Source of the DNA: Jiella pacifica
Lineage (GTDB): Bacteria > Pseudomonadota > Alphaproteobacteria > Rhizobiales > Rhizobiaceae
Reading direction: 5' to 3'
Assembly (NCBI RefSeq): GCF_010500815.1
Contig: NZ_JAAAMG010000015.1
Location: 1 to 64,000 of the forward strand
Length of the DNA stretch: 64,000 nt
The translations under genes and the position numbers were made by a program. Under the pieces are notes generated by a model. The model was not told the origin of the DNA. It was given only the letters and a program-made list of their open reading frames with translations, and made no database searches. Positions 1-64,000 of the stretch are shown one piece after another. Every line of letters starts with the position of its first letter. The first letter of the stretch is position 1.

Positions 1-113
1 TAACGACTTGGTTGTCTCCAGAACTCACAAACCAATCAGATCACTCCGATCAATCCATGAGCCGCAGATCCCGCGCCGCCCACGCTTCTCTTTCTTGTCT
101 CTACTACCAACAA

Positions 114-125
114 TGTCAAAGAGCA
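114..125 (-). promoter_or_regulatory. boxA antitermination element of an rRNA leader
   Basis: Read on the minus strand this is TGCTCTTTGACA, a close match to bacterial rRNA boxA (E. coli TGCTCTTTAACA). It is followed leftwards by an AGAAAGAGAAGCGTGGGCGG stretch of the kind seen in Rhizobiales rRNA leaders just ahead of 16S rRNA. Nus-factor antitermination at boxA is established knowledge; that the 16S gene starts just beyond the left edge is inference, because no mature rRNA sequence is inside the window. Confidence 0.8.
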
Positions 126-281
126 CGATCGAGTTCGATCGTCGAGTGAAAAGGCGTTTCCGCTTCGCCACCCATTTTTTCAGTTCCGACCGAAGCCTGA
201 AGAACCATTTTCGAGGCGTTTCGGCAACCGTTGGGACGAACCGTCTGGCTCGCCGGCGGCGCCGCTGCCGTCGATGACCGG

Positions 282-311
282 CTTATAGGCCCTACCCGTT
301 TTCGAAGTCAA
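282..311 (-). promoter_or_regulatory. rRNA operon promoter, reading left out of the window
   Basis: On the minus strand TTGACT (311-306) and TATAAG (287-282) are separated by 18 bases. Directly upstream of the -35 lies an A/T-rich tract (about 312-335, AATTTTTCTGAAAAAAA) suited to an UP element, and the bases after the -10 are GC-rich, as in stringently controlled rRNA promoters. With the boxA about 160 bases downstream this reads as the main rRNA promoter. The start point, near 275, is estimated from spacing only. Confidence 0.7.
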
Positions 312-711
312 CGCGTTTTTTTCAGAAAAATTCAGACCCCCCAAAACCCCCGAAAAAGTGCGAAAACCGCCGGTTTGGCTGGGCTTACCCGTGTCATCGC
401 CCGGTCATGATGACGAATCGATGGAGGATTTTGCGCCCTCGCGATTCGTCATGGGGCCGATTTTTGTCGCTCGCGCGGTCGATTTTGGTCGAAGCGTCCG
501 GGCGAGTTCCCGCGATCGGGCTCGGGACGGCCTCTACAGGTGCGAATCCCCGCCCGGCCCGTCGCGGGCTGGCGCAGGCGGATAAGTTTCTTCTTCGGAA
601 AACTATTCGCGGCCGCAGGCCGCTCGCATCATTGCTTGCGCCAGCGCGTCGGCCCGCCTGGGTGCCGTCCCCCCCCCGGCGTCCTCTTGGGATCTGCGTC
701 GACGGGTCGGA
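312..711. other. gene-free stretch between rRNA promoter and mntH
   Basis: About 400 bases without a convincing gene. The first 40 bases are A-, C- and T-rich and belong to the rRNA promoter upstream region. The rest is GC-rich and its short open frames lack family resemblance and ribosome binding sites. A run of nine C residues lies near 670. Confidence 0.6.
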
Positions 712-2064
712 TCAGAAGCCGGCTTGGATGAAGTCGAAGACCAGCTTGGCATTGAGGACGACGATGATCACGGCGATGACGGCCGTCGTCGCCAAGAGCC
801 AGCGGGGCGGCATGTGCTCGCCCATCTGGCGCTTCTGGCCGGAGAACAGCACCAGCGGGATCACCGCGAAGGGCAGCTGCAGCGACAGGACCACCTGGCT
901 GAGCACCAGGAGTTCGGCAGCCCCCTTTTCGCCATAGGAAACGATCGCGATCGCGGCTGGGATGATGGCGAAGCCCCGCGTGATCAACCGCCTGGCGACG
1001 ACCGGCATGCGAAGCTTCAGGAAGCCCTGCATGACGATCTGCCCGGCGAGCGTTGCCGTGACCGTGGACGACAGGCCCGAGGCCAGCAGCGCCACGGCAA
1101 AGAGGATGGGCGCCAGCGACGATCCGAGCAGCGGCTGCAGGAGCGCATGGGCGTCGGTCAGATCGTCCACCTGGCCCGATCCCGAGCCGTAGAAGGCGGC
1201 GGCGGCGAGAATCAGGATCGAGGCGTTGACCAGGAAGGCGAAGCCCAGCGCCGTCGAAGAATCGATGGTGGCGTATTTGATCGCCTGCTCCCGCCCCTTC
1301 TTGTCGAGCGCGTAGGCGCGGGTGTGGAGGATGCCGGTGTGGAGGTAGAGATTGTGGGGCATCACCGTCGCCCCGAGAATGCCGAGGGCGAGATAGAGCA
1401 TCCGGTTGTCGGTGACGATCTCCGGCGAGGGGATCAGCCCGCCGAGGACTGCGGCGATCTCCGGCCGGGCGAGAATCAGCTGGCCGACGAAGCAGAAGGC
1501 GATGACCAGAATCATCGACGCGACGAAGGCCTCCAGCCGGCGAAAGCCCTTGGCCTGCAGATAGAGAATCAGGAAGACGTCGAGGGCGGTGACCACCACG
1601 CCCCAGACCAGCGGCAGGCCGAACAGGAGTTGCAGGCCGATCGCCGTGCCGATCACCTCGGCAAGGTCGGTGGCGACGATGGCGAGTTCGGCGAGCACCC
1701 ACAGCACCCGCGACACCCAGCGCGGAAAATATTCGCGGCAGGCCTCGGCGAGATCCATGCCGGTGGCGATGGCGAAGCGGGCACAGAGGGCCTGCAGGAG
1801 GATCGCCATCAGCGAGGACAGGAGCACGGCCGCGAGCAGCGTGTAGCCGAACTGCGAGCCGCCGGCGATCGAGGTGGCCCAGTTGCCGGGGTCCATGTAG
1901 CCGACGGCGACGAGGAAGCCGGGGCCGAGAAAGGCGAGGAAGCGGCGCCAGGGATTTTTCCCGCCGACTGCGATCGAGCGGTAGGATTCGTCCAGCGAGG
2001 CCTGCCGGGCGCCGGAAGCGAAGCCGGATGGCGCCGCCTGATCGGACCGTTCCTCGAATGCCAT
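712..2064 (-). CDS. mntH: Nramp-family Mn2+/H+ symporter MntH
   Basis: A 450-residue inner-membrane protein of the Nramp family that imports Mn2+ (and some Fe2+) driven by protons. The two diagnostic metal-binding motifs are present: DPGNW in the first transmembrane segment and MPHNLYLHT in the sixth. About eleven hydrophobic segments follow the family pattern. An in-frame ATG lies 108 bases upstream, but the start at 2064 has a GGAGA ribosome binding site six bases ahead and gives a normal N-terminus. It is divergent from a Fur-family gene at 2514, with a 15-base palindrome between them, which supports manganese control. The gene ends 400 bases from the rRNA promoter. Confidence 0.93.
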
Positions 2065-2167
2065 GCCGTCTCCTTCGCCCGCCTCGTGCGGCCGTCGCAT
2101 CCCGGGGCTGGCCGGCACGGTGCAAAGGACGCTGGCCGGCGACGATGATGCGCCATGTTGATAAGAA

Positions 2168-2182
2168 TGCAAATCATTTGCA
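2168..2182. promoter_or_regulatory. Mur/Fur-type operator (15-bp palindrome) upstream of mntH
   Basis: TGCAAATCATTTGCA is a perfect palindrome apart from its central base, 104-118 bases upstream of the mntH start and about 330 upstream of the Fur-family gene. Rhizobial Mur proteins, the manganese-responsive Fur branch, bind TGCAA-type palindromes near mntH or sitABCD. The sequence and position are seen directly; the regulator assignment is inferred from context. Confidence 0.7.
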
Positions 2183-2513
2183 AGAGAGATCGTTCCGGGT
2201 TTCTCCGCCTCCCTTGCCGTCTCCCGAGCTTGAAGCCGCCGCGACCTCGGCCGGGCCTTCGGACGGTGGCCGATCCTGCCGTCAGCAAAGCCCCATCCCT
2301 TCCTTCTTCCCTAGACGCGGCCTGCCGGTGAGCCCCCGTCCTTTCCGATCGAACGCAACGAGCGGCGCGGCGTTCACGGCGGCCGCCTCTCGCCGCCGAT
2401 CCGATCGCAAGACGACTGCCGATCGGGGTCTGCCGGGGGGCCGCCTTCGCGCTTCGTCGCGCCGCCCGGTTGCCATGGCGGGCCGAACCGGGCAGGACTT
2501 TCACGATGGACGC

Positions 2514-2972
2514 ATGAACGAGACGGCACCTTCACGAATGACCGACGGACGGGAACAAGGCGGGGCTGGCGAGCTGGAGGCCGTGCTCAGGGAGGCGGGT
2601 CTCAGGATCACCCGGCAGCGGCGCACCATCCTGGCGATTCTCGCCGAGGGCGGCGATCATCCCGATGCGCTCGCCCTCTTCCGCCGCGCCTCGCGGCAGG
2701 ACCCGTCGATCTCGCTGTCGACGGTCTACCGGACGATGAAGGTCTTGGAGGAAAAGGGCGCGATCCAGCGCCACACCTTCGAGGGCGGGCCGGCGCGCTT
2801 CGAACATGCCGACGGCCAGCACCACGACCATCTCATCGACCTCGACACGGGTGACGTGGTGGAGTTCCGCTCCGACCGGATCGAGAAGCTGCAGGAAGAG
2901 ATCGCCCGGGAGCTCGGCTACGAGATCGTCTCCCACCGGCTGGAACTCTACGGCCGCCGCCGCCGGGACTGA
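2514..2972 (+). CDS. mur: Fur-family metalloregulator, probably Mur (manganese uptake regulator)
   Basis: A 152-residue protein with the two-domain Fur layout. The N-terminal winged helix includes [13 protein letters not shown] and the recognition segment [18 protein letters not shown], and the C-terminal dimerisation domain carries the metal-site motif GQHHDHLI. Its position opposite mntH, with a palindromic operator between, suggests the Mn-responsive Mur subgroup that replaces Fur as the main manganese regulator in many Rhizobiales. The frame is open far upstream; ATG 2514 gives a normal family length, and ATG 2538 is an alternative. Neither has a strong ribosome binding site. It could be a true Fur; the sequence alone does not separate the two cleanly. 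Confidence 0.8.
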
Positions 2973-3099
2973 CGCCGCCCCGAAGCCCGAACGGCCACGC
3001 CAATGCCACCGGCGCCGCGGCGCGGCCCGGTTTCTCCCGCTGCCCCGACCGACGAGAACGGCGGGGCGCTGTCTTCGCCGGCCGCCAACCAAGCGGACA

Positions 3100-3163
3100 G
3101 CGGAACGCCGGAGGCAAGCCCTCCGAACTTTTGTGTTGATACGGCTCGCCTCCGGCGTTCCGC
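3100..3163. repeat. 64-base inverted repeat
   Basis: Arms 3100-3120 and 3143-3163 are reverse complements except for one base (outer arm GCGGAACGCCGGAGGC), around a 22-base A/T-richer loop. It lies about 130 bases after the mur stop. There is no following T-run, so it is better read as a dispersed palindromic element than as a terminator. Confidence 0.75.
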
Positions 3164-3487
3164 GCGGTGTCTTTGCAGGCCCTTTCGGCTCGCTCGCCCC
3201 GCCCGGCGCGACGACTTTCGCCCTCGCCCCGAGCCTCGAGTTCGCTCACCGGCTGCCGACGCTTCACCCGCCCCGCCTTTTCAGCAGGGCGACCTCAAGC
3301 GGACCAATCCGCACCCGCGCCGTATTACGCGAGGGGTCGGCGGAGCCTTGGACCCGTCCGGGACGCGAAAACCCTCCGGAAGGGTTCGCGCCGCGGACAC
3401 CGCCCGCCCTCCCGAACGATCCCGGCGATCGTCCGTGTCCCTCGGGACGGCGGTGCGGGGATTGTACGGGCGGCGCGGGGGGCGGGG

Positions 3488-3584
3488 ATATCTTTTTGGC
3501 GCTCGCTCTCTTCCCTCGCCCGCAAGCAGGCGCGGGATGAGGGAAGAGAGCGGGTGCGGCCATGACAGTGCCGGGCAAAGATAT
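3488..3584. repeat. nested palindromic element
   Basis: The outer ends are ATATCTTT (3488-3495) and AAAGATAT (3577-3584). An inner pair, CGCTCTCTTCCCT against AGGGAAGAGAGCG, lies around 3504-3551 with a short loop holding CGCAAGCAGGCGCG. The nested symmetry suggests a mobile palindromic unit. No protein is encoded. Confidence 0.6.
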
Positions 3585-3615
3585 TGACGGGTCGACGCCT
3601 CACGGCGGTTCGGTA

Positions 3616-3650
3616 GCCCCTCATCCTGAGCTTGTCGAAGGACGAGGGGC
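3616..3650. repeat. CCTCATCCTGAG-type palindromic repeat
   Basis: GCCCCTCATCCTGAGC...GACGAGGGGC forms a hairpin centred on the CTTGTCGAAGG motif. A longer relative of the same family lies at 56922-57066. Such CTCATCCTGAG/TCGAAGG repeats are scattered in intergenic DNA of many alphaproteobacteria. Confidence 0.65.
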
Positions 3651-3862
3651 GCTCGGTGGCTGCTGTCGGCTTTGCGCCCATGTTGGTCATAGGTGTTCTA
3701 GTGGTACGCGCCCGAAAGCGGACATAGCTTCGCGTGCCGCGATGCCTCCTGCGCGCCAGAAGCCGAGATTGCCGCTGTCGCAATACCGTCTCTTCTAGAA
3801 CGGTGCAAAAAACCAGAAGAGAAAGTGTTGCTATGATCGCGAATTTTCGCGATGCGCGCTGA

Positions 3863-4351
3863 TTAGTCGCCTGAAGCCGGTTCGTCCTTTATGGCATCGG
3901 CAAACTTACGCATGAGCCGCACCAGGTCATCGACCTCGCGGGCGTCCCAGGTCTTGAAGATCGCGCGTGCGTTCCTGTCGCGCACTGCGTCGACCTTGTC
4001 GGTCATGGCCTTGCCCTTCGGTGCGATCACCGCCTTGTGGACCCGGCGGTCGGCCTCGCTTTTCTGGCGCTCGACCAGGCCGAGGCTTTCCAATTTTCCG
4101 ACCTGACGGCTGACGGTCGTATAGTCGCGCCCCACTCCGTCAGCGAGTTCCACGACGCCGATCGGTCCGCGCCGCTCGATCACGACAAGCAGCGGAAACA
4201 AGGCCCGATCAAGGGCGATGCCGGCGTCGCGGACCATGCCTTCGTCGCGCTGCGGCCTGTTCATCACACTGGCAATGTCGATCAGTGCATCGTGAAGTTC
4301 GCGGATCTGAAGGCTTATATGTGTAATTTGCACATTCTTTCTTGACGTCAT
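3863..4351 (-). CDS. MarR-family transcriptional regulator
   Basis: A 162-residue winged-helix regulator. The recognition helix region reads GVGRDYTTVSRQVGKLESLG, followed by the wing DRRVHKAVIAPKG; the flanking N- and C-terminal helices would dimerise. The start at 4351 is supported by a strong AGGAGG ribosome binding site. It is divergent from the FAD monooxygenase at 4396. Two near-identical palindromes, one inside its own first codons (4318-4335) and one over the presumed monooxygenase promoter (4366-4384), look like its operators. Family members usually repress efflux or detoxification genes and release DNA on binding a phenolic or drug-like ligand. The ligand here is unknown. Confidence 0.88.
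   Translation of the reverse strand: MTSRKNVQITHISLQIRELHDALIDIASVMNRPQRDEGMVRDAGIALDRALFPLLVVIERRGPIGVVELADGVGRDYTTVSRQVGKLESLGLVERQKSEADRRVHKAVIAPKGKAMTDKVDAVRDRNARAIFKTWDAREVDDLVRLMRKFADAIKDEPASGD
4318..4335. promoter_or_regulatory. MarR operator, copy 1 (within the marR 5' coding end)
   Basis: TATGTGTAATTTGCACAT is an imperfect palindrome. It matches the reverse complement of copy 2 at 4366-4384 except for one central base. It covers roughly codons 6-12 of the regulator, so a protein bound here could block transcription of the regulator itself. Confidence 0.7.
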
Positions 4352-4365
4352 ACCAATCCTCCTAT

Positions 4366-4384
4366 TATGTGCAATTTACACATA
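4366..4384. promoter_or_regulatory. MarR operator, copy 2 (over the monooxygenase promoter)
   Basis: TATGTGCAATTTACACATA ends just before the monooxygenase ribosome binding site GGAGG (4386-4390). A possible promoter is TTGACG (4342-4347) with an A/T-rich -10 around 4363-4370, which this palindrome overlaps. That fits simple repression. Confidence 0.7.
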
Positions 4385-4395
4385 TGGAGGTGAGC

Positions 4396-5910
4396 ATGAC
4401 AAGAGACGTCACAACCGAGGTGCTGATTTGCGGCGCAGGCGCAGCCGGCCTCACCCTTGCAATCGACCTCGCAAGGCGGGGAATCTCCTTCCGCCTGATC
4501 GAGAAGATGGACGATGCCTTTCGCGGTTCGCGAGGCAAGGGACTGCAACCGCGCACGCTGGAAGTCTTCGAGGATTTGGGCATCGTTGACCGGATTGTTG
4601 CTGCGGGCGGCCCCTATCCGCTGCAGCGGGAATACGCAGAAGGCGGCGCGTTTACCGAGTCTCCTATTGCTGAGGCCGTGGAGCCGCGGGCGGACGAGCC
4701 TTACCGCACGCCCTTGATGATTCCGCAGTTCCTCACCGAAGGTGTCATGCGCGATCGGCTCGCCGAGCTCGGGCATCGTGTCGAGTTCGGCTGCGAGCTG
4801 ATCGCCTTTACGCAGGATGATGACGGTGTGGCGGCTTGCATTGTCGGGACCACCGGGGAAGAGGTTGTGCGCGCGCGTTATCTCGTCGGAGCCGATGGCG
4901 GCCGCAGCTTTGTCCGCCACGCGCTTGGCATCGACTTTCCGGGCAAGACGCTGGGCGTCCGCGCCGTCGTGGCCGATGTTGTCCTGACGGGGCTCGATCG
5001 CGATGCGTGGCACCGCTTCAACGAAGGCGACATGCAGCGGCAGATCGGAATATGCCCGCTCGCAGGCACCGACCTGTTCCAGATTCAAGGTCCGGTCCCG
5101 CTGGAAGGCGACATAGACCTATCGGCGGAGGGCCTTTCGGCGCTCGTATCCGAGCGCACAGGCAAAGACATCAGCGTCCAGTCGGTGTCCTGGGCGTCGG
5201 CCTTTGATATGAACGCCCGGCTCGCCGACCGCTACCGTGTCGGGCGTACGTTCCTCGCGGGGGACGCCGCTCATACCCATCCGCCGACGGGTGGCCAGGG
5301 CCTCAACACCAGCGTTCAGGACGCCTACAATCTCGGCTGGAAGCTGGCGACGGTTCTGCGGGACGGTCCCAGTTCGTTGCTCGACAGCTACGAGGAAGAA
5401 CGCCGCCCGATCGCGGCGCAGATGCTCGGTCTTGCGACCAAGCTGCTCGACGCGATGAAGCGCGGTGAGATGCGGCGCGGGCGCGAAGTTCACCAGCTCG
5501 ACATCGGCTATCCCGAATCTCCGCTGGTTCTGGAAAAGCCCCCGCGGGCGGGCGGGCTGCTTGCCGGCGATCGTGCGCCCGAAGCTCCAGTCATGGGAGC
5601 ATCCGGCCGCCCGACGAGCCTCTTCCAGCTTTTCAAGGGGCCTCACTGGACGCTGCTCGGTTACGAGGTCGAACGGTCCGCCATTGCGCCGCGCTATGGG
5701 CTGCGCATCCACGTTTTCGGCTCGCGCGGCGATGTCGTCGATCATGGCGACCACGTGCGTGATGCCTATGCCTTGACGCCCGGCACCTGGGTGCTGGTCC
5801 GTCCCGACGGCTATGTCGGCGCGATCGTCTCGGCCGAGGAAACCGCCGCCCTGGAGGAATATCTGCGAAACGTCGGGCTGAAACGGGGCCGCATGCGGCC
5901 CGTTGCGTGA
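4396..5910 (+). CDS. FAD-dependent class A aromatic monooxygenase
   Basis: A 504-residue cytoplasmic flavoprotein of the PheA/TfdB/MhpA class, which also includes rifampicin and tetracycline monooxygenases. Seen in order: the Rossmann motif GAGAAG at residues 13-18, the DG motif in YLVGADGGRSFVRHAL, and the GD motif with flavin-binding tail in FLAGDAAHTHPPTGG near residue 290. A C-terminal thioredoxin-like domain (about 400-500) is typical of the phenol hydroxylase subgroup. The start is set by GGAGG five bases upstream of ATG 4396. It is the first gene of a MarR-controlled run with a methyltransferase, a quinone oxidoreductase and an exporter, so hydroxylation of a toxic aromatic or an antibiotic is likely. 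The substrate is unknown. Confidence 0.85.
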   Translation: MTRDVTTEVLICGAGAAGLTLAIDLARRGISFRLIEKMDDAFRGSRGKGLQPRTLEVFEDLGIVDRIVAAGGPYPLQREYAEGGAFTESPIAEAVEPRADEPYRTPLMIPQFLTEGVMRDRLAELGHRVEFGCELIAFTQDDDGVAACIVGTTGEEVVRARYLVGADGGRSFVRHALGIDFPGKTLGVRAVVADVVLTGLDRDAWHRFNEGDMQRQIGICPLAGTDLFQIQGPVPLEGDIDLSAEGLSALVSERTGKDISVQSVSWASAFDMNARLADRYRVGRTFLAGDAAHTHPPTGGQGLNTSVQDAYNLGWKLATVLRDGPSSLLDSYEEERRPIAAQMLGLATKLLDAMKRGEMRRGREVHQLDIGYPESPLVLEKPPRAGGLLAGDRAPEAPVMGASGRPTSLFQLFKGPHWTLLGYEVERSAIAPRYGLRIHVFGSRGDVVDHGDHVRDAYALTPGTWVLVRPDGYVGAIVSAEETAALEEYLRNVGLKRGRMRPVA

Positions 5911-5937
5911 CGCGCTGCGCACAAGGCGGGTGACAAG

Positions 5938-6549
5938 ATGGAAATCTGGCAGACTACCGAACATGTGCGGTTCTTCCGCAACTGGCTTTCCGACCCGTTG
6001 AGGGTCGGAGCGATCGCACCGTCCGGCCAGTCGCTGGCGGCCCTGATGACCTCAGAAATATCCGCCGCCACCGGTCCGGTTCTTGAGCTTGGTCCAGGGA
6101 CGGGCGTGTTCACACAGTCGCTCCTGGAGAGAGGCATCCCGCCCCGCAACTTGACACTCATCGAATCCGGCGAGGATTTCGCGCTTCTCTTGGAAGCCCG
6201 GTTCCCCGGGGTGCGGGTCATTCATATGGATGCTGCACGGCTTCCTCGGACCACTCTGTTTGAAGCTGCTTCCTTGGGAGCCGTCATCAGCGGCTTGCCG
6301 CTTCTGTCGATGCCTCTGCGAAGAGTCATGGCTATTCTTGCCGGCGCAACCGGCTTGCTACGGCCGGGCGGAGCCTTTTTCCAGTTCACCTACGGGCCAT
6401 CCTGCCCTGTGCCACGCCCGATACTGGACCGACTTGGGCTGAAGGCAAGACTCATTGGCCGCACATTCCACAACGTGCCACCTGCAACCATTTACCGCAT
6501 CAGTCGGCGGCGGCTGCTGAATCCAGCAATTAAAGGAATGGCAACATGA
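5938..6549 (+). CDS. class I SAM methyltransferase, PmtA-like
   Basis: A 203-residue protein with the SAM-binding motif I ELGPGTGVFTQSLLERG around residues 50-66. The N-terminal FFRNWLSDPLRVGAIAPSG resembles the segment found in Sinorhizobium-type phospholipid N-methyltransferases (PmtA), which make phosphatidylcholine from phosphatidylethanolamine. Its place inside a detoxification cassette is odd for a lipid enzyme, so it may instead methylate a small molecule. It begins 27 bases after the monooxygenase and overlaps the next gene in an ATGA junction, so the two are translationally coupled. Confidence 0.75.
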   Translation: MEIWQTTEHVRFFRNWLSDPLRVGAIAPSGQSLAALMTSEISAATGPVLELGPGTGVFTQSLLERGIPPRNLTLIESGEDFALLLEARFPGVRVIHMDAARLPRTTLFEAASLGAVISGLPLLSMPLRRVMAILAGATGLLRPGGAFFQFTYGPSCPVPRPILDRLGLKARLIGRTFHNVPPATIYRISRRRLLNPAIKGMAT

Positions 6550-7514
6550 AAGCTGCCGTCGTCCGGCAAGCCGGGCAAGACCCCGTCTATGGCGATTTCC
6601 CGGAGGCCGTCGCCGCCCCCGGCGACAGCCGCATCACGGTCACCGCGGCCGCTATCAGCAACGTCGCCAGAAGCCGCGCGTCTGGTGCGCATTACAGTTC
6701 ATCGGGCGAATTCCCCCTCGTCGCCGGCATCGACGGCGTGGGGCGACTTGATGACGGGCGACGGGTCTACTTCGCCCTGCCGCATCCGCCCTATGGCAGC
6801 ATGGCCGAGCGCACGGTTGCGCCGAGCACACAGTGCCTGCCGGTCCCTGACGAACTCGACGATGTGATGGCGGCCGCGATCGCCAATCCCGGCCTGTCCT
6901 CCTGGGCGGCCTTCACCGAACGCGCCCGGCTGAAGGCGGGCGAAACCGTGCTGGTGAACGGCGCAACCGGCATGGCGGGCCAGCTGGCCGTGCAGATCGC
7001 AAAGCATCTTGGTGCAGGCAAGGTGATCGCGACCGGCCGCAACGCGGATACGTTGCGCGCACTCACCGGCGTTGGCGCTGACGTGACGATCCAGTTGACC
7101 GGCGACGGCGAAGCGCTGGAACGGAGTGTCATGGCGCAGTTCGCGGAAGGGGTTGATGTCGTCATCGACTATCTTTGGGGCGAGAGCGCCGAGCGGCTTT
7201 TGATCGCTGCTTCAAGGACCGGAGCAGAGGCGGTCCCGATACGTTTCGTTCAGGTCGGATCGGTGAGCGGGCTAGAGATCACGCTTCCAAGCGCCGTGTT
7301 GCGCGCCTCGGCGATCGAGATGATGGGGAGCGGCATCGGCAGCATTGCGCTTGATCGGCTCGTCAGTCTCACCGGCGAGGTGCTGCGCGCCGCCGCATCC
7401 AGGGGGTTCAGGATCGCGGTCGATCCGATCCCGCTGTCAGAGGTCGGGGAGGCATGGTCGAAATCCGACAGTGCCTCGCGCACCGTTCTGACCCTTGACT
7501 CCAAAGGGGCCTGA
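6546..7514 (+). CDS. quinone oxidoreductase-like MDR-family NAD(P)H dehydrogenase
   Basis: A 322-residue zinc-free medium-chain dehydrogenase/reductase. The GroES-like N-terminal half is followed by the nucleotide-binding domain with VLVNGATGMAGQLAVQIAKH around residues 135-155; the zinc-ligand cysteines of alcohol dehydrogenases are missing. Family members reduce quinones or enones with NADPH. It overlaps the methyltransferase stop by four bases and ends two bases before the exporter start, so all four genes form one operon. A role in reducing a quinone produced by the upstream monooxygenase is plausible but inferred. Confidence 0.8.
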   Translation: MKAAVVRQAGQDPVYGDFPEAVAAPGDSRITVTAAAISNVARSRASGAHYSSSGEFPLVAGIDGVGRLDDGRRVYFALPHPPYGSMAERTVAPSTQCLPVPDELDDVMAAAIANPGLSSWAAFTERARLKAGETVLVNGATGMAGQLAVQIAKHLGAGKVIATGRNADTLRALTGVGADVTIQLTGDGEALERSVMAQFAEGVDVVIDYLWGESAERLLIAASRTGAEAVPIRFVQVGSVSGLEITLPSAVLRASAIEMMGSGIGSIALDRLVSLTGEVLRAAASRGFRIAVDPIPLSEVGEAWSKSDSASRTVLTLDSKGA

Positions 7515-7515
7515 T

Positions 7516-8835
7516 ATGAGCGGGCCAACCGGAGCGAATGGAGCAGAACAGGCTCCATCTCACCAAACACGGCTGAACTGGCAGGTCATGCTGCCAGTCT
7601 TCATCATCGTGAGCCTCGACGCGGCGAGCGCCGGGGCAGTCCTGCCCATTCTGCCCTTCTATATCAGGGAGCTTGGCGCTACGCCCCTGGTCCTCGGTGT
7701 CGTTCTCGGCGCGGAAGCTCTCAGCCAGTTCGTGGCCGCTCCGATTCTCGGGCAGCTTTCCGACCGTTTCGGTCGCAAGAAAGTGCTGCTGGCAAGCCAA
7801 GCGGGGGCGTTGGTGAGCCTCACCCTGTTGGCACTTGCGAACGCCGTGGTCTTCGTGCTGCTGGCGAGGGTCTTGCTCGGACTCACCGCGGCCAACTTCT
7901 CGGCCGCCGCCGCATATGCCGCCGACAACAGTTCGCCCAAGAACCGGCGTCAGGCAATCGGCATCCTCAGCGCGGGCCTCGGCCTTGGCGGCATCGTCGG
8001 GCCGGGCATTTCGGGGTATGTCTCCGATATTTCGCTCACGGCCCCGATCTGGCTGTCACTGATCCTTTCGGCAACCAGCATCGTCGTGACCACCTTTTGG
8101 GTGAAGAGCGCGCAAGCGCCCGGCCAGCCCGAAGGCGCGGCCGAGAGTGCCGAGATTCACGAAAGGGTGTCATTCAGGTCGATCGTCGCAGCGCCTGCCA
8201 TCCGCGTGCTCATCATCGTTCTTCTCTGCCACTATTTCTCTTATGGCCTGTTCACCTCGCAGCTCGCCGTTTTTCTCGGCGACACCTTCTCGTGGAACGG
8301 ACATGCCTTTGGCCCCAAAGAACTCAGCTACCTTCTGGCTGCCGACGGCGTCATCAACATCGTCGTCCAGCTCTTTCTCCTCAAGCGGATTAGCGAATAC
8401 TTCACCGAACGCAATCTCGTGGTCTTGGTGTTCTGCGTTCTGTCGCTCGGTTACATTGCGGCGGGCATCGCCACAAATATTCCGACACTTGCCTTTGCCG
8501 TGCTTTGCATCAGTACAGGCGTTGCGCTGGCGCGTCCGACCTTCATGGCGGCGCTCTCCGTCCAGGTTCCACAGGAACGGCAGGGCGTTGTTATGGGAAC
8601 CATGCAGTCGCTTGTTGCTGTGACGGACATTGCTAGCCCGGTCGCTGCCGGCTCCATCCTCGGATTGGGTCTTTACGGAGCATGGATTGGGGCGGTGGTG
8701 GCGATTGCGCTGACCGGAGCGTTCATCGCGCGCACGCATCTGCGTCGTGAGGACGATCCCGAGGCGATTGAATGCCGAGCTGGCAGGGAAGTCTCGGAGT
8801 ATGGCAATAGTTGCCAATCAACGGAGCGTAGATAG
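7516..8835 (+). CDS. MFS drug efflux transporter, TetA/DHA1-like
   Basis: A 439-residue twelve-helix transporter. The MFS motif A, GQLSDRFGRKKVLLASQAG, lies after helix 2, and the glycine-rich antiporter motif GLGLGGIVGPGISG lies in helix 5, both typical of DHA1 proton-coupled drug exporters such as TetA. The start at 7516 follows an AAAGGGG ribosome binding site and is two bases after the upstream stop. As last gene of the MarR-controlled operon it probably expels the compound that the cassette modifies. Base composition of this operon is visibly lower in G+C than the flanking genes, which suggests acquisition by transfer. Confidence 0.87.
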   Translation: MSGPTGANGAEQAPSHQTRLNWQVMLPVFIIVSLDAASAGAVLPILPFYIRELGATPLVLGVVLGAEALSQFVAAPILGQLSDRFGRKKVLLASQAGALVSLTLLALANAVVFVLLARVLLGLTAANFSAAAAYAADNSSPKNRRQAIGILSAGLGLGGIVGPGISGYVSDISLTAPIWLSLILSATSIVVTTFWVKSAQAPGQPEGAAESAEIHERVSFRSIVAAPAIRVLIIVLLCHYFSYGLFTSQLAVFLGDTFSWNGHAFGPKELSYLLAADGVINIVVQLFLLKRISEYFTERNLVVLVFCVLSLGYIAAGIATNIPTLAFAVLCISTGVALARPTFMAALSVQVPQERQGVVMGTMQSLVAVTDIASPVAAGSILGLGLYGAWIGAVVAIALTGAFIARTHLRREDDPEAIECRAGREVSEYGNSCQSTERR

Positions 8836-9150
8836 GTTGTCTCACAAATTCTAGGTTTCGCGACAAAATCGCCGGCGATGAATCTTCAGGAAAATCTCTG
8901 CTACAAAACTCAACGCCGGCACGGACTTACCTGTCTTCGGAGTTGTCTCGAAGCGGACATCAGCTGTGCATGGTTTGGATGACCGCAGGGGGGAAACCCG
9001 AATGGCGGCTTTCCACCCGCGACCCCTCAAAGCCGCCAGTCTATTTTCGGCCCATCCTCGCCAACCCTCCGCCCCCGCAAAAAACCCGCGCGGCCTTCAC
9101 CGCACGGGTTCCCTTGCATCGTCCGGAGCCGCTTCAAGGCAGCGGCCGCC
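8836..9150. other. intergenic region between convergent MFS and osmC genes
   Basis: About 315 bases without a gene. The left half is A/T-richer than its surroundings. The right part contains the osmC terminator (9080-9111). No separate terminator with a T-run is visible for the MFS gene. Confidence 0.6.
9080..9111 (-). terminator. rho-independent terminator of osmC
   Basis: On the minus strand AACCCGTGCGG and CCGCGCGGGTT form a stem with a short TGAAGG loop, followed by a run of T residues (A-run 9079-9084 on the plus strand). It lies 40 bases after the osmC stop. Confidence 0.85.
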
Positions 9151-9585
9151 TCACATCAGCTTCGCGTCCAGCGTCACCGTGATCGCGCCCAGCGCCTTCG
9201 AGACCGGGCAGCCTTCCTTGGCTTTCGCCGCCAGCTCGCCGAAGGTGCCTTCGTCGATGCCGGGGACCTTGGCCTGAAGGGTGATGGCGCTCGACTTGAT
9301 GGCGAAGCCGCCGCCTTCCTGCTCGACGCTGACCACCGCCTTGGCGTTCAGCTCTTCGGCCGGCGTGCCGTTTTCGGCAAGAAAGTGCGACAGCTGCATG
9401 GCAAAGCAGCCGGCATGGGCGGCGGCGAGCAGCTCTTCCGGGTTGGTGCCCGACTTGCCGCTTTCGTCCTCGAAGCGCGCCTTGAAGGAATAGCCGTGAT
9501 TGTCGAGAGCGCCGGACTGGGTGGTGATGGCGCCGGTTCCGTCGGAAAGGGCACCCTTCCAGATGGCGGTGGCATGACGTTTCAT
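9151..9585 (-). CDS. osmC: OsmC-family peroxiredoxin
   Basis: A 144-residue OsmC-type peroxidase that reduces organic hydroperoxides in the cytoplasm. Both conserved redox cysteines are present: Cys60 in AAHAGCFAMQLS and Cys126 in KEGCPVSKAL. The spacing and length match the OsmC rather than the Ohr subgroup. It is a single gene with its own terminator. The 244 bases to the divergent xerC start would hold its promoter; no operator is recognised. Confidence 0.92.
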   Translation of the reverse strand: MKRHATAIWKGALSDGTGAITTQSGALDNHGYSFKARFEDESGKSGTNPEELLAAAHAGCFAMQLSHFLAENGTPAEELNAKAVVSVEQEGGGFAIKSSAITLQAKVPGIDEGTFGELAAKAKEGCPVSKALGAITVTLDAKLM

Positions 9586-9829
9586 GAGAGTGTCTCCGTG
9601 GTGTCTGTGGGAATTTCGAAACTGCCGCCCGCGCCGCGAGGGCGCCGGGTGGCGATGACGAAGGGAATAGTGCAGGCGTGAACGAAATCGAGGCGTCCGT
9701 TCGCCGCCCGTCCTCAGAAAGACTCTCTCAACGGGCAGATGGTTTCATGCGCCGAGCCCTCAGGGCACGAAAAAGACGGTGCGGGGCCAAGCCCTTGAGG
9801 CGGCGGCGCGGCGGCAGGAGCCTTCGGGA

Positions 9830-10795
9830 ATGAGCGACACCATCCTGGTTCATGCGACGGGGGAGCTTCTGGCCGAGAAGGCCGCCTGGCTCGCCGCCCT
9901 TGCCGACGAGCGCAACGCCAGCGCCCATACGATCGCCGCCTATGAGCGGGATCTCAGGCAATTCCTCGTCTTCCTCACCGGATACAACGCCCGGCCGGCG
10001 GCGCTGGCCGACCTCGCCGATCTGAGGACCGCCGAGCTGCGCGCCTTCCTCGCCTCGCGGCGGGGGGACGGCGCCGGGGCCCGCTCGCTCGGCCGCAATC
10101 TCTCGGGCGTCCGGGCGTTTCTCAAGCATCTGGAGCGCAAGGGCCTCGTCTCGGCCGCCGGCGCGCGGGCGATGCGGGCGCCCAAGGCGCAGAAGTCGCT
10201 GCCCCGGCCGCTGTCGGTGGACGACGCGCTGGAGGTCACCGAGGATGCGGGGAGCTTTGCGGTCGAGCCGTGGATCTCGGCGCGCGACGTCGCGGTGCTG
10301 ACGCTGCTCTATGGCTGCGGCTTGCGCATTTCCGAGGCGCTCGGCCTTCCCGGCGACGCGCTCGCCGATCCGAACGAGCGGGCGATGGCGATCTCCGGCA
10401 AGGGCGGCAAGACGCGGCTCGTGCCGCTGCTTCCGGCGGTGCTTGCGGCGGTGGCGGAATATCGCCGGCTCTGCCCCTTCGCACTGCCCGCCGAAGAACC
10501 GCTGTTTCGCGGCGCAAGGGGCGGTCCGCTTCGGGCGCAGATCGTCCAGCGCAACATGGCGCGCCTGCGCGGCGCGCTCGGGCTGCCGGCGTCGGCGACG
10601 CCGCATGCGCTGCGCCACTCCTTCGCCACCCATCTGCTGGCCGCCGGCGGCGACCTCAGGACCATCCAGGACCTGCTCGGCCATGCCAGCCTCTCGACCA
10701 CCCAGACCTATACGGCGGTCGACTCCGGCCGGCTGATGTCCATCTATCGCTCGGCCCATCCGCGCGCCCGCAGGAAGAGCGCGGCGGAGGGGTGA
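9830..10795 (+). CDS. xerC: tyrosine recombinase XerC
   Basis: A 321-residue site-specific recombinase that, with XerD, resolves chromosome dimers at dif. The N-terminal SAM-like core-binding domain precedes a catalytic domain with all expected residues: Arg in GCGLRISEALGL, Lys in GKGGKTRLVPL, His and Arg in HALRHSFATHLL, His in LLGHASLSTTQ, and the nucleophile Tyr in the following QTYT. The start at 9830 follows AGGAG at 9816-9820; an upstream ATG at 9779 is less likely. No attachment site or mobile-element gene is adjacent, so this is the housekeeping enzyme rather than an integrase. Confidence 0.93.
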   Translation: MSDTILVHATGELLAEKAAWLAALADERNASAHTIAAYERDLRQFLVFLTGYNARPAALADLADLRTAELRAFLASRRGDGAGARSLGRNLSGVRAFLKHLERKGLVSAAGARAMRAPKAQKSLPRPLSVDDALEVTEDAGSFAVEPWISARDVAVLTLLYGCGLRISEALGLPGDALADPNERAMAISGKGGKTRLVPLLPAVLAAVAEYRRLCPFALPAEEPLFRGARGGPLRAQIVQRNMARLRGALGLPASATPHALRHSFATHLLAAGGDLRTIQDLLGHASLSTTQTYTAVDSGRLMSIYRSAHPRARRKSAAEG

Positions 10796-10867
10796 GCGCC
10801 GTCGCGTCCGACATGTCGCCGGATTGCGGTGCGCCGGGGTGACGGACCGAAAGAACGGGAGCAGGCG

Positions 10868-12013
10868 GTGATCGGACGAGCGAAGACCACGGTGGCCCGG
10901 CGGCGAGGCGCCCTGCCGGCGATGCTGATTGCCCTTGCGGGCCTGTTCTGGCCGGTGGAAAGCCTCGCCGCCTCCCCCGCCTGCGAGGGCGAAAACCTCG
11001 TGCCGGGGCTCGTCGCCGCCGGCAAGTACGAGGCCGTCGAGGCGAAGGCCGCCAAGGTGGAGAACGGCGAAGGGCGGTTCTTCCGGGTCGCGGCGGAGGG
11101 CGTCGCGCCGTCCTATCTCTTCGGCACCATGCATCTCGGCGATCCGCGGCTCCTCGCTCTGCCGGCGCCCGTCGAGACCGCCTTCGAGGAAAGCGACCGC
11201 CTGATCATCGAGACGACCGACATCCTCGATCAGATGAAGATGGCCGGCGCGCTGTTTGCCGATCCTGGCCTGACGACGCTGGCCGACGGCAAGACGCTTG
11301 AAGACTATCTCACCCCCGACCAGCGGCAGAAGCTCGAAACGATGCTTTCGGCCAAGGGTGTCCCCTTCCAGGCGATCGAGCGGCTGCAGCCATGGTTCCT
11401 GTCGAGCGGCTTCATGCTGCCGGACTGCCTGAAGCCGGCTCCCGGCGGCGTCCCGCTCGTCCTCGACACCGATCTCGCGGCGGCGGCGAGGCGGTCGGGC
11501 AAGCCGGTCGAGGGGCTGGAGACCGCCGCCGAACAGCTGCAGAGCCTCGCGGCGATCCCGATGAAGGAGCAGATGGACGGGCTGGTCGCGCTGCTCGCCG
11601 CCGAGGATCGGCTGGACGACGTCTTCGAGACGATGATCGCGCTCTATCTCGGCGAGCACGTCGCGACGATCCTGCCGGCGATCGAGGCGGCGGTGCCGGA
11701 AGGCGGCATGCTGGTCGGCTCCGGCGAAGGCTATGGCAGCTTCGAGGAGAAGGTCATCACCGAGCGCAATCTGCGCATGGCCGACCGGCTGCAGCCCTTC
11801 CTGGAGACGGGCGGCAGTTTCGTCGCCGTCGGGGCGCTGCATCTTCCCGGCGAGGAGGGTCTCGTCGCGCTGCTCCGCGAGCGTGGCTTTACGGTGACGC
11901 GGGTGAAGGCGCCGGTGGATGCGGATGGCGAAGCCCTGGGAGGAAGCATCGCAACGCCATCCGTGGGCGAAGACGGCGCCGGCGCGGATCACCCCGCCCA
12001 CACCAACAAGTGA
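10868..12013 (+). CDS. TraB/GumN (PrgY)-family protein, exported
   Basis: A protein of about 381 residues. It has an arginine-rich N-terminus and a hydrophobic stretch (LPAMLIALAGLFWPVESLAA), a likely signal peptide. The mature part carries the family hallmark SYLFGTMHLGD and the downstream AVGALHLPGEEG segment, both part of the TraB/GumN metal-site fold. Some members act as metalloproteases on signalling peptides; most are uncharacterised. GTG 10868 is chosen because GGGAG precedes it; ATG 10829 or 10922 are alternatives. It follows xerC by about 70 bases, perhaps in one transcript. Confidence 0.8.
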   Translation: MIGRAKTTVARRRGALPAMLIALAGLFWPVESLAASPACEGENLVPGLVAAGKYEAVEAKAAKVENGEGRFFRVAAEGVAPSYLFGTMHLGDPRLLALPAPVETAFEESDRLIIETTDILDQMKMAGALFADPGLTTLADGKTLEDYLTPDQRQKLETMLSAKGVPFQAIERLQPWFLSSGFMLPDCLKPAPGGVPLVLDTDLAAAARRSGKPVEGLETAAEQLQSLAAIPMKEQMDGLVALLAAEDRLDDVFETMIALYLGEHVATILPAIEAAVPEGGMLVGSGEGYGSFEEKVITERNLRMADRLQPFLETGGSFVAVGALHLPGEEGLVALLRERGFTVTRVKAPVDADGEALGGSIATPSVGEDGAGADHPAHTNK

Positions 12014-12098
12014 TTCCCGCCCGCCCCACAGCGCTTGCGCGAGATCGGCCGTCCGCTACCATCGATCATGTGGAAACCGCAGACGGAGATCGTATCCC

Positions 12099-12290
12099 AT
12101 GAAGACGTTTCTCGCAGTGACGACCGCCACCGGCCTCGTGCTCGCCGCAGCATCCGGCGCCATGGCCTGCAGCTTCAAGAAGGACGTCACGGCCGAAGCG
12201 CCGATGACGCCGATCGTCACCGCCGACGAAAAGGCGAGCGACGGCGCCACCACGCCGCGGCTGCCGGCGGGCGACCAGAAGAAGGGCTGA
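12099..12290 (+). CDS. small exported hypothetical protein
   Basis: A 63-residue protein with a signal peptide (MKTFLAVTTATGLVLAAASG) ending near Cys28 (AMACSFKKD). Cleavage by signal peptidase I after Ala is likely; the cysteine context is only a poor lipobox. The mature part is about 36 residues, polar and rich in Asp, Ala and Lys, without a known domain. A GGAG motif lies about eleven bases ahead of the ATG. It follows the TraB-like gene by 85 bases. Function unknown. Confidence 0.6.
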   Translation: MKTFLAVTTATGLVLAAASGAMACSFKKDVTAEAPMTPIVTADEKASDGATTPRLPAGDQKKG

Positions 12291-12667
12291 CCCCGGCCCA
12301 TTCGAGATAGCGGCGGCCGGAGCTTCGCCTCTCCCGGCCGACAGGATTCATATTGACCGGCAGAGCTTTGCCGGCAAGCCGGTGCCGGCAGGCACCGGCT
12401 TGGTAGGCGGTGTCATCCATGTGGACGGCGAATGGCGAACCTCGATGCCCTGAGCTGGCACCTTCGTGCCGGAACGTTTGACACATATCGTAGAGGTTTA
12501 TCAGCGAGTTGATGCCGGGGAGCAGCTGCGTCGACGAGTACCGGCGTATCTTGAAGCTTCGGCATTCTGGAGACCCTGCCGACGAGATTAACATGTCTCA
12601 GAGGGGCTTCATTGGTGAGCCTGTGCCAAGCGCTGCCACCGTTTGAGGGTGTCGCGAGACCTCGCGG

Positions 12668-12803
12668 CCTCGTCATTCTCAGGCCCCGTCCCGAGAATCC
12701 AGGGGCATCCGCCGCAACATCACCGCTTCGGCTTTCTGCGGCTGAAGCGAAAGGTGCCCGACGATCTCTGGATTCTCGGGACGGGGCCCGAGAATGACGA
12801 AGC
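12668..12803 (-). repeat. dispersed 135-bp repeat B, copy 1
   Basis: Ends are CGTCATTCTC...CCCCGTCCCGAGAATCC and their inverse GGATTCTCGGGACGGGGC. The asymmetric core (CGATCTCTGGATTC side, with GGCTGAAGCGAAAGGTGCCC) is also shared, in inverse orientation, with copy 2 at 38841-38973. This is therefore a full-length element and not just a chance palindrome. No gene is inside it. Confidence 0.8.
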
Positions 12804-12870
12804 GTCGGGGGTGGCGCCTTGCTTTTCTCTGCCTCCGGCCACTCCGATCTCAATCCTAACACGCTGTCTT

Positions 12871-12911
12871 ATACCGACGGCCCGGGAAATTGACTCGCGG
12901 GCCGTCGGTAT
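12871..12911. repeat. perfect 14-bp inverted repeat
   Basis: ATACCGACGGCCCG (12871-12884) and its exact reverse complement (12898-12911) flank a 13-base spacer. A partial third copy, GCCGACGGTAT, lies at 12965-12975, directly before the RIME-like element. Confidence 0.75.
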
Positions 12912-12979
12912 CAAGACCGCGCGGCACTTGAGCGTAGACCCCTTGGCGCCGGTCAAAGACCGGGGCCGACGGTATTAGA

Positions 12980-13079
12980 TCATGATCCCGAAAAGTGGGA
13001 ACCGGCTTTCAGAAAAGATCATTCGCAAACAGGGAGATAGAGCGAGATGATGAGCGGAGCTCATCTCATCACGCTCTAA
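12980..13079 (+). repeat. RIME-like repeat D, copy 1
   Basis: Starts with CATGATCCCGAAAAGTGGGA, followed by an inverse match to GATCATGC, then GATAGAGCGAGATGATGAGC and its inverse. This resembles the Rhizobium intergenic mosaic elements (RIME). Copy 2, in inverse orientation and about 85-90% identical by eye, is at 40241-40340. Confidence 0.75.
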
Positions 13080-13471
13080 GAAGAGCATTTGATAAGTGGA
13101 TGCTTCGCAGGCGGAGGCCATTCTGCAAGGATTTTGTCGCTGAGCTGGCGGTAGATCCTCTCGACGAGCCCAAGGATGACGCAGTTTCAACGGCTTTGCC
13201 TAATCATCGTCTCCCCGCCCGTGCACGCGGCCTGGCCACGACCGTAGCTCGATCCAATCTGCGAATGTTGGAGGGAGGGGACACGAGAATGAGGAGCCGT
13301 CACGGCCGGCGCCTCCAGTTTCTGCTCCGCGGTGTCCCGGTGCTCTCTCGCAAGCCGCTGTCTTGGAAGCGTTTTCGAGATGTGTGAATGGGGTAGTCTC
13401 CGAGCCGCGGGCCGTTGGCATTTCGTTGGGGAGCAACGATGTGTCGGCAGCGAACCCCAACACTATCCCAT

Positions 13472-13511
13472 TGATTTGGAATGGCTCCCGGGTCAGGCCC
13501 GGGATGACGAA
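13472..13511 (+). repeat. repeat A, single arm
   Basis: GATTTGGAATGGCTCCCGGG followed by TCAGGCCCGGGATGACGAA. The same arm ends the fuller copies at 34703-34846 and 39067-39210; here the opposite arm is missing. Confidence 0.7.
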
Positions 13512-13663
13512 GCGGTGATGCATCCAGCCATTCGGCAACGCCTCTGCAGCGCCAACCGCTGGGCAGGAACGAGGTGTGTGAATGCGGGTCAACACCCGAC
13601 CGATGACGTCGAAACGCCACGAGTGCCTGTGTGCGAGTGCAACGTCCTCGCACGGGACGACCG

Positions 13664-14572
13664 TCACGCGGACGCAGCCACCGAAACGATGCCTGCGCCG
13701 CGACGAGCAGTGACCGCCGGCTCGAAGGGCCGCAGCGTCATCCGGCCGTCCGGCCAGGCCGTCAGGACCGAGGACGGCGGCACGAGATTCCAGCCGTCGT
13801 CGACCTCGTCGAAGGGTTCGGAGGCGATCACCGTGCCCGGGGCAGCCGCATTGCCGTGGCGGCGCCAATAGAGCGACGGCGGCCGGCCGTCGTCGGCCCA
13901 GCGATAGGCGGTGAGGCAGGCGCCGTCGGCATGGACGGCGGCAAAGCGGATCGCTCCCGTCTCGTCGGTGCCGCAGGGGTTTTGCTCCATTTCCCGTCGC
14001 TCGCCGGCTTGCGTCTCGCGCGGGGTCGGCATTTCGCCAACGGCGGCGTCGCGAATGGCGGCGATGTCCGCGAGGGTCGCGGCGATGGCGCCGGCCGCAT
14101 CCTCGCCGGACCGATTGCGACGCGACGCCAGGAAGATCGCTTCCGAATCCGTCGAGCCCTGCCTGAGATGATAGAGGTCGTCGGCGATCAGCGCCTCGAC
14201 GGCGCGGCGCATCCGCCCGTAGTGGCCGATCTGGCCGTTATGGGTGAAGATCGCCCGGCCGTCGGTGAAGGGATGGCAGTTCGCCGTCGACACCTCGCCG
14301 CTGGTCGCCGCGCGGACATGGGCCATGAACAAAGGCGAGCGGATCTGCCGGCACAGGGAGACGAGATTGGCGTCCGACCAGGCCGGCACGATCGAGCGAT
14401 AGAGACCGGGTTCGGCCCGCTCGCCATACCAGCCGATGCCGCTGCCGTCGCCATTCACCGCCGTGCGCGCCCGGCGGGCCGCCATCGACTGGGCGATCAG
14501 CGAGGCGCGGGGCTCGACGAGCAGCGCATCGAGGAAGATCGGCGGACCGGCATAGGCGAGAAGACGGCACAT
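13664..14572 (-). CDS. class II glutamine amidotransferase, YafJ/EgtC-like
   Basis: A 302-residue Ntn-hydrolase. It begins MCRLLAYAG, so Cys2 becomes the N-terminal nucleophile once Met is removed. Downstream GWYGERAEPGLYRS, HVRAATSGEVSTANCHPF and FTHNGQIG are the family's glutamine-site segments. Members split glutamine or gamma-glutamyl bonds; EgtC acts in ergothioneine synthesis, but no other egt gene is near, so the YafJ-like label is safer. It is convergent-free, reading away from coaE with a 250-base gap. No terminator is seen. Confidence 0.85.
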   Translation of the reverse strand: MCRLLAYAGPPIFLDALLVEPRASLIAQSMAARRARTAVNGDGSGIGWYGERAEPGLYRSIVPAWSDANLVSLCRQIRSPLFMAHVRAATSGEVSTANCHPFTDGRAIFTHNGQIGHYGRMRRAVEALIADDLYHLRQGSTDSEAIFLASRRNRSGEDAAGAIAATLADIAAIRDAAVGEMPTPRETQAGERREMEQNPCGTDETGAIRFAAVHADGACLTAYRWADDGRPPSLYWRRHGNAAAPGTVIASEPFDEVDDGWNLVPPSSVLTAWPDGRMTLRPFEPAVTARRGAGIVSVAASA

Positions 14573-14824
14573 GGCGGTGGCAAAACCATTCGGATAATCA
14601 GGACGCTGAGTGGAAGGCCGAGGCTTTTTTCAGATTGTCGGCCGCGATCATGTCTCGAAGCTGACCTGTCTCACCGCGCACCGCCTTTGAAGGTATGGGC
14701 GGCGCGCTGGACGAGTCGGTTCACCGAGCAAGGACGCCGAGGCGTCCGCCCGTCGGACACGCTCGTGATTTTCGGCGCCAAGCCGAAGGCGCGGCGAAAT
14801 CGCGGCATGGAACCAGGCTCGCTT

Positions 14825-15451
14825 TCAGTGGCTCCTGGTATCGCTGCCCGTCTCGGATCGCCCGTCACCACCGGACAGGATTTCAGCGAGGATCGCCTTC
14901 ACCTGGCGCTGCGCATCCTCGATCCCCCGCGAGGTGTCGACGACGAAGTCGGCCCGGGCCCGCTTCTCGGCGTCCGGCGTCTGCTTGGCGAGGATCGACT
15001 GGAACTTTGCTTCGCTCATGCCCGGCCGCGCGAGAACGCGCGACTGCTGCACCGCGAACGGCGCGGAGACGACGACGATGCGGTCGCAGCGGGTCTCGCC
15101 GCCGGTCTCGAAAAGCAACGGAATGTCGAGGATCGCGGCCGGTGCGCCCCTGGCCTCGGCGTCTTTCAAAAACCGCCGCTCCGCCTCGCGGACCAGCGGA
15201 TGGACGATCGCTTCCAGCCGCTTCAGTGCCGCCGGGTCGCCGAGAACCCGTTCGGCCAAAAGCGCGCGATCAACGACCCCCTCCCGAACGCTGCCGGGAA
15301 ATTCCGCCTCGATCGCCGGTGCGGCCGCGCCGCGATAGAGGTCATGCACCGCCGCATCGGCCGAATGGATCGGCAGGCCGGCCTCGGCGAAGAATTCGGC
15401 GGTGGTCGACTTTCCCATGCCGATCGAGCCGGTCAGGCCGATGACGATCAC
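14825..15451 (-). CDS. coaE: dephospho-CoA kinase
   Basis: A 208-residue P-loop kinase that performs the last step of coenzyme A synthesis, phosphorylating the 3'-hydroxyl of dephospho-CoA. The Walker [10 protein letters not shown] is at residues 8-16, followed by the family's AD-AVHDLY and DIPLLFE segments. The start is GTG at 15451, whose bases overlap the TGA of the upstream gene (GTGA junction), so it depends on translational coupling. In many alphaproteobacteria dnaQ and secB follow coaE; here they do not. Confidence 0.93.
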
Positions 15452-15876
15452 TGCAGCGAGACCTCTTCCTCGTTGATCACCAGCGCGATCAGCCAGTGGC
15501 CGGACAGATCGTTGCGCCTGAGGGCGTAGCGACAGCGAAACTCCATGGCGACCTCACCGTCCGAGCGCTCCTGCCGCCATGTCAGCGTGACGAAGGCGGC
15601 GTTGCCCGACGAGTGGGCCTCGATGACCGAGAAGTCGGAACGAACGATGTCCTCGCTCTCGAACATCTCGAACAGGGCTTCGACGTTTTCGGCAAGCTCG
15701 TCGGCATCGGCAAAGACCGTGCCCTTGCCGAGCTGCCAGATCGTCACCGGATAGGCGAAGCAGTCGAGCACCTTGCGCAGCTCGAAATCGTCGAAGCCTT
15801 CGGCATAGCCGCGAAAGAGGCTCTCCACCGCCAGTTTGAAACCCAGCGACTTGCCGGGTAGCGTCTCGCCGGCCAT
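15448..15876 (-). CDS. small NTF2/SnoaL-like-fold hypothetical protein
   Basis: A 142-residue soluble protein with no signal peptide. The pattern of an N-terminal helix pair ([20 protein letters not shown]), then alternating strands including [19 protein letters not shown] and [13 protein letters not shown], resembles the NTF2/SnoaL-like fold; this is a fold guess, not a family match. ATG 15876 lies two bases after the aroE stop, and an in-frame GTG at 15882 overlaps that stop. Its own stop overlaps the coaE start. The tight coupling on both sides shows it is a genuine operon member. Function unknown. Confidence 0.7.
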
Positions 15877-15878
15877 CG

Positions 15879-16856
15879 TCACATCCCGCTGTCGATATCG
15901 GCGACGAGCCGTTCGCGGAGCGCCGTCGAAACGATCGGCCGTTCGCCGAACCAGCGTTCGAAGCCGGGCACCGCCTGATGAAGGAGCATGCCGAGCCCGT
16001 CGGCAAAGCGCAGTCCCCGCGCCTCGGCCGCCTTCAGCGTCGGCGTCATCAGCGGCGTATAGACGATGTCGGTCACCATCGCCCGGTCCGGCAAGGCCGA
16101 CAGATCCGGCAGCTTCTCCGGGAACCAGGCGGGCGTCTCGTCGTCGGGGTCCTTTTCCGGGATCGGCACGGTGTTGACCAGAAGATCGGCCCGCGCCAGC
16201 ATCTTCCCGCGCGCCTCTTCCCCATGGCCGACGACGCGGCCGGGAAACAGGCGGTCGAACCGCTCGGCGAGATCCTCGGCCTTCGAGGTGGTGCGGTTGA
16301 CAATCTCGACGCACTTTACCCCGCGCGAAAGAAGCGCATGGACGACCGCCCGCGCCGCGCCGCCGGCGCCGAGCACCACCGCCGTTTCTGCCTCCGCCCA
16401 GCCGGCGAGCCGCTCGTCGAGATTGGCGGCAAATCCATGGGCGTCGGTGTTGCCGCCGACGAGACGGCCGTCTTCGAACCACAGCGTGTTGACCGCGCCG
16501 ATCGCCTCGGCCTCGCCGTCCCGCCGGCCGACGGCGCGAAAGGCCGCGACCTTGTGCGGGATCGTCACGTTGCCGCCGACGAAACCCTTCTGCCCGAGGG
16601 TTTCGAAAAACTCGCCGATCTCCTCCGGCGGCACCCCCATGCGGACATAGGAACCGGCAAGGCCGAGTTCCTTCAGCCAGGTCCCGTGGATCAAGGGCGA
16701 GCGGGAATGCCAGACCGGCCAGCCGGTGATGAAGGCTTTAGGCCCGTCGACCATCGCCGGACGGTGGTTCGGATCGAAGATCGAGCCCTCGCCGCGCGGC
16801 CGCGTCGCGCCGCTGACATAGGGCTCGGGCGTCCATTCGCCGTTTTCCTCAGCCAT
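15879..16856 (-). CDS. aroE: shikimate dehydrogenase
   Basis: A 325-residue enzyme that reduces 3-dehydroshikimate with NADPH in aromatic amino acid synthesis. Seen: HSRSPLIHG (shikimate binding), GNVTIPHK with the catalytic Lys, NTDAHGF with the catalytic Asp, and the NADP fold [17 protein letters not shown]. It carries about 40 extra residues before the conserved [12 protein letters not shown]. The long start at 16856 is nevertheless favoured by a strong AGGGGGGAA ribosome binding site and an 8-base overlap with maf; ATG 16754 is the alternative. Confidence 0.93.
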
Positions 16857-17448
16857 CGATTTCCCCCCTCGTTCTCAATTCCTGCAACAGCGGCAGGATC
16901 GGCAGGCCGATGATGGTGAAGTAGTCGCCATCGATCGCCTCCATCAGCTGCACGCCCTCGCGCTCGATCTGATAGGCGCCGACGCTGGTCAAGGCCCGTC
17001 CCCCCACCCCGGCGAGATAGCGCCCGATGAAGCCTGGATCGAGTTCGCGCATGGTGATCCGCGCGACGGCGACGTGGCGCCAGACGACGATGCCGTTCTC
17101 GACCAGGACGACGGCGCTGTTCAGGGTGTGCGTGCGCCCCGACAGCGACAGGAGCGTGCGCCGCGCCTCCTCCATGTTGGCCGGCTTGTGGAACACGCGG
17201 TCGCCCAGCGCCAGGGTCTGATCGGCGCCGATGACGATTTCGTCCGGATGGTTTTCCGAAACGTTCGTCGCCTTCGCCTCGGCCAGCACCGAGGCGACGT
17301 CTTCGGGCGTCGCGCCGCTGCCGAGAAGCGGCGCCTCGAGCGAGCGCTCGTCGAGCTCGGCCGGGCGGACGGTGAAGTCGACGCCGGCATTTTTCAGAAG
17401 TTCGCGGCGGTGGACGCTGCCGGAGGCGAGGACGATGCCTTTGGCCAT
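16849..17448 (-). CDS. maf: Maf-family nucleotide pyrophosphatase
   Basis: A 199-residue Maf protein, a house-cleaning pyrophosphatase acting on non-canonical or modified nucleotides. The N-terminal signature [12 protein letters not shown] is at residues 7-18, followed by the catalytic-base segment [16 protein letters not shown]. The frame is open upstream for 50 codons, but ATG 17448 gives the normal family start. It is the first gene of maf-aroE-NTF2-like-coaE, reading away from the putative oriC and hemE, a conserved origin-side arrangement in alphaproteobacteria. Confidence 0.9.
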
Positions 17449-17984
17449 GAATGGGAACCTTTTTAGTAAAATCTTCATCGATCCGGTGTTTGATAGCGTC
17501 ATGCCCGCTCCGACCCAAGTGGGGCAGGATTCGATTCGCCCGGCCAAGGCAAGCGGCCAAGGGCGATTCACCCGGGATTCTTGCCACCCTGTGGGCAAGG
17601 CCGGGGTAACCAGGCATGGCCTGCGCCGCCGCAGCCGGGCCTGTTCATGGAACTGTCATTTATCCACATTTTGCGGCGCCGGCCCCCATGTGGACGGCTC
17701 TCCGCGAATCTGTGGCGAAGTGCCGTCAAGTCGGTGACGGAAACGAGTCGATCATCCCTCGTGAGCGCACACCGTGCGCCAGCGGCAAGTCGTTTGAGAG
17801 ACTGGCGAATTGCCGTTCGTCCCCGATTCTCTCCGCCTGCCATCGATCGCCCTGGCGGGGCCGTTCGGCCGAACCCTCCAATTCGGCAGGAAATTGGCGT
17901 GGGATGTGAATCCCGGCTATCCACCGACTCATAGAATCATAAATCTCATTTCAAAGAGATTCTTGAAGATTTGGGAGAAAGCCG
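17449..17984. other. oriC: putative chromosomal origin of replication (oriC)
   Basis: The 536-base gap between maf and hemE. A perfect DnaA box TTATCCACA lies at 17660-17668, and weaker 7-of-9 boxes at 17590-17598, 17711-17719 and 17917-17925. I count eleven GANTC sites (CcrM methylation sites) between 17528 and 17962, against one or two expected by chance. An A/T-rich tract at about 17930-17975, the possible unwinding element, ends at the hemE ribosome binding site. Experimentally mapped origins of Caulobacter and Sinorhizobium lie next to hemE. Function here is inferred. Confidence 0.75.
17660..17668 (+). promoter_or_regulatory. consensus DnaA box
   Basis: TTATCCACA is identical to the strongest bacterial DnaA box, inside the maf-hemE gap. 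It is the only perfect copy noticed in this gap. Confidence 0.75.
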
Positions 17985-19007
17985 GTGACGGAACAGCGCA
18001 AGCTCATGAGGGTGCTCCAGGGAGAGACCGTGTTTCCTCCCCCGGTATGGCTGATGCGCCAGGCGGGCCGGTATCTTCCCGAATATCGCGAGACACGGTC
18101 GAAGGCCGGCGGCTTCCTCGAACTGTGCTACGATCCGGACTTCGCGACCGAAGTCACCTTGCAGCCGATCCGCCGGTTCGGCTTCGACGCGGCGATCCTG
18201 TTTTCGGACATCCTGGTCATTCCCGACGCCCTCGATCGCGGGCTTCACTTCGTCGCCGGCGAGGGGCCGAAGCTGACGCCGCTGCGCGAGGACGAGGTGG
18301 CAGGCCTCGATCCGACCCGGGCCGAGACCCATCTCGCGCCTGTGATCGCAACGGTGGCGAGACTGCGCGAGGAGCTTCCCGACGAGACGACGCTGATCGG
18401 CTTTTGCGGCGCGCCCTTCACGGTCGCGACCTACATGATCGCCGGCCACGGCACGCCCGACCAGGCGCCGGCGCGGCTGTTCGGCTATCGCCACCCCGAA
18501 GCGATGGAAAGGCTGCTGTATCTCCTCGCCGAGATGAGCGCCGACTACCTGATTCGCCAGCTCACCGCCGGGGCCGACTGCGTCCAGATCTTCGATTCCT
18601 GGGCCGGCGTTCTCGACGAGGCCTGTTTCGAGTCCTATGCGATCGGCCCGGTCCGCCGCATGGTCGAGAAGATCCGCGCCGCCAAACCCGACGCCAAGAT
18701 CATCGGCTTCGCCAAGGGCGCCGGGGCATTTCTCGAAACCTACCGGCAAAAGACCGGCGTCGATGCCGTCGGCCTCGACTGGCAGGTGCCGATGGATTTC
18801 GCCCGCAAACTCCAGACGGAGGGCGCGGTCCAGGGCAATCTCGATCCGCTGCGGCTGATCGCCGGCGGCAGGGCGCTGGACGAGGGCGTCGACCGGATCC
18901 TTCAAAATCTGGGGCAAGGCCCGCTGATCTTCAATCTCGGCCACGGCATTACGCCCGATGCGCCGCTCGAGCATGTCGAGGCGCTGCTGAAGCGGATCCG
19001 GGGATGA
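17985..19007 (+). CDS. hemE: uroporphyrinogen III decarboxylase
   Basis: A 340-residue cytoplasmic enzyme that removes four carboxyl groups from uroporphyrinogen III to give coproporphyrinogen III in haem synthesis. The N-terminal signature [15 protein letters not shown] (about 21-35) carries the substrate-binding arginines, and [14 protein letters not shown] and [12 protein letters not shown] are further family blocks. The start is GTG 17985, preceded by GGGAG. It is immediately right of the putative oriC and is followed by hemJ, the next but one haem step. Confidence 0.95.
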
Positions 19008-19278
19008 TCGGGCGGCCGGCTCTTCCCGGTCACCGGTGGCGGGGCTGAACGGGCGGAGGCTCGGGAGGATGAAGCCGGCCTCGGGCCTCCCACCAACAGC
19101 TTTCCCACAGGCCCGACTGTATGAGCGGGGTTTTGCGGCCGATGCGGCTGCGGCGAATTGACTCGACGGTAGCGTCCGAGTCACCAACGGAGCCGGCGGC
19201 GACCGGGGACGACTCGGCCGGCGCCGGACCACCGGCCACCCGGACCACCGACCATCCAAGGGACCACCCGCAGCTCCG

Positions 19279-19782
19279 ATGAAGAACGCGATGATCGCCC
19301 TTGCCGTGACCTGCCTCATCGCGGCGCTGATGTTCCTCGTTTTGCCCGATTCGGCCTATCTGTGGGTGAAGTCGGTGCATGTCTTCGCCGTCATCGCCTG
19401 GATGGCGGGCATGCTCTATCTGCCGCGTTTGTTCGTCTATCACGCGGGCGCCGAGGTCGGTTCGGTCCAGTCGGAAACCTTCAAGGTGATGGAACGGCGG
19501 CTGCTCAAGGGGATCATCAATCCCTCGATGATCGGCACCTGGGTGGCTGGCGTCTGGCTGGCGGTCTCCGGCGGATGGCTGACCAGCGGCGACGTCTGGC
19601 TGCACGTGAAGATCCTGCTCGTCCTGATCATGTCGGGCATCCACGGCACGCTCACCGGCGCGACGCGGCGCTTTGCCGAAGACCGCAACGAAAAGTCGGC
19701 GCGCTACTGGCGGGTGCTCAACGAGGTCCCCGCCGTCCTCCTCGTCGGCATCATCATATTGGTGGTGGTGAAGCCGTTCTGA
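19279..19782 (+). CDS. hemJ: protoporphyrinogen IX oxidase HemJ
   Basis: A 167-residue membrane protein with four to five hydrophobic helices that oxidises protoporphyrinogen IX to protoporphyrin IX. The family's conserved helix WVKSVHVFAVIAWMAGML with its haem-linked His, then the YLPRLFVYH segment and the Lys/Arg-rich HGTLTGATRRFAED loop are visible. It sits 271 bases after hemE in the same direction, the usual alphaproteobacterial pairing. The gene expected next, rho, is not there. Confidence 0.9.
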   Translation: MKNAMIALAVTCLIAALMFLVLPDSAYLWVKSVHVFAVIAWMAGMLYLPRLFVYHAGAEVGSVQSETFKVMERRLLKGIINPSMIGTWVAGVWLAVSGGWLTSGDVWLHVKILLVLIMSGIHGTLTGATRRFAEDRNEKSARYWRVLNEVPAVLLVGIIILVVVKPF

Positions 19783-19858
19783 CGCCGCCGTCGATGTGCT
19801 GATCGACCCTCTCCGGCAAGCCGAGACAGGGCGATCTGGTGGTCGATGGCGATTGCCC

Positions 19859-20860
19859 TCAGCCGAGATATCCCGCCTCATCGACCGGCAGAAACTCCCC
19901 GGCGATCTCCGCTGCCGCCTCGACGAGGCTCATCGACAGCTTGTTGCCGTCGACCTTCAGCGGCAGCGGCGCCTCGCGCCAGCGCGCTCCGTGGGCGGCG
20001 ATGTGGTCCATCGCCCGGTTGGCGTTGGAAAAGGCGTTGGCGCCGCCCTCGCTCTGGGCCTTGGTGAAAATGGCGGTCACGGCATCCGACAGCCTCGCCG
20101 ACAAGGCGGCAGCTTCCTCGCGACGCCCATCCGCCTTGAGGGCGAGCAGCTGGCGCAACGGCTCGCCGAGGACGTTGCCGGTCGACAAGAGCCAGCCGTC
20201 ATAGGGCCCTTCCGGCTTCAACGCTTCGAGATAACCACCTTCGGCACCGCGCACGAGCGCGACCTGACCGAAATCGAGCCCGCTTTCGGCAACCTCGTCC
20301 TCGCCGGACGAATCCTTGAACAACGGCACCCGCGGCGATGCTGCGAGTTGGCGGAAGGTTTCCGGGGCGATCCGGCAGCCGGTTACCTGCGGCAGCTGAT
20401 AGGCGGCGATCGGCAGTCGGCTCGCCTCGAAGACCGCCTGGTAATGGGCGAGGATCGCGTCCTGGCTGGCCTGCGCGTCGACGGGCGGGCAGACGACGGC
20501 GGCAGTCACGCGCGCCGCCAGGGCGGCATCCGCGTCGAGCCTCCTTTCGAGGTGCTGCAAGCGGGCGATCACCTCGCCGGTGGAAGGTCGCAGGGCGCCG
20601 AAGATCAGCGAGGCGTCGAGTTCGCCGACGTCGGGCGAAGCCGCGAGGTCGATGAGCGCGTCGAAGGCCGCGTCGCTCGTCTCCCAGCCGTCGCCGGTCG
20701 AGCCGGCGAGCATGATCTGCCGCACGTTCGGCCGGAGGGCGCGGATGTGGGCGAGTGTGCGGGCCGGATCGACCGTGCCCGGCGCGCCGGCGGCGTAGTG
20801 GGTGAGAACCGGCACGAAGAGGGCGTCGGCGAGACGGCTGGCGTTGGGCTCCGGATTCAT
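19859..20860 (-). CDS. dihydrodipicolinate synthase-family (class I) aldolase
   Basis: A 333-residue TIM-barrel lyase of the DapA/NanA superfamily. The Schiff-base lysine is in VPLFKDSSGEDE, and the assisting tyrosine in IAAYQLPQ; the glycine-rich LAGSTGDGWET replaces the usual GTTGE substrate loop. The changed loop and the unusual length suggest it is not housekeeping DapA but a paralogue acting on a 2-keto acid. The start at 20860 follows GGAG. It is convergent with hemJ and separated from the atp operon by a terminator, so context gives no substrate. Confidence 0.75.
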   Translation of the reverse strand: MNPEPNASRLADALFVPVLTHYAAGAPGTVDPARTLAHIRALRPNVRQIMLAGSTGDGWETSDAAFDALIDLAASPDVGELDASLIFGALRPSTGEVIARLQHLERRLDADAALAARVTAAVVCPPVDAQASQDAILAHYQAVFEASRLPIAAYQLPQVTGCRIAPETFRQLAASPRVPLFKDSSGEDEVAESGLDFGQVALVRGAEGGYLEALKPEGPYDGWLLSTGNVLGEPLRQLLALKADGRREEAAALSARLSDAVTAIFTKAQSEGGANAFSNANRAMDHIAAHGARWREAPLPLKVDGNKLSMSLVEAAAEIAGEFLPVDEAGYLG

Positions 20861-21044
20861 CACGGCAGGCTCCTTCCGGCGTGTTGCATCGCCGGTTGGA
20901 AACTGGGCCGGCGACGCCGATAATCCACCATCGAAGCCGATCAAGGCAGACCTGGCGCAGAAGGCGGCAAGCTGAGAGATCGCCCGCTGCCCGCCCGTCG
21001 GCTTGGGTTTCGAGGCGCTCGGGCGGCCGGGAAAACCGAGGGCA

Positions 21045-21072
21045 CAAAAAAGCCGGACCCGAAGGCCCGGCT
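21045..21072 (-). terminator. rho-independent terminator of the F0 operon
   Basis: On the minus strand AGCCGGGCC-TTC-GGGTCCGGCT is followed by six T residues. It is 30 bases after the atpF stop. Confidence 0.9.
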
Positions 21073-21102
21073 CGTCTCGGATGTTTCGCCGGAAGGCGAG
21101 GA

Positions 21103-21582
21103 TCAGTTCAGCCGCTTGCGGACTTCGGCGATCGAATTGTCGATGAAGAGGCCGCTGGAGCTGCCGGAATTGCGATCCGCGATGACCTTGGCCGAGGCGG
21201 CCACGGCGATATCGACGGCTGCGGCGCGGACTTCGGCGATGGCGTCGTTCTCGGCCTGGGCGATCTTCGCCTCGGCCATGGCGGTGCGCCGCTCGACATA
21301 TTCCTCGTTGCGCTGGCGGGTTTCCTTGAGCATCGCTTCCGCCTCGCGCTTGGCGGCGGCGACGATGTCCTTGGCTTCCTCTTCGGCCTCGCGGCGGCGG
21401 CGCTGATACTCGGCCAGCTGCTGCTTGGCCTCTTCCTTCAGCTCCCGCGCCTCCTCGATCTCCTTGCGGATCCGGACGGCGCGATCGTCGAGCGACTTGC
21501 CGATCCGGCCGGGCGCCTTGAGATAGACGATCAGCACGAAGAACAGGATGAGGCCGACGAATGTCCAGAACGTGTTGTCCAT
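21103..21582 (-). CDS. atpF: F0F1 ATP synthase subunit b
   Basis: A 159-residue peripheral-stalk subunit. One N-terminal membrane helix (FWTFVGLILFFVLIVYLKAP) is followed by a long charged coiled coil rich in Glu, Lys, Arg and Ala, which links the membrane sector to F1. It is last in the F0 operon atpI-atpB-atpE-atpF'-atpF and is followed by a terminator. As in other Rhizobiales, the F1 genes are not adjacent. Confidence 0.93.
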   Translation of the reverse strand: MDNTFWTFVGLILFFVLIVYLKAPGRIGKSLDDRAVRIRKEIEEARELKEEAKQQLAEYQRRRREAEEEAKDIVAAAKREAEAMLKETRQRNEEYVERRTAMAEAKIAQAENDAIAEVRAAAVDIAVAASAKVIADRNSGSSSGLFIDNSIAEVRKRLN

Positions 21583-21594
21583 TTTCGTCCTCCC

Positions 21595-22200
21595 TTACCG
21601 GTCCGCCTGGCTGACGGCGCTGGCGATTTCGTCCTGGCTGGCCTCGATCGAGGCGACCTCGCGCAGGATGGTGTCGGTCACGTCGCGGGCGATCTGGTCG
21701 ACCTCTGCGAGCGCGCCCCGTTTGACCTCGGCGATCCGCGCCTGGGCTGCGTCGAGCTTGTCGTTCAACTCGGCGTCGAGACGCTTGCGCTCCTTCTCGG
21801 CATCGGCCTTGGCCGATTCCCTGGCGTCGGTGGCAATCGCATGGGCGCGATTGCGGGCCGCGGTGAGCTCCTGCTCGTAGGCTGCCTGGGCCTCGTCCGC
21901 ATCGGAGCGCATGCGCTCGGCCGCTTCGAGATCGAGCGCGATCCTGTCGCGCCGGTTTTCCAGGATGCCGCCGATACGCGGCATGATCACGGTCTTCAGC
22001 AGCCAGTAGAAGACGCCGAAGGTGATCGCGAGCCAGAGGATCTGCGAAGGGTAGAATTCGGGATCGAACGGCGGAAAGCCCGCCCCGTGTTCACTGGCGG
22101 GGATGGAGCCCTCGTGATGGGTCTCCTGCACACCATGAACCTCCGACGGCAGTTGCTCCGTCGTTCCCCCGTCCTGGGCATAGGCTTGCGTGACGAACAT
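21595..22200 (-). CDS. atpG: F0F1 ATP synthase subunit b'
   Basis: A 201-residue second b-type stalk subunit. A polar N-terminus of about 55 residues precedes a single membrane helix (FYPSQILWLAITFGVFYWLL) and a long coiled coil. A b/b' heterodimer is typical of photosynthetic and many other alphaproteobacteria. It starts 75 bases after atpE and stops 12 bases before atpF, so the pair is co-translated. Confidence 0.92.
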   Translation of the reverse strand: MFVTQAYAQDGGTTEQLPSEVHGVQETHHEGSIPASEHGAGFPPFDPEFYPSQILWLAITFGVFYWLLKTVIMPRIGGILENRRDRIALDLEAAERMRSDADEAQAAYEQELTAARNRAHAIATDARESAKADAEKERKRLDAELNDKLDAAQARIAEVKRGALAEVDQIARDVTDTILREVASIEASQDEIASAVSQADR

Positions 22201-22275
22201 CGCGGGTCTCCGTCAAGGAAGACCGGCGGCTTCGTGGGCCGCCGGTCGGAACGTTCGATTCGCTTGCGTCCTGCC

Positions 22276-22503
22276 TCAGACGGCGAAGAGCAGAAGCAGC
22301 GCGATGAGCAGCGAGAAGATGCCGAGCGCTTCCGTGACGGCGAAGCCGAAGATCAAGCGGCCGAACTGGCCGTCGGCTGCCGACGGGTTGCGCAGGGCGC
22401 CCGCGAGATACTGGGCGAACATGTAGCCGAGGCCGAGGGCGGTGAAGCCCATGCCGAAACATGCAAGGCCGGCGCCGATGAACTTTGCTGCATCCGCTTC
22501 CAT
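22276..22503 (-). CDS. atpE: F0F1 ATP synthase subunit c
   Basis: A 75-residue hairpin of two membrane helices that builds the proton-driven c-ring. The polar loop RNPSAADGQ and the proton-carrying Glu in [13 protein letters not shown] are both present. The first helix has small residues in [16 protein letters not shown], matching c-ring packing. Confidence 0.95.
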
Positions 22504-22591
22504 TGTCGAAACTCCTCTTGAACTTTCTCGATTGCGGCTGGGTTTGCGGCGCTAGGCCGCGCGGTGGGCGAACCCGCCCGTCCACGGAAGA

Positions 22592-23383
22592 TCAGTGATG
22601 TGGATGGACGGCGTCGTTCAGATACATGCAGGTCAGGACGGCAAAGACATAGGCCTGTAGCGCCGCGACCAGAAATTCGAGTGCCGTAAGGGCGATGGTC
22701 ATCAACAGCGGCAGGATCGAGCCGATGATGCCGAGCGTGCCGAGCGCGCTCATCGACACCACGAAGCCGGCGAAAACCTTCAGCGTGATGTGGCCCGCGA
22801 GCATGTTGGCGAAGAGACGAACCGAGAGCGAGACCGGCCGGGACAGGAAGGAAACGATCTCGATGGTGACGACGAGGGGCAGGATGTAGCCCGGCACGCC
22901 GGACGGCACGAAGACCATCAGCCATTTCAGCCCGTGCTTGTAGAAGCCGTAGCCGACGACGACGCCGATCACCAGGAGGGCGAGGGCGAAGGTCACGATC
23001 AGATGGCTGGTGACGGTGAAGAAGAACGGCACCATGCCGAACAGGTTTGCGACCAGCACGAACATGAAGATCGAGAAGACGAAGGGAAAGAACTTCATCC
23101 CCGCCGTGCCGGCGGCGTCGCGCAGCATGTTGGCGGTGAACTCGTAAGACAGTTCGGTGATCGACTGCCCGCGCGAGGGGACGAGCCCACGGCCGCGCGT
23201 CGTATAATAGAGGAACGCGGTGGTGACCGCGACGGTCAGCACCATGAACAGTGCCGAGTTGGTGAAGGAGAAATCCCAGTCGCCGATCTGAATCGGCACG
23301 ATACGGTTGATCTGGAACTGATGAATCGGATCTGTCGGGTCGTGTTCCAAACGGCCTGGTCCTTCGTCGAATGCGGCACCCAC
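22592..23383 (-). CDS. atpB: F0F1 ATP synthase subunit a
   Basis: A 263-residue proton-channel subunit with five to six membrane helices. The essential arginine lies in [14 protein letters not shown], followed by the conserved polar helix near [15 protein letters not shown]. The start is unclear: GTG 23383 lacks a ribosome binding site, whereas TTG 23350 follows GAAGGA and would begin [12 protein letters not shown], close to other alphaproteobacterial N-termini. It is 74 bases after atpI. Confidence 0.93.
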
Positions 23384-23457
23384 GGGGAGACGAATTGCCC
23401 ATAGCGTTCCCTGCAGCGCGAAGCAACACCCTGACGCCCCTTTCGGGGGGTTTTCGT

Positions 23458-23928
23458 TTAGCTTCCAAAATCCTTGGACGGCGGCTCGGCTGCATTTGCG
23501 GAAGGCTCTCGCTTGGGCGAGACCGAACGAAGCACGTTTCTGACCCCGGCCCCAAAGCCGATCATCAGGAAGACGATCAGCCCGAACGGCATGGTTCCGG
23601 CAATGGAGTCGATGCCGTAGCCGATCGCCGCGCCGACGACGACGCCGGCGACGAATTCCGAGCCGAGTTTCAGACCCTCGGCGAGTCCCTGCATGGTGCC
23701 GGGCCGGCTATCGCGCTGGGCTTCGGCGGCAGTGCGCAACCGGTGCTCCGCGAGCTTTGCCTCCAGCGCCGACCGGCGGGCGTCCCACGCCGCCGCATCT
23801 GGCGGCTCGGAGCTCGTCGGGCCGGACGGGCGGTCCCCGCCCGTGCCGCTACCGGTCTTTCGCTCTGCCACGTTTCGTCGCGCTCCTCGTCGCGGCACCG
23901 TCCCGGCGCCTTCGGCCTTCGAACTCAA
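23458..23928 (-). CDS. atpI: AtpI, F0 assembly/ion-supply protein
   Basis: A 156-residue small membrane protein at the head of the F0 operon. About 85 polar residues are followed by two hydrophobic hairpin helices ([17 protein letters not shown] and [16 protein letters not shown]). AtpI proteins help assemble the c-ring or supply Mg2+; this is family knowledge. The long, Arg/Ala/Gly-rich N-terminus is longer than usual and poorly conserved, so a downstream start cannot be ruled out. Confidence 0.85.
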
Positions 23929-23977
23929 GTCCGGCCCAAGGCACTGACAGTCCAGGGCCGCCGATGCAAGGCCGACC

Positions 23978-25021
23978 TTATTTCGGCGGCTTTTCCGACA
24001 GCGGGACCATCGAGCGACTCTTCAACAGGCTGGCGATGGTGGTGATCACCAGGATGGAGACGATGACGATCAGCGAGAAGGAGGTGCTGATGTGCGGCAG
24101 GCCTTCGATCGGCTGGCCGCCATTGATGAAGGGAAGCGTGTTCGCCTCCATGGCATGGAGGATCAGTTTCACGCCGATGAAGCCGAGGACGAGGGACAGG
24201 CCCAGGCCAAGATAGACCAGCCGGTCGAGCAGCCCGCCCACCAGGAAGTAGAGCTGGAGAAGGCCGAGCAACGCGAAGGCGTTGGCGGTGAAGACGATAT
24301 AGGGAGCGTCCGTCAGGCCGTAGATCGCCGGGATCGAATCGAGCGCGAAGAGGATGTCGGTCATGCCGAGAGCGATGATCACCAGCACCATCGGCGTGTA
24401 GAAGCGCTTGCCGTTCTGGATCACGGTGAGAGCATTGCCGTGGAACTGCGAGGTCACCGGCATGCGGCTCTGGAACCACTTCACGAAGGCGTTGGGCTCG
24501 TAGTCCTCGTCCGTCGACTTGTGGCCGGACATGCTCTCGACCGCGAGCTTCCAGGCCGTCCACAGGAGGAAGACGCCGAAGATGTAGAACACCCAGGAGA
24601 ACCGCTCGATCGCCGCCGCGCCGATGGCGATGAAGATGCCGCGCATGATCAGCGCCAGCACGATGCCGATCAGGAGGGCCTTCTGCTGGTCCTCCCGGGG
24701 CACCTGAAACGACTTCATGATGATGACGAAGACGAAGAGATTGTCGACCGACAGGCTCTTCTCGGTGATGAAACCGGCAAAATATTCGACGCCGTGGGTA
24801 TGATCCCAGAACCAGAAGACGCCGCCGCCGAAGATGCAGGCGAGGGCGATGTAGAAGACCGACCAGACCGCCGCTTCCTTGAAGCTCGGCTCGTGGGCCT
24901 TGCGCACATGGGTGAGGAAATCGAACAGGAAGAGGGCGGCGAAACCGCCGATCGTGGCCAGCCACACGAAAAGCGGGATCGAACCGTCGCCCGCCGAACC
25001 GGCGAAGAAATCTTCCAACAT
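23978..25021 (-). CDS. TerC/Alx-family integral membrane protein
   Basis: A 347-residue protein with about nine membrane helices. The TerC signature helix pair with SLSVDNLFVFVIIMKSF and the later LAIDS-like ILFALDSIPAIYG, each with a conserved Asp, is seen. Relatives (Alx, MeeF/MeeY) export manganese or load exported metalloenzymes; others were first tied to tellurite resistance. It reads in the same direction as atpI, 50 bases upstream of it. A strongly structured stretch precedes the gene (25022-25170). Mn export would complement mntH at the left edge, but that is inference. Confidence 0.85.
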   Translation of the reverse strand: MLEDFFAGSAGDGSIPLFVWLATIGGFAALFLFDFLTHVRKAHEPSFKEAAVWSVFYIALACIFGGGVFWFWDHTHGVEYFAGFITEKSLSVDNLFVFVIIMKSFQVPREDQQKALLIGIVLALIMRGIFIAIGAAAIERFSWVFYIFGVFLLWTAWKLAVESMSGHKSTDEDYEPNAFVKWFQSRMPVTSQFHGNALTVIQNGKRFYTPMVLVIIALGMTDILFALDSIPAIYGLTDAPYIVFTANAFALLGLLQLYFLVGGLLDRLVYLGLGLSLVLGFIGVKLILHAMEANTLPFINGGQPIEGLPHISTSFSLIVIVSILVITTIASLLKSRSMVPLSEKPPK

Positions 25022-25170
25022 CGAACTCCAGTCGGTGGAATCGGCCGAGGGCCGATGTTTTTCATGTCTTCATGGCGACCGCCCGGCGGGGCCTGCCCAC
25101 GCGCAAAGGCGGCCGGCGAGCCTTTCGGCTCCGCCGGCCGTCACCCTTAGATGTGTTGCCGCAAGACGGC
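25022..25170 (-). promoter_or_regulatory. structured leader upstream of the TerC-family gene
   Basis: On the minus strand GGCCGGCGGAGCC-GAAA-GGCTCGCCGGCC forms a very stable GNRA-like hairpin with one bulge (about 25112-25140). It is followed by CCTTTGCGCG and further G/C-rich pairable segments before the start codon. Some terC/alx genes carry the manganese riboswitch yybP-ykoY; I cannot align its GGGGAGUA core here, so the class is left open. Confidence 0.35.
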
Positions 25171-25315
25171 TTCAAACGGGGGGTGCGCAGATTTTCAGCG
25201 GGATGGAAGAAAAAGACCGCCGGGCAAACCGTCGCCGGCCGGGATTGCCGCACCCGTGCCTGGCAGGTCTTGAAAAGCCTTCGGCGCCAGACGATTGACG
25301 GGCTCTGGAAGGGTC

Positions 25316-26122
25316 TCAGCCAGGCAGTTGCGGGCTGGCTGCGTCGGCGGCGATCCGGTCGTCGGCATCGTCCTTGAGCCGCGTGCCGGACAGTCCGAGT
25401 TCGGCTGCCCGCACGATCAGGCCGGCGAGCTTTTCTCCGGCGATTTCGGGGCGCAATCCGCCGGGGCGGATGTTGGAGACGCAGTTGCGGTCGGCGTCGG
25501 AGCGGCCCGGACCGGGCCGGAAGGTCAGATAGGCGCCGAGGCTGTTTGCCGCAGAAAGGCCGGGTCGCTCGCCGATGAGGATCAGGGCGATCTTCGCATC
25601 GAGGGCTTCGCCGATCGGGTCGGACAGGGCGACGCGGGCGCCGGACGCGATGACCACCGGCGCGACGGTCCAACCCTCAGGCAGTGCCGCGAGAAGGCCG
25701 GTCGCGACCGCGGCGCCATGGGCGTTCACCGCCGTCGCCGACAGGCCATCGGCGAGGACGACCACCAGATCGAACGGCCCGCCGGACGTCGCTTCCAGCT
25801 TCTGCCGCGACCCCTCCGACAGCCGCCGGCCGAGATCCGGACGCCTCAGATAGGTGGCGCGGTCGCTCGCCTGGCTCTCGATGGCGACGGTGTCGAATCC
25901 GGCTTCCTCCAGCGTTTTCGCGAGGGCGCCGGCCTGAAATTCCGAATGCACGGCATCGCGGGCCTTCGCATGGGCCTCGGCGAAGTCGAGATGGGCGGCC
26001 GTCGGCAGCCCTGCCCCATGCCGGCCGAGGCCGATCCGCGCCTCGGTGAATTGCCGCAGTCGTTCGAGGGGGTGGTCGGCGCCGACGGACGGCGCGGGCG
26101 TCTTCGGCGTGTCGCCCGTCAT
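25316..26122 (-). CDS. eutC: ethanolamine ammonia-lyase small subunit
   Basis: A 268-residue subunit of the adenosylcobalamin-dependent enzyme that splits ethanolamine into acetaldehyde and ammonia. Family segments include RIGLGRHGAGLPTAAHLDFA, LVVVLADGLSATAVN, and ARVALSDPIGEALDA. ATG 26122 overlaps the eutB stop in an ATGA junction, the normal coupling. No reactivase, shell protein or aldehyde dehydrogenase gene is near, so this is the microcompartment-free type found in many alphaproteobacteria. Confidence 0.93.
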   Translation of the reverse strand: MTGDTPKTPAPSVGADHPLERLRQFTEARIGLGRHGAGLPTAAHLDFAEAHAKARDAVHSEFQAGALAKTLEEAGFDTVAIESQASDRATYLRRPDLGRRLSEGSRQKLEATSGGPFDLVVVLADGLSATAVNAHGAAVATGLLAALPEGWTVAPVVIASGARVALSDPIGEALDAKIALILIGERPGLSAANSLGAYLTFRPGPGRSDADRNCVSNIRPGGLRPEIAGEKLAGLIVRAAELGLSGTRLKDDADDRIAADAASPQLPG

Positions 26123-27486
26123 TGCGCGGATTCCAACAGTTTCGATCGTGCGATCAACCCGGCATCCCCCCGGTCGCTCTCCGGCAAAAGGAATCCGGCG
26201 TCGTCGAACACGCCCGCCTCTCTCAGCCACGCCTCGAATTCCGGCGCCGGCTTCAGATCCAGCGCCCGGCGGACATAGGCGGCATCGTGATAGGAGGTCG
26301 ACTGGTAGTTCAACATGACGTCGTCGGAGCCCGGCACGCCCATGACGAAGTTGACGCCGGCAACGGCGAGCAGCGTCAGCAGATTGTCCATGTCGTCCTG
26401 ATCGGCCTCGGCATGGTTGGTGTAGCAGACGTCCACCCCCATCGGCACGCCGAGCAGCTTGCCGCAGAAATGGTCCTCCAGCCCCGCCCGGGTGATCTCC
26501 TTGCCATCGTATAGGTATTCCGGGCCGATGAAGCCGACGACGGTGTTGACGAGCAGCGGGTCGAAGGCCCGCGCGACGGCATAGGCCCGCGCCTCCATGG
26601 TCTGCTGGTCGATGCCGAAATGCGCGTCGGCCGACAGCGCCGCCCCCTGCCCCGTCTCGAAATACATGACGTCTTCGCCGATCGTGCCACGCTTCAGGGA
26701 TTTTGCCGCGTCCTGCGCCTCCTTCAGCATCGACAGCGAGATCCCGAAGGAGGCGTTGGCCTTTTCCGACCCCGCGATCGACTGGAAGACCAGATCCACC
26801 GGCGCGCCGCGGGACATGCAGTCGATCGCCGTCGTCACATGGGCCAGCACGCAGGACTGCACCGGGCAGTCGAGCCTGAGGCGCAGCTCCTCGATCAGAT
26901 CGAGCAGCCGGCGCATCGCCGAGGGGCTGTCGGTCGCCGGATTGATGCCGATCACCGCGTCGCCGCAGCCGAAGGCGAGGCCGTCGAGGATCGAGGCCGC
27001 GACGCCCTTGGCATCGTCGGTCGGGTGATTCGGCTGGATGCGCACCGCGAGGCGCCCCGGTAGTCCCACCGTCGTGCGGAACTTCGTCACCACCGGCCGC
27101 TTCCTGGCGATGGCGATCAGATCCTGGTTGCGGCAGATCTTCGACACCGCGGCGACCATTTCGGGCGTCAGCGCCCATTTCAGCGCCGAGATTGCCTCGG
27201 GCGACGCCTCGTCGGACAGGAGAAAGTCGCGGAAGTCGCCGACGGAAAGCCCGGCGATCGGCCGGAAGGCGGCCTCGTCATGCTGGTCGAGGATCAGCCG
27301 CTGGACCTCGTCCGTCTCCGGATCGATCAGCGGCGTTTGGAGGATCTCGGCAAGCCCGGTCTCGGCCAGCCGCCGCTGCGCCCTCACCCGCGCTTCCTGG
27401 CTCTCGGCCGCGACGCCGGCGAGAAAATCGCCGGAACGGGCCGGCGAAGCCTCGGCGAGAAGGGTCTTGAGCTGCTCGGGACCCAT
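26119..27486 (-). CDS. eutB: ethanolamine ammonia-lyase large subunit
   Basis: A 455-residue TIM-barrel catalytic subunit that binds ethanolamine and adenosylcobalamin. Conserved blocks seen are RIQPNHPTDDAKGVAASILD, GDAVIGINPATDS, MYFETGQGAALSA and NHAEADQDDMDNLL. The start at 27486 has AAGGACAGG ahead of it; an upstream in-frame ATG at 27519 is less likely. The length equals the family norm. No adenosylcobalamin riboswitch or sigma-54 promoter could be recognised in the 200 bases upstream. Confidence 0.94.
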   Translation of the reverse strand: MGPEQLKTLLAEASPARSGDFLAGVAAESQEARVRAQRRLAETGLAEILQTPLIDPETDEVQRLILDQHDEAAFRPIAGLSVGDFRDFLLSDEASPEAISALKWALTPEMVAAVSKICRNQDLIAIARKRPVVTKFRTTVGLPGRLAVRIQPNHPTDDAKGVAASILDGLAFGCGDAVIGINPATDSPSAMRRLLDLIEELRLRLDCPVQSCVLAHVTTAIDCMSRGAPVDLVFQSIAGSEKANASFGISLSMLKEAQDAAKSLKRGTIGEDVMYFETGQGAALSADAHFGIDQQTMEARAYAVARAFDPLLVNTVVGFIGPEYLYDGKEITRAGLEDHFCGKLLGVPMGVDVCYTNHAEADQDDMDNLLTLLAVAGVNFVMGVPGSDDVMLNYQSTSYHDAAYVRRALDLKPAPEFEAWLREAGVFDDAGFLLPESDRGDAGLIARSKLLESAQ

Positions 27487-27692
27487 GAAGCCTGTCCTTA
27501 AGTGCGCAGCCTCCGGCACTCCTATTTTCCGAAAGACTGCCCGTTTGCCTGATGGAACGGCATTTCAAGTCAGTGGTCAAATCCAATGCAGGTAGTTCCG
27601 AGCCAAAAGCCCTAACCCGGGGAGCTTTCCGCAACAGCGCAATCTCTGAACAAACGACAGAAAAACGCGGCCGTCGCCGTGAGCCTTGCCCA

Positions 27693-28094
27693 TCAGTAGT
27701 AGGCTGAGCCCTTGTCCCATCGCTTTATGCGATGGATTGCAATTGAGCGATCCTCGAGCGGCTCCACTATCAGTCCGGGCTTGAGATCGACGTCGCCGAG
27801 AAACATGAACGGCGAAGGATCATTGAAGAGCTTTGCCGAGAGTGATTGGCAGCGCTTGCCCTCTATCGTTGTTTCTGTGCACAGACGACGCCCTTTCTCG
27901 GGATCGAAACGGCCATAAAAAAAGACTCTAGTCGTAGAATAGCCATCAAACCGCTCGCCTTCGAAATCACCAAATTCGAACCCGAAATCAGTGTAAGCCG
28001 TGAGATACGCACCAATCGCTTCGATTAGTTCGCTCAGCGTAATCATAGGAATGCGACGTTTGGGCCTGGGCGGAACGATGAAGGTATCTGACAT
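27693..28094 (-). CDS. orphan hypothetical protein with atypical composition
   Basis: A 133-residue soluble protein not matching a family I know. It is rich in Phe, Tyr, Asp and Glu (segment YTDFGFEFGDFEGERFDGYS) and ends HRIKRWDKGSAYY. G+C is near 50%, far below its neighbours, a sign of transfer. No strong ribosome binding site precedes ATG 28094; ATG 28046 (MITLSELIEAIG) is an alternative start. It stands alone between eutB and mmsB on the same strand. An immunity-like or phage-derived role is possible but unsupported. Confidence 0.5.
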   Translation of the reverse strand: MSDTFIVPPRPKRRIPMITLSELIEAIGAYLTAYTDFGFEFGDFEGERFDGYSTTRVFFYGRFDPEKGRRLCTETTIEGKRCQSLSAKLFNDPSPFMFLGDVDLKPGLIVEPLEDRSIAIHRIKRWDKGSAYY

Positions 28095-28165
28095 GCCGGA
28101 GACTATACAACCAGGATAAGAAAAAGCGAGATTTATCAAATCTCAGATCCCCGTCGGCTAGCCAC

Positions 28166-29026
28166 TCACCCCGCGCTCAGCTTCTCCAGGATCGCCGAAA
28201 AGTCCCTGCCCTTGCCGCCGCCCTCGACGAACGCCTTATAGACGTCCCGCGCGTGCCGGCCGAGTTCGGTCGCCGCGCCGTTCTTTTCGGCGGCGGTCTG
28301 GGAGAGGTCGAGGTCCTTGAGCATCAGCTCGGCGGCAAAGCCCGGCTTGTAGTCGCGATCCGCCGGGCTTTCCGGCCCGACGCCCGGCGCCGGGCAATAG
28401 GTGTTGAGGGACCAGCAGGAGCCGGAGGAGGTCGAGGCGACGTCGAACATCGCCTGGCGGTCGAGGCCGAGCTTGTCGGCGAGATGGAAGGCCTCACAGA
28501 CGCCGATCATGGATATCCCGAGGATCATGTTGTTGCAGATCTTCGCCGCCTGGCCGGCGCCGGCCTCGCCGCAGTGGACGGCCTTCGCCCCCATGAGCTC
28601 GAACAGCGGCCGGCCCTTGGCGAAGGCCGCCTCAGACCCGCCGACCATGAAAGTCAGCGTGCCGGCGGCAGCGCCGCCCGTTCCGCCGGAGACCGGCGCG
28701 TCGAGGGACATCAGCCCCTTTTCGCCGGCGAGCGCGTGGACGGCCCGGGCGCTTTCGACGTCGATGGTCGAGCAGTCGATGATCAGCGTCTCCGGATCGG
28801 CCGCTGCGACGATCGCCTCGTGTACCGTCCGCACAATCGCGCCGTTCGGCAGCATGGTGACGATCACCTCCTGGCCGCTCACCGCGTCTTCCATCGCGGC
28901 GGCCGGCGTCACGCCCTCGACCGTCACGCCCGCCGTGTCGAAGCCGGTGACCGCGTGGCCGGCCGCGACGAGGTTCTTCGCCATCGGCGCGCCCATGTTG
29001 CCGAGACCGACGAAACCGATCTTCAT
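28166..29026 (-). CDS. mmsB: 3-hydroxyisobutyrate dehydrogenase
   Basis: A 286-residue NAD-dependent enzyme that oxidises 3-hydroxyisobutyrate to methylmalonate semialdehyde in valine breakdown. Seen are the Rossmann motif GFVGLGNMGAPMA at the N-terminus, the substrate loop DAPVSGGTGGAAAGTLTFM and the catalytic Lys in AAKICNNMILG. The start is fixed by GGAGG seven bases before ATG 29026. It lies 107 bases downstream of a 3-hydroxyisobutyryl-CoA hydrolase, the preceding step, so the pair is probably one operon. Confidence 0.93.
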   Translation of the reverse strand: MKIGFVGLGNMGAPMAKNLVAAGHAVTGFDTAGVTVEGVTPAAAMEDAVSGQEVIVTMLPNGAIVRTVHEAIVAAADPETLIIDCSTIDVESARAVHALAGEKGLMSLDAPVSGGTGGAAAGTLTFMVGGSEAAFAKGRPLFELMGAKAVHCGEAGAGQAAKICNNMILGISMIGVCEAFHLADKLGLDRQAMFDVASTSSGSCWSLNTYCPAPGVGPESPADRDYKPGFAAELMLKDLDLSQTAAEKNGAATELGRHARDVYKAFVEGGGKGRDFSAILEKLSAG

Positions 29027-29132
29027 GGCATTTCCTCCCCTGTTGTCCTGCAGCGCCCCGGGGGCGCTCTCATTTATACGGACAAGGCTATCGCGTCCGC
29101 CTGCCCGACACACCATCCAAAACCGGCGCCGG

Positions 29133-30194
29133 TCAGAACGCCAGCTCGTCCTCGCCCAGCGGCGCCAGCATTGCCTCGACACGCTCCCGCGGCAGATCCT
29201 CGATCCGCGCCGCCGACCAGCGGGGATTTTTATCCTTGTCGATGACGACCGCGCGGGTGCCTTCGAGAAAGTCGCCGTCCGACTGGGCGCGGTGGGTGTA
29301 GCGATATTCGCGTTGCAGCGCCGTTTCTATGGTTGGATCGGCACGGGCGGCGCGCACCAGCTCCAGCGTCGCGGCGACCGAGAGGGGCGAGCCGCGGCGG
29401 ATGAGCCTGGCGGTCTGCGCCGCGAAGTCGCCGCCGTCGTCCTCCAGCGCCGCGAGGATCGCGCTAGCGTCCGGCTCGGCGAAGAACCGATCGATCTCGG
29501 CCATCCGGCCCTCCAGTTCGCCGGCCTCGGGCGTCTCGAACAGATCGTCGAGCGCTTGCGGATCGCCGGTCGATTCCAGCCGGCCGATCGCCTCGCCGAT
29601 CTTCGCCGCGGGCAGATACCGGTCGGCGAAGCCGGAAAAGATCGCGTCGGCGGCCTTCATGCGAAAGCCGGTGAGGCCGAGATATTCGCCGAGCCGGCCC
29701 GGCGCTCGGGCGAGAACCAGCGAACCGCCGACGTCGGGAATGAGGCCGATGCCGCATTCGGGCATCGCCACCATCGAGCGCTCGGTGACGATCTTGAGAT
29801 CGCCATGGGCGGAAAGGCCGACGCCGCCGCCCATGACGATGCCGTCCATCATCGCGACATAGGGTTTTTCGTAGCGGGCGATCGCCCGGTTCATCCGGTA
29901 CTCGTCGGCAAAGAAGCGTCGCGCCGGCTCGAACCGGCCGGCCTTGCCCTCGTGATAGAGCGCGGCGATGTCGCCGCCGGCCGAGAAGGCCTTTTCGCCC
30001 ATCGCGTCGATGACGACGATCTTCACCGTGTCGTCTTCGGCCCATGCGGCGAGCGCGGCATCGATGGCGAGCGCCATCTCGTGGTCGAGAGCGTTCAGCG
30101 CCTTCGGCTTGGCGAGGGTGATTCGCCCGGCCTGCCCGGCCTTCTTCAGGATGACGCCCTTGGAGGCCGCAGGCTCTTCGTCGATTGCTGGCAA
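29133..30194 (-). CDS. 3-hydroxyisobutyryl-CoA hydrolase (enoyl-CoA hydratase family)
   Basis: A 353-residue crotonase-fold enzyme that hydrolyses 3-hydroxyisobutyryl-CoA in valine degradation. The oxyanion-hole segments AFSAGGDIAAL and MGGGVGLSAHG, and the catalytic-acid region MPECGIGLIPDVGGS, mark the HIBCH subgroup, as does the extended C-terminus with RSPLSV-like RRGSPLSVAATLELV. No ATG is near the conserved start; TTG 30194 follows GGGGAG at good spacing and is chosen. The reading frame stays open well upstream. Confidence 0.88.
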   Translation of the reverse strand: MPAIDEEPAASKGVILKKAGQAGRITLAKPKALNALDHEMALAIDAALAAWAEDDTVKIVVIDAMGEKAFSAGGDIAALYHEGKAGRFEPARRFFADEYRMNRAIARYEKPYVAMMDGIVMGGGVGLSAHGDLKIVTERSMVAMPECGIGLIPDVGGSLVLARAPGRLGEYLGLTGFRMKAADAIFSGFADRYLPAAKIGEAIGRLESTGDPQALDDLFETPEAGELEGRMAEIDRFFAEPDASAILAALEDDGGDFAAQTARLIRRGSPLSVAATLELVRAARADPTIETALQREYRYTHRAQSDGDFLEGTRAVVIDKDKNPRWSAARIEDLPRERVEAMLAPLGEDELAF

Positions 30195-30362
30195 GGCTTG
30201 GCTCCCCGTTTTGGCCGTTTGCGTTTCGGCCTTCGTGCCAAGATGTCGTCTCCGGCCGGCTTGTCCATCGCTGGCGCAATGGGCCAAGCGCATGTTCACG
30301 TCGCGCCGCCGACGAGCGGCCGGCTGCGACGAGCCGGCTGGCAAGACGAGAAAGAGGATCGC

Positions 30363-31097
30363 ATGTCCGAGAAGGAAAGGCCGCAGGCGCCGCACCCGCT
30401 TGCCGAAAGGGAACGGCTCGATCCTGCCCGCGCCACCACCTTCGTCGCCGCGAACACGTCGGTGTCCTGCCCGCCGCACTTGCCGGAAATCCGCCTCCGT
30501 CTCGCCTCCGAGGCCCACGAGATCTGGTTGAAGAGCGAGGTGGAACTGGAGGCGATCGGCCTGCCGCCACCCTTCTGGGCCTTTGCCTGGGCGGGCGGCC
30601 AGGGGCTCGCGCGGTTTCTGCTCGATCATCCCGAGACCGTCGCCGGGCGCAGCGTCCTCGACTTCGCCTCGGGCTCCGGCCTCGTCGCCATCGCCGCCGC
30701 GATGGCCGGCGCGAAGCCGGTGACGGCGGCCGACATCGACCCCTTCGCCGCGGCGGCGCTCGAAGCGAACCTCGCGCTCAACTTCGGCGGCAGCTTCGGG
30801 ACCGGCGCGGAGAAGGTGCGGTTTCTTCGGGGCGACCTCGTCGGGCGTGCGGTCGACGCCGACCTCGTTCTTGCCGGCGACGTCTTCTACGACCGGGAGA
30901 TGGCCGGAAGCCTGATTCCCTGGTTCGACAAGCTGGCGGCCGGCGGGACGACCGTTCTCGTCGGCGATCCCGGCCGGGCCTATCTGCCGCGCGGACGGCT
31001 CGAATGGCTCGGCGAATACAAAGTGCCGGTCAGCCGGGAACTGGAGGACCAGGAGATCAAGCGCGTCGCGGTCTGGCGATGGCTGGCGAGGCCGTGA
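30363..31097 (+). CDS. probable ETF-beta lysine methyltransferase (METTL20/EtfBKMT-like)
   Basis: A 244-residue seven-beta-strand SAM methyltransferase. Motif I is VLDFASGSGLVAIAAAM, and the family-specific post-I and DVFYD-type motif reads LVLAGDVFYDREMAG. An Agrobacterium relative methylates lysines of the electron transfer flavoprotein beta subunit. The alternative, ribosomal protein L11 methylation, is less likely at this length and motif. The start follows GAGG. It is divergent from the valine-degradation hydrolase, whose acyl-CoA pathway depends on ETF; the link is inference. Confidence 0.75.
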   Translation: MSEKERPQAPHPLAERERLDPARATTFVAANTSVSCPPHLPEIRLRLASEAHEIWLKSEVELEAIGLPPPFWAFAWAGGQGLARFLLDHPETVAGRSVLDFASGSGLVAIAAAMAGAKPVTAADIDPFAAAALEANLALNFGGSFGTGAEKVRFLRGDLVGRAVDADLVLAGDVFYDREMAGSLIPWFDKLAAGGTTVLVGDPGRAYLPRGRLEWLGEYKVPVSRELEDQEIKRVAVWRWLARP

Positions 31098-31220
31098 GGA
31101 TCCGCCCTGGCCCTCGTCTCGGGAGGGGCGCCGAAGTCGCACCAAATGGTAATGTTCGGTTGACGAAATCGCCATGGAATCGCAAGCTCGTTTCCGGGGA
31201 AACGAGGGGGCGGACGACCG

Positions 31221-31616
31221 ATGTCGCTGACGGCGGTCGATTACTTTGCCATCGTGCTGGCGACGGTGGTGTCGATGATCGTCGGGACGATCTGGTACAC
31301 GGCGTTCGCCCGCAACTGGCGGCGCGCGGCGCGGCTCGAAGTGCTCGGCGGCGGGGACCGCACCAGCAACATCTTTCTCGCCGCATTGGCCGAGCTGGTG
31401 ATGGCGACGATCTTCGCCCTCCTGCTCGCCCATTTCCAGGCGGTGACGCTTGCCGGCGCCTTGCTGGCCGCCTTCTATCTCTGGCTCGGCTTCGTCGCGA
31501 CGACCGTCGTCGTCAACCGTCGCTTCCAGCGCTTCGGCTGGGATCTGGCCCTGATCGACGCCGGCCACTGGCTGTTCGTGCTGCTCGGCCAGGGCCTCGT
31601 CTTCGGCAGCTTCTGA
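31221..31616 (+). CDS. DUF1761-type small membrane protein
   Basis: A 131-residue protein with four predicted membrane helices. The N-terminal VSMIVGTIWYTAFARNWR and the C-terminal LALIDAGHWLFVLLGQG are characteristic of the DUF1761 family. Function unknown. It follows the methyltransferase by 123 bases with its own promoter space. Confidence 0.75.
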   Translation: MSLTAVDYFAIVLATVVSMIVGTIWYTAFARNWRRAARLEVLGGGDRTSNIFLAALAELVMATIFALLLAHFQAVTLAGALLAAFYLWLGFVATTVVVNRRFQRFGWDLALIDAGHWLFVLLGQGLVFGSF

Positions 31617-31919
31617 TCTGCGGGATGAAGGCCCGGTCGTGCCGGGTGCGGGGGCGAGCGTAGAGACGCCGCGCGTCTTTCTCATCCAACAGCGTATTCG
31701 CTATCGCCGATTGCATCACCTGTCGAAGACATGCGTTCGGGCCAGCGTTTGCGCGAGCGTCGGGGGGTCTACATCCCGAGCGCGCCTCATTTTCGCGAGA
31801 TCGGTGGTGATGGAAGCGCCCGAAAGCCAAGGAAGACTTTGCGCTCGCCGGCGCTTATTGTATACGTCGTTCCATGACAAATGAGGCCTCCGCCCGCGGC
31901 GGACGGGCCGGGAGCCGCA
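31617..31919. other. promoter region ahead of the sugar-acid dehydratase
   Basis: About 300 bases with no gene. The last 65 bases contain the GTATAC palindrome listed separately; nothing else is recognised. Confidence 0.6.
31858..31869. promoter_or_regulatory. GTATAC-centred operator, copy 1
   Basis: TTGTATACGTCG, 51-62 bases upstream of the dehydratase start. The GTATAC core with a flanking CGT is shared with the copies at 37908-37918 and 40450-40460. FCD-type GntR regulators commonly bind such short palindromes, and one is encoded at 37045. Confidence 0.6.
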
Positions 31920-33740
31920 ATGACCGATTCGAATTTCCCCAAGATCCCCCTCAGGTCCCGTGCGTGGTTCGACAACCCCGACAATCCGGACATGACGGCG
32001 CTCTATCTCGAGCGCTACCTGAATTTCGGCCTCAGCCAGGATGAACTCCAGTCCGGCAAGCCGATCATCGGCATCGCCCAGACCGGCTCGGACCTGTCGC
32101 CCTGCAACCGCCACCATCTGGAACTGGCCAAGCGCGTGCGCGAGGGCATCCGCGAGGCCGGCGGTATCGCCATCGAGTTTCCCGTCCATCCGATCCAGGA
32201 GACCGGCAAGCGGCCGACCGCCTCGCTCGACCGGAACCTCGCCTATCTCGGCCTCGTCGAGCTCCTCTATGGCTATCCGCTCGACGGTGTCGTGCTCACC
32301 ATCGGCTGCGACAAGACTACGCCGGCCTGCCTGATGGCGGCGGCGACGGTCAACATTCCGGCGATCGCGCTCTCCGTCGGGCCGATGCTGAACGGCTGGT
32401 TCCGCGGCGAGCGCACCGGTTCCGGCACCATCGTCTGGAAGGCCCGCGAGCTGATGGCCGCCGGCGAGATCGACTATCCGGGCTTCGTCAAGCTGGTCGC
32501 CTCCTCGGCGCCCTCCACCGGCTATTGCAACACCATGGGCACGGCCTCGACGATGAACTCGCTGGCCGAGGCGCTGGGCATGCAGTTGCCCGGCTCGGCG
32601 GCGATCCCGGCGCCCTATCGCGACCGCCAGGAGATGAGCTATCTCACCGGCAAGCGCATCGTCGAGATGGTCCATGAGGACCTCAAGCCGACCGACATCC
32701 TCACCAAGGACGCCTTCGTCAACGCCATCCGCGTCAATTCGGCGATCGGCGGCTCGACCAATGCACCGATCCATCTCAATGCGTTGGCACGCCATGTCGG
32801 CGTCGAGCTTTCGATCGACGACTGGCAGACCTATGGCGAGGAGATCCCGCTTTTGGTCAATCTCCAGCCGGCCGGCGAATATCTCGGCGAGGACTATTAT
32901 CACGCCGGCGGCGTTCCGGCGGTGGTCAACCAGCTGATGGAACAGGGCCTCATCAAGGAGGACGCCCTGACGGTGAACGGCAAGTCGATCGGCGACAACT
33001 GCCGTGGCGCCGTCATCGAGGACAAGAACGTCATCCGCACCTACGACAACCCGCTGAAGCCCCATGCCGGCTTCCGGGTGCTGAAGGGCAATCTCTTCTC
33101 TTCGGCGATCATGAAGCTCTCGGTGATCTCGCCGAAGTTCCGCGAGCGCTACCTGTCGAACCCAGAGGACCCGATGGCCTTCGAGGGCAAGGCAGTGGTC
33201 TTCGACGGGCCGGAGGACTACCACCACCGGATCGACGATCCGGCGCTCGACATCGACGAGAATTCCGTCCTGTTCATGCGCGGCGCGGGGCCGATCGGCT
33301 ATCCCGGCGGCGCCGAGGTGGTGAACATGCGGGCGCCCGACTATCTTATCAAGCGCGGCATCACCGAGCTGCCCTGCATCGGCGACGGCCGCCAGTCCGG
33401 CACGTCCGGCTCGCCGTCGATCCTCAACGCTTCGCCGGAAGCGGCCGCCGGCGGCGGGCTGGCGCTGCTTGTGACCGGCGACAAGGTGCGCATCGATCTC
33501 GGCCGCGGCACCGCCGACATCCTGATCTCGGAAGAGGATCTCGCCACCCGGCGCAAGGACCTCGAGGCCAAGGGCGGCTATCAGTTCCCCGCCCATCAGA
33601 CGCCGTGGCAGGAAATCCAGCGGGGCATCGTCTCGCAGTTCGAGACCGGCATGGTGCTCGAGCCGGCCGTCACCTATCAGCGCCTCGCGCAAGGGGGGAC
33701 GAGCGGCGACATGCCCAAGGTGCCGCGCGACAACCATTGA
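31920..33740 (+). CDS. IlvD/Edd-family sugar-acid dehydratase
   Basis: A 606-residue [2Fe-2S] dehydratase of the arabonate/xylonate subgroup. The three cluster cysteines are Cys62 (SPCNRHH), Cys130 ([10 protein letters not shown]) and Cys203 (GYCNTMGTA), with the same spacing as in rhizobial L-arabinonate dehydratase, and the catalytic serine region is [11 protein letters not shown] near residue 493. It converts an aldonate to a 2-keto-3-deoxy acid. The start follows GGGAG. Being first in an island with dehydrogenases, an FAH hydrolase and a transporter, it acts in sugar-acid catabolism and not in branched-chain amino acid synthesis. Confidence 0.88.
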
Positions 33741-33865
33741 GGCGAGGCCGGGCCGGGCGGTCGCTTGCCGTTTCGGCCCAACGCCCGTTCGAGACGCAAG
33801 GCCGTTATCGGCTCGGCACTCGCCAGTGCCGGGCACCGGACAGATGACATGAAGGAATTCCGACC

Positions 33866-34618
33866 ATGACAGGACGCCTCGAGGGCAAGGTCGCCGTCTG
33901 CACCGCCGCCGGGCAGGGCATCGGCCGCGCCGTCGCCGAAGCCTTCGTCGCCGAGGGGGCGACGGTCTACGCCACCGATCTCGACGCGCAGAAGCTCACC
34001 GGCCTCGATCATGCCGGCAACGCCCACCTCGCCGCCCTCGACGTCACCGATTCGGCGGCGGTGAAAGCCTATCTCGACACCATCGAGGCGCCCGACATCC
34101 TGTTCAACTGTGCCGGCTACGTCCATCACGGGACCATTCTCGACTGCGACGAGGCGGCCTGGGACTTCTCCTTCGACCTCAACGTCAAGGCGATGCACCG
34201 GACGATCTCGGCGCTGCTGCCACGCATGCTCGAAAACGGCGGCGGCTCGATCATCAACGTCGCTTCGGCCGCCTCCTCGATCAAGGCCGTGCCGAACCGC
34301 TACGTCTATATGGCCAGCAAGGCGGCGGTGGTTGGCCTCACACGGTCGATCGCCATCGACTTCGTCAAGCGCGGCATCCGCTGCAACGCCATCTGCCCCG
34401 GCACGATCGAATCCCCCTCGCTGGACGGGCGGATCGCGGAACTCGGCAAGTCGGTCGGCGGGACCGACAAGGCGCGGGCGGCCTTCGTCGAGCGCCAGCC
34501 GATGGGCCGCATCGGCCGGGCGGCGGAGATCGCCCATCTCGCGGTCTATCTCGCCTCGGACGAAAGCGCCTTCACGACGGGAACGACGCAGGTGATCGAC
34601 GGCGGCTTTTCGCTGTAG
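33866..34618 (+). CDS. SDR dehydrogenase, 2-keto-3-deoxy-L-fuconate/rhamnonate type
   Basis: A 250-residue short-chain dehydrogenase. The cofactor motif TAAGQGIGRA is near residue 14, and the catalytic Ser-Tyr-Lys occurs as ASAASS...YVYMASKAA. The pattern AAGQGIGRA with CPGTIESPSL is typical of the subgroup that oxidises 2-keto-3-deoxy sugar acids to 2,4-diketo compounds in the hydrolytic L-fucose and L-rhamnose routes. It starts 126 bases after the dehydratase, its presumed supplier. Confidence 0.8.
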   Translation: MTGRLEGKVAVCTAAGQGIGRAVAEAFVAEGATVYATDLDAQKLTGLDHAGNAHLAALDVTDSAAVKAYLDTIEAPDILFNCAGYVHHGTILDCDEAAWDFSFDLNVKAMHRTISALLPRMLENGGGSIINVASAASSIKAVPNRYVYMASKAAVVGLTRSIAIDFVKRGIRCNAICPGTIESPSLDGRIAELGKSVGGTDKARAAFVERQPMGRIGRAAEIAHLAVYLASDESAFTTGTTQVIDGGFSL

Positions 34619-35087
34619 GCGAAGAAGAGGGATCGGGACACAGGATCGGAGGCAGGGGAGCGAAGACGGTCGGACATGTCAGGATGGGCGAAAGCGACTG
34701 ACCTCGTCATCCCGGGCTTGACCCGGGATCCATTCCAAATCGCCGACGCCGCCGAGACCGACGGCCGACGCCGCGATGGTGTCCCCGATCGGAGGGACTT
34801 CTTCGACGCAGAGGAATGGATCCCGGGTCAAGCCCGGGATGACGAAGCTTCAGCGTGATCGGCTTCCGCGATGACCTGAGCGACAGACGCTCCATCGACG
34901 ACCGGGCAAGTGGCGGAGCGTGGTTCGATCTCTGCCCTTGAGGGGAGATGTCCGCCCTTCGACGGGCTCAGGAGGACAGAGGGGGCGCGCTGGACGCAAG
35001 CGCTTCCGACGGTCCCGCCGCGTCCAGGCGAATGAAATGCGCGTCCAGGCGAAGGCCGGCGCGTCAAAAGCATAAGGGAGGAAGAGC
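34619..35087. other. intergenic region with a repeat A element
   Basis: 469 bases without a gene. It contains the 34703-34846 repeat; the rest, up to the ribosome binding site GGGAGGAAGAG before the next gene, has no recognised signal. Confidence 0.6.
34703..34846. repeat. repeat A, full copy
   Basis: Outer arms CGTCATCCCGGGCTTGACCC and its inverse, ending in GGGATGACGA, flank about 70 bases; each arm is itself an imperfect palindrome with the GATCCATTCC motif. Related to 39067-39210 and to the single arm at 13472-13511. Confidence 0.8.
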
Positions 35088-36062
35088 ATGCGGATCCTGA
35101 TCCTCGGCGCGGCCGGCATGGTGGGGCGGCGGCTGATCGAACGGCTGCTGGCCGAGAAGACCATCGCCGGCGAGGCGATCACGGCGATCGACGCCTTCGA
35201 CGTCGTGGAGCCGCAGATCGCGGCGCCTGAGGGTGTCGCCATCGAGGCTGCGGCCGGCGACATCGCCGACAAGGCGACGGTCGAGGCGCTGGTCAAAAAG
35301 CGTCCCGACATGATCTTCCACCTTGCGGCCATCGTCTCCGGCGAGGCTGAGGCGGATTTCGACAAGGGCTACCGGATCAACCAGCAGGGCATGTCGTATC
35401 TGCTCGAGGCGATCCGCGCCGCAGGCGAGAACTACCGCCCGCGCCTCGTCTTCACCTCCTCGATCGCCGTCTTCGGCGCCCCCTTCGAGGACAAGATCAC
35501 CGACACCTTTCTCGCCGCGCCCTTGACCAGCTACGGCACCCAGAAGGCGATCTGCGAGCTCCTCCTCAACGACTACAGCCGCAAGGGCTTCGTCGACGGC
35601 GTCGGCATCCGGCTTCCGACCATCGTCGTGCGTCCCGGCAAGCCGAACAAGGCGGCGTCGAGCTTCTTTTCCGGCATCATCCGCGAGCCTCTGGCCGGCG
35701 AGGAGGCGATCCTTCCCGTCGCCGACGACGTCCGGCACTGGGTGGCGAGCCCGGCCTCGGCAGTGGAATTCCTGATGCATGCGGCGACCATGGACACCGA
35801 CGTCCTCGGGGCCCGCCGCTGCCTGACCATGCCCGGCCTTTCGGTCACCATCGCCGAGATGATCGAGGCGCTGCGGGAGGTGGCCGGCGACGCGGTGGTG
35901 AACCGCATCCGCCGCGAGCCCGATGCGGTGATCGAGAAGATCGTCGCCGGCTGGCCGCGCGACTTCGACGCCAGCCGGGCGACGAGCGTCGGCTTTTCCG
36001 CCGACAAGAGCTTTGCCGATATCGTTCGGGCGCACATCGCCGACGAGGCGGCGCGGGGGTGA
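35088..36062 (+). CDS. extended SDR, D-erythronate dehydrogenase (DenD)-like
   Basis: A 324-residue NAD-dependent epimerase/dehydratase-fold enzyme. The Rossmann motif is LILGAAGMVGRRL at residues 3-15, and the catalytic Tyr-Lys pair is SYGTQKAICELL. The N-terminal GAAGMVGR and the RLPTIVVRPGKPNKAASSFF segment match DenD, which oxidises D-erythronate to the 2-keto form. In this island it may handle a four-carbon acid or an analogous substrate. The start has GGGAGGAAGAG ahead of it. It is followed by another dehydrogenase after 56 bases. Confidence 0.75.
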   Translation: MRILILGAAGMVGRRLIERLLAEKTIAGEAITAIDAFDVVEPQIAAPEGVAIEAAAGDIADKATVEALVKKRPDMIFHLAAIVSGEAEADFDKGYRINQQGMSYLLEAIRAAGENYRPRLVFTSSIAVFGAPFEDKITDTFLAAPLTSYGTQKAICELLLNDYSRKGFVDGVGIRLPTIVVRPGKPNKAASSFFSGIIREPLAGEEAILPVADDVRHWVASPASAVEFLMHAATMDTDVLGARRCLTMPGLSVTIAEMIEALREVAGDAVVNRIRREPDAVIEKIVAGWPRDFDASRATSVGFSADKSFADIVRAHIADEAARG

Positions 36063-36118
36063 TCGCGCGACGCCAACACCGACACGAGCCGCATAATCGA
36101 ACCGAGGAGATCCACATC

Positions 36119-37018
36119 ATGACCGACCGCCCCCATATCGGCTTCATCGGCGCCGGGCTGATGGGCCACGGCATGGCGAAGAATCTCGTCGAAGCCGGCT
36201 ATCCCCTGTCCGTCCTCGCCCATCGCAACCGCGAGCCGATCGAGGATCTCGTTTCACGTGGAGCAGGCGAGGCGAAGGACGTCGCCGAAATCGCGTCGAA
36301 TGCCGACGTAGTCTTTCTCTGCCTGCCCGGCAGCCCGGAGGTCGAGGCTGCCGTCGACACCCTCCTCGGTGCCAAGGGCAAGGTGCGGACGATCATCGAC
36401 AGTTCCACCGCCAATCCCGTGTCGACCGGCACGCTCGCCGCGCGCTGCGAGGCAGCCGGCGTCACCTTCGTCGACGCGCCTCTGTCGCGGACGCCGAAGG
36501 AGGCCTGGGAGGGCAATCTCGACATCATGGTCGGGGCGAGCGAAGAGGTGTTCGCGCGGCTCAAGCCGATCCTCGACGTCGTCGGCGGCAAGGTGGTGCG
36601 GGTCGGCGAGGTCGGCGCCGGCCACACGATGAAGCTCCTCAACAATTTCCTGTCGCTCGGCTATGCGTCGATCTATGCCGAAGCGCTGGCCATCGGCGCC
36701 AAGAGCGGCGTCTCGGCCGAGGTGTTCCATTCGGTCATCGGCGGCGGCCGGATGGATTGCGGCTTCTACCAGACCTTCATGGACTATGTCGTCGGCGGCA
36801 ATCCGAACGCCCACAAGTTCACTTTGCGCAACGCCCACAAGGACATGCGCTATCTCGTGTCGCTCGCCAATGAGAGCGGCATCGCCAGCAACGTTTCCTC
36901 GGCGGTGAAGAACGGGCTCGCCACCGCCGAGTCGCTCGGCCGCGGCGGCAACTACCTGCCGACGCTCGCCGACACCGTCGCCGAGCTGAACGGCGTTACG
37001 AAGACGAAGGGGCAGTGA
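36119..37018 (+). CDS. NAD(P)-dependent beta-hydroxyacid dehydrogenase, GarR/LtnD-like
   Basis: A 299-residue member of the 3-hydroxyisobutyrate dehydrogenase superfamily. The N-terminal GFIGAGLMGHGMAKNL is the cofactor motif, DAPLSRTPKEAWEGNLDIMV the substrate loop, and MKLLNNFLSLG carries the catalytic lysine. The changed loop (no SGG) separates it from mmsB and suits tartronate semialdehyde or an aldonate substrate. ATG 36119 follows GAGGAG. Its stop overlaps a possible GTG start of the regulator. A parS-like sequence lies inside (36250-36265). Confidence 0.8.
   Translation: MTDRPHIGFIGAGLMGHGMAKNLVEAGYPLSVLAHRNREPIEDLVSRGAGEAKDVAEIASNADVVFLCLPGSPEVEAAVDTLLGAKGKVRTIIDSSTANPVSTGTLAARCEAAGVTFVDAPLSRTPKEAWEGNLDIMVGASEEVFARLKPILDVVGGKVVRVGEVGAGHTMKLLNNFLSLGYASIYAEALAIGAKSGVSAEVFHSVIGGGRMDCGFYQTFMDYVVGGNPNAHKFTLRNAHKDMRYLVSLANESGIASNVSSAVKNGLATAESLGRGGNYLPTLADTVAELNGVTKTKGQ
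36250..36265. promoter_or_regulatory. parS-like site 1
   Basis: CGTTTCACGTGGAGCA matches 13 of 16 bases of the parS consensus TGTTTCACGTGAAACA. It is the weakest of six such sites and lies inside a coding region. Confidence 0.45.
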
Positions 37019-37044
37019 CCGGGGCGGGCCCAGGGGAAGGGAAC

Positions 37045-37872
37045 GTGGATGCCGACGATGCCATGGCGGCGATGACGCCCGAGGACCGGCCGGAGACGGC
37101 GGAGGGTCCGCAGATCGTGCCGGGCGACCTCGCCCGGCCGAAAAAGGCCCGGCCGAGCCGGGCGCCCGCCGGTTCGCGGCCGCGGCCGACTCTCGCCGGC
37201 GTCGCCCGCATGCCGGCCCGCGACCGCGCCTATCACGACCTGAAGTTCCGCATCCTCGAAGGCCGGCTGCCGCCTGGCACGAAACTCCTCGAGGCGGAGG
37301 TCGCGAGCCTGCTCGGCCTCTCCCGCACGCCGGTGCGCGAGGCGCTGATCCGGCTGGAGGAGGAGGATCTCGTCGAGGTCCGGCCGCGCCACGGCATCAC
37401 CGTGAAGTCCCAGTCGCTGGACGACCTCGCCCAGATCTACGACGTCCTCTCGCCCCTGGAGGTCCGGGCCGCGGCGCGGCTCGCAAGGCGCGGCCTCGAG
37501 GAGGACGAGGCGCGGCGCCTGTCGTCCCTGCTCGACCAGATGGAGCGGGAAACGACCCGCGGCGACATCGTCCAGTGGTCGCATCTCGACAACGTCTTCC
37601 ATTCCGAACTCGTCGGCCTGTGCGGCAATCGCCGTCTGCAGGCGGCGCTGCGGCTGTGCTGGGACCAGCAGTACCGGGCGCATATGGCGATCGTGAAGCT
37701 CAGGCCCCGGCCGACCCAGTCGGACCGCGAGCACAGGGCGATCTTCGAGGCGATCCGCGCCGGCGACGAGCGCCTCGCGACCCATCTTCACGCCCAGCAC
37801 CGGGACCGGGCCGACCGGATGGCCCTGTCCATCCTCAGGCAGCAGGCGGGGGGCTTTGCCGCCCCGGGATGA
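37045..37872 (+). CDS. GntR-family regulator with FCD domain
   Basis: A 275-residue DNA-binding regulator. After a variable N-terminus comes the winged helix with KFRILEGRLPPGTKLLEAE and LLGLSRTPVREALIRLEEE, then the all-helical FCD ligand domain with its metal/ligand histidines (HLDNVFHSEL, EHRAIFEAI, HLHAQH). FCD regulators usually repress sugar-acid catabolism and release on binding an intermediate. GTG 37045 has AAGGG ahead of it; GTG 37015, overlapping the previous stop, is an alternative. Its position in mid-island and the GTATAC boxes make it the likely regulator of all three units. Confidence 0.87.
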   Translation: MDADDAMAAMTPEDRPETAEGPQIVPGDLARPKKARPSRAPAGSRPRPTLAGVARMPARDRAYHDLKFRILEGRLPPGTKLLEAEVASLLGLSRTPVREALIRLEEEDLVEVRPRHGITVKSQSLDDLAQIYDVLSPLEVRAAARLARRGLEEDEARRLSSLLDQMERETTRGDIVQWSHLDNVFHSELVGLCGNRRLQAALRLCWDQQYRAHMAIVKLRPRPTQSDREHRAIFEAIRAGDERLATHLHAQHRDRADRMALSILRQQAGGFAAPG

Positions 37873-37907
37873 ATGCGACCGGGTCCGGGCAGCCGGACCA
37901 ACCGGCG

Positions 37908-37918
37908 ACGTATACGTT
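37908..37918. promoter_or_regulatory. GTATAC-centred operator, copy 2
   Basis: ACGTATACGTT, 74-84 bases upstream of the SDR gene at 37992. It is identical over ACGTATACGTTGA with copy 3 at 40450. Confidence 0.65.
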
Positions 37919-37991
37919 GATCGCAAGGGACCGATATGGCATGGCGAGGCGGCTCGCGGCGCCGATGACCGCGACAAGGGAGTGAACGGAC

Positions 37992-38735
37992 ATGAACCGC
38001 ATCGATCTTTCCGGCCGCAGGGCCGTCGTCACCGGCGGCGCCAGGGGCATCGGCCTTGCCACCGCCGAGCGGATGATCGACAGCGGCGCCTCGGTCATTC
38101 TCTGGGACGTCGACGGCGCAGCGATCGAGGCGGCCGTCGGCCAGCTCGGGCCGCAGGCGAGCGGCTCCGTCGTCGAACTCACCGACGAGACCTCGGTCGG
38201 GGCCGCGGCCGTGGCGGCGCTCGCCGGCGGCAACATCGACATCCTGATCAACAATGCCGGCATCACCGGCGGCAACGGCAAGACCTGGGAGCTCGAGCCT
38301 GCGATCTGGCGCAAGACCCTCGAGGTCAATCTCGTCGGGCCCTATCTGACTGCCCGCGCCCTCGTCCCCGCGATGGTCGAGGCCGGCTACGGCCGCATCG
38401 TCAATGTCGCCTCGATCGCCGGCAAGGAGGGCAACCCCAACGCCTCGCACTACTCGGCCTCGAAGGCCGGGCTGATCGGACTGACCAAGTCCCTCGGCAA
38501 GGAGCTTGCGGGCTCCGGCGTCCTCGTCAACTGCATCACGCCCGCCGCCGCGCGCACCGCGATCTTCGACCAGATGAGCCAGGAGCATATCGACTTCATG
38601 CTGTCGAAGATCCCGCTCGCTCGCTTTGTCGAGCCGTCGGAGGTTGCGGCGATGATCGTCTGGCTGTCGTCGGAAGACTGTTCGTTTTCCACCGGCGCGG
38701 TGTTCGACATCTCCGGCGGCCGCGCGGTGTATTGA
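37992..38735 (+). CDS. SDR-family oxidoreductase
   Basis: A 247-residue short-chain dehydrogenase. The cofactor motif is VTGGARGIGLATA, the NAG motif LINNAGITGG, and the catalytic triad is Ser in NVASIAGKEG with Tyr-Lys in HYSASKAGLIGL. The closest functional class I can propose is the sugar or sugar-acid dehydrogenases near FabG. GGGAG precedes the ATG. It has its own GTATAC operator and reads with the rest of the island. The exact substrate is unknown. Confidence 0.8.
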   Translation: MNRIDLSGRRAVVTGGARGIGLATAERMIDSGASVILWDVDGAAIEAAVGQLGPQASGSVVELTDETSVGAAAVAALAGGNIDILINNAGITGGNGKTWELEPAIWRKTLEVNLVGPYLTARALVPAMVEAGYGRIVNVASIAGKEGNPNASHYSASKAGLIGLTKSLGKELAGSGVLVNCITPAAARTAIFDQMSQEHIDFMLSKIPLARFVEPSEVAAMIVWLSSEDCSFSTGAVFDISGGRAVY

Positions 38736-38840
38736 GGCACATGGTGGACGCAGTCTTGGCGATGAGCGCCGTTCAGACCGGAGGCTTATGCAGAAGATTG
38801 CCCCGCTGGACGCAGAAACTGGAGGCGCCAACCCCAACGC

Positions 38841-38973
38841 TTCGTCATTCTCGGACCCCGTCCCGAGAATCCAGAGATCGTCGGGCGCCTTCGGCTTCAG
38901 CTGCAGAGGGCGGAAGCGGCCAATGCGGCGGCAACCGCCCCTGGATTCTCGGGACGGGGCCCGAGAATGACGA
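38841..38973 (+). repeat. dispersed 135-bp repeat B, copy 2
   Basis: Same ends as copy 1 (CGTCATTCTCGGACCCCGTC and its inverse) and the same asymmetric core (GATCGTCGGGCGCCTTCGGC), in inverse orientation to the copy at 12668-12803. Confidence 0.8.
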
Positions 38974-39066
38974 CCGTGTTGTCTCAGTTGCAGTCTGTCC
39001 TCGGGAATGCCCATCGGCAGCGGGTTCCTGGAAGACGCCTGAAAGCAGGGTCGCGAACATTGCAGC

Positions 39067-39210
39067 CTCGTCATCCCGGCCTCCGAGCCGGGACCCATTC
39101 CAAATCGTCGAAGCTGGCTCTCGCTGCAGAAAGCCCATTCGGTGGAAGTGCGTTACGGCAACGGCTTCAGCGATTTGGAATGGATCCCGGGTCAGGCCCG
39201 GGATGACGAA
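39067..39210. repeat. repeat A, full copy 2
   Basis: CTCGTCATCCCGGCCTCCGA at the left and GATTTGGAATGGATCCCGGG...CCCGGGATGACGAA at the right, with about 70 bases between. Arms are less perfect than at 34703-34846. Confidence 0.75.
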
Positions 39211-39374
39211 CCTGCGGTGCTGACACCCGTTTTGCCACGTCGCGGCGCTGCCCGGGCATCCGGACGTTGGAGCCCGCAAGGGAGGCGCAACTCTTTTCAC
39301 CACGAACCCGAGGACGTCGCCGCGCCGACGGTTTCGTGCCCCACCCCCACCCCCACCACCTCTGAAAGGACACC

Positions 39375-40223
39375 ATGAAACTCGTTCGCTACGGCCCCCT
39401 CGGCCAGGAAAAGCCCGGCATGATCGATGCCGATGGCAAGCTCCGCGACCTCTCCGGCCATGTCGCCGACATCGCCGGCGACGTCCTGTCGCAAAAGGGC
39501 CTCGCCGCCCTCGAGGCGATCGACCCGGCCACCCTGCCGGCGGTCGAGGGCAACCCCCGCTACGGCGCCCCGGTCGGCGGCGTCTCGAAGATCCTCTGCA
39601 TCGGCCTCAACTATTCCGACCATGCCGCGGAGACCGGCGCCGAGCCGCCGAGCGAGCCGATCATCTTCACCAAGCAGATCAACGCTTTGTGCGGCCCGAA
39701 CGACGACGTCGAGATGCCGCGCGGCTCCGACGCCCTCGATTGGGAGGTCGAGCTGGCGGTGATCATCGGCTCGCGGGCGAAATACGTCTCGAAGTCCGAC
39801 GCGATGGACTACGTCGCCGGCTTTGCGGTGATGAACGACGTCTCCGAGCGGACCTTCCAGATCAAGCGCCAGGGCCAGTGGACCAAGGGCAAGAGCCACG
39901 ACACCTTCGGGCCCCTCGGCCCCTGGCTGGTCACCCGGAACGAGGTGTCCGATCCGCACGATCTCGACATGTGGCTGGACGTCAATGGCGAGCGGCGCCA
40001 GACCGGCACCACCTCGACGCTGATCTTCGACCTGCCCCACGTCGTCTCCTACGTGTCGCAGTTCATGACGCTGATGCCGGGCGACGTCATCACCACCGGC
40101 ACGCCTCCCGGCGTCGCCATGGGCATGAAGCCGCCGCAGTACCTCAAGGTCGGCGACGTCATGACACTGGGCATCGCCGGGCTCGGCGAGCAGAAGCAGA
40201 CGGTGATCGCCGCGCGGGATTGA
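39375..40223 (+). CDS. fumarylacetoacetate hydrolase-family enzyme, diketo sugar-acid type
   Basis: A 282-residue FAH-fold metal-dependent C-C hydrolase. The active-site blocks ILCIGLNYSDHAAETG, the metal-binding EVELAVIIG, and VMNDVSERTFQ with GKSHDTFGPLGPWLV are typical of 2,4-diketo-3-deoxy-L-fuconate hydrolases and ureidoglycolate lyase-like paralogues. It would cleave the diketo product of the SDR at 33866 into pyruvate and a hydroxyacid. AAGGA precedes ATG. It lies between two repeat clusters, alone on its transcript. Confidence 0.82.
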   Translation: MKLVRYGPLGQEKPGMIDADGKLRDLSGHVADIAGDVLSQKGLAALEAIDPATLPAVEGNPRYGAPVGGVSKILCIGLNYSDHAAETGAEPPSEPIIFTKQINALCGPNDDVEMPRGSDALDWEVELAVIIGSRAKYVSKSDAMDYVAGFAVMNDVSERTFQIKRQGQWTKGKSHDTFGPLGPWLVTRNEVSDPHDLDMWLDVNGERRQTGTTSTLIFDLPHVVSYVSQFMTLMPGDVITTGTPPGVAMGMKPPQYLKVGDVMTLGIAGLGEQKQTVIAARD

Positions 40224-40240
40224 GCAAGCTCGAAGGCACG

Positions 40241-40340
40241 CTAGAGCGGGATGAGATGAGCTTCGCTCATCATCTCGCTCTATCTCTCTGTCTGCGCATG
40301 ATCTTCTCCGAAAACCGGTTCCCACTTTTCGGGATCATGC
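40241..40340 (-). repeat. RIME-like repeat D, copy 2
   Basis: Inverse orientation to copy 1 at 12980-13079. GAGCGGGATGAGATGAGC with its inverse, then ATGATCTTCTCCGAAAACCG and TCCCACTTTTCGGGATCATG. Confidence 0.75.
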
Positions 40341-40449
40341 CCTAAAGGCAAAGCAGCGAAGGCGTCCGGTTCGGGCGCCTTCGTCGTTTCAGGCCCCTGG
40401 AACGGCGATCGGCCGCGCGGAATCGATAAATCAGCCGGATTGAATTGCC

Positions 40450-40460
40450 ACGTATACGTT
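40450..40460. promoter_or_regulatory. GTATAC-centred operator, copy 3
   Basis: ACGTATACGTT about 165-175 bases upstream of tctC, the first gene of the transporter operon; the flanking TTGACACTG could include a -35 element. Confidence 0.65.
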
Positions 40461-40623
40461 GACACTGCGTCATCGGACCCGGATAGTGCCGGCCAGTGAG
40501 ATCGCCGGGCTGGGAGGCTGGGATCGCTCGGTGCGAGGAGGCATCGGGCGAACCTTTGGAGAGGCAGCAATGTCTCTTGCAGGCAGGACATCCTGTGGCG
40601 ATCGATCGGTTTTGGGAGGAAAC

Positions 40624-41607
40624 ATGCTCAGACGTTCGCTTCTCGCCGCGACGGCCGCCATCACCATGGCCGCTCTCGCCGCCCCTGTCGCTAATGCGCA
40701 GGAGGACTATCCCAGCCGGCCGATCCAGATGATCGTGCCCTGGGGCGCCGGCGGCGGCACCGATGCGGTCGGCCGCGTCGTCGCCTCGCTGCTGCAGGAA
40801 GAGCTCGGCCAGCCGGTCACCGTCATCAACCGCACCGGCGGTTCGGGCGTCGTCGGCCACAGCGCCATCGCCAATGCCGAGCCGGACGGCTACACCCTCG
40901 GCATCATGACGATCGAGATCGACATGATGCACTGGCAGGGCCTGACCGATCTCACCTACGAGAATTACGACATCCTCGCTCTCGTCAATGCCGATCCCGG
41001 CGGCGTCATGGTCTCGGCCGATTCCGGCTACGAGAACGTCCAGGCGCTGCTCGACAAGATCAAGTCGGAACCCAAAGGCACCTTCAAGGCGTCCGGCACC
41101 GGCCAGGGGGGCATCTGGCATCTCGGCCTCGCCGGCTGGCTGCTCTCGGAAGGCCTCGAGCCCGACTACGTCACCTTCGTGCCGAGCCAGGGCGCGGCCG
41201 CCGGCATCACCGACATGGTCGCCGGCGGCGTCGACATCGTCCCCTCCTCGCTCGCCGAGGGCCGCTCGATGATCGATGCCGGCCGGGTCAAGCCGCTCGC
41301 CTCCATGTCGGCCGAGCGCCAGGAAATGTTCCCCGACGTGCCGACCCTGAAGGAAGGCACCGGTTCGGACTGGACGCTCGCCGTCTGGCGGGCGGTGGTG
41401 GCGCCGAAGGGCCTGCCGGAGGACGTCAAGGCGAAGCTGATCGGCGCCGTCGAGACGGCCTACAACTCCGAGGAATACCAGACCTTCATGAAGGATCGCG
41501 GCTTCGGCGTGCGCTGGGCCGCCGGCGAGGAGGCGACCAAGATCGTCGCCGAGGACGACGCGGCTCTCGGCGAGGTGATGAAGAAGGCCGGGCTGGCGAA
41601 GCAGTAG
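40624..41607 (+). CDS. tctC: tripartite tricarboxylate transporter binding protein (TctC family)
   Basis: A 327-residue periplasmic solute receptor. A signal peptide ends in APVANAQ; the mature protein starts with the family signature YPSRPIQMIVPWGAGGGTD, whose loop clasps a carboxylate of the ligand, followed by NRTGGSGVVGH. TctC-type proteins bind di- and tricarboxylates, aromatic acids or sugar acids. GGGAGGAAAC directly before the ATG is a strong ribosome binding site. It is first in tctC-tctB-tctA and its ligand is probably the aldonate consumed by this island. Confidence 0.92.
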   Translation: MLRRSLLAATAAITMAALAAPVANAQEDYPSRPIQMIVPWGAGGGTDAVGRVVASLLQEELGQPVTVINRTGGSGVVGHSAIANAEPDGYTLGIMTIEIDMMHWQGLTDLTYENYDILALVNADPGGVMVSADSGYENVQALLDKIKSEPKGTFKASGTGQGGIWHLGLAGWLLSEGLEPDYVTFVPSQGAAAGITDMVAGGVDIVPSSLAEGRSMIDAGRVKPLASMSAERQEMFPDVPTLKEGTGSDWTLAVWRAVVAPKGLPEDVKAKLIGAVETAYNSEEYQTFMKDRGFGVRWAAGEEATKIVAEDDAALGEVMKKAGLAKQ

Positions 41608-41664
41608 GACGGCCGATCGCGCAGGCGCCTTCGGGCGCCTCGCTTTCGGGCGCCGAGGCTGCGA

Positions 41665-41843
41665 ACCCCCCTCTGCCTGCCGGCATCTCCCCCACAAGGG
41701 GGGAGATCGACCCTTCGCCCGCGTCCCTTCCATGGTTTCGGCGTCTGGTCCAAAGAGCCAGCCGTGGATCATGAGGTGCGGACGAAGATCGAGGAACTGA
41801 TCTCCCCCCTTGTGGGGGAGATGCCGGCAGGCAGAGGGGGGGT
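41665..41843. repeat. 43-bp inverted repeat pair between tctC and tctB
   Basis: Arms 41665-41708 and 41799-41843 are reverse complements apart from one extra G. Each contains CTGCCTGCCGGCATCTCCCC and a CCCCCACAAGGGGG hairpin of its own. About 90 bases separate them. This repeat type is common in Rhizobiales intergenic DNA. In the tct transcript it would fold into a large hairpin. Confidence 0.85.
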
Positions 41844-41855
41844 CCCCGCGCGGCC

Positions 41856-42380
41856 GTGAACGAGCTTCCCGCAACCGCCGCCTCGTCCCAATTCCCGGAC
41901 AACCCCATGAAATTCAACGACCTGCTTCTCGGCCTCCTCGTCCTTCTCGGCGGTATCGCGATCTACGTCTCGGCCCTCGGCTTCACCGACATTCCCGGGC
42001 AGGATTACGGCGCCGGGACGATGCCGCGGGCGGTCGCGGTCTTTGCCTCGCTTCTCGGCCTGTTCATGATCGTCAAGGCGCTGCTCGCCGGTCTCCGCAT
42101 TCCCGGACTGGAACTCGCGCCCTGGCTCCGCTCGCGCCGTTCCGTCCTGTCGGTCGTCGTCGCCCTCGCCCTCGTCGTCTTCTACATCGTCGCGGCGCCG
42201 TCGATCGGCTTCGTCCCGGCCTCGCTGGTGGTCATGGCCGTGCTCATGCTGACGCTGAAGACCAAGCCGCTGACGGCCATCGCGGTGTCCGTACTCGCCT
42301 GCGTCGTCATCCAGCAGGCCTTCGGGCGGCTCCTGCTCGTGCCGCTGCCGCGCAGCGAATTCCTCGGGTTTCTGTGGTAG
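41856..42380 (+). CDS. tctB: tripartite tricarboxylate transporter small membrane subunit (TctB family)
   Basis: A 174-residue membrane protein with four helices, of which FNDLLLGLLVLLGGIAIYVS is the first. The FTDIPGQDYGAGTMPRAV loop after it is characteristic. The role of the small subunit is to complete the transporter with TctA. GTG 41856 and ATG 41907 are both possible starts; neither has a clear ribosome binding site, and the palindromic repeat just upstream may influence translation. It ends three bases before tctA. Confidence 0.85.
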   Translation: MNELPATAASSQFPDNPMKFNDLLLGLLVLLGGIAIYVSALGFTDIPGQDYGAGTMPRAVAVFASLLGLFMIVKALLAGLRIPGLELAPWLRSRRSVLSVVVALALVVFYIVAAPSIGFVPASLVVMAVLMLTLKTKPLTAIAVSVLACVVIQQAFGRLLLVPLPRSEFLGFLW

Positions 42381-42383
42381 CCG

Positions 42384-43916
42384 ATGTCCATTCTCGCTGA
42401 GGCCTTCGCTCTCGTCTTCCAACCCTATGTGCTGATGGTCATCCTGTCCGCCGCCGCCTTCGGCATGTTCGTCGGCGCGATTCCCGGCCTGACGGCGACC
42501 ATGGCGACGGCCCTGCTCGTGCCCGTCACCTTCTTCATGGATCCGGTGCCGGCGATCGCCGCCATCGTCACGGCGACGGCGATGGCGATCTTCGCCGGCG
42601 ACATTCCCGGCACGCTGCTGCGGATGCCTGGCACGCCGGCGAGCGCCGCCTATGTCGAGGACGCCTACAAGATGACCCGCTCGGGCCGGGCGGAGGAGGC
42701 GCTCGGCGCCTCGCTGGTCTTTTCGGCGATCGGCGGCATCTTCGGCACCATCGTTCTCGTCACGGCCGCCCCGATGCTGGCCGAGGTGGCGCTGAAATTC
42801 TCCTCCTTCGAATATTTCTGGCTGGTCGTCCTCGGCCTGTCCTGCGCCGTCTTCGTCTCGCCGGGCTCGGTGTCGCGCGGGATGATCTCGCTGATCATCG
42901 GCCTCTTCGCCGCCACCATCGGCATCGACAATCCGGCCGGCCAGCCGCGCTACACCTTCGGCAATGTCGAGCTTCTCGCCGGGGTGCAGTTCATTCCCGC
43001 GATGATCGGCCTCTTCGCCGTCTCGGAGGTGCTGCGCTTCGTCGCCTCCGGCGCGGAGACGCCGGCGGTTGAAAAGGGCGGGCGCACGGGCGTCTTCGCC
43101 AAGCAATGGACGAACCTCAAGCGCTATCCCGTCCAGGCGATGCGCGGCTCGGTCACCGGCACGGCCATCGGCGCCCTGCCCGGCGCCGGCGCCGACATCG
43201 CCGCCTGGATCTCCTATGCGATCTCCAAGAAGTTCTCCAAACAGCCGCAGAAGTTCGGCACCGGCCATGTCGAAGGCCTGGTCGAGGCCGGCGCCTCCAA
43301 CAACGGTGCCGTCAGCGGCGCCTGGATTCCCGCCCTCGTCTTCGGCATTCCCGGCGATTCGATCACCGCCATCGTCATCGGCGTCCTCTACATCAAGGGT
43401 CTCAACCCAGGCCCGACGATCTTCATCAACCAGCCGCAGCTGATCTATGCGGTGTTCATCGTCTTCTTCCTCGCCAATGTGATCATGCTGCCGATGGGCT
43501 GGATCGCCATCAAGGCAGCCCGCACCATCCTGTCGATTCCCGCCCGGATCCTGATGCCGATCATCCTGATGTTCTGCATCGTCGGCTCCTTCGCCATCAA
43601 CAATTCGCCCTTCGGCATCACGTTGATGGTGGTCTTCGGCGTCATCGGCTTCCTGATGGAGGAGAACGACATCCCGATCGCCCCGGCGATCCTCGGCCTC
43701 GTCCTCGGCCCGATGCTGGAGCAGAACTTCGTCACCTCGATGATCAAGGCGGACGGCAGCTTCCTTGCCTTCTTCGAGCGGCCGATCGCGGCAGGCCTCG
43801 GCCTCTTTACCATCGCCATCTGGTGCATTCCGCTGGTGATGCTGCTTCTGCGCCGTGGCCGCGGCCGGAGTGGGGGCAAGCCGTCTGCCGGCGCGTCTGA
43901 TCGGATCGGCGGCTGA
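42384..43916 (+). CDS. tctA: tripartite tricarboxylate transporter large membrane subunit (TctA family)
   Basis: A 510-residue permease with about eleven helices. The TctA signatures FVGAIPGLTATMATALLVP near residue 30 and IGALPGAGADIAAWISYAIS in the second half, a repeat of the first, are both seen. It imports the substrate delivered by TctC using an ion gradient. Three bases after tctB, so the two are co-translated. Confidence 0.93.
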   Translation: MSILAEAFALVFQPYVLMVILSAAAFGMFVGAIPGLTATMATALLVPVTFFMDPVPAIAAIVTATAMAIFAGDIPGTLLRMPGTPASAAYVEDAYKMTRSGRAEEALGASLVFSAIGGIFGTIVLVTAAPMLAEVALKFSSFEYFWLVVLGLSCAVFVSPGSVSRGMISLIIGLFAATIGIDNPAGQPRYTFGNVELLAGVQFIPAMIGLFAVSEVLRFVASGAETPAVEKGGRTGVFAKQWTNLKRYPVQAMRGSVTGTAIGALPGAGADIAAWISYAISKKFSKQPQKFGTGHVEGLVEAGASNNGAVSGAWIPALVFGIPGDSITAIVIGVLYIKGLNPGPTIFINQPQLIYAVFIVFFLANVIMLPMGWIAIKAARTILSIPARILMPIILMFCIVGSFAINNSPFGITLMVVFGVIGFLMEENDIPIAPAILGLVLGPMLEQNFVTSMIKADGSFLAFFERPIAAGLGLFTIAIWCIPLVMLLLRRGRGRSGGKPSAGASDRIGG

Positions 43917-43980
43917 GATTTCGGGCGAAATTCGCCTCCTGCCCCAGATAGATGTTCACGCCGGCCCGGTCCGGCATCGC

Positions 43981-43996
43981 CCTTTCACGTGAAACG
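43981..43996. promoter_or_regulatory. parS-like site 2
   Basis: CCTTTCACGTGAAACG, 13 of 16 bases of the parS consensus with the central TTTCACGTGAAAC intact. It is intergenic, 17 bases before the next gene's start codon. Confidence 0.65.
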
Positions 43997-44012
43997 CCAA
44001 GGATCAACGCCC

Positions 44013-44957
44013 ATGGCCAAGCCCGACCTCCTGCAAGTCTGTTCCTTCGCCGAGCCCGTCGAGGCGGCGCTCGCAGAGGACTTCACTCTGCACCGCTATT
44101 TCGAGGCCGACGACAAAGAGGCCTTCCTCAAGAAAGTCGCGCCGACGACGCGCTTCATCGCCACCGGCGGCCATCACGGCGCCTCGCGCGACATGATCGC
44201 GGCGCTGCCGAACCTCGAGATCATCTCGTCCTTCGGCGTCGGCTACGACGCCGTCGACGTGACTGCAGCCAAGGAGCACGGCGTTTCGGTCACCAACACG
44301 CCGGACGTTTTGAACGACTGCGTCGCCGAGACCACCCTCGCTTTGATGCTGGCGCTCTGCCACCGCGTGCCCCAGTCCGACGCCTATGTCCGCGCCGGCC
44401 GCTGGGAGAGCGAAGGCACCTTCGGCCTGACGGACGAGCTCACCGGCACGCGCGCCGGCATCCTCGGCCTCGGCCGGATCGGCAAGACCATCGCCAAGCT
44501 CTGCCAGGCCTTCAACATGGAGGTGGTCTATCACGGCCGGAACCGGCAGGAGCACGTGCCCTATCCCTATTACGCGGACCTCGCCGAGATGGCGAAGGCG
44601 GTCGACTGGCTGATCGTCATCGCGCCGGGAACAGAGGAGACCAAGGGCATCGTCAGCCGCAAGGTGATGGAGGCGCTGGGCTCGAAGGGCAAGCTCGTCA
44701 ACATGGGCCGCGGCTCGCTGGTCGACGAACCGGCGATGATCGCGCTTCTGGAGACCGGTGGCCTCGGCGGCGCGGCGCTCGACGTCTTCGCCAAGGAGCC
44801 GCATGTGCCGGAGCGGCTGCGGGCGCTGCAGAACGTCGTCCTGCTGCCGCATCAGGGCTCGGCGACCCACAAGACCCGCGCTGCCATGGGTCAGCTGGTG
44901 GTGAAGAACCTGAAGGCCCATCTCAGGGGCGAGCCGCTGATCAGCCCAGTGGTCTGA
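44013..44957 (+). CDS. D-2-hydroxyacid dehydrogenase, GhrB/hydroxypyruvate reductase type
   Basis: A 314-residue NAD(P)-dependent enzyme of the D-isomer family. Catalytic Arg lies in NMGRGSLVDE, Glu in FAKEPHVPE and His in LLPHQGSATHKT; the cofactor motif is GILGLGRIGKTIA. Likely substrates are glyoxylate, hydroxypyruvate or 2-keto sugar acids. AAGGA precedes ATG 44013. It closes the catabolic island about 100 bases after tctA, separated by a parS-like palindrome. Confidence 0.87.
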   Translation: MAKPDLLQVCSFAEPVEAALAEDFTLHRYFEADDKEAFLKKVAPTTRFIATGGHHGASRDMIAALPNLEIISSFGVGYDAVDVTAAKEHGVSVTNTPDVLNDCVAETTLALMLALCHRVPQSDAYVRAGRWESEGTFGLTDELTGTRAGILGLGRIGKTIAKLCQAFNMEVVYHGRNRQEHVPYPYYADLAEMAKAVDWLIVIAPGTEETKGIVSRKVMEALGSKGKLVNMGRGSLVDEPAMIALLETGGLGGAALDVFAKEPHVPERLRALQNVVLLPHQGSATHKTRAAMGQLVVKNLKAHLRGEPLISPVV

Positions 44958-45174
44958 GGCGAAGCTGCAGGCGGCGCGCTTGATGCCAGATAGGTGTTGT
45001 CAGGGGGCTCTCCGTGACCCGTCGCCTTGGATGGTTCACCATGAGACGCCGCGCCGCCGCCACATCGCAATTGCAGGTCCTGATCGCTTCGATCGAGGGG
45101 CGGCTTTCGACCCTTCATTGCCAATTCGTATGTAGCGTCTCGCCGGAAAGCGGCCGTGGCGATGAGATCTCGCG

Positions 45175-45696
45175 TCAGTGGAACAGCGTCGGACGACCTG
45201 CTTCATGGTCAAGCAGCCACTGTTTGCGTGGTAGCCCGCCACCGTAGCCGGTCAGGGATGCATTGGCGCCGACGACGCGATGGCAGGGTACGGCGATGTT
45301 GATCGGGTTGAGACTGTTGGCATATCCCACCGCCCGAAAGACGGTCGGACGCCCGATGCGGCGTGCGAGTTCGCCGTAGGTGATCGTGGTCCCGACCTCG
45401 ATCCGCAGCAGCTCGTTCCAGACGGTGCACTGGAACGGCGTTCCGGTCATCCGCACCGATATCGACGAGAGTGCGTCGACTTCGCCCGCGAAGTAGGCAT
45501 CGAACGCGCGGCAGGCCTCGGACCGCCCCGGTCGTTCTTCGATCGCGACGGTGCCGTGCTTGAGGGCGAGGAGGCGGTTCATCCGCTCTGCGTAATCCTC
45601 CCAGTCCGCGACGCGGAGGCGGTCGTCGATGTCGGTGAGAAGGACCAGGTGCCCGATCGGCGTCCGCTGGCGCTCGATGAAGAAGGTTTTGCCCAT
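45175..45696 (-). CDS. ogt: methylated-DNA-protein-cysteine methyltransferase
   Basis: A 173-residue suicide repair protein that takes alkyl groups from O6-alkylguanine. The acceptor cysteine is in the exact motif IAVPCHRVVGAN, preceded by the helix-turn-helix with TITYGELARRIGRP and the RAVGYANSLNP arginine finger region. It lacks the AdaA domain, so it is the Ogt/MGMT type. ATG 45696 (MGKTFFIER) with AAGG upstream is preferred over the ATG at 45738. Confidence 0.92.
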   Translation of the reverse strand: MGKTFFIERQRTPIGHLVLLTDIDDRLRVADWEDYAERMNRLLALKHGTVAIEERPGRSEACRAFDAYFAGEVDALSSISVRMTGTPFQCTVWNELLRIEVGTTITYGELARRIGRPTVFRAVGYANSLNPINIAVPCHRVVGANASLTGYGGGLPRKQWLLDHEAGRPTLFH

Positions 45697-45805
45697 CTCT
45701 ATGCCTTTTCCGCGTCGGTCTGCGTATGAGCCCGACAAGCGGGTCCGCCCTTATGGCAGCGTGACGGAAACGACGTCGCCCACGATCGCAATCATGCCGA
45801 CAAGA

Positions 45806-47011
45806 TCAGTCGCCCTTCAGCATGCGCGTGCTGGGCAGGAAGGCCGCGAGGATGCCGAGGACCGGCAGGAACGCGCAAACCCGGAACACGAAGCCGATGC
45901 TGGTGTAGTCGGCGAGGATGCCGAGGAGCGCCGCGCCGATGCCGCCGATGCCGAAGATGAACCCGAAGAACAGCCCGGAGACCATGCCGACCCGTCCGGG
46001 CATCAGCTCCTGCCCGTAGACCACGATCGCAGGGAAGGCCGAGGACATGACGAAGCCAATCACGACGGACAGCACAGCCGTCAGGGTCAGGCCGGCATAG
46101 GGAAGCAGCAGCGTGAACGGCAGGACGCCGAGGATCGACACCCAGATGACCACCTTGCGCCCCACCCTGTCGCCGATCGGCCCGCCCGCGACGGTTCCTG
46201 CGGCAACGGCCGCGAATAAGACGAACTGATAAACCTGCGCCGTCTGGGTCGAGAGCCCGAACCGCTCCATCATGAAGAAGATATAGTAGCTCGTGAACGA
46301 CCCGAGATAGATATACTTCGAGAACAGGAGGGCGAGCAGGATCGTCATCGCCTTCGACACCTGTCCGCGAGACAGGTTAGGGTGGCGGGCGGGCGCCGTG
46401 CTGGACGGCTTCTTCGCATGGCCGTTCCGCTCGTACCAGCGTCCGAGGGCCGTCAGGATCGCAATGCCCGCCAGCGCCGCCAGGGCGAACCAGGCCAGGC
46501 CCGCCTGGCCCCGCGGCAGGACGATGAAGGCCGCGGCAAGCGGCCCGAGCGCCGAACCGAAGTTGCCGCCCACCTGAAAGACGGATTGCGCCAGGCCATG
46601 TCGACCGCCGGATGCGAGACGGGCGATGCGTGACGATTCCGGATGGAAAATCGCGGACCCGAGGCCCAGAAGAACGCCGCCGATGAGCAGCACGACGAAG
46701 TTCGGCGCGTAGGCCAGCGTCATGAGACCGGCGAGCGACGAGGCCATGCCGACGGGAAGCGAGTAGGGCAGCGGATGGCGGTCGGTGTAGAGGCCGATGA
46801 ACGGCTGAAACAGGGAGGCGGTGATCTGGTACACGAAAGTCAGCAGACCGACCTGGGCGAATGACAGGCCGAACTCATCCTGGAAGATCGGATAGCTCGC
46901 CGGCAGGAGCGCCTGCATCAGGTCGTTCAGGAGGTGACAGACGCTGGCCGCCCCCAGGACGGAGACGACCGTCGTCGCCGGTGCAGTGTTCATTGCCGCG
47001 GTCTGAGTCAT
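45806..47011 (-). CDS. MFS exporter, fosmidomycin-resistance (Fsr) type
   Basis: A 401-residue twelve-helix transporter. The N-terminal ASVCHLLNDLMQALLPASYP and GSAIFHPESSRIARLASGGR segments are distinctive of the Fsr family, as is the lack of the usual motif A after helix 2. It would expel fosmidomycin-like or other drugs. The divergent AraC-family regulator at 47138 probably controls it, in an arrangement like that of E. coli nimT/nimR. ATG 46993 is an alternative start. Confidence 0.85.
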   Translation of the reverse strand: MTQTAAMNTAPATTVVSVLGAASVCHLLNDLMQALLPASYPIFQDEFGLSFAQVGLLTFVYQITASLFQPFIGLYTDRHPLPYSLPVGMASSLAGLMTLAYAPNFVVLLIGGVLLGLGSAIFHPESSRIARLASGGRHGLAQSVFQVGGNFGSALGPLAAAFIVLPRGQAGLAWFALAALAGIAILTALGRWYERNGHAKKPSSTAPARHPNLSRGQVSKAMTILLALLFSKYIYLGSFTSYYIFFMMERFGLSTQTAQVYQFVLFAAVAAGTVAGGPIGDRVGRKVVIWVSILGVLPFTLLLPYAGLTLTAVLSVVIGFVMSSAFPAIVVYGQELMPGRVGMVSGLFFGFIFGIGGIGAALLGILADYTSIGFVFRVCAFLPVLGILAAFLPSTRMLKGD

Positions 47012-47137
47012 TGCCTCGAGCCTCTGGATCCTGTCTCGGGCCCACACGACGTTGCGCGCCCGGAAGCCTGAGGGATAGACAAGCTCCGATTGGCCCGCCA
47101 CTCGATGTGGGTCAGCGTGCTACGCAAGTGGGCCAAA

Positions 47138-47917
47138 ATGCGCGACATCTACATCAACATCGTCGACGGGACCCCGCGAAAGATCGTGGCCATCGCCAAG
47201 CGCTACCCGTCGGGACACTACGTCGAACCGCACGAGCACCGACGCGGGCAACTCATGACCGCCAGCGAAGGCATCATCCTGCTGACGACACCCGAGGGTG
47301 CGTGGCTGATGCCCCCGGAACGGGGGATGTGGATCCCGCCCGGCACCGTCCACCACGTCCGGATGATCGGGACCGTTGAAATGCACAGCCTCTACATCGA
47401 GGCGGATGCGGTGCCCGGCATGCCCGCAACGTGCCAGGTCGTTGGTCTGTCGTCGTTCATGCGGGCCCTGATGGCGGAGGCGCTCACCTGCCCGCTGGAG
47501 TACGACCTCCATGGCCGCGACGGGGCGCTGATGGACCTGATCCTGTGCGAGGTGGGACGCATGCCGGCGCTGCCGCTGTCTCTGCCCTATCCGGCCCACG
47601 AGCCCTTGGCAGCGCGCTGTCAGGCCTTCATTGCAGCTCCTTCCATCGGGGAGACGATCGACGACTGGTGCACAGGGCTCGCCATGAGCCGAAGGACGTT
47701 CACCCGCCTGTTCCGGGCGCAGACGGGTCTCAGCTTCGCGAATTGGCGACAACAGGCCTGTCTCATGGCCGCGATGACGAAGCTGGTTGCCGGAGCTTCG
47801 GTCACAGCCGTGGCGGGCGAACTCGGCTATGACAACCCGGCCGCGTTCACGAGCATGTTCAAGCGAGCATTCGGCGCGCCGCCGCTCACTTACCTGAAGC
47901 TTCGGGCGAACTCATAA
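47138..47917 (+). CDS. AraC-family regulator with cupin N-terminal domain
   Basis: A 259-residue regulator. The N-terminal cupin (HEHRRGQLM, WLMPPERGMWIPPGTVHHV) would bind the inducer; the C-terminal double helix-turn-helix contains MSRRTFTRLFRAQTGLSF and ELGYDNPAAFTSMFKRAFG. The pattern matches the NimR/YeaM-type subgroup. The start is uncertain: ATG 47138, ATG 47105 and TTG 47090 are in frame and none has a good ribosome binding site; the shortest gives the usual family length. Divergent from the Fsr-type exporter. Confidence 0.82.
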   Translation: MRDIYINIVDGTPRKIVAIAKRYPSGHYVEPHEHRRGQLMTASEGIILLTTPEGAWLMPPERGMWIPPGTVHHVRMIGTVEMHSLYIEADAVPGMPATCQVVGLSSFMRALMAEALTCPLEYDLHGRDGALMDLILCEVGRMPALPLSLPYPAHEPLAARCQAFIAAPSIGETIDDWCTGLAMSRRTFTRLFRAQTGLSFANWRQQACLMAAMTKLVAGASVTAVAGELGYDNPAAFTSMFKRAFGAPPLTYLKLRANS

Positions 47918-48137
47918 GGGGCTTGGCTCGCAGCCCCGCTTTGGCCTGAACTTAACCCAAGCGAACGGGCAGCTTCTCACCCGAGCCGGCCGTTTGGCAT
48001 GACGCCCCGGCCTCAAGTCTCGCCCGCGAAAAGGGGTCCGCCCTGGCCCTGGCCGTGGGCCAGAAGTGGCCGCATTGCCCGTATGGCGGGGATGGGTCGC
48101 GCGATGTCGAGGGCTTTGACGTCCTTCCACCGTCACC

Positions 48138-48575
48138 CTAAACCCGCCGCTCTGCGCCGGTTCCTTTCGCCAGGATGTCGCGGATCTCCTCCAGCAGCCG
48201 TTCCTCGCGCGGCGTCTCGGCGACCTCGGCCGGCTTTTCCTCCTCGCGGCGCTTCAGCCGGTTCATCATCTTGACCACCAGGAACAGGATGAAGGCGATG
48301 ATCAGGAAGTTGATCGTGAGCGTCAGGAACTTGCCATAGGCAAAGACCGGCCCCTGCTTGCGGGCTTCTTCCAGGCCCGCCGCGGTGACGGCGCTGGAGA
48401 GCGCGACGAACTTGTTGGAGAAATCGACGCCGCCGGTGATCACCGCGACCAGCGGCATGAACAGATCGGAGACGATCGAATTGACGAGGCCGGAAAAGGC
48501 CGCGCCGATGATGATGCCGATGGCGAGATCGACCATGTTGCCCTTGAGGGCGAATTCGCGAAATTCCTTCAGCAT
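48138..48575 (-). CDS. mscL: large-conductance mechanosensitive channel
   Basis: A 145-residue pentameric channel subunit that opens in osmotic downshock. The N-terminal helix [20 protein letters not shown] leads into the first membrane helix with [20 protein letters not shown], then the periplasmic loop, the second helix [20 protein letters not shown] and a cytoplasmic helix. ATG 48575 is the conserved start with GGAG upstream; a more distant ATG at 48608 is not needed. Confidence 0.95.
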
Positions 48576-48642
48576 GGCGGCGGCTCCGGGCAAGATCTCG
48601 ATCGGCAACTATCTAGGCGGCCCGAGGCGATTGTCCGCAAGA

Positions 48643-48658
48643 CGTTTCACGTGAAATG
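48643..48658. promoter_or_regulatory. parS-like site 3
   Basis: CGTTTCACGTGAAATG, 13 of 16 bases of the parS consensus, intergenic between the divergent mscL and TAXI genes. Confidence 0.6.
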
Positions 48659-48784
48659 CCGGGCTCGATCGGCCGACGACGGGCAATGCGACGAAGGTTC
48701 CGCACGAAGCGGGGTTGAGCTTCGGGGACCGGCTATGAGAAGCTTCGGCCATGGGCCATTTTCGGCCCCATCGGGAGGAGTTTC

Positions 48785-49735
48785 ATGAGACATTTCACGC
48801 GCCTTGCGGCGTCCGCCGTCGTCGCCGGCCTCGCCTTCGCGCCGGCCTCGGCCTCGGCCCAGCAGTTCATCAACGTCCTGACCGGCGGCACCTCCGGCGT
48901 CTATTATCCGCTCGGCGTTGCCCTCGCCAAAGTCTACAGCGACAACATCGAGGGCGTGAAGACGCAGGTTCAGTCGACCAAGGCCTCGGTCGAGAACATC
49001 AAGCTGGTCACGCAAGGGCGCGGCGAGATCGGCTTTGCCCTCGGCGATTCGGTCAAGGCGGCGGCGGAAGGCAACGCCGAGGCCGGCTTCCCGGAGAAGG
49101 TCGAGAAGCTTCGGGCGATCGCGGCGATCTATCCGAACTACGTGCAGATCGTCGCCTCGAAGGATTCCGGCATCACCGATCTGGAAGGCCTGAAGGGCAA
49201 GGCGCTATCGGTCGGCGCGCCTGCTTCGGGCACCGAGCTGAACGCGAGGGCGATCTTTTCGGCTGCCGGCATGAGCTATGACGATCTCGGCAAGACCGAA
49301 TATCTGCCCTTCGCCGAGTCTGTCGAGCTGATCAAGAACCGCCAGCTCGACGCGACGCTCCAGTCCGCCGGCCTCGGCGTCGCCTCGATCCGCGACCTCG
49401 CCGCCTCGCTGCCGATCAGCGTCGTCGCCGTCCCCGCCGCGATCGCCGAGAAACTCGGCGCGCCGTTCCAGGCGGTGGAGATCCCCGCCGGTACCTATGA
49501 CGGCCAGGACCAGGCGGTGCCGACGCTTGCGATCACCAACATCCTCGTCACCTCCTCCGACGTCGACGAGGAGCTCGCCTACCAGATGACCAAGCAGATG
49601 TTCGAGCATCTGGACGAGCTGACCGCCGCCCATAATGCGGCGAAGGCCATCGACCCGAAGACGGCGGCGAAGAACCTCCCGGTGCCGCTGCATCCGGGCG
49701 CCGAGCGCTACTATAAGGAAGCCGGGCTGCTGTAA
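48785..49735 (+). CDS. TAXI-family TRAP transporter substrate-binding protein
   Basis: A 316-residue periplasmic receptor. A signal peptide ends ASASAQQ; the mature start FINVLTGGTSGVYYPLG is the TAXI signature. Members bind glutamate, 2-oxoacids or other carboxylates and work with a fused TRAP permease. No such permease is adjacent, so it is an orphan receptor in this window. GGGAGGAG precedes the ATG. A hairpin at 49782-49804 after the stop may end its transcript but has no T-run. Confidence 0.88.
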   Translation: MRHFTRLAASAVVAGLAFAPASASAQQFINVLTGGTSGVYYPLGVALAKVYSDNIEGVKTQVQSTKASVENIKLVTQGRGEIGFALGDSVKAAAEGNAEAGFPEKVEKLRAIAAIYPNYVQIVASKDSGITDLEGLKGKALSVGAPASGTELNARAIFSAAGMSYDDLGKTEYLPFAESVELIKNRQLDATLQSAGLGVASIRDLAASLPISVVAVPAAIAEKLGAPFQAVEIPAGTYDGQDQAVPTLAITNILVTSSDVDEELAYQMTKQMFEHLDELTAAHNAAKAIDPKTAAKNLPVPLHPGAERYYKEAGLL

Positions 49736-49802
49736 GGCGGCTGGGGCGATCGGCTCCGGCAGTTGCTTGGTGCCATGACATGGCCGGTGCCGCGAGCACC
49801 GG

Positions 49803-49830
49803 CCAACTCATTTGCGCCAACTCGTTTGCG
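49803..49830. repeat. tandem 14-bp repeat upstream of the toxin-antitoxin pair
   Basis: Two adjoining copies of CCAACTCNTTTGCG, differing at one base, 80-107 bases before the toxin start. Antitoxins with ribbon-helix-helix domains often bind short direct repeats, so this may be the operator. Confidence 0.45.
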
Positions 49831-49909
49831 ATGGGCTTCGCCGGTTTTGACACCGGCCTCGATGGCCGGTTGATCTTGCGGCAGATATCGCTCCGATCCA
49901 TATTCACGC

Positions 49910-50185
49910 ATGGACATCGACTGGAGCGAAGAGAAGAACGAGATCCTGAAGACGCGCTATGGCTTTGGCTTCGAAAGGGCGGTCATCGCTCTGTCCGCAG
50001 GTGGGCTGATTCAGGTCAGCGAGCATCCGAACCGCGCGCGCTACGGCCATCAGAAGCAGTTTTTTCTCTGGATCGATGACTATGTCTGGGTCGTCCCGTT
50101 CGTTGAGACTTCGCAGGGCGTTTTTCTCAAGACGATGTTTCCGAGCCGAAAAGCCACCAAACGAAGCCGGGGAACACGGATATGA
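49910..50185 (+). CDS. BrnT-like toxin of a type II toxin-antitoxin module
   Basis: A 91-residue basic protein. The N-terminal DIDWSEEKNEILKTRYGFGFE and the C-terminal VFLKTMFPSRKATKR are the two conserved blocks of BrnT-like RelE-fold ribonucleases. The toxin-first order and the ATGA overlap with the next gene are as in brnTA. There is no strong ribosome binding site, so expression may be limited. Activity is inferred from family likeness. Confidence 0.72.
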   Translation: MDIDWSEEKNEILKTRYGFGFERAVIALSAGGLIQVSEHPNRARYGHQKQFFLWIDDYVWVVPFVETSQGVFLKTMFPSRKATKRSRGTRI

Positions 50186-50466
50186 CGGGCAAGACTGAGC
50201 CTCAGCCGATCTTCGACAGCGAGGAAGAACGTGCCGAGTTCGAATTCCACGATTCCGACGAGTGGGTTTCGGTTGAAAATTTCGACGAGCAACGCAGGCG
50301 TCTTGAATTGGCGGCGCGGCAGATGCTCGAAGGAAGCGCACGCCAGCAAATCTCGATTTCGATCTCCGAGCGCGACCTCGCACGATTGAAGACGCGGGCG
50401 GCGGAGAAGGGCATCCCCTACGAGACGCTGATCGACTCGATCCTCCACGAATACGCCGAAGCGTGA
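50182..50466 (+). CDS. BrnA/CopG-like ribbon-helix-helix antitoxin
   Basis: A 94-residue acidic protein. The N-terminal half is the expected toxin-binding region; the C-terminal ISISISERDLARLKTRAAEK followed by GIPYETLIDSILHEY is a ribbon-helix-helix DNA-binding domain. It overlaps the toxin stop by four bases. Antitoxins of this type neutralise the toxin and repress the operon. Confidence 0.75.
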   Translation: MTGKTEPQPIFDSEEERAEFEFHDSDEWVSVENFDEQRRRLELAARQMLEGSARQQISISISERDLARLKTRAAEKGIPYETLIDSILHEYAEA

Positions 50467-50506
50467 GGCACGGTCTTCCTCGGCCTGACGCAATTCGGGC
50501 CGAGCG

Positions 50507-52552
<2,046 letters not shown>

Positions 52553-52653
52553 GGGGTCGCTCCGGCTCGGGTGTCTGGAAGCACTGCGTATCGAGCGCTG
52601 GAAGCTAGAGCCCCGTGGCTTCGCTTCGAGGGCAGATCGGCCGGGGCGCGAGT

Positions 52654-53070
52654 TCAGGCCGACATCGAGGCCTCCGCCTCCGGCCGGCTCGTCCGCCCAT
52701 CCCTCTCGGCCCGTCGGTCGAAGCTCGCCCTCGCCGCTTCGACCGTGTCGAGATTCTGCATCGTCCAGGCGTAGAGCGCCTTGAAGGGCGGCTGCAGCGT
52801 GCGGCCGAGGTCGGTGATCTCGTATTCGACCGCGACCGGCGAAGTCGCGATCACGTGGCGGGCCAGAAGGCCGTTGCGTTCCAGCCTTCGTAGACACTGC
52901 GTCAACGCCTTCTGCGACACCCCCTCGAGCCGGCGCTTGATCTCGTTGAAGCGCAAGGGGCCGCGATCGAGGACGGTCAGCACCATCATCGACCATTTGT
53001 CGGCGATCTGGTCGAACAACAGCCGGCTTGGGCAGTTGACGTCGAAGCAGATTTTCCCGGTCTCGGTCAT
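52654..53070 (-). CDS. HxlR-family transcriptional regulator
   Basis: A 138-residue winged-helix regulator. The family motif with Cys (CPSRLLFDQIADKWSMMVL) and RFNEIKRRLEGVSQKALTQC followed by LRRLERNGLL are seen. Many HxlR proteins sense quinones or aldehydes through the N-terminal cysteine. It is divergent from the Old Yellow Enzyme gene at 53175, 104 bases away, a common pairing. GGAGG precedes ATG 53070. Confidence 0.9.
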   Translation of the reverse strand: MTETGKICFDVNCPSRLLFDQIADKWSMMVLTVLDRGPLRFNEIKRRLEGVSQKALTQCLRRLERNGLLARHVIATSPVAVEYEITDLGRTLQPPFKALYAWTMQNLDTVEAARASFDRRAERDGRTSRPEAEASMSA

Positions 53071-53174
53071 GGCGCGGTTTCCTCCAAGATACTTGGTCGA
53101 TCGAAAGTGCGTAATTGATCCCTGGTCACCAATGTATACCTGTGAGCCTCCCATCTCAACGGAGCTCCCGATCG

Positions 53175-54290
53175 ATGCCCTCTGAAACAACCAACGCCCT
53201 CTTCCGCCCGTTTCGTCTGAAAAGCCTGGAGTTGAAAAACCGCATCGTCATGGCGCCGATGACCCGCTCGATGGCGCCGAACGGCGTTCCCGGTGCGGCC
53301 AATGCGGCCTATTACCGCCGGCGCGCCGAAGGCGGCGTCGGGCTGATCCTGTCGGAAGGCACGGTGATCGACCGGCCGGCTGCCCGCAACGACCCGGGCA
53401 TTCCCTTCTTCCACGGCGATGAGGCGCTTGCCGGCTGGCAGGCCGTCATCGATGAAGTGCACGCGGCCGGCGGCAAGATGGCGCCGCAGATCTGGCATGT
53501 CGGCTCGGTGAAGAGCTTCCTGACCAAATGGGAGCCGGCGGCCGGGATCGAGAGTCCCTCGGGCCTCGTCGCGCCCGCGACCCTCAGGGGCGACGCGATG
53601 AGCGAGGAAGCGATCGCCGACACGGTCGCCGCCTTCGCCAAGGCGGCCGTCGATGCGAAGCGCCTCGGCTTCGATACGGTGGAGATCCATGGCGCCCATG
53701 GCTATCTGATCGATCAGTTCTTCTGGTCGGGCACGAATGATCGGGCCGATCGCTGGGGCGGCGCGACGATCAGGGAGCGTTCGCGCTTTGCCGCCGAGGT
53801 GATCGCGGCAATGCGCGAAGCCGTCGGGCCGGACTATCCGATCATCCTGCGCGTCAGCCAATGGAAGCAGCAGGATTTTACCGCGCGGCTCGCCGAAACC
53901 CCGGATGCCATGACGGACTGGCTGGCGCCGCTGGTCGAGGCCGGGGTCGACATTCTCCACTGCTCGCAGCGCCGCTTCTGGGAGCCGGAATTTCCCGAGA
54001 TCGACGGCGAAGAGGGCCTCAACTTCGCCGGCTGGGCGAAGAGGCTGACCGGCGCGGCGACGATCAGCGTCGGCTCCGTCGCCCTTTCCGGCGACTTCAT
54101 GGGCGCCTTCGGCGGCGAAAGCTCGACCTCGGCGGGCCTCGACAGGCTGATCGCCCGCATGGAGCGCGACGAGTTCGACCTCATCGCCGTCGGCCGCGCC
54201 TTGATCAGCGATCCTGACTGGCCGCGGAGGGTGAAAGAGGGCGAAGCTCTGAAGGGCTTCGATGCGGCGAACCTCGCCGAACTCGCCTGA
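53175..54290 (+). CDS. NADH:flavin oxidoreductase, Old Yellow Enzyme family
   Basis: A 371-residue FMN-dependent TIM barrel that reduces alpha,beta-unsaturated carbonyls with NAD(P)H. The N-terminal LKNRIVMAPMTRSMA contributes the FMN-binding Pro-Met-Thr; QIWHVGS is the FMN segment, and DTVEIHGAHGYLIDQFFW replaces the usual HxxN with HGAHGYL. The C-terminal FDLIAVGRALISDPDW binds the FMN phosphate. GGAG precedes ATG 53175. Control by the divergent HxlR regulator is likely. Confidence 0.9.
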   Translation: MPSETTNALFRPFRLKSLELKNRIVMAPMTRSMAPNGVPGAANAAYYRRRAEGGVGLILSEGTVIDRPAARNDPGIPFFHGDEALAGWQAVIDEVHAAGGKMAPQIWHVGSVKSFLTKWEPAAGIESPSGLVAPATLRGDAMSEEAIADTVAAFAKAAVDAKRLGFDTVEIHGAHGYLIDQFFWSGTNDRADRWGGATIRERSRFAAEVIAAMREAVGPDYPIILRVSQWKQQDFTARLAETPDAMTDWLAPLVEAGVDILHCSQRRFWEPEFPEIDGEEGLNFAGWAKRLTGAATISVGSVALSGDFMGAFGGESSTSAGLDRLIARMERDEFDLIAVGRALISDPDWPRRVKEGEALKGFDAANLAELA

Positions 54291-54480
54291 GGCACATCCG
54301 CGAGACGGGTTCTTTTCCGGCAGTGGCGAAACGCTGCCGGAAGGGCGGGCGTCTTCCTGAAGATGCGGAGAGCGGTCGAAGGAGACCGCACGTCGAAGGC
54401 AGGCGGGTCGATTTTCGGGCTGCGGCGGGCGCCCGGCCGGTTTAGAACGGCGATGCAGAACGCCCTATGACGAGAGCCCG

Positions 54481-55128
54481 ATGACCGCTGCCGTGATTGC
54501 CCCCTATCTCGCCTATGCCGCCGCGCTCGGCATCGCCGCCTTCATTCCGGGGCCGGGCGTCGCCGGCCTCGTGGGCCAGTCGCTCGGCAACGGGCTTCGG
54601 GCCTCGCTGTTCTTTCTCGCCGGCTTGGCGCTGGGCGATATCGTTTACCTGACCATCGCCGTCGCCGGTCTCGCCGCTTTGGCGGAGATCTTCGCCGAGG
54701 CGCTGCTCGTCGTGAAGATCCTCGGCGGGGCCTATCTGATCTATCTCGGCTATCTCTTCTGGAACAGCAGAGGCGGCCTCACAAAGCTCGGCGCGGCAAG
54801 GGCCCGCAGCGGCCTGAAGGCTTTTCTCGCCGGCTTCACCGTCACCCTCGGCAACCCCAAGACCATCGTCTTCTACCTGGCACTGCTCCCGAGCGTCCTC
54901 GATCTTCACGGCGTCGGCGTTCCCGAGTGGTCGATGCTGGCGGTCCTCACCGTCATCGTCCTCTTCGTCGTCCTGTCGCCCTATGCGTTGGTTGCCGCCA
55001 AGGCGCGCTCGCTGATGACGCAGCCGGCGGCGCTGCGCCGGCTCAACCGGGTGGCCGGCGGCATCCTCGGCGGCGCCGGGGCGCTGATCCTCGGCGAGGC
55101 GGCGGTGTCGGCGATCCGGCGCGTCTAG
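54481..55128 (+). CDS. LysE/RhtB-family amino-acid exporter
   Basis: A 215-residue membrane protein with six helices. FIPGPGVAGLVGQSLGNGLR near the N-terminus is the LysE signature, and GFTVTLGNPKTIVFYLALLP the second conserved block. Members export amino acids or homoserine-type metabolites. It stands alone ahead of mnmE, with a 200-base gap. Confidence 0.88.
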   Translation: MTAAVIAPYLAYAAALGIAAFIPGPGVAGLVGQSLGNGLRASLFFLAGLALGDIVYLTIAVAGLAALAEIFAEALLVVKILGGAYLIYLGYLFWNSRGGLTKLGAARARSGLKAFLAGFTVTLGNPKTIVFYLALLPSVLDLHGVGVPEWSMLAVLTVIVLFVVLSPYALVAAKARSLMTQPAALRRLNRVAGGILGGAGALILGEAAVSAIRRV

Positions 55129-55329
55129 GGCACCGGCTCGCCTGCGGCCGGCAGTCATCGCACTGTCCAAGGCGGCTTCGAAGGACGCGTTTTGGCTTGC
55201 AGCCCAGGCACAATGGGCGTCGCCGCAGCCGCACCCGCAGCCTCCGAACATCGGACCCGGTCGCGCGCTCCGCCCCGATGGCGTAAGGTCGGCCGGAACG
55301 AACCACCGACGCGATTCAAGGACGCCGGG

Positions 55330-56769
55330 ATGCATTCCGACACCATTGCCGCCCTTTCTTCCGGCGCGCTGCCCTCGGGCGTCGCGGTCGTCCGGGTCAG
55401 CGGGCCGGACGCGAGCGGAGCTTTGACGCGGCTCTGCGGCGGGGTCCCGCCGGAGCGGCGGGCTAGCCTTCGCACCTTCAGGGACGCGGCCGGCGCCGTC
55501 ATCGATCGCGGCATCGCGATCTTCTTTCCCGGACCGGCGACCGTCACCGGCGAGGACATCGCCGAGTTCCACCTCCATGGCGGCCCGGCCGTCGTTACCG
55601 CCTGCCTCCAGGCGATCACCGCGGCCGTCGGCACGCGCCTCGCCGAGGCCGGAGAATTCACCCGGCGATCCTTCGAGAACGGCCGCGTCGACCTCACCGA
55701 GGCCGAGGGCCTCGGCGATCTCATCGCCGCCGAGACGGAAGGCCAGCACCGGGCGGCGGTCCTTCAGGCCGGCGGCGCGCTACGGATACTCTACGAAGGT
55801 TGGATGGCTCGTCTCACCCAGGCGCGGGCACATCTCGAAGCCTCCTTCGACTTTTCCGACGAAGGCGACGTCAGCGAGGACGTCGCCGACACGGTGAGGG
55901 ACGAGGTCGCCGAAATCGTCGCCGAGATCCGCGCCCATCTCGCCCGCGCCGATCGCGGCGAGATCCTGCGCTCCGGCTACAAGGTGGCGATCGTCGGGGC
56001 GCCCAATGCCGGCAAGTCGAGCCTCCTCAACGCGCTCGCCGACCGGGAGGTGGCGATCGTCACCGAGGTTCCCGGCACCACCCGCGACGTCATCGAGGCG
56101 ACGCTCGACCTTTCCGGCATCCCGGTGCGGTTTTCCGACACGGCCGGCATCCGCGAGACCTCGGACAGGGTCGAGGCGATCGGCGTCGAGCGGGCCCGCG
56201 AGGTGATGGCTAAGGCCGACCTCGTCCTCGCCCTCGTCGATCCCCAGCAGGGCCACGGGCCGCTGGCGCGCTTCACCGAGCTTCTGTCTCACGTGAAACA
56301 TCCGATGATGCTGGCCGCCGACGCCTCGCTCGAAGACCTCGCCGAGGGCACAGCCAGGGGCCGCCGGCGCATCCTCACCGTCCGCACCAAGGCCGACCAG
56401 CCGGCGCCGAGCGGGCTGACCGCCCGCTTCGGCAACGAATGGACCGATTTCCGCTTCGACTTCACGGTGTCGGCGAAGACCGGCGCGGGGCTCGACACCT
56501 TGACACAGCGGATCGCCGAACTCGCCGCGGCGGCTGCCGGTGTCGACGGCGGCGGTGAGGTGGCCATCCCGCTGCGCACTCGCCAGCGCGACCTCGTCAC
56601 CGAGACCCTGCATGTCCTCGAAGAGTTCATCGGCAATTCGGCGTTGCCGGCGGAGGTCGGCGCCGAAACCCTGCGCCGAGCCTCGGACACGCTCGGCCGG
56701 CTCACCGGCAAGGTCGGCGTCGAAGACCTCCTCGACGTGATCTTCTCGCAGTTCTGCATCGGCAAGTGA
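55330..56769 (+). CDS. mnmE: tRNA modification GTPase MnmE
   Basis: A 479-residue GTPase that with MnmG adds the 5-carboxymethylaminomethyl group to wobble uridine. The N-terminal tetrahydrofolate-binding domain (TIAALSSGALPSGVAVVRVS) is followed by the G domain with the P-loop GAPNAGKSSLLNAL near residue 223 and the C-terminal motif FCIGK with the catalytic Cys. It is longer than the usual 450 residues. AAGGA precedes ATG 55330. A parS-like sequence lies in it (56285-56300). mnmG is 2.3 kb downstream, with chaC and a Uma2-family gene in between. Confidence 0.94.
   Translation: MHSDTIAALSSGALPSGVAVVRVSGPDASGALTRLCGGVPPERRASLRTFRDAAGAVIDRGIAIFFPGPATVTGEDIAEFHLHGGPAVVTACLQAITAAVGTRLAEAGEFTRRSFENGRVDLTEAEGLGDLIAAETEGQHRAAVLQAGGALRILYEGWMARLTQARAHLEASFDFSDEGDVSEDVADTVRDEVAEIVAEIRAHLARADRGEILRSGYKVAIVGAPNAGKSSLLNALADREVAIVTEVPGTTRDVIEATLDLSGIPVRFSDTAGIRETSDRVEAIGVERAREVMAKADLVLALVDPQQGHGPLARFTELLSHVKHPMMLAADASLEDLAEGTARGRRRILTVRTKADQPAPSGLTARFGNEWTDFRFDFTVSAKTGAGLDTLTQRIAELAAAAAGVDGGGEVAIPLRTRQRDLVTETLHVLEEFIGNSALPAEVGAETLRRASDTLGRLTGKVGVEDLLDVIFSQFCIGK
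56285..56300. promoter_or_regulatory. parS-like site 4
   Basis: TGTCTCACGTGAAACA, 15 of 16 bases of the parS consensus, inside mnmE, where it encodes LSHVKH. Confidence 0.8.
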
Positions 56770-57315
56770 GGGAGAGGCTGATCACGGCGGCCCCCTCGCC
56801 GCGCGGCCGAGGGTTTGGACGGCGGGTCGCGGCGATTGACGCTCGTCGTCCCGGACTCCGAGCCGGCCTATGACAGCCAGAAGAGTGAGCATGCGAAGGC
56901 CGCCCAAGAGCGTCGCGTTTCATCATCCCTCATCCTGAGGTGCCGCCGAAGGCTCCTGAGCCTGTCGAAGGATCGAAGGGCGAGGGATGACAGGCGCCCC
57001 GCCCCGCCCCTCGCCCTTCGAGGCTTCACCGGCCTTCGGCCGGCTCGCACCTCAGGATGAGGGGCTCAGAGCGGCGACCGCCGGAGCGGATGGGCTCGGC
57101 GCGGGGAACGGCGTTCTGCAAGGATCCGGGGTTGAAGACGCTTCGGTCTGCTCGATCCTGCGGCCCGGCCATGTCTCGGGGCGTGGGACGACCGCCGAAG
57201 CACCAACGAAGCACGCGCGCGAAGCCGTGAACCCGTCGGGCTTGGTAACACGGATCGACCGGCCCCTGCCCGGCCGGAGAGCCCGGACGTCCAACGTCTC
57301 GCCAGCGAGCGCCCC
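56770..57315. other. intergenic region with palindromic repeats
   Basis: 546 bases between the convergent mnmE and chaC genes. The middle is a CTCATCCTGAG-type repeat (56922-57066). No gene, terminator with a T-run, or RNA gene is recognised. Confidence 0.65.
56922..57066. repeat. CTCATCCTGAG-type palindromic element, long copy
   Basis: Outer arms CCCTCATCCTGAGGTGC and GCACCTCAGGATGAGGGG, inner TCGAAGGGCGAGGG and CCCTCGCCCTTCGA. A short relative is at 3616-3650. Confidence 0.8.
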
Positions 57316-58041
57316 CTACGCCGCGCGCTGGTGGATGTCGCGGATTTCCTCGGCGACGAGTTCCTGAAGCCGCCAGAGATTGCGGTCGCGGATGCCGAAT
57401 TCTTCGAGATGGCGGACGGTGTTGTGGAGATATTCGGCGCAGGAGCCGGCGTGGCCGCAGGCGCGGGCGAGGATCGGCGCGACCTCTTCGAGCGGCAGCC
57501 GGCTGGCGATCCGCTCGCCCTTCGGCCCCGCCCAGAAGGTCAGTGCCCGGAGCCGGCCCTGGCTGGTGCGCACCGGCACCCAGCGGGCCATCGAGGCTGC
57601 CTGATGGAAGCGGATCTCGCGATAGAGGACCCGCCGGAGCTGGGCCCTGCGGTCCGCGTCCCGGAGCCGGTAGATCACCCCGTCGCAGCGCCCGCCCCGC
57701 TCCAGCGCCATCATCAGCCCGGGCTGCTCGGGCGAGCCGCGCCAGCGGGTCATCTTCAGGCAGAAGGAGCGATGCCAGCCATAGGCCGTGGCGAGCTTGT
57801 GATCCACGGCGTCGAAGTCCGGCTTCCAGATCAAAGATCCATAGGCGAAGACCCAGACGGGCTCCTCGCCGCTCTCTTCGTCATAGCGCTCCGCCAGCGC
57901 GTCCAGCTCCTCGTCGCTCAAAAGGGTCCAGCCCGGCTCGGGCCCGCGTTCCGGCTCCGGCCGGATCGTCAGCGCCACGAGGTCGGGCGTCAAAGCGAGG
58001 GGTGAGGAGGCCGGGGCGGTGGAATCGCGATGGTCGGTCAT
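57316..58041 (-). CDS. chaC: ChaC-like gamma-glutamylcyclotransferase
   Basis: A 241-residue cytoplasmic enzyme that splits glutathione into 5-oxoproline and Cys-Gly. The substrate-binding motif VFAYGSLIWKP, and the catalytic-Glu region YLEREI-like VLYREIRFHQAA, are visible, along with YLHNTVRHLEEFGI at the C-terminus. The first 55 residues are variable. It is a single gene convergent with mnmE. Confidence 0.9.
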   Translation of the reverse strand: MTDHRDSTAPASSPLALTPDLVALTIRPEPERGPEPGWTLLSDEELDALAERYDEESGEEPVWVFAYGSLIWKPDFDAVDHKLATAYGWHRSFCLKMTRWRGSPEQPGLMMALERGGRCDGVIYRLRDADRRAQLRRVLYREIRFHQAASMARWVPVRTSQGRLRALTFWAGPKGERIASRLPLEEVAPILARACGHAGSCAEYLHNTVRHLEEFGIRDRNLWRLQELVAEEIRDIHQRAA

Positions 58042-58251
58042 GAAGTCCTGTCGCCAGCTGGTGGATTTGCAGCCACTCGTCAGATCTGCCGCGAAAACGG
58101 GCGGATCCGTTGCGAGGGGAGATTAACGCGACGGACTGCGCGGTCCACACTCTTTCTGATCGACGGTCCGTTTCGGATTACCAGCCGATGGTGTCGTCAG
58201 CTGAAGGCCGGGGCGACCGGAATGACATACCGGTGAAGCGCGCGGCCCGCC

Positions 58252-58821
58252 TCATGGCTGGAAAGTCAGCCGGTCATAGAGTTCGGCAAGCGGCAGGTCG
58301 ATGGAAACGGCGTCGAGGTGGATGACGCCATCGACGCCGAGGATCTCCTCCGGGGTCCAGTCGCTCCCCTCTTCGCCGCCGCGCGACCAGACCAGCACCT
58401 GCGGGCGCGTCGGTTCGACCACGACGATGTGGCGCATGGTCGAGACGCGCTTGTATTCGTCGACCTTGCGCAGCCGGTCGAAGTCCCGCGTCGAGGGCGA
58501 CAGCACCTCAAAGACGACCACCGGTTCGGCGGCGAGATAGCCGTCCGGATCGAAGCTGCCGCAATCGATGCCGGCGTCCGGCCGGCGGATCTGGCCGGGA
58601 AGGGTTTCGATGCCGATGTCGGCGGTAAAAACGCGACACGGTTCGCCGCGCAATCGCTGTCCGATTTCACCGATGATGTTCGCAACGGCGAGGTTGTGGC
58701 CCATCAGGGAACGGGATTGCAGCAAAGGGAATCCACCGACGAGTTCATATTGCTCCTCCTGCTCCACCTGCCAGGCGAAGAACTCATCGAGCGTCCAGGG
58801 ACGGGTCTCCAGAAGGCTCAT
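58252..58821 (-). CDS. Uma2-family (DUF820) putative restriction-like endonuclease
   Basis: A 189-residue protein with the PD-(D/E)xK-like fold pattern: TLDEFFAWQVEQEEQYELVG at the N-terminus, RPDAGIDCG and VVFEVLSPSTRDFDRLRK, whose Asp and Glu-x-x residues would bind metal. The family is widespread in bacteria with unknown substrate. It is a lone gene next to mnmG, transcribed away from it. Confidence 0.82.
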   Translation of the reverse strand: MSLLETRPWTLDEFFAWQVEQEEQYELVGGFPLLQSRSLMGHNLAVANIIGEIGQRLRGEPCRVFTADIGIETLPGQIRRPDAGIDCGSFDPDGYLAAEPVVVFEVLSPSTRDFDRLRKVDEYKRVSTMRHIVVVEPTRPQVLVWSRGGEEGSDWTPEEILGVDGVIHLDAVSIDLPLAELYDRLTFQP

Positions 58822-59052
58822 GGTCGTGGTCCTCGCGGCGTCGACCGGGCTCCGGGCGGCAGCGTTGTTCGTGCGGCGCGTTTCCCTTATACGGACGATT
58901 GTAAAGCATGAGTGGGCAAAGACCCATATGGGTTTCGGAGACACCTGATATCGGGTTCGACCCCGGGTGGACTGCCGCCGCCTCGTGCTGACCTTGCCAC
59001 CGTGTCCGCGCAGGACGTCCGCTTGAACTGACCCGAAGACGCAAAGACGATC

Positions 59053-60960
59053 ATGACCGCCACCCGCGCCCCCTCCCCTGTCCCGGCCGCCATGCCCGCT
59101 CGCGCCGACGTGGTCGTGGTCGGCGGCGGGCATGCCGGCTGCGAGGCCGCCAGCGCCGCGGCGCGGGCCGGCGCGAACACGGTCCTCGTCACCCATCGCT
59201 TCGACACGATCGGCGCGATGAGCTGCAACCCTGCCATCGGCGGCATCGGCAAGGGCCATCTGGTGCGTGAGATCGACGCCCTCGGCGGGCTGATGGGCCT
59301 TGCCGCCGACCGTGGCGGCATCCAGTTCCGCATGCTCAACCGGAGCAAGGGCCCGGCCGTCTGGGGCCCGCGCACCCAGGCCGACCGCAAGCTCTACCGC
59401 GCCGCCATGCAGGGCCTGATCCGGGAGACGGAGGGGCTGACGGTGGTCGAGGGCGACGTCTTCGATCTCAAGCTTGATGCCTCCGGCGCCGTCTCGGGCA
59501 TCGTATTTGCCGACGGCCGAAGCATCGCCTGTCGCGCCGTGGTGCTGACCACCGGCACGTTTCTCGGTGGGCTGATCCATATCGGCGATCGACAGATTCC
59601 CGCCGGCCGGATGGGCGAGGATCCCTCGCTGGGCCTTTCGGGCACGCTGCGCCGCCTTGGCCTGTCGCTGGGACGTCTGAAGACCGGGACGCCGGCCAGG
59701 CTCGACGGCCGGACGATCGACTGGGCGAGCCTCGACAGCCAGAAGCCGGACGAGGAGCCGGTGCCCTTCTCCTTCCTGACGGATCGCATCGACAATCCGC
59801 AAATCGACTGCGGCATCACCCGCACGACGCCCGAGACCCACGCGATCATCCGCGACAATCTCGCCCGCTCGGCGCTCTATTCGGGCAAGATCGAGGGTGT
59901 CGGGCCGCGCTATTGCCCGTCGATCGAGGACAAGATCGTCAAGTTCGGCGACCGCGACGGCCACCAGATCTTCCTCGAACCGGAAGGGCTCGACGACGAC
60001 ACCGTCTATCCGAACGGCCTGTCGACCTCTCTCCCGGAAGAAGTGCAGGACGCCTTCCTCCGCTCGATTCCCGGGCTCGAAAAGGTGGCGATCCTGAAGC
60101 CCGGCTACGCCATCGAGTACGACCATGTCGATCCGCGCGAGCTCGACCGGGCGCTTGCCGTCCGCAAGGCGCCGGGGCTTTTCCTCGCCGGCCAGATCAA
60201 CGGCACCACCGGCTACGAGGAGGCCGGCGCGCAAGGGCTCGTCGCCGGGCTGAACGCAGCCCGCCTCGCCGGTGGATCGGAGCCGGTCGTTCTCGGCCGC
60301 GCCGACGCCTATATCGGCGTGATGATCGACGACCTGACGCGCACCGGCGTCACCGAGCCCTATCGCATGTTCACCTCCAGGGCGGAGTTCCGCCTGTCGC
60401 TCAGGGCCGACAATGCCGACCGGCGGCTGACGCCGCTGGCGACGGAACTCGGCATCGTCTCCGCCGATCGGGCCGAGCGCTTCTCCCGTGCCGAAGCTGC
60501 CTTCCTGGCGGCCCGAGCGGCGCTGGAAGCGGCGAAGCTCACTCCGTCCGAGGCGGGCCGGCACGGCATCGCCGTCAATCAGGACGGCCGGCGGCGGAGC
60601 GCCTGGCAGTTGCTCGCCCAGAGCGCCATCGAGCCGGACCGGCTGGTCGCGGTGTTTCCCGAACTCGCCGCCATCGACGAAAAGACCTTTGCGCGAGCGC
60701 GGATCGAGGCGGGCTACGACGTCTATCTCGATCGCCAGAAGAAGGATCAGGAGCGGCTGCGGAAGGACGAGGCGCGCGAAATCCCGGTCGATCTCGATTA
60801 CACCGGCATTCCGGGGCTCTCCAACGAGCTACGCCAGAAGCTGACGGCCCGGCGCCCTGGCAACGTCGCCGAGGCCGAACGCATCGACGGGATGACGCCG
60901 GCAGCGCTTGCCCTCGTCCTTCTCGCCATCCGCCGGAGTTCACTCGCCGATGCGGCGTGA
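59053..60960 (+). CDS. mnmG: tRNA uridine-5-carboxymethylaminomethyl modification enzyme MnmG
   Basis: A 635-residue FAD enzyme, partner of MnmE. Seen are the FAD motif [20 protein letters not shown] at residues 20-39, the family signatures [20 protein letters not shown] and [12 protein letters not shown], the [19 protein letters not shown] block and the C-terminal IPGLS helix region. It heads mnmG-rsmG-parA-parB, the conserved alphaproteobacterial partition operon. Confidence 0.96.
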
Positions 60961-61744
60961 TCGCTCGGGCCGCTCGCGTCCTGTGACCGGCGAGCCATCG
61001 AACCGGGCGACGCGGCCCGACGGCCGCAACTCCGTCGACCGATCCGTTACGAGCGCCTCGCCAGCCGCCTCCGATGCGCGGCCCCCGAAGCCGCTGGATC
61101 TTGAGAATATTGCACTGCAACAAGCTGCCGGCCGCGCGTGGCTCATCGACCATTACGCCGTTTCACGTGAAACGCTGGCGCGGCTCGACGCCTATGTGGC
61201 GATGCTGACCGACTGGCAGACGCGGATGAACCTCGTCGCGCCTTCGACGCTCGGCGACGTCTGGCGGCGGCACGTCGCCGACTCGCTCAGTCTCGAACGG
61301 CTGCTGCCGGAGTTTTCGCAGGCGGTCGATCTCGGCTCGGGTGGCGGCCTGCCCGCCCTCGTCATCGCGGCCTGCCGGCCGGAGAGCGCTGTCGACATGG
61401 TGGAGTCGAGCCGCAAGAAGGCGGCCTTTCTGGCGGCCGCGCGGACGGAAATGGGCGTCATGGGTACGGTCCATCCGGTACGGATCGAGACGGCCGGTCA
61501 AGTTCTCGGCCGGGCCGAGGTCGTCACCGCCCGCGCATTGGCGTCGCTGGACGATCTCCTGGCCATGGTCGCACCGCATATTTCACGTGAAACACGGTGC
61601 TTCTTTCAAAAGGGGCGCAGTCATGAACAGGAAATAGCGGCCGCGACTGCCAATTGGCGATTCACCATGATAATTCATGAATCACAGGTGGAGGCTGATT
61701 CGGTCATCCTCGAGGTCGCCGCCATCGCGCGGCGCCAAGGCTGA
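60950..61744 (+). CDS. rsmG: 16S rRNA (guanine-N7) methyltransferase RsmG
   Basis: A 264-residue SAM methyltransferase acting on G527 of 16S rRNA. Motif I is [16 protein letters not shown], and [20 protein letters not shown] is the family signature. About 60 extra residues precede the usual start; ATG 60950 overlaps the mnmG stop by eleven bases. Two parS-like sites lie in its coding region, encoding VSRET and ISRET. Confidence 0.93.
61159..61174. promoter_or_regulatory. parS-like site 5
   Basis: CGTTTCACGTGAAACG, a perfect 16-base palindrome with 14 of 16 bases of the parS consensus, inside rsmG. Confidence 0.85.
61579..61594. promoter_or_regulatory. parS-like site 6
   Basis: TATTTCACGTGAAACA, 15 of 16 bases of the parS consensus, inside rsmG, 420 bases after site 5. 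Confidence 0.85.
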
Positions 61745-61837
61745 GACGGCCCTGCCGACGGGCGATGTCGCCATTCCCGACCTGCGGCGGGCGGGGGTGA
61801 CCGATGCCGACACCTCAAAAGACTTGGAATTCAGCCG

Positions 61838-62641
61838 ATGGACGTGGCGGAGCCTATGCGGATCATCACGATCGCCAACCAGAAGGGCGGTGTCGGCAAG
61901 ACGACCACCGCCATCAATCTCGCCACTGCGCTCGCCGCGGTGGACAAGCGCGCCCTCCTGATCGATCTCGATCCCCAGGGCAACGCCTCGACCGGGCTTG
62001 GCATCGACAAGGAAGATCGCGAACTCTCCTCCTACGACGTCCTGAAGGAAGACGCTTCGATCAGTCAGGCGGCGATGCGGACGGCCGTGCCGAACCTGTC
62101 GATCATTCCCTCGACCATGGATCTTCTTGGCCTGGAGACGGAGATATCCGGCATCCACGGGCGGGCCTACCGGCTGCGCGACGCGCTGCATTTCCATCAG
62201 CAGGAAGGCGCCGATTACGACTTCGTTCTGGTCGACTGCCCGCCCTCGCTCAACATCTTGACCATCAATGCCATGGCCGCCGCCGATGCCGTCCTGGTGC
62301 CGCTGCAATGCGAGTTCTTCGCCCTCGAAGGCCTGTCGCAGCTCTTGCAGACGGTGGAGCAGGTGCGCGACAGCCTCAATCCGATGCTCGGCCTGCACGG
62401 CATCGTCCTGACCATGTATGACAGCCGCAACAATCTCGCCGCCCAGGTGGTCCGGGACGTCCGCTCCTATATGGGCGAGCATGTCTACGACACGGTGATC
62501 CCGCGCAACGTCCGGATCTCCGAGGCGCCTTCCTATGGGAAGCCGGCGATCCTCTACGACCTCAAATGCCCCGGCAGCCAGGCCTATATCCAGCTCGCCT
62601 CCGAGGTGATCCGGCGCGAGGAAAGGCTCGTCGCCGCGTGA
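61838..62641 (+). CDS. parA: chromosome partition ATPase ParA
   Basis: A 267-residue Walker-type ATPase that moves ParB-parS complexes along the nucleoid. The deviant Walker A is NQKGGVGKTTT (residues 14-24), and the second conserved segments are LIDLDPQGNASTGLG and VLVDCPPSLNILTINA. ATG 61856 (MRIITIANQ) is a possible alternative start. It is 93 bases after rsmG and 74 bases before parB. Confidence 0.96.
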   Translation: MDVAEPMRIITIANQKGGVGKTTTAINLATALAAVDKRALLIDLDPQGNASTGLGIDKEDRELSSYDVLKEDASISQAAMRTAVPNLSIIPSTMDLLGLETEISGIHGRAYRLRDALHFHQQEGADYDFVLVDCPPSLNILTINAMAAADAVLVPLQCEFFALEGLSQLLQTVEQVRDSLNPMLGLHGIVLTMYDSRNNLAAQVVRDVRSYMGEHVYDTVIPRNVRISEAPSYGKPAILYDLKCPGSQAYIQLASEVIRREERLVAA

Positions 62642-62715
62642 GCCGGACGGACGGGACGGGGACGGGCGGCGAAGCGACGAACAAGGCGGTGCAGACGGAA
62701 GATGGGAAGAGGCCA

Positions 62716-63699
62716 ATGACCGAAGACAGATCGCGCCAGAGACTGGGACGAGGCCTCGCCTCGCTGATCGGCGGCGGCGCCTCCGGCCCGTCCCGCCCGG
62801 TCCCGGGCTTCGATCCGCAGCCGGCTACTCCCTCCGTGGCGCCCGAGCGGTCGGTGCCGATCGCCAGCATCACCCCCAATCCGCACAATCCGCGGCGCTA
62901 TTTCCGCGAGGACGAGCTTGCCGAGCTCGCCGCCTCGATCCGCCAGCACGGCGTCGTCCAGCCGCTTCTGGTGCGCCCGCTCGGCAGCGACAGGAGCCGG
63001 TTCGAGCTCGTCGCCGGTGAGCGCCGCCTGCGCGCGGCCATCCTGGCTGGGCTATCCGAGGTTCCGGTGGTCCTGCGGGAGCTGAACGACCGCCAGTCGC
63101 TCGAAATCGCCATCATCGAGAACGTCCAGCGCGCCGATCTCAACGCCATCGAGGAGGCGCTCGGCTATCAGTCGCTGATCGACGAGCACGGCTATACCCA
63201 GGCCGATCTCGCCGAGATCCTCGCCAAGAGCCGCAGCCACGTCGCCAACACGCTGCGGCTGTTGAAGTTGCCGCCCGAGGTGCGGGCGATGGTCGAGGAG
63301 GGCGTCCTTTCGGCGGGTGCCGCCCGAACGGTGGTCACCGCCGACGATCCGGTGACGCTGGCAAAGCGCATCGCCTCGGAGAACCTGTCGGTGCGTGAGG
63401 CCGAGGCGCTGGCGCGCGATCCGGCGGCGGCCGAGGAAACGCCGAAGCAGGCGGCCCGCCGCCGCGGCCGCAAATCGGCCGAGACCGCCGAAGAACCCAA
63501 GAGCGAGGCGATCCTCGGCTATGAGCGCCGGCTCCGCGAGGCGACCGGCTTCGACGTGTCGATCGTCGTTTCCGGCGGCCGGCCGGTGGTCCAGTTCGAT
63601 CTCGACCGGGAGGCCGATCTGGAGGGGCTCGTTCGGCGCCTCGAGAATCAGGGCGGCTATACGGCGGGGTTCACCAGCCCGCGTTTGCGCTCGCTCTGA
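62716..63699 (+). CDS. parB: chromosome partition protein ParB
   Basis: A 327-residue CTP-dependent DNA clamp that loads at parS. The N-terminal RLGRGLASLIGGG contacts ParA; the ParB/Srx domain carries GERRLRAAILAGL and the CTP-site NVQRADLNAIEEA; the helix-turn-helix that reads parS is around YTQADLAEILAKSRSHVAN; the C-terminal dimerisation domain ends in RLENQGGYTAGF. ATG 62716 with AAGAGG upstream is the family start; GTG 62638, overlapping parA, is less likely. Confidence 0.96.
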   Translation: MTEDRSRQRLGRGLASLIGGGASGPSRPVPGFDPQPATPSVAPERSVPIASITPNPHNPRRYFREDELAELAASIRQHGVVQPLLVRPLGSDRSRFELVAGERRLRAAILAGLSEVPVVLRELNDRQSLEIAIIENVQRADLNAIEEALGYQSLIDEHGYTQADLAEILAKSRSHVANTLRLLKLPPEVRAMVEEGVLSAGAARTVVTADDPVTLAKRIASENLSVREAEALARDPAAAEETPKQAARRRGRKSAETAEEPKSEAILGYERRLREATGFDVSIVVSGGRPVVQFDLDREADLEGLVRRLENQGGYTAGFTSPRLRSL

Positions 63700-63746
63700 A
63701 GGCGGGCGCCCAGGGGCGGCTGCTTCTGCTCCCGTCTGCTTGCCCC

Positions 63747-64000
63747 CTACCCTGCCCGATAGTCCTCGTCGGAGACCTGCTCCAGCCAATCGACGGCGCT
63801 GCCATCGACGCGTTCCTGAATGGCGATGTGGGCCATGCCGGTGGTCGCCGTCGCGCCGTGCCAGTGCCGCTCGCCGGGTGGAAACCAGACGACGTCGCCG
63901 GCCCGGACCGTCTCTTTCGCCCCGCCCTCCCGGCGCACTCAGCCGCAGCCGTCCGTGACGATCAGGGTCTGGCCGAGCGGATGGGTATGCAGGCGGTGCG
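63747..64000 (-). pseudogene. cupin-domain protein interrupted by an in-frame TGA, cut by the window edge
   Basis: Reading leftwards from the edge, the frame encodes [19 protein letters not shown], then TGA (63941-63939), then [20 protein letters not shown] and [20 protein letters not shown]. The two parts join as one cupin of the family linked to carboxymuconolactone decarboxylases: the HTHPLGQ metal-binding histidines lie before the stop and the PPGERHWHG motif after it. Relatives have Trp or Arg where the TGA stands. It is a point-mutated pseudogene or a sequencing error; a GTG restart at 63938 would give only 63 residues without the first metal site. Confidence 0.75.

Follow-up and report, generated by a model that had tools for sequence, protein, structure and literature searches.

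Chromosomal origins of the hemE type that carry few strong DnaA boxes are hard to read. The locus described here raises two questions: whether the gap between maf and hemE in Jiella pacifica is the chromosomal origin, as a preliminary description had proposed, and which of its elements DnaA would use to open the DNA. The window, by which we mean the whole 64,000-nucleotide stretch analysed, is the first 64 kb of contig C7 (142,446 bp) in a 74-contig draft assembly.

The gap between maf and hemE

The genes are arranged in the order coaE-aroE-maf on the minus strand, the gap, and then hemE and a UPF0093 (hemJ-like) gene on the plus strand. HemE is 94% identical to the protein of Jiella avicenniae and 93% to that of J. 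pelagia, and maf matches NCBIfam PRK02478 with 313 bits (cut-off 269). The gap is an intergenic region that adjoins hemE, as in hemE-type alphaproteobacterial origins; the origin of S. meliloti also lies beside hemE. For C. crescentus an origin at this position is established (PMC1914354), as the preliminary description had stated. The other neighbour is maf and not the COG1806/DUF299 gene of the hemE type, and the gene opposite hemE is described as differing among alphaproteobacterial origins (PMC1914354). In Rhizobiaceae-type loci (L046–L050 and L099–L108) maf and hemE are 1,233–1,296 bp apart, versus about 535 bp, a distance that would fit an extra gene, perhaps ppsR/DUF299, between them. 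The flanking genes and the features of the gap upstream and downstream of its conserved core are as follows.

16849–17448, minus strand: maf, left flank of the candidate origin (Pfam Maf, 2.4e-46, scored on a longer open reading frame)
17449–17984, no strand: maf-to-hemE intergenic gap, 536 bp, the candidate oriC region (GANTC count, Jiella loci, alignment)
17463–17477, plus strand: degenerate CtrA-like site TTAGTAAAATCTTCA, two mismatches to TTAA-N7-TTAA; several relatives match more closely
17528–17537, no strand: tandem GATTC-GATTC, kept as GGAYTCGATTC (GANTC scan, alignment)
17565–17580, no strand: two GATTC sites, the second inside a conserved GATTC block (GANTC scan, alignment)
17590–17598, minus strand: weak DnaA box TTGCCCACA, its CTGTG part conserved (box scan, alignment)
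17660–17668, plus strand: perfect DnaA box TTATCCACA, of which relatives keep only the TCC/CA part well (box scan, alignment)
17706–17719, minus strand: GAATC touching weak DnaA box TTCGCCACA (GANTC and box scans, alignment)
17745–17749, no strand: GAGTC (a GANTC site), conserved no further than the nearest relative (GANTC scan, alignment)
17825–17829, no strand: GATTC (a GANTC site), poorly conserved (GANTC scan, alignment)
17944–17984, plus strand: A/T-rich tract with GATTC at 17958, the presumed unwinding zone, reaching the hemE start (composition, GANTC scan)
17985–19007, plus strand: hemE, right flank (TIGR01464, 401 bits, cut-off 303)

All features listed in the preliminary description, namely one perfect and three weak DnaA boxes, 11 GANTC sites and an A/T-rich tract, were found where it had placed them. 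The box at 17660 is the sole perfect one in the 64-kb window. Allowing up to one mismatch gave two boxes in the window, which is not above the number in shuffled sequences (mean 2.6). Allowing up to two mismatches added weaker boxes at 17590 (minus), 17711 (minus) and 17917 (plus) inside the gap, which thus holds several boxes, one perfect and three with two mismatches; the shuffle mean was 0.83, and 4 of 300 shuffles reached four. The A+T fraction is 0.53–0.66 over approximately 17889–17984, and 0.28–0.43 in most of the remaining gap, but 0.55 at its maf end. The best match to the CtrA motif TTAA-N7-TTAA in the gap has two mismatches; CtrA sites are known from Caulobacter, and some predicted alphaproteobacterial origins are described without them (PMC1914354). 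Several relatives have a CtrA-like TTAA-N7-TTYA beside the maf start, degenerate in the window at 17463–17477. The scan for IHF sites gave nothing convincing, with a single site at one mismatch, and Rfam gave no match at the gathering threshold within the window.

GANTC density, conservation and methylation

The 11 GANTC sites span 17528–17962. Dinucleotide shuffles of the gap contained 3.2 sites on average and 2 of 5000 shuffles reached 11, so the density is above chance, as had been noted; GANTC is moreover depleted across the window (111 found, 386 expected), which makes the excess over the local density larger than previously stated. The gap holds the densest 435-bp stretch in all three sets of DNA examined: 11 sites in the 142-kb contig, where every other such stretch has at most 5, 10 in J. 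pelagia (next 7 in 1.6 Mb) and 8 in A. manganoxydans (next 6 in 0.8 Mb).

We collected maf-hemE gaps from 110 loci, 15 of which have no maf and hence no gap (L020, L024, L051, L057, L064, L066, L067, L073, L075, L079–L082, L088 and L091); 95 gaps remain, including 13 exact repeats of another and L083, which is the window itself. The gap is present in 43 of 45 Aurantimonadaceae-type loci (L003–L045, L056 and L058), and these 43 gaps contain 4–13 GANTC sites, or 7.4–24.4 per kb, compared with 0.33–2.32 per kb elsewhere in the same loci. Its size is 533–537 bp in the seven loci named Jiella, a count that leaves out an eighth Jiella record (an L005-like Aurantimonas sp.). Alignment of the window with 18 chosen gaps from relatives revealed conserved blocks at the tandem GGAYTCGATTC, at GATTC followed by CTGTG, within the perfect box (its TCC/CA part) and, most strongly, at 17905–17939 (TGTGRATYCCGGCTATCCACCGACTCWWAGAATCA). 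Several GANTC sites hold the same alignment position across genera.

The genome encodes GcrA and, on contig C9, a CcrM whose best NCBIfam match (NF050803, 635 bits) is under the cut-off of 830 bits. An excess of methylase sites and a gene for the cognate methylase are thus both present, as would be the case at an origin controlled by CcrM in a Dam/SeqA-like manner. The published account for Caulobacter reports GANTC in the origin and extra chromosome copies upon CcrM overexpression, but also normal DNA content in C. crescentus without CcrM, and its authors state that CcrM is not required for the control of initiation (PMC3973325). In A. tumefaciens, depletion or overexpression of CcrM is reported to alter ori2 but not the DnaA-dependent ori1 (PMC11514494). 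Since the findings in both Caulobacter and Agrobacterium argue against it, our analysis does not support methylation control of initiation at this locus, which the preliminary description had suggested, despite the presence of the CcrM and GcrA genes.

There is a serious possibility, only somewhat short of even, that the GANTC cluster does not act in initiation and is a pile-up of a site that genes avoid, or serves another use; this would be compatible with the gap being the origin. It would be in line with Ensifer, where intergenic DNA is reported to have roughly double the GANTC frequency of genes (PMC8725594), and with the normal DNA content of C. crescentus without CcrM (PMC3973325) and the indifference of Agrobacterium ori1 to the CcrM level (PMC11514494). 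However, no other 435-bp stretch in the three sets of DNA matches the count, and several of the sites keep their alignment position across genera.

A conserved core upstream of hemE

The most strongly conserved block belongs to a candidate origin core with the following parts.

17905–17943, plus strand: conserved origin core (alignment, motif searches in family genomes, base counts)
17908–17916, plus strand: W-box-like GAATCCCGG, overlapping the GANTC at 17908–17912 (consensus comparison)
17917–17925, plus strand: core DnaA box CTATCCACC, two mismatches (box scan)
17926–17931, plus strand: spacer GACTCA holding the CcrM site GACTC (GANTC scan)
17932–17943, plus strand: four trinucleotides TAG-AAT-CAT-AAA with the middle A on the box strand; GANTC at 17934–17938 (trinucleotide scan)

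By eye, GAATCCCGG has one mismatch to KMRTCCCSM, the consensus quoted in the literature for the W-box of C. crescentus. We searched 151 genomes of the family with a strict 15-base core motif, CACMGASTCWWAGAA, and found it in 67 of them, once in each. In all but one of these 67 (the exception being G098) it lies on the same strand as hemE and upstream of it, at a distance of 48–180 bp (median 57) from where the HemE match begins, while the backward control gave 6 matches in total in the 151 genomes. The strict core is missing from 84 of the 151 genomes; 146 have a HemE match and 5 are without one. A looser motif, ACMGANTCWNAGAA, was found in 133 of the 151 genomes, with about 55 matches to its backward control; among the 150 matches listed, 98 of 110 genomes had the motif upstream of hemE and 12 did not, and 52 matches lay away from hemE. 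Our claim that the core is linked to hemE therefore rests on the strict motif and not on the looser one. The site of a general promoter or regulator would not be expected about once per genome, although the core may still act as a promoter for hemE. The core is the new element found here, the location of the gap beside hemE being ordinary, and it bears out the earlier suggestion of a possible departure from known architectures.

In several Aureimonas loci (L027–L029, L031, L032, L034–L038 and L041) the core, with 2–4 mismatches, lies 199–265 bp before the HemE match, versus about 80 bp, with added sequence between core and hemE. Outside the family, a GANTC near a box or spacer before hemE was seen by eye in L254, L268, L269, L273 and L274.

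Three-base rhythm after the core box

Counting from the core GANTC, adenine is present at +6 in 98%, at +9 in 98% and at +12 in 96% of 48 distinct cores, and at +15 in only 15%. These cores come from 78 of 96 gaps (window included); they are related sequences and not independent, and the anchor of the count already demands GANTC, A/T at +1 and A at +3. Among the other positions, +4 is G in 94%, +5 is A in 96% and +11 is A in 81%, and the rest are variable. A series of four trinucleotides after the box would give such a rhythm. We scanned the last 300 bp of 44 Aurantimonadaceae-type gaps, the window among them, for trinucleotides following a box with up to two mismatches. At least four A-centred trinucleotides followed the box in 27 of the 44 gaps, compared with 0.5% of shuffles, and at least three in 29 (3.3% of shuffles); in class-wide loci, at least three were present in 16 of 30 (12.7% of shuffles). 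Canonical trios were not clearly enriched in either set, with at least three in 4 of the 44 gaps (4.0% of shuffles) and in 6 of the 30 class-wide loci (10.7%). CTA/TAC repeats occur before hemE in some of the 30 class-wide loci, for example L248; CTA repeats fit both trio rules in different frames, so that the class-wide count cannot cleanly separate the rules.

The basal unwinding system (BUS) is described as a DnaA box, a spacer of up to 16 bp and at least three 3'-NAN-5' trios; the DnaA-trios belong to the strand complementary to the box strand, and in the scaffolds used this trio strand is a 5' tail; its authors suspected that deviant trios exist (PMC8287927). The H. pylori trio reads 5'-CTA-3' on the complementary strand (PMC8235120), and that of C. 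difficile is given as CACCTACTACTATTACTACTATGA (PMC7561715). In the window, CTATCCACC is a box within two mismatches, and the spacer is 6 bp to the A-centred run or 2 bp to a canonical pair, both within the 16-bp limit. Opposite the box strand there are two trios instead of at least three, and the run of four is on the box strand. We rejected this run as canonical BUS trios, the published polarity being the opposite. The core is thus like a BUS in layout, as far as its sequence goes, and we do not class it as one.

It is unlikely that the core is an ordinary BUS with a degenerate canonical 3'-GAT-5' DnaA-trio. The two-mismatch box and the short spacer do satisfy the published search rule (PMC8287927), but two canonical trinucleotides follow the box, runs of at least three occur in 4 of 44 gaps, near the shuffle rate of 4%, and residue 187 of DnaA is Trp instead of Asn.

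In B. subtilis DnaA, the residue touching the trio's middle adenine is Asn187, with Ile190 and Ile193 on either side of the third base, and none of these residues is described as universally conserved (PMC10721633). B. subtilis DnaA with the substitution I190A, which concerns binding of single-stranded DNA, is reported to fail to unwind (PMC8287927). We aligned 33 of 34 DnaA loci to 8btg_A, which recovered the published residues E183, N187, I190, I193, N196, R202 and E228. All four Aurantimonadaceae DnaAs, from J. pacifica itself (L001), J. pelagia, A. manganoxydans and F. pelagi (the last three being L117–L119), have Trp187 and Ala190. Among the 29 class-wide DnaAs, position 187 is Tyr, Phe or His and position 190 is Ile or Val; the 30 class-wide DnaA loci are a biased choice, being the best Pfam scorers of 142 genomes, and their genomes mostly differ from those of the hemE loci. 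Trp187 and Ala190 would fit a DnaA that does not read the canonical trio but something else, as a correlation in few and partly selected sequences.

A possible recoded opening element and a proposed mechanism

We tentatively consider the run to be recoded, with adenines on the box strand and thymines on the other, the strand gripped by B. subtilis DnaA, a possibility that we would sooner doubt than assert. The joint reading, that Aurantimonadaceae and much of Rhizobiaceae use such a recoded opening element, with DnaA altered to match and a CcrM site that may be sensitive to methylation, is likewise conjectural; its least likely part is the methylation sensitivity through the CcrM site in the spacer. 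New here are a CcrM site placed between the box and the trinucleotides, a run whose base pattern is inverted, and the changes at two DnaA residues. In the mechanism proposed for the origin, DnaA would first load at 17660, the perfect box, and at the weak boxes, and then on the sites at 17908–17925. From CTATCCACC it would extend over the 6-nt spacer onto the four trinucleotides at 17932–17943, and the A/T-rich DNA would open towards hemE. We infer from this arrangement that DnaA may read the trinucleotides and that opening would begin there. The GANTC sites, including the one in the spacer, would become hemimethylated at each firing if CcrM methylates them. A delay of DnaA reloading by hemimethylation is speculation, to which the published work in two relatives lends no support.

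If the trinucleotide run is what DnaA grips, the locus offers a natural test of the recoding of a BUS together with its DnaA, and the GANTC in the spacer allows the methylation question to be asked with one base pair.

Position of the gap relative to GC skew and parS

We sampled the complete chromosome of J. pelagia in 80 stretches of 20 kb (1.6 Mb) and that of A. manganoxydans in 40 stretches (0.8 Mb). In J. pelagia, the lowest cumulative GC skew follows the 2.09–2.11 Mb sample, and the curve rises from the next sample, which holds hemE (2,169,596). The motif GGGNAGGG, which we take to be the polar octamer guiding FtsK, is mostly on the minus strand and then mostly on the plus strand, with the flip between 2.18 and 2.23 Mb. 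Skew and octamer polarity hence both flip within 2.11–2.23 Mb, with hemE at 2.1696 Mb. The A. manganoxydans samples have negative skew as far as 4.15 Mb, a value of +0.005 for the stretch that holds hemE (4,157,046) and positive skew from 4.17 Mb, and the two signals flip within 4.13–4.17 Mb, with hemE at 4.157 Mb. dnaA and hemE are approximately 1.0 Mb apart in J. pelagia; in A. manganoxydans the distance is about 0.45 Mb. The skew of the relatives supports the neighbourhood of hemE at a resolution of tens of kb, and within this area the GANTC cluster and the core single out the gap.

On the J. pacifica contig itself, the cumulative skew minimum lies near 64 kb, about 46 kb from hemE, and the DNA to the left of hemE is weakly G-rich and not C-rich. 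This end of the window has the following features.

56285–56300, minus strand: parS-like site, one mismatch (parS scan)
59053–63699, plus strand: gidA-gidB-parA-parB block, which both A. manganoxydans and J. pelagia have close to hemE-hemJ (parA called from ATPase similarity and position, with NCBIfam matches under the cut-off)
61579–61594, minus strand: parS-like site, one mismatch, beside gidB/parA (parS scan)

The genome has three parS-like sites with up to one mismatch, all on C7 (at 56.3, 61.6 and 68.5 kb), and the two found in J. pelagia lie about 3 and 9 kb beyond the end of hemE. A second, smaller GANTC cluster at 61280–61701 (five sites within 435 bp, sharing second rank on the contig) adjoins a parS-like site and the start of parA.

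Downstream of the hemJ-like gene of A. manganoxydans, the gidA, gidB, parA and parB block begins within approximately 3 kb; in the window this block begins at 55 kb. In neither A. manganoxydans nor J. pelagia does the 20–54 kb segment of the window lie at the place after hemJ; the counterpart of its ATP-synthase part is at 3.30 Mb in A. manganoxydans, and the rest falls mostly outside the samples. This block (19.9–54.4 kb), which stands between hemE-hemJ and gidAB-parAB, carries genes of metabolism and transport (ATP synthase, ethanolamine ammonia-lyase, dihydroxy-acid dehydratase and TctA/TctC). Its left end after hemJ is common to 4 of 10 compared loci (L003, L005, L007 and L008), which makes an assembly error unlikely. 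The relocation of this block can account for the rightward shift of the skew minimum on the contig. An inversion in the contig was considered and dropped, A. manganoxydans being collinear with the window. It is J. pelagia in which gidAB-parAB (54.5–63.7 kb in the window) is inverted, at 2,171,412–2,181,054. The skew of the draft neither proves nor refutes an origin on the hemE side. The refuting outcome named in the preliminary description, a skew minimum away from the gap, is formally present on the contig itself, for which the relocated block offers a possible explanation; the skew of the relatives favours the hemE area.

It is improbable that the core is a promoter or regulatory region of hemE, controlled for instance by GcrA/CcrM, and that the true origin is at gidA-parAB (55–64 kb): the skew minimum near 64 kb, the two parS-like sites and five-site GANTC cluster there and the presence of a GcrA gene would agree with this. 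In A. manganoxydans and J. pelagia, hemE and gidA-parAB are so close together that skew cannot separate them. However, it is beside hemE that GANTC is densest and that the core lies, a general regulator's site is not expected about once per genome, and the 20–54 kb of DNA between the two blocks is out of place relative to these relatives.

Taken together, the skew flips in relatives, the highest GANTC density, the conservation and the hemE-linked core lead us to read the maf-hemE gap as very probably the DnaA-dependent chromosomal origin, as the preliminary description had placed it, with the skew minimum of the contig as a point against it.

Significance and comparison with known origins

A 15-base core that stands near hemE and occurs a single time per genome carrying it would be useful for locating origins in Rhizobiaceae-type drafts, whose skew may be misleading, as it is on the contig studied here. 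In the literature searched, which takes in a minority of subscription papers, "DnaA-trio" and "GANTC" never appeared together; hemE, oriC and GANTC together matched a single plant paper, in a search that did not tell hemE from heme.

Like Cori of C. crescentus, the gap lies directly beside hemE and combines an A/T-rich stretch with DnaA boxes and GANTC sites (PMC1914354, PMC3973325). It differs from Cori in having maf instead of COG1806/DUF299 as its other neighbour and no CtrA site with fewer than two mismatches. The BUS of B. subtilis oriC has the same elements in the same order, namely a box, a short spacer, at least three trinucleotides and A/T-rich DNA, whereas in Jiella the conserved adenines are on the box strand, the published 3'-GAT-5' trio being on the opposite strand, which would give 5'-CTA-3' downstream of the box, and a GANTC lies inside the spacer. 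E. coli oriC, which has TTATT-type single-strand sites, is under Dam/SeqA control and has dense GATC sites, a T-rich strand opposite the box strand and other neighbour genes. Dense methylation sites and a T-rich strand opposite the box strand are thus common to both origins, while the sites and methylase are GANTC and CcrM here and GATC and Dam in E. coli, and the neighbouring genes differ.
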